Positions 1-11,355 of a DNA stretch of 11,355 bases are shown here, in pieces; position 1 is the stretch's first letter; each line of letters starts with the position of its first letter. Made by a program: the position numbers and the translations under genes. The notes beneath the pieces are model-generated. The model did not search any database. It was not told the origin of the DNA and saw only the letters and a program-made list of their open reading frames with translations. Origin of the DNA: Eubacteriales bacterium (GTDB taxonomy: Bacteria; Bacillota_A; Clostridia; Christensenellales; Aristaeellaceae); contig JARKQO010000284.1 of NCBI GenBank assembly GCA_029974855.1, positions 1 through 11,355 of the forward strand. Direction: 5' to 3'.

Positions 1-623
1 TGGGAGCCTGTGGGGCCTGGGATTCCCTCTGGGCCGGTGGCTCCCTGGCCACCGGCTGCACCCGTTGCGCCGGCCAGGCCTTGGATGCCCGTGGGCCCTT
101 GGGGGCCTACGGATCCAACCGGGCCCGTAATGCCGGCAATACCGGCCAAGCCCGTGGCGCCGGCCGGTCCCTCGGGGCCAATGTCTCCCTGGGGGCCGGG
201 CGCGCCGGTGGGGCCTGTGGGCCCCGTAGCGCCGGCAGCCCCGGCCAGCCCATCCGGGCCTGTGGGGCCTGTGGCCCCCGTGGCAGAACCCGTGGGACCT
301 GTGGGGCCCGTGGCCCCTGTGACCCCCGGAATGACCGGAGCGTTCAGGGCCGCGAAGGTTTTGGCGTTGATCATCATCTGGCCTTGGGCGGTGCTCTCCA
401 GCACGTCATGGATGCTTTCGTTGGCCTCCAACACGTCCTGGAGGGTGGCGCTGCCCCCGGTGAGGCCGGGCAAGGTGCCCAGCACAAATTGCAGCTTTTC
501 TCCCTCGGTGTTGAGGATATGGCTGAGTCCCAATTCCTCCATGGCGATGGAGGCCAGGACCATGTTAATGGCGTCAGCCCGGTCAATGGGCGGGCTGATC
601 GGCGGAAAACTAGGCTGTGACAT
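1..623 (-). CDS. Collagen-like surface protein, C-terminus beyond window (copy A)
   Basis: Reading from the ATG at 623, the frame stays open to the window edge (207 full codons), so the C-terminus is missing. Residues 1-100 form a globular or helical head that begins [12 protein letters not shown] and contains [20 protein letters not shown], nearly the same as the heads of the other two collagen-like genes here. From about residue 100 the protein is Gly-X-Y triplets rich in GAT, GPT and GPQ, with at least 35 triplets and one four-residue break (GSAT, about 112-115). The start is set by TAAGGAGGGAG seven bases upstream, which also contains the stop codon of the preceding gene. Collagen-like proteins with a short leader and a Thr-rich GXT tract are typical of exosporium filaments (BclA type). 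The spore-surface role is inferred from that family and the adjacent glycosyltransferase. A phage tail fibre or vegetative surface protein is the alternative. Confidence 0.88.
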
Positions 624-641
624 CTTCTTGCTCCCTCCTTA
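624..641 (-). promoter_or_regulatory. Stop codon merged with Shine-Dalgarno (copy B to copy A)
   Basis: TAAGGAGGGAG spans 641-631 on the minus strand, seven bases before the ATG at 623. As at the previous junction, the upstream stop codon TAA is embedded in the ribosome site. The repeated design supports one co-translated operon of three genes. Confidence 0.8.
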
Positions 642-1754
642 ATCGGACAGGCGCACAATCATCAGCGACGCGCCCACGGAACCAGGCAGAAGCACGGCCA
701 AGCCCGCCAGGTTAAACAGCTGCAAGGAGACCGTGGAGTTGACGGGCAAGTCCACCAGGATCTCGTTGGAGAAGTTGGTGAGCCCCAAAACGGGCATCAC
801 GGTGGAGGGCATACTGGCCGTGCCGTTGATGATCAGCCGCGTCCCCATGAGCAAAGAGGCGGTGGTGTTGACATGGTAAGAAAGGCGGTACCTTCCGGCC
901 GGGGCCACGGTGAAGATGTCGTCGTCCACATTGGGGGTGATTTCCGCCGGAAGCACCTGGGCGTCGGGCAGCTCCACCAAAGTGCCCAAAAGGGTTACGG
1001 TAATGGTGGAGCCGCTGGTGTTGGCGGCAAAACCGGACACATCGGTGATGTTGGAACCCGTAGGACCGGTGGGGCCCGTGGCGCCTTGGACTCCCGGAAT
1101 GCCCTGGGGCCCTTGCAAGCCCTGGGGGCCGTCAGGGCCGATGGGACCCTGGGGGCCGGGCGCGCCCGCCGGGCCTACCGAGCCGGTAGCGCCCGTGGCC
1201 CCTTGAGGCCCTTGCACGCCCTGAGCCCCGGTGGCTCCGGTAGCGCCCTGGGGCCCTGGCGCGCCGGCGGGACCCTGGGCTCCGGCGGGGCCTGTGGGGC
1301 CCGTTACCCCGGCGATGCCCGCCTCGCCCGTGGCCCCCGTGGGGCCTGTGGCGCCTGTGGCGCCGGTGGCCCCCGCAGCTCCCGCTGGGCCCGTGGCCCC
1401 GGTGGGGCCGCCCTCCGGGCCTGTGGGGCCCGTGGCGCCGGTGGCGCCGGTGGCCCCTTGCAGCTCGGAGGAATTGAGCGCATTCTGCATCTTGGTCTTA
1501 AAAAACAGCTGGTTCTGGGCCACGGTATCCAGCATAGAACGCACGCTGTCGTTGGCGGCCAGAACGTCGTCTACGGTGGCGGGAGGGCCGCTGATGCCGG
1601 GCAAGGTGCCCAGGATATACTGCAGCTTTTCACCCTCCGCGTTGATAATATGGCTAAGCCCCAGCTCCTCCATGGCAATGGATGCCAAAATTTGGTTCAC
1701 CACATCCTCGCGGGTAAAGGGAGGGCTGATGCTGGGAAAACTGGGTAAAGACAT
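639..1754 (-). CDS. BclA-like collagen-like protein (copy B)
   Basis: This 371-residue protein has three parts. Residues 1-99 are the head domain shared with copies A and C ([12 protein letters not shown], then [20 protein letters not shown]). Residues 100-235 are about 44 Gly-X-Y triplets, rich in GAT/GPT/GPQ with one GGPT break at 115-118. Residues 236-371 are a beta-rich C-terminal domain with alternating hydrophobic strands and no cysteine anywhere in the protein. The layout matches exosporium BclA-type proteins, in which a leader anchors, the collagen stalk trimerises and is O-glycosylated on Thr, and a C1q/TNF-like jellyroll caps the filament. The jellyroll assignment is by pattern, not a search. 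The gene lies 12 bases after the glycosyltransferase, whose TAA stop forms part of this gene's ribosome site. That suggests translational coupling and a shared pathway. Confidence 0.9.
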
Positions 1755-1769
1755 GGTATGACCTCCTTA
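1755..1769 (-). promoter_or_regulatory. Stop codon merged with Shine-Dalgarno (GT to copy B)
   Basis: On the minus strand TAAGGAGGT spans 1769-1761, six bases before the ATG at 1754. The TAA is the glycosyltransferase stop and also the first three bases of a near-perfect Shine-Dalgarno. A terminating ribosome would sit on the re-initiation site, which favours coupled translation. Confidence 0.8.
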
Positions 1770-2888
1770 CGTTCTTTGGGAAAAAGCGCCCTGATCTTCC
1801 AAGGGCGCGTCCTGCACCCGCGCCTGAAACAGCGCCGATTCAGGATACTGGGCCAGGGCCTGCCGGTACAGCCGGAGCGCGGCTTCCCCGTCCCCCAGCT
1901 TTTCACGGCAAGCGCCCAGAAAATACAGGGCAAAATAGCTGCCCATACCACGGGTTGTCAGATATTTCGGGTCGGCGTCCCCCAGCTCCAGGCAGCGGCT
2001 AAAGGCACTGTCCGCTTCCTGGATTTGACCCCTATGCCAAAGCACCAGACCCCTGTAGAAATGGAGATCCGCGTAGTCGGGGTACAGCTGGACGGCCTTT
2101 TCAATGGCCGGATAGGCCGCCTCATAGCGGCCCGTCATCACCAAGGTCTCATATTTGAGCTTATACAGCAGGGAAGGCGGCATCAGCTCCTTGTCCAGAA
2201 ATCTCCGGATGGCCTCGTTCACCATCTGGTAGGACTCCGCCAGCTTGCCCATCCTGTGGAGCTCCACGGCCATATGGTAGGCCAGCCATGGGTCCCCCTG
2301 CCGCTCATCCCATTCTTTCAGGAGCAGGGCAAGGTTGCGGGCGCACTTGCGGCCCCGGCCCTGCTCCATATACCCGTAATGGTCGATGCTGAGTCCCTGG
2401 GCGGCTTCCACCCGGATGTCCCTGTCGTCGGTGGGCCGGAGCCTTTCATGAACCCGGCCCTGGAAGGTCAGGCCGGCGTCGCTACGAAAGAGCCGGATGG
2501 CGCTGGAGAAATGCACCTGCTGCTCACAGGGGGGCTGGGCCCCATAGAAATGGCGCATGGGGACGCTGAGCCCCTGGGCCCCGGTCCCTTGCAGCTGGGA
2601 GAGCAGCGAGGCCCGATCCGTAACGATCAGCTCCTCATCGGCGTCCAGCCAGAGGATCCACGCGCCATGAGCCTTTTCCAGGCTGAAATTGCGGGCCGCG
2701 GCAAAGTCCTCGCCCCAGGGGAAGGGGAATACCTGGGCCCCCATTTCCGTGCCAATCCTTGGGGTGGCGTCCCCGGAGCCTGTATCCACCAGGATCAGCT
2801 CATCCGCCAATTGCCCCGCGCTTTGGAGGCAGCGGGCGATATTGGGCTCCTCGTCTCTCACAATCATACACAGGCTGATTTGGGGCAT
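1767..2888 (-). CDS. Family 2 glycosyltransferase with TPR tail
   Basis: This 373-residue protein begins MPQISLCMIVRDEEPN, the hallmark start of GT2 (GT-A fold) enzymes of the SunS-like or TPR-containing group. ILVDTGSGDAT (32-42) is the nucleotide-binding segment. WGEDFAAARNFSLEKA (58-73) and the DxD metal site LDADEEL (81-87) follow, and FQGRVHERL lies at about 142-150. Residues 200-355 are helical repeats of TPR character (MTGRYEAAYPAIEKAVQLYP, DGEAALRLYRQALAQYPE). No membrane segment is visible, so it should be cytoplasmic. GT2-TPR enzymes transfer sugars from nucleotide donors to proteins or peptides, and the TPR often binds the acceptor. As first gene of an operon with two Thr-rich collagen-like proteins, it most likely glycosylates their GXT tracts (inference). 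The start at 2888 is preferred to the in-frame ATG at 2912 because only the former has a ribosome site and the latter nearly coincides with the predicted transcript start. Confidence 0.88.
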   Translation of the reverse strand: MPQISLCMIVRDEEPNIARCLQSAGQLADELILVDTGSGDATPRIGTEMGAQVFPFPWGEDFAAARNFSLEKAHGAWILWLDADEELIVTDRASLLSQLQGTGAQGLSVPMRHFYGAQPPCEQQVHFSSAIRLFRSDAGLTFQGRVHERLRPTDDRDIRVEAAQGLSIDHYGYMEQGRGRKCARNLALLLKEWDERQGDPWLAYHMAVELHRMGKLAESYQMVNEAIRRFLDKELMPPSLLYKLKYETLVMTGRYEAAYPAIEKAVQLYPDYADLHFYRGLVLWHRGQIQEADSAFSRCLELGDADPKYLTTRGMGSYFALYFLGACREKLGDGEAALRLYRQALAQYPESALFQARVQDAPLEDQGAFSQRT

Positions 2889-2896
2889 CACCGCAA

Positions 2897-2906
2897 CCAC
2901 CTTTCC
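2897..2906 (-). promoter_or_regulatory. Ribosome site deciding the glycosyltransferase start
   Basis: GGAAAGGTGG on the minus strand ends eight bases before the ATG at 2888. The in-frame ATG at 2912 is preceded by GACAATGTGCC, which has no Shine-Dalgarno. The MPQISLC start also matches the usual family N-terminus. Confidence 0.65.
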
Positions 2907-2922
2907 TTTCATGGCACATTGT

Positions 2923-2949
2923 CAGACTATGCCATGGGGCCCTGTGGGT
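2923..2949 (-). promoter_or_regulatory. Sigma-K-like promoter candidate for the GT/collagen operon
   Basis: On the minus strand the -35 element AC (2949-2948) is followed by a 16-base spacer and CATAGTCTG (2931-2923). The published sigma-K consensus is AC, 16-17 bases, CATANNNTA, so only the last base differs. The predicted start near 2916 gives a leader of about 28 bases to the ATG at 2888. No sigma-A TTGACA/TATAAT pair was seen here. The motif is short, so this rests mostly on the twin in the opposite direction and on the gene type. Confidence 0.5.
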
Positions 2950-2967
2950 TCCAAGGGGGAAGAGACA

Positions 2968-2981
2968 ACCCTCCGGAGGGT
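2968..2981. promoter_or_regulatory. 14-base perfect palindrome between divergent promoters
   Basis: ACCCTCCGGAGGGT is a perfect dyad lying 18 bases beyond the -35 element of the leftward promoter and 24 bases before that of the rightward one. This near-central position suggests an operator for a dimeric regulator acting on both transcripts. It does not resemble the AT-rich GerE or SpoIIID sites. Function is inferred from placement only. Confidence 0.4.
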
Positions 2982-3005
2982 ACATGCCAAAAAACCGATT
3001 CCATC

Positions 3006-3032
3006 ACGGCGCACAGCGCCGGGCATATGGTG
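3006..3032 (+). promoter_or_regulatory. Sigma-K-like promoter candidate for collagen-like copy C
   Basis: AC (3006-3007), a 16-base spacer and CATATGGTG (3024-3032) repeat the geometry and the final-base deviation of the leftward promoter. The spacer carries a 6-base dyad CGGCGC-ACA-GCGCCG (3007-3021). The predicted start near 3040 leaves a leader of about 70 bases before the AAAGGAGG site (3094-3101) and the ATG at 3109. Confidence 0.5.
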
Positions 3033-3108
3033 AAAGGAGACGGTTCTGCCCGGCCCAAGGGGGGGGATTTTCCAGGGATCGGTAATCGTTGCTAAAGGAG
3101 GAAAGACC

Positions 3109-4071
3109 ATGTCACTCCCTACATTCCCATCCATAAGCCCCGAAATCACCCGCGATCAGGCGCTGAACATGATTCTGACGTCCATCGCCATGGAGGAGCT
3201 GGGGCTCAGCCATATCATCAACGCCGAGGGCGAAAAGCTGCAATATGTTTTAGGCACGCTGCCAGGGGCTCCCCAGCTGGATTTGTGCCTGGAGGACATC
3301 ATCCGGATCAACGACAGCGTAGGCAGCCTGCTGAACAACGTGATGCAAAACCAAGTGTTTCTGAAAAACAAGATGGAGCGGGTGCTGGACGGTATCGGCA
3401 AGATTCCCCCGGGCCCCACGGGCCCTACGGGAGCCACCGGAGCCACGGGAGCGCCGGGACCTACCGGAGCCACGGGGCCCCAGGGACCGGAGGGACCTAT
3501 CGGGCCTACGGGCCCCAGCGGCGGCCCGCCCGGCCCCCCGGGAGCTACGGGGGCCACAGGACCCCCCGGAGCCATGGGCCCCGCCGGGGCTATGGGACCC
3601 CAGGGCGCAACCGGGGCCACCGGCCCGGCAGGCCCGCCCGGCCTCCTGTGCGCCGCGGCCTTCCAGGGGCAAAACCCACAGGAAATATGGCAATCCGGCT
3701 GCGCCCTGCCCCTGTGCGCCCTGTGCGAAAAGCCCTGCTGCGGCATCCGCCTGTCCCCCGATTGCGTCCATATCCTACTGCCACCAGGAGGTTGTTATCT
3801 GGTCTCCTTTTCCGCTACCCTGGTGGCTACCCACAACTGCTTAAGCGGCGTCAATATCGCCTTGCAAACGATATGCGGATCGCTGGATCAGGAGGTGTTC
3901 CATTACCACATGCCCTTCACCCTTCCCATCAACACGGCGCTGACGGCCAGCCTGGGGAGCGTGCCGGTGTCCACCCAGGGGATGGGCGGGGACTGCGCCT
4001 TGCGCTTGACCTTGATTTCCCCTCATAATATTTTGGTGTACAATGCCGCCCTCAGCGTGACCGCGCTGTAG
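3109..4071 (+). CDS. Collagen-like protein with cysteine-rich C-terminal domain (copy C)
   Basis: This 320-residue protein shares its first ~95 residues with copies A and B ([31 protein letters not shown]). Residues 102-180 hold about 26 Gly-X-Y triplets with a single GGPP break in the middle. The tract is shorter than in copy B and relatively rich in GPP and GPQ. The C-terminal 140 residues keep a beta-rich pattern ([23 protein letters not shown]) like the cap of BclA-type proteins, but carry 11 cysteines (C181, C198, C203, C206, C210, C211, C219, C229, C244, C256, C296), whereas copy B has none. Disulfide crosslinking or metal binding in the mature spore surface is a reasonable inference. 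The start is fixed by AAAGGAGG seven bases upstream. It is divergent from the glycosyltransferase operon and probably under the same sigma factor, so it may also be an acceptor of that enzyme. Confidence 0.88.
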
Positions 4072-4081
4072 CCCGGGTCAC

Positions 4082-4121
4082 CCCCCGCCCCTGGGGCAGG
4101 GGTTCCGGCAGAAGGCGGGGG
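4082..4121 (+). terminator. GC-rich hairpin after collagen-like copy C
   Basis: CCCCCGCC (4082-4089) pairs with GGCGGGGG (4114-4121), and the loop holds a second small hairpin CCCCTG-GGG-CAGGGG. It starts 10 bases after the stop at 4071. No T-run follows, so it is at best a weak or factor-assisted terminator, or a 3'-end stabiliser. Confidence 0.35.
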
Positions 4122-4165
4122 CGGCTCCCGGCGGGGAAGGCGCGGCCTTGCCTTCGGGCGCCCCC

Positions 4166-4194
4166 TTGAAAACCCGGTCCGTTTTGTGTATGAT
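4166..4194 (+). promoter_or_regulatory. Sigma-A promoter of the sortase-like/C39 gene
   Basis: TTGAAA (4166-4171), a 17-base spacer and TATGAT (4189-4194) make a near-consensus vegetative promoter. The predicted start near 4201 gives a leader of about 76 bases to the ATG at 4278. The rest of the 4072-4277 gap is GC-rich with only small hairpins. Confidence 0.75.
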
Positions 4195-4277
4195 GAACGG
4201 GTAGTTTTCCCTAAGCGCAGGCCCGGCCACCGGCAACGGCGGCGCCTGCTACTCTACAGAAGCCTGGAGCGAACCGC

Positions 4278-5831
4278 ATGAATCCAGAAAAGCACCTTTC
4301 CAACCCGGCATCCGGGTTTTCCCGTTGGATGGCTGCGGCCCTGGTCCTCTGCCTGGCTCTGGTCCACCCCCTTGCCGCCGCCTTTTTGCGGGCCGGGCCG
4401 GGTGGCCAAAGGGCCTGGGTGGCCTATGCCTCGGCCCCCGCGCCCCGGGAGGATGGGTGGGCGCTGTCCGATGTGCACTATACCGTTGACTTTGAGAGAC
4501 TGCACAAGGTAAACCCGGAGATACGCGGCTGGCTTTTGCAAAAGGGCGGTCCCATCAACGACCCTGTGGTCCAGGGCCCGGACAATGACTTCTACCAAAC
4601 CCATCTCTTTACCCAAAAATACGACCTGGTAGGGGCCCTGTATCTGGACAGCGCCAATGACGGAGCCTTTGGGGACAGGATCACCTGGCTTTATGGAAAT
4701 TGCCAGGAGGAGGGCGCGATCTTCGCCTCTCTGCCCCGATACCTGGAGCAGGCCTATGCGGAGGATTATCCTTCCTTTTTCCTGCTGACCCCCTCCGGAG
4801 ACTACCAGGTGGATATCTTTGCCAGCGTTGTGGACGGGGCGGAGCAAGGGGAGCGTTGGGCCTTGCGGCCCTGGGGAAGCCGGGGGGACTTTGAGGCCTA
4901 TGTAGGGGAAATCCGCAAGGCCTCCGCCATCCAGACTCAGATCTCCGTGCAATGGGGGGACAGGCTGCTGGCCCTGTGCGCGGGCGCGCCCGACGCCAAG
5001 GGGGACCGCCCCATCGTCTTTGGCAAGCTCCGGCCCCTTTCCTATGCCTCGGACAAGCCCCTGGACGTGACCAAAATGAAAATGGACGCTTTGGAAGGCG
5101 TCAGCAAAAAGGTGTATATTCCAGGGCGCGGGGTGATGCGGTATTATGCCCAAAACGACCCCATTTGGACCCGGATGCGCTATGAGGCCATCAACAGCAA
5201 TAAATCCCGCCATTTTGGACAGGGCGGCTGCGCCCCCACGGCGGTGGCCATGGCCCTGGCCAACGTCGCCACAGACCAGCAGTTGGAGATGCTCACCGCC
5301 TTTACCCGCAAGGAGAACGGCTTTACCTTCTGCCCCTGCTCCGTGAATCAGTTCTATTGCAGCGGCAGGCACTTGCGGTACAAGATCGAGACGGCGCAAG
5401 AGATGCGGCGGTACCTGCCCGTGGCGGTGGCCAGCTTTGCCTCGGGCAACAATCTGTGGAACCATAAATCCCGGGGCAGGGGCTATGGCACCGGGCCGCA
5501 CTTTATCCAGATGATCGCGGACATCTGCCAGCTAAAATTCAGCGCCGCCCGCTCCCTGAACGACGCCCTGGACACCCTGGCGGCGGGCGGCATCGCCGTG
5601 GTGACCACCACCGGAAGGGACAGCCCCTTTACAGGGGGGGATCATTACCTGGTGCTGGCCCACGCGGATGAGGAGTACCTCTATTTTCTGGACAGCTTTC
5701 TCAAAGGGGACTATTCCCGGACGGACCGCCGGGGGCTTTTGACGGTGCTGGAGCCCGGGGTTGTGCGGGCCAACCGGGCGGATATTAAGAAGCTTCTTCT
5801 CTACAGCTATTATCTGCTTCAGCAACCCTGA
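4278..5831 (+). CDS. Exported degenerate sortase B - C39-like peptidase fusion
   Basis: This 517-residue protein has a hydrophobic signal or anchor at about 17-36. Residues 66-252 follow the class B sortase pattern: VNPEIRGWL, PVVQGPDNDFYQTHLF, GALYLDSAND, DRITWLYGN, LALC, RPIVFGKL. The catalytic Cys (C234) and Arg (R244) are kept at the spacing of S. aureus SrtB (Cys223, Arg233). The position of SrtB His130, 93 residues before the Cys, is Asn141, so transpeptidation is probably lost. Residues 280-475 resemble a C39-type papain-like peptidase: YYAQNDPIW, Cys318 in GQGGCAPTAVAMAL, His456 in GGDHYLVLAHAD and Asp472 in FLDSF. That triad looks intact. The likely role is an extracytoplasmic cysteine peptidase using the sortase fold for binding or placement (inference). 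No LPXTG-type substrate is in the window. GGAG lies eight bases before the ATG, and the gene appears to be alone on its transcript. Confidence 0.82.
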   Translation: MNPEKHLSNPASGFSRWMAAALVLCLALVHPLAAAFLRAGPGGQRAWVAYASAPAPREDGWALSDVHYTVDFERLHKVNPEIRGWLLQKGGPINDPVVQGPDNDFYQTHLFTQKYDLVGALYLDSANDGAFGDRITWLYGNCQEEGAIFASLPRYLEQAYAEDYPSFFLLTPSGDYQVDIFASVVDGAEQGERWALRPWGSRGDFEAYVGEIRKASAIQTQISVQWGDRLLALCAGAPDAKGDRPIVFGKLRPLSYASDKPLDVTKMKMDALEGVSKKVYIPGRGVMRYYAQNDPIWTRMRYEAINSNKSRHFGQGGCAPTAVAMALANVATDQQLEMLTAFTRKENGFTFCPCSVNQFYCSGRHLRYKIETAQEMRRYLPVAVASFASGNNLWNHKSRGRGYGTGPHFIQMIADICQLKFSAARSLNDALDTLAAGGIAVVTTTGRDSPFTGGDHYLVLAHADEEYLYFLDSFLKGDYSRTDRRGLLTVLEPGVVRANRADIKKLLLYSYYLLQQP

Positions 5832-5868
5832 GCCGTCGCGGCGGCGGGGGCTGCCCCTGAGGCGAAAT

Positions 5869-5921
5869 CCAACGGCTCTCCATCCCGATGGGCTTGGCCC
5901 GAAGGGATGGAGAGCCGTTGG
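5869..5921. repeat. 18-base perfect inverted repeat between convergent genes
   Basis: CCAACGGCTCTCCATCCC (5869-5886) and its exact reverse complement (5904-5921) flank a 17-base loop that itself holds GGGC-TTG-GCCC (5890-5900). It sits between the stops of the sortase-like gene (5831) and the anti-sigma gene (5943). It may act as a bidirectional terminator, although no long T-run follows on either strand. A dispersed intergenic palindromic repeat or the remnant of a small mobile element is equally possible. Confidence 0.7.
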
Positions 5922-5942
5922 CAATATCCGGCGAACTCCGTG

Positions 5943-6989
5943 TTATTCCAGCGCCAGGGAAATGGGTGCAAACTCCTCCCCAGTGTCGCTCCGGTACGGT
6001 ACCAGCTCCAGCGCCTGGGGCCAACCCTTCAGGCGCTCATACACCTGTTCCACTGTTTCCTGATAGTGCCAGGAGGCGTCGTCGCTGTATTTCCGCCCGC
6101 CGGTGAGGAGGCCATAGGAGCGGCCTTCCCCATCCCGCAGCCTGAACCAGAGGCTGCCATATTGTTCCATCCAATCCTCCAGGTTCTCTTGATCCACCCG
6201 GTAGGTGGCCCTTACATAGGTGGCCAGCGGGGTCAAGGTCACTTCCGCCTGGGTCAAGATGATCCCCAGCCCCTGGACCTGCACCGGCGTTTGCGCCCGC
6301 CTCCGGGTGTGGGCCATGTCCTCCGCCCGGATGGACACCTCCACCTGGGCCTGCTCCAAGTCCCTCTGCTGCCCTTGCCCGTCCAGAAGGCGCACGCCGG
6401 GGGCGAACACAAGACGCAGTGGGCCACCGGAACCCGGCCTGCTCCCCACGTCAATCACATAGTGCATCAGCACCGTTTGCTCATCCAGGCTTTTCCAGTC
6501 CCGCCCGGCCAAGTACAGGTTTTCCCCCATGGCCTCATTCTGCCACAGCACCAAATGCCGCCCCTCCTGGGGCGGTCTTTCCGCCCGGGGGTCAAACTCG
6601 CTCAGCAGCACATCCCGGGAACCCTTGGCCTGAAACTCCACAGCCAGAAACACGGAGCTCCCGTCCGTCACCGCGTCCCGCACCGTGACGCGAACCGATT
6701 CCAACTCCCCGCCCTGTTGGGCAAAGCCGCTTTGGAGACGGTTTTGAACCTCCTGGGGCGCTTCTGTGCCGGGAAAAAGAAAATCAAAGGTTCCCAGGCT
6801 GTGGGCCGCTAAGGCGGCTCCCGCCAGGGCCAGCAGCAGCGCAAAGGCCACCGCCAGACCGGACACCTTCCTCACCCGGGGGCCTTCTTCCAACTGCCCG
6901 CAGGCCTTGCGCATCCCCAGGCGGTACTCCTGGGGCGCGTTCCCATAGGCTTTTTGCAATCTGCTTTGCAGCTCCGTCCTCTCCTTCAT
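5943..6989 (-). CDS. Membrane-anchored presumed anti-sigma factor
   Basis: This 348-residue protein has a cytoplasmic N-terminus of about 42 residues rich in charge (MKERTELQSRLQKAYG), one membrane helix at about 43-62, and an outside region of about 285 residues. The outside region is beta-rich (VRVTVRDAVTDGSSVFLAVEF, ILTQAEVTLTPLATYVRATYRV), a layout like DUF4179-type proteins of Firmicutes. It begins four bases after the sigma factor stop, with AGGAGG inside the end of the sigma gene, so the two are translationally coupled. By context it should hold the sigma factor at the membrane until an outside signal is sensed. No zinc-binding HxxxCxxC anti-sigma motif is visible, so binding to the sigma factor is inferred from gene order. 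The signal is unknown. Confidence 0.75.
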   Translation of the reverse strand: MKERTELQSRLQKAYGNAPQEYRLGMRKACGQLEEGPRVRKVSGLAVAFALLLALAGAALAAHSLGTFDFLFPGTEAPQEVQNRLQSGFAQQGGELESVRVTVRDAVTDGSSVFLAVEFQAKGSRDVLLSEFDPRAERPPQEGRHLVLWQNEAMGENLYLAGRDWKSLDEQTVLMHYVIDVGSRPGSGGPLRLVFAPGVRLLDGQGQQRDLEQAQVEVSIRAEDMAHTRRRAQTPVQVQGLGIILTQAEVTLTPLATYVRATYRVDQENLEDWMEQYGSLWFRLRDGEGRSYGLLTGGRKYSDDASWHYQETVEQVYERLKGWPQALELVPYRSDTGEEFAPISLALE

Positions 6990-6993
6990 GGCC

Positions 6994-7455
6994 CTACACC
7001 TCCTCTTTCCATTGGGCCCTCAGCTGCTCCCGGGCGCGGCTGAGGCGGGATTTCACCGTGCCCAAGGGAACCCCCAGGACCTTGGCTACCTCCGCCACAG
7101 GCCAGCCCTCCATATAGTGCAGCGCCACCACCTCCCGCAGGGGCAAGGGCAATGCCTCCACGCAGTGCTTCAATGCCAGGTCGGGAGCCCCGGCCTCCTG
7201 CTGCTGAGGAATGTCCGTCAGCACCATGTTGCGGCTTTTTCGCAGCAGCGTATGGCATTCATTCACCAAGATCCGCATCAGCCAGGGCTTGAAGCGTTCT
7301 CTTTTCCTCAGCTGATGGCGGTTTTGCCAGGCCCGCAGCAGGCAGCTTTGCATGGCGTCCTGCCGGTCCTGGGGCCTGCGAAGCAGCATGGAGCTGACCC
7401 GGTACATCGTGTCCGCCAGCGCCATGGCCCGGTCCTCAAAGTCGTCCTTTGTCAT
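6994..7455 (-). CDS. ECF-family RNA polymerase sigma factor
   Basis: This 153-residue protein is the usual ECF size. Region 2 spans about 8-76, with the core-binding and -10 recognition helices (DRQDAMQSCLLRAWQNRHQL, RFKPWLMRILVNECHTLLRK). A short linker leads to region 4 at about 97-146, whose helix-turn-helix reads VAEVAKVLGVPLGTVKSRLSRAREQL. The start has AAGGAGG nine bases upstream. It directly precedes the membrane protein gene that should be its anti-sigma factor. The upstream region has an ECF-type promoter candidate, so it probably activates its own operon. Other targets cannot be told from this window, and no second copy of the same promoter motif was noticed. Confidence 0.92.
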   Translation of the reverse strand: MTKDDFEDRAMALADTMYRVSSMLLRRPQDRQDAMQSCLLRAWQNRHQLRKRERFKPWLMRILVNECHTLLRKSRNMVLTDIPQQQEAGAPDLALKHCVEALPLPLREVVALHYMEGWPVAEVAKVLGVPLGTVKSRLSRAREQLRAQWKEEV

Positions 7456-7488
7456 TGGTTCGGCCTCCTTGTGCAGCTACACCCCTAT

Positions 7489-7514
7489 GACGCGGCAAAG
7501 GTCCATTTGGTTCG
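7489..7514 (-). promoter_or_regulatory. ECF-type promoter candidate for the sigma/anti-sigma operon
   Basis: On the minus strand CGAACC (7514-7509) is followed by 16 bases and CGTC (7492-7489). This resembles the AAC-type -35 and CGTC -10 elements of ECF promoters such as those of Bacillus SigM and SigW. The predicted start near 7482 gives a short leader to the ATG at 7455. No good sigma-A pair was found on this strand in the gap. Autoregulation is inferred. Confidence 0.5.
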
Positions 7515-7556
7515 GCGAAAAAGGATTGCCCTCTCTTCATTAATCCCCGCCGGTTA

Positions 7557-7585
7557 TTGAGCTTTTCCTCCGGTTCTGCTATCAT
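7557..7585 (+). promoter_or_regulatory. Sigma-A promoter of the dioxygenase gene
   Basis: TTGAGC (7557-7562), a 17-base spacer and TATCAT (7580-7585) match the vegetative consensus at four and five of six positions. The start would fall near 7592, about 37 bases before the ATG. Confidence 0.65.
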
Positions 7586-7628
7586 GATCCATAGGGATTC
7601 TTAGCACGTAAGAAACGGGGGGACTGCT

Positions 7629-8405
7629 ATGGCGCGGATGCCTGTCTTATTTATAGGTCATGGCTCGCCCATGAACGCCATCGAAAACAACCCATACACC
7701 GCGCAATGGGAGGCTCTGGGCGGCATGCTTCCCCGTCCGGAGGCCATCCTGTCTGTATCCGCCCACTGGTTTACCCGGGGCAGCAAAATAGCCGATACTG
7801 CCACACCCAGGACCATCTACGACATGTACGGCTTTCCGGAGGCTTTGTACCAAATCGTGTACAACGCCCCCGGTTCTCCCCGCTTGGCTCATGAGGCCAA
7901 GAACCTCATCCAGCGGCCTGTGGAAATCGACAATACCTGGGGCCTGGACCACGGCACATGGTCTGTGCTGCACCGGGTCTATCCCCAGGCGGATATCCCT
8001 GTGTTCCAGCTGAGCGTGGACCGGGCCGCTGCCCCGGAAGCCCTGTACCAAATCGGCAGAGAGCTTCGCCCCCTGCGGGATCAGGGGGTGCTGGTGATGG
8101 GCAGCGGCAACATCGTCCACAACCTGGGCCTGGTGGATTGGAACCTGGAGGGAGGCTATGGCTGGGCAGAGGATTTTGACGGCTACATCCGGCAGCGGAT
8201 TTTGGAGGGCCGCCACCAGGACGTGGTTCATTTTGAAAGGGCAGGGGCGTCCGCGTCCCTGGCAGTACCCATCATGGACCATTTTGGGCCGCTGCTGTAT
8301 GTGCTGGGGGCCAGCCAGGAAAACGATTCGGTTTCTTTTTTTAACAACGGCTATGTGCTGGGCTCCCTGTCCATGACCTGCTGCCTGCTGGGGGAGGCCA
8401 CATAA
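7629..8405 (+). CDS. ygiD: YgiD/DODA-type extradiol dioxygenase (class III, LigB-like)
   Basis: This 258-residue protein matches the usual length (about 260) of the 4,5-DOPA extradiol dioxygenase family. Metal ligands are recognisable as His11 (FIGHGSPMNAI), His46 (SVSAHWFTRG) and His218 (PIMDHFGPLLYVLGA). GSGNIVHNL (158-166) carries the likely catalytic His164, and WGLDHGTW (104-111) is a further family motif. The family opens catechol-type rings such as L-DOPA using a non-haem metal and O2. The true substrate in a presumed strict anaerobe is unclear, since O2 would be scarce, so a different or detoxifying reaction is possible. It has its own promoter, a G-rich ribosome site (GGGGGGA) and a terminator, so it is a single-gene unit divergent from the sigma operon. 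Confidence 0.9.
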   Translation: MARMPVLFIGHGSPMNAIENNPYTAQWEALGGMLPRPEAILSVSAHWFTRGSKIADTATPRTIYDMYGFPEALYQIVYNAPGSPRLAHEAKNLIQRPVEIDNTWGLDHGTWSVLHRVYPQADIPVFQLSVDRAAAPEALYQIGRELRPLRDQGVLVMGSGNIVHNLGLVDWNLEGGYGWAEDFDGYIRQRILEGRHQDVVHFERAGASASLAVPIMDHFGPLLYVLGASQENDSVSFFNNGYVLGSLSMTCCLLGEAT

Positions 8406-8429
8406 GAGACGAAGCGCAATCCGCAAGAA

Positions 8430-8462
8430 GCCGCCCCAAAGGCCTTCGGGGCGGCGCTTTTT
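8430..8462 (+). terminator. Intrinsic terminator after the dioxygenase gene
   Basis: GCCGCCCC (8430-8437) pairs perfectly with GGGGCGGC (8448-8455) over a 10-base loop and is followed by GCTTTTTC. It begins 24 bases after the stop. On the minus strand the same hairpin is followed by TTCTTG, so it may also stop transcripts from the convergent small gene. Confidence 0.82.
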
Positions 8463-8517
8463 CAAATAGCGGTATGCTCCGCCAGTGCGGGAAATTCCTG
8501 ATCCTGAGACGGCTTGC

Positions 8518-8757
8518 TTACAGCACGTTGGAGGAGGTGGATTCCACAAAAATGCTGCCGTCCTTGCGGCGGGTCAGCTTGGCCTTGTTCCCGGCTCCAT
8601 CGTCCAAAGTCATCTTCCCAAGGTCGTTGAGCTGCATAAAATTGGCCGCGTCGCTTTCCACAAAACCGACCCAATCCTTGCGGTCCCGCTGCACTTTCTC
8701 TTTCCCCGAGCTTTCCACCATTTCCTCGATGCTCTGCCGTTGCTTGTTCTCTGCCAT
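8518..8757 (-). CDS. Small charged protein of unknown function (79 residues)
   Basis: The start at 8757 (MAENKQRQSIEEM) is chosen because CAGGAGGG lies just upstream. A longer in-frame start at 8799 would lie upstream of the predicted transcript start. The protein has a charged, probably helical first half (QSIEEMVESSGKEKVQRDRKDW) and a second half that looks like a small beta fold (MTLDDGAGNKAKLTRRKDGSIFVEST). It has no signal peptide, membrane helix or cysteine. I do not recognise the family. It has its own strong promoter, follows the ABC transporter operon in the same direction, and converges on the dioxygenase terminator. A small regulatory or stress protein is possible but nothing in the sequence shows it. 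Confidence 0.75.
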   Translation of the reverse strand: MAENKQRQSIEEMVESSGKEKVQRDRKDWVGFVESDAANFMQLNDLGKMTLDDGAGNKAKLTRRKDGSIFVESTSSNVL

Positions 8758-8787
8758 GGTGTCCCTCCTGTTTTTAGTGACGTATGC

Positions 8788-8815
8788 ATTATACACCATC
8801 AGAAGGGACCGTCAA
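8788..8815 (-). promoter_or_regulatory. Strong sigma-A promoter of the 79-residue protein gene
   Basis: On the minus strand TTGACG (8815-8810), a 16-base spacer and TATAAT (8793-8788) make the best vegetative promoter in the window. The predicted start near 8781 gives a leader of about 24 bases. It lies between the ATPase stop (8844) and the small gene, so that gene need not depend on transporter read-through. Confidence 0.78.
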
Positions 8816-8843
8816 GCCGCGGGAAAGAGTAAGGGGCGGGCCC

Positions 8844-9638
8844 TCAGGACAGCAGCAGCCGGTCGCTGGCCAGCTGCTGGCCGCTGGCCTTGCCAAAGAG
8901 GGCCAGCAGCCCCTCCACCGTGAGGCTCTTTTTCTCCTCCCCCGCCACATCCACGATGATCTTGCCCTCGTGCATCATCAGCAGGCGGTTGCCATGGGCG
9001 ATGGCGTCCCGCATGTTATGGGTCACCATGAGGGCCGTGAGCTTTTCCTCCTGGATGAACTGGTCGCTGAGGACCAGCACCTTGGCGGCGGTTTTGGGGT
9101 CCAGGGCGGCGGTGTGCTCGTCCAGCAGCAGCAGCTTGGGGGCCGTGAGGGTGGCCATTAGCAGCGTCAGGGCCTGGCGCTGTCCTCCGGAAAGCAAGCC
9201 CACCTTGGAGGTCATGCGCTTTTCCAGGCCCAGGTCCAGGTGCTTAAGGTATTCGGCATACCGCTTGCGCTCGGCGGCGGTAACGCCCCATCTGAGGGTG
9301 CGCCTCTTCCCCCGGCGCATGGCCATGGCCAGGTTTTCCTCGATGTTCATGTCCCCGGCGGTGCCCATGATGGGGTCCTGAAACACACGGCCCAGGTATT
9401 TGGCTCGCCTGAACTCCGACAGGCGGGTCACGTTGACGCCGTCGATCTCGATCATGCCCTCGTCCACCGGGTACACCCCGGCCACGGCGTTCAGCAACGT
9501 GGACTTGCCCGCGCCGTTGCCGCCGATGACGCTGACAAAATCCCCGGGCCGGAGGGTCAAATCCACCCCGTCCAGGGCCAGCTTTTCGTTCACCGTGCCG
9601 GTATTGAAGCTCTTGCGAATCCCCGTCAGCCTTAGCAA
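8844..9638 (-). CDS. ABC transporter ATP-binding protein (COG1101 type)
   Basis: This 264-residue ATPase shows Walker A GGNGAGKST (39-47), the Q-loop glutamine at 87, signature LSGGQ (149-153), Walker B LLLLDEH (169-175), D-loop (ALD, 178-180) and switch His207. It energises import by the permease encoded just upstream. The best match by memory is the ATPase of COG2984/COG4120/COG1101 transporters, which include the streptococcal TrpXYZ tryptophan system. The start is a TTG at 9638, giving MLRLTGIRKSFN, the usual N-terminus of this family. It overlaps the permease stop in TTGCTAA, with GAGGGGG eight bases upstream. No clear terminator follows its stop. Confidence 0.92.
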   Translation of the reverse strand: MLRLTGIRKSFNTGTVNEKLALDGVDLTLRPGDFVSVIGGNGAGKSTLLNAVAGVYPVDEGMIEIDGVNVTRLSEFRRAKYLGRVFQDPIMGTAGDMNIEENLAMAMRRGKRRTLRWGVTAAERKRYAEYLKHLDLGLEKRMTSKVGLLSGGQRQALTLLMATLTAPKLLLLDEHTAALDPKTAAKVLVLSDQFIQEEKLTALMVTHNMRDAIAHGNRLLMMHEGKIIVDVAGEEKKSLTVEGLLALFGKASGQQLASDRLLLS

Positions 9639-10531
9639 TTCTCCCGCCCCCTCATGGACCGCCGGATGGTGTTCAGGTAGTCCTGGAACATCGGCAAAGA
9701 TAGCGCCAGCGCCACGGTGATGGCGGTGAACAGCTTCAGATCGTTGGTGGGCATGCCCAGCTTCAGCACCATGGCGATGATGACCCGGTAGGTCACCGCC
9801 CCCAGGATGAGGGAAAAGAGCCTGCTAAAGAAGTTGCGCCTGCCAAAGAGCACCTCGCCGATGATCAGCGAGGCCAGGCCGATGACGATGGAGCCGGTGC
9901 CCATCTGCACATCCGCGAAGTTCTGGCTCTGGGCGATCATAGCACCGCTGAGGGATACCAAGCCGTTGCTGATCATCAGCCCCAGAATCTTCATGTTGTC
10001 GGTGTTCACGCCCTGGGCCCGCACCATGTTGGGGTTGTTGCCCGTGGCCCGGATCACGTTCCCCAACTCGGTTCCAAAGAACCAATACAGGACGGCGATG
10101 ATGGCCATGACCAAAGCAAAGCCCAGCAAAGCCACGGCCACGTTTTTCTCCAGCCCCAGGGCCTCCAGGGGGGTATACACCGTGCCCATGCGCAGCAGCG
10201 ACACGTTGGCCTTCCCCATGACCCGCAGGTTCACCGAATACAGCGCGATCATGGTGAGAATCCCCGACAGCAGCGCGGGGATGCGCAGCTTGGTATGCAA
10301 CAGCCCCGTCACCAGGCCCGCCGCCAGGCCCGCCAGCAGCGCGCAGCCCGTGGCCGCGTAGGGGTGCGCCCCGCCATAGATCATCGAGGCCGACACCGCC
10401 GCGCCCAAGGTGATGCTGCCCTCCACCGTCAAATCCGCAATATCCAGAATACGGTAGGTGATATACACCCCAATGGTCATCACGGCCCACAGAAGCCCCA
10501 GCGCCACCGCGCCCAACAGAATTTGAGACAT
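9632..10531 (-). CDS. ABC transporter permease (COG4120 type)
   Basis: This integral membrane protein of 299 residues has about eight hydrophobic segments. Its N-terminus (MSQILLGAVALGLLWAVMTIGVYITYRILDIADLTVEGSI in two parts, helix then ADLTVEGS motif) is typical of the COG4120 permeases that partner COG2984 binding proteins. RATGNNPNMVRAQGVNTDNMK (about 165-185) resembles the cytoplasmic coupling loop that contacts the ATPase. The ATG at 10531 is preferred to the TTG two codons upstream because AAGGGAG lies ten bases before it and only four before the TTG. It overlaps the ATPase gene by seven bases. The substrate cannot be told from the permease. Aromatic amino acids are a candidate from the TrpXYZ relationship. 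Confidence 0.9.
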   Translation of the reverse strand: MSQILLGAVALGLLWAVMTIGVYITYRILDIADLTVEGSITLGAAVSASMIYGGAHPYAATGCALLAGLAAGLVTGLLHTKLRIPALLSGILTMIALYSVNLRVMGKANVSLLRMGTVYTPLEALGLEKNVAVALLGFALVMAIIAVLYWFFGTELGNVIRATGNNPNMVRAQGVNTDNMKILGLMISNGLVSLSGAMIAQSQNFADVQMGTGSIVIGLASLIIGEVLFGRRNFFSRLFSLILGAVTYRVIIAMVLKLGMPTNDLKLFTAITVALALSLPMFQDYLNTIRRSMRGRENC

Positions 10532-10553
10532 GAACAACGTTCTCCCTTAAAAG

Positions 10554-10579
10554 GCGCGGGCCGCTTACGCGGCCCGCGC
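10554..10579 (-). terminator. Stable GNRA-capped hairpin between binding-protein and permease genes
   Basis: GCGCGGGCCGC and GCGGCCCGCGC form a perfect 11-base stem. On the transcribed strand the loop is GTAA, a GNRA tetraloop, and CTTTT follows. It lies 16 bases after the binding-protein stop and before the permease ribosome site. It may be a partial terminator or a 3' stabiliser that gives more binding protein than membrane subunits, as in many ABC importers. Confidence 0.75.
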
Positions 10580-10595
10580 GCCCTTGATGCTTGCC

Positions 10596-11355
10596 TTACT
10601 CCATCGGCTGCGCGTAGGCCAGGTAGGCCTCGGGAATGGTGAAGCCAATGGCCTCGGCATAGGTGGAATTGAAGGTATAGTCCATCTTGGAGGCGGTTTC
10701 AATGGGCATGGCGGAAACGTTCTCGCCGGCCAGCACCCGCAGCGCCATGAGGCCGGTTTGGTATCCCAGGTCATAGTAATTGATGCCCAGGGTAGCCAGG
10801 CCTCCGCTCATGGCCATGCCGGCCTCCCCGCAGATGATGGGCTTCTTGGCCCCGGTGGCCACCTCGTACACCACCGCCATGGAGGAGGCGAACACGTTAT
10901 CCGTGGGGATGTACAGGACATCGCAGCTGCCCACGATGGATTGGGTGGCCTGCTGCACATCGTTGGAGGAGGCCACGGTGGCCTCGGTGTAGACCATGCC
11001 CTGGGCCTCGATGGCCTCCTTGGCCATCTGGGCCTGGACGATGGAGTTATCCTCGCTGGAGGTGTACAGTACGCCTACGGTCTTGGTTTCGGGGAACAGC
11101 TCCTTGAGCAGCTTGATCTGGTCCGCCACAGGGTTCATGTCCGTGGTGCCGGACACGTTGGTGCCCGGGGCTTCATTGCTGTCTACCAGCCGGGCCGCCT
11201 CGTAGTCCGTGATGGCGGTGCCCAGAATCGGGATGGTAGTGGTCTTGCCCGCTATGGATTGGGCCGCCGGGGTGGCGATGGCCAGCACCAAATCCACGTT
11301 GTTGGCCACAAAGCGGTCGGAGATGGTGGCCAGGTTGGAGGCGTCCGCCTGGGCG
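10596..11355 (-). CDS. ABC transporter substrate-binding protein (COG2984 type), N-terminus beyond window
   Basis: The frame is open to the window edge, giving 252 C-terminal residues. The signal peptide and start are missing, so the GTG at 11309 is not the true start. The visible part fits a type I periplasmic-binding fold of the COG2984 (TrpX-like) family: VDLVLAIATPAAQSIA, IPILGTAITDYEAARLV, GTNVSGTTDMNPVADQIKLL, KTVGVLYTSSEDNS, DVLYIPTDNVFASSM, KPIICGEAGMAMSGGLATLGINYYDLGYQTG. The protein should be a surface lipoprotein that hands ligand to the permease. The TPGTNVSG-like and DN motifs are the usual ligand-contact areas of the family, but the ligand is not evident. The promoter and any T-box or riboswitch would lie outside the window. 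Confidence 0.9.
   Translation of the reverse strand, partial: AQADASNLATISDRFVANNVDLVLAIATPAAQSIAGKTTTIPILGTAITDYEAARLVDSNEAPGTNVSGTTDMNPVADQIKLLKELFPETKTVGVLYTSSEDNSIVQAQMAKEAIEAQGMVYTEATVASSNDVQQATQSIVGSCDVLYIPTDNVFASSMAVVYEVATGAKKPIICGEAGMAMSGGLATLGINYYDLGYQTGLMALRVLAGENVSAMPIETASKMDYTFNSTYAEAIGFTIPEAYLAYAQPME

What the first reader, a model, noticed from the sequence alone, without database searches (positions are those of the whole stretch)
4278..5831. Pseudo-sortase fused to a C39-like cysteine peptidase
A class B sortase pattern has Cys234 and Arg244 at exactly the SrtB spacing, but the His position (93 residues before the Cys, as in S. aureus SrtB) is Asn141, one base change from CAT to AAT. 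Downstream in the same chain is a papain-like C39 domain with an apparently intact Cys318/His456/Asp472 triad. A dead transpeptidase fold joined to a live peptidase would be a repurposed sortase, perhaps binding sorting-signal-like peptides for cleavage or protecting a pilin or surface substrate.
Basis: partly seen in the sequence, partly recalled or inferred. Interest (0 to 1): 0.8.

Follow-up and report, generated by a model that had tools for sequence, protein, structure and literature searches.

The report
Dead sortase fused to cysteine peptidase
A bacterial protein joins a burnt-out protein-anchoring enzyme to an apparently intact cysteine peptidase, and its relatives suggest that the anchoring half has died several times over in copies that have no sticky surface protein gene beside them.

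Summary
The ORF at 4278-5831 is real: a class B sortase fold (residues 65-255) followed by a papain-like C39-type peptidase (282-517). Against 27 relatives with an intact sortase, the His is Asn141 and the catalytic Cys position is Gly236. Cys234 is a non-catalytic neighbour, so its SrtB-like spacing to Arg244 is a coincidence. The peptidase triad Cys318/His456/Asp472 is intact, with a CxC-C-H motif (candidate metal site).

The protein belongs to a sortase-peptidase family, apparently undescribed, found in Clostridia MAGs. Of 78 members, 27 keep His and Cys, 23 are scored dead, 28 have the peptidase only. If losses are irreversible, the sortase died at least three times. All 9 intact copies with upstream DNA have a nearby adhesin gene with a conserved tail (DGEWxYIDExGxPLGxVPxTGD), Cna_B-bearing in 8 of 9. 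None of 14 dead copies, the window included, has one. Dead copies also lack the long membrane stalk.

Best reading: a stalked adhesin-anchoring enzyme that, in lineages without the adhesin, became a surface or secreted peptidase carrying a pseudo-sortase module. What the peptidase cuts is unknown.

The parts
4278..5831 (+). Sortase-C39 fusion gene, 517 aa
   Evidence: ORF and translation; both domains in the model
4314..4391 (+). N-terminal hydrophobic helix, residues 13-38: signal peptide or membrane anchor (not decided)
   Evidence: Helix 13-38 in the model; read by eye, no signal-peptide predictor was run
4473..5042 (+). Degenerate class B sortase domain, residues 66-255
4698..4700 (+). Asn141 at the catalytic His position
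   Evidence: Alignment with 27 intact rows; codon checked
4977..4979 (+). Cys234, non-catalytic position two before the nucleophile column
   Evidence: Column is C/V/S = 12/9/6 in 27 intact rows
4983..4985 (+). Gly236 at the catalytic Cys position
   Evidence: Cys in 27 of 27 intact rows, in 0 of 22 dead rows
5007..5009 (+). Arg244, retained catalytic Arg
   Evidence: Arg in 27 of 27 intact and 18 of 22 dead rows
5121..5828 (+). Papain-like C39-type peptidase domain, residues 282-517
5229..5231 (+). Cys318, peptidase nucleophile
   Evidence: 75 of 78 rows
5331..5372 (+). CxC-x6-C-x3-H motif (Cys352, Cys354, Cys361, His365), candidate metal site
   Evidence: All four in 72 of 78 rows, with Cys-to-His swaps and joint loss among the exceptions
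5643..5645 (+). His456, peptidase triad
   Evidence: 78 of 78 rows
5691..5693 (+). Asp472, peptidase triad
   Evidence: 78 of 78 rows

Best explanation
This is a surface or secreted papain-like cysteine peptidase carrying a degenerate class B sortase domain. It derives from a stalked, membrane-bound fusion enzyme. In that form (relatives L001, L003, L006, L009 and others) the sortase half probably anchors a neighbouring Cna_B-type adhesin or base pilin through the tail DGEWxYIDExGxPLGxVPxTGD, while the peptidase half works on the same envelope. In the window lineage the stalk went first, then the sortase His and Cys; beside dead copies the adhesin gene is absent. The peptidase stayed under selection, and the sortase fold remains as a non-catalytic module, most likely for positioning, docking or folding. 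Shown by sequence and models: the folds, the residues lost and kept, the repeated losses, the gene linkage. Inferred: that the sortase half anchors that adhesin, that the peptidase is active, the order of loss, and the role of the pseudo-sortase.
For: Folds. His and Cys both present in 27 rows and both absent in 22 readable dead rows, never one alone. Dead rows need 4 changes on the tree, 3 forced by starred branches; one clade rejected; four irreversible losses on the best tree. Adhesin tail near 9 of 9 intact copies with upstream DNA and 0 of 14 dead copies; Cna_B in 8 of 9 tail genes; all 3 independent contrasts agree. Intact and dead copies share a downstream P-type ATPase gene, so adhesin-bearing and adhesin-less versions of one locus exist. 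Stalk: 24 of 25 intact rows have 104-341 aa before the sortase, dead rows 24-110 aa. Peptidase triad complete in 23 of 23 dead rows.
Against: The window's own genome is not held, so loss of an adhesin there is not shown beyond 4.3 kb upstream and 5.5 kb downstream. P0003 and P0004, sisters of the window pair, keep His and Cys with a short N-terminus, so the stalk contrast fails in this lineage (2 of 3 contrasts agree, 1 shows no difference), and their surroundings are unknown. Only 3 independent contrasts exist; sign tests give p 0.25 and 0.5. G004 and G005 have an intact copy at a contig end and no tail match. Three intact-sortase rows have lost the peptidase Cys, so the peptidase is dispensable in some adhesin-linked forms. 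No enzymatic activity was shown anywhere.
Confidence: 0.55

Rival explanations
1. Repurposed receptor: the pseudo-sortase still binds a peptide (a sorting-signal-like peptide or a peptidoglycan stem peptide) and presents it to the peptidase.
For: Arg244 kept in 18 of 22 dead rows; F72, Y106, P172, F181, A182 and W194 in 22 of 22. Low omega for the dead domain in one clade: L094/L096 0.22 (peptidase half 0.18), L093/L095 0.23 (0.30). The domain persists in 23 rows although 28 relatives do without it.
Against: No adhesin tail beside 14 of 14 dead copies; no strong tail match in 8 of 8 genomes without an intact copy. Another dead pair has omega 0.57. The conserved positions are partly those that any fold would keep.
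Confidence: 0.2
2. Passive relic: the sortase half is only a spacer or folding scaffold in slow decay, kept because it lies in frame before the peptidase.
For: Dead sortase domains are less alike than their peptidase halves in 7 of 8 dead pairs, by 7 to 25 points, equal in the eighth; intact pairs are lower in 3 of 5, by 2 to 10 points. Omega 0.57 against 0.36 in L015/L017. Dead rows keep 15 to 33 of 42 live-conserved positions, the window 29.
Against: Low omega in another dead clade; full-length domain in 22 of 22 readable dead rows although peptidase-only forms exist.
Confidence: 0.2
3. The sortase half is still active, with Cys234 as nucleophile and some other residue in place of His.
For: A Cys lies at the S. 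aureus SrtB distance from Arg244, and phmmer aligns it with the SrtB nucleophile.
Against: Close relatives align without gaps and show the nucleophile at 236; 234 is C, V or S in intact rows. The window has Asn at the His column, its sister P0002 has Ser, and both have Gly at the Cys column.
Confidence: 0.02

Closest known systems
Class B sortases (SrtB; TIGR03064; PDB 1qwz, 5jcv, 3psq)
   Same: Fold of residues 65-255 and sequence match; intact relatives P0005, P0009 and P0011 pass the TIGR03064 cut-off
   Different: The window lacks His and Cys, scores 106.3 against a cut-off of 153.75, and has a C-terminal peptidase
Peptidase_C39_2 (PF13529) and papain-like relatives (3erv, PeiR 8z4n, staphopain 1cv8)
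   Different: A CxC-C-H motif and about 100 residues outside the aligned core (142 of 240 aligned to 8z4n); fused to a sortase
SipA of Streptococcus pyogenes pili (PMC4049620; abstract read)
   Same: A pseudo-enzyme of the secretion/anchoring machinery kept at the cell surface: peptidase fold without catalytic residues, needed with a sortase for pilus assembly
   Different: Mirror image: there the peptidase is dead and the sortase works, on separate chains and in a pilus operon
SrtB-AbpA of oral streptococci (PMC4974636; search listing and start of abstract only)
   Same: A sortase B encoded at one locus with its own adhesin, which bears a distinct C-terminal sorting signal, as beside the intact relatives
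   Different: The part of the abstract that was listed mentions no fused peptidase; there the sortase is active

Membership tests
Class B sortase (active enzyme) | SrtB fold | tested here: met
Class B sortase (active enzyme) | His-Cys-Arg catalytic residues | tested here: not met
   Asn141 and Gly236; only Arg244 kept
Class B sortase (active enzyme) | NCBIfam TIGR03064 equivalog cut-off 153.75 bits | tested here: not met
   Window 106.3; intact P0005 170.3, P0011 169.9, P0009 168.9; dead P0026 36.8
Class B sortase (active enzyme) | Membrane anchoring | tested here: inconclusive
   Helix 13-38 in the model; anchor or signal peptide not decided
Peptidase_C39_2 (PF13529) | Pfam gathering score 24 bits | tested here: not met
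   23.3 bits, E 1e-4; five relatives (P0005, P0009, P0011, P0026, P0032) pass
Peptidase_C39_2 (PF13529) | Cys-His-Asp triad on a papain-like fold | tested here: met
Peptidase_C39_2 (PF13529) | Peptidase activity | not testable with these tools
   Needs an assay
Sortase-C39 fusion family described here | SrtB domain followed by C39 domain with CxC-C-H motif | tested here: met
   Alignment over both domains with 25 other proteins; motif intact
Sortase-C39 fusion family, adhesin-linked form | Adhesin gene with DGEWxYIDExGxPLGxVPxTGD tail just upstream, and a long stalk | tested here: not met
   No tail in the window; 65 residues before the sortase domain. The rest of the genome is not held
SipA-like pilus pseudo-enzyme | Lies in a pilus gene cluster | tested here: not met
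   Window neighbours are collagen-like, glycosyltransferase, sigma-factor and other genes; no sorting signal found

The most novel reading that the evidence does not exclude
A two-headed envelope enzyme: a class B sortase and a metal-bearing papain-like peptidase in one stalked chain act in sequence on one adhesin, with the extended tail DGEWxYIDExGxPLG as a second recognition element beside the sorting signal. Once the adhesin is lost, the sortase half is repeatedly turned into a non-catalytic targeting module for the peptidase. The window protein would be a caught example of an enzyme becoming a pseudo-enzyme inside a fusion.
Probability: 0.25. Interest if true: 0.75.

Novelty: new variant of a known kind. 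Interest (0 to 1): 0.56.

Why it matters
Pseudo-sortases seem hardly reported: a search for pseudo-sortase and inactive-sortase phrases found two papers, each with one use of 'inactive sortase', both on Lactococcus pili (listing), and no held paper joined sortase terms with C39 terms. A family in which one domain is intact beside its likely substrate gene and dead without it is a natural experiment on how enzymes become pseudo-enzymes. It also points to a class of sortase substrates with an extended, testable recognition tail, and to an envelope peptidase with a candidate metal site in little-studied Clostridia.

Tried and rejected
Rejected: Cys234 as nucleophile. The Asn as a trait of the whole family. 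A phage origin: a scan of viral contigs with A2 gave 3 weak matches, nearly all to the peptidase part (query residues 287-408, 248-330 and 289-326), in contigs of 234-250 kb; not followed up.

Peptidase-only neighbourhoods as a clue to function: in 18 of 25 loci one gene cluster (yebC-like; name recalled) lies directly upstream, and in 11 of 25 another (spoIVFB-like; name recalled) downstream on the other strand. This looks like a fixed position more than function.

Fold rankings among papain-like enzymes (PeiR, C39 transporter domains, staphopain) lie within about 1 Z unit, so an endoisopeptidase-like role was not claimed. Foldseek on the peptidase model put human calpains first, at E 3e-4 with rmsd near 12.

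Looser patterns misfire: the first signal pattern also flagged P-type ATPases and a histidine-kinase-like protein, and the scan gave one out-of-frame hit in L011 on the other strand, which I discarded.

Dropped rows: P0006 and P0012 (near-duplicates of P0005 and P0011 by name or alignment) and P0028-P0031 and P0034 (sortase-only or other) were left out of the 78 rows. Two near-identical pairs stayed in (L016/P0026, L041/L042). L019 (N-terminus cut off) was scored dead by hand from its Cys column and left out of the 22-row counts. L004, L019 and P0003 were left out of the stalk counts.

Survey of the order: E<=1e-50 matches in 16 of 297 genomes; two-domain genes in 3 of the 297 (G001, G159 and G237, of which only G237 was new); the others peptidase-only or sortase-part-only. 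At most 4 candidates a genome were scored there.

Full report
What is there. The ORF 4278-5831 is a 517-residue protein. A model from 30 sequences (pLDDT 87.8) has a class B sortase fold at about 65-255 and a papain-like fold at 282-517. Asn141 stands where sortases have His. The peptidase triad Cys318, His456, Asp472 is present.

Correction of the observation. Of 31 proteins listed (the window included) carry both domains. They show that the window's nucleophile position is Gly236, not Cys234. Intact rows read CTC, VTC or STC at 234-236, with Arg 7-8 residues after the Cys. The fit of 93 and 10 residues to S. aureus SrtB is an accident of a Cys two positions early. The sortase has lost both catalytic groups. 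The sister protein P0002 has Ser and Gly at the two positions, so a sequencing error in the window is unlikely.

The family. A scan of genome contigs with alignment A2 found 44 loci; the scan with the single sequence had found none. With proteins and further copies from whole genomes, 78 rows were compared: 27 intact sortases, 23 dead, 28 without sortase. The record titles are Clostridia-type MAGs; three (L005, L019, L031) say Christensenellaceae. Six genomes hold an intact and a dead copy: G001, G002, G006, G007, G008, G237. In a survey of the order two-domain genes were seen in 3 of 297 genomes, so the fusion is uncommon. The window's own host is unknown.

Repeated death of the sortase. On a tree of the peptidase domain the dead rows need 4 changes, at least 3 forced by starred branches. 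Holding them in one clade is rejected (p 6e-39). If losses are irreversible the best tree has four, the window with P0002 being one. His and Cys are gone in all 22 readable dead rows, and no row has lost only one; Arg244 stays in 18 of 22. The peptidase Cys is missing in L002, P0016 and L098, all with an intact sortase, on two branches of the tree. No row of 50 has both halves dead, which with three cases could be chance.

The partner. Near intact copies lies a gene ending in DGEWxYIDExGxPLGxVPxTGD, a hydrophobic stretch and basic residues: 9 of 9 with upstream DNA (L001, L002, L003, L006, L007, L009, L010, L012, L098). It is the next gene upstream in 8; in L007 it is the second, and the next gene there (2704 aa, Cna_B and FctA domains) ends otherwise. 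Pfam finds Cna_B domains in 8 of the 9 tail genes, up to 30 copies; the ninth is a 120-residue remnant at a contig end without a match. L001 and L098 also have a separate sortase gene nearby, and L001 a backbone-pilin gene, so there the fusion sits in a pilus-type operon. Of 14 dead copies with at least 3.6 kb upstream, none has the tail (L011, L013-L018, L092-L096, L099 and the window). The search pattern was written after six of the nine tails had been seen. Intact copies (L003, L006-L010, L012) and dead ones (L011, L013, L016, L092, L099) have the same downstream gene, 51-60% identical to that of L099, a P-type ATPase by Pfam in the three scanned. So the same locus occurs with and without the adhesin. 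Three more intact copies (L004, L005, L008) lie at contig ends and tell nothing.

Genome level. Of 19 genomes searched with the tail alignment, 9 of 11 with an intact copy match strongly and 0 of 8 without one do; four of the eight have weak partial matches at E 2e-5 to 8e-4. Eight of the nine are there by construction, since their own tails built the query. Independent items are G159 (tail on another contig), further tail genes in G002, G007 and G008, and the absences. G004 and G005, intact but without a match, count against.

Stalk. Intact rows have a hydrophobic segment and usually a Pro/Thr-rich stretch before the sortase (44-341 aa; 24 of 25 at 104 or more). Dead ones have 24-110 aa (22 measured), often ending in what reads by eye like a signal-peptidase site. 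P0004, an intact sister of the window lineage, is the short exception (44 aa); P0003 is shorter still, with an unsure start. Both keep only 33-34 of 42 positions that the other intact rows keep at 38 or more. This suggests that stalk and constraint went before His and Cys, an inference from two sequences. Over independent contrasts, adhesin and sortase state agree in 3 of 3, stalk and sortase state in 2 of 3 with 1 tie; neither can reach significance.

Selection. Dead sortase domains are less alike than their peptidase halves in 7 of 8 dead pairs and equal in one; among 5 intact pairs the sortase is lower in 3, by smaller margins. Omega in dead pairs is 0.22 and 0.23 in one clade, against 0.18 and 0.30 in the peptidase half, and 0.57 against 0.36 in another. 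Synonymous sites are near saturation, so these are rough. Both reuse and slow decay remain possible.

Literature. No held paper joined sortase and C39 terms, and pseudo- or inactive-sortase phrases gave two papers on Lactococcus pili (listing). SipA (abstract) is a mirror case. Subscription papers are mostly not in the library.

Verdict. A real and doubly dead sortase in an apparently undescribed sortase-peptidase family, with a clear partner gene beside its intact relatives. The function of the window protein is inferred to rest on its peptidase half; the substrate is unknown.

Noticed in passing
window 3-623 (-), 639-1754 (-), 3109-4071 (+): Three collagen-like (GXY-repeat) proteins with a shared N-terminal leader; the one at 639-1754 has a BclA C-terminal domain (PF18573), which suggests spore-surface proteins. 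A glycosyltransferase-2/TPR gene lies between them (1767-2912, -).
   Followed up: partly
window 5943-6989 (-), 6994-7455 (-): ECF-type sigma factor next to a protein with a weak, below-cut-off DUF5643 match, a likely sigma/anti-sigma pair downstream of the fusion gene on the other strand.
   Followed up: no
L014, L093, L094, L096, upstream of the dead copy: A divergent block conserved by BLAST (genes 1-3 in all four loci, gene 4 in three): DUF6273, NAGPA phosphodiester glycosidase, C-type lectin with TPR, and an LGT-like protein (Pfam run on L093 only).
   Followed up: partly
L020-L044: Peptidase-only relatives sit in a fixed place: a yebC-like gene directly upstream in 18 of 25 loci and a spoIVFB-like gene downstream on the other strand in 11 of 25 (gene names recalled).
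   Followed up: partly
G002:C306, G007:C38, G008:C2, G159:C75: Further genes with the same adhesin tail away from the fusion gene, so one fusion enzyme may serve several adhesins.
   Followed up: no
L004:809-1525, L005:1692-2408: Two related intact-sortase rows have lost three or four of the candidate metal ligands together while keeping the peptidase triad.
   Followed up: no
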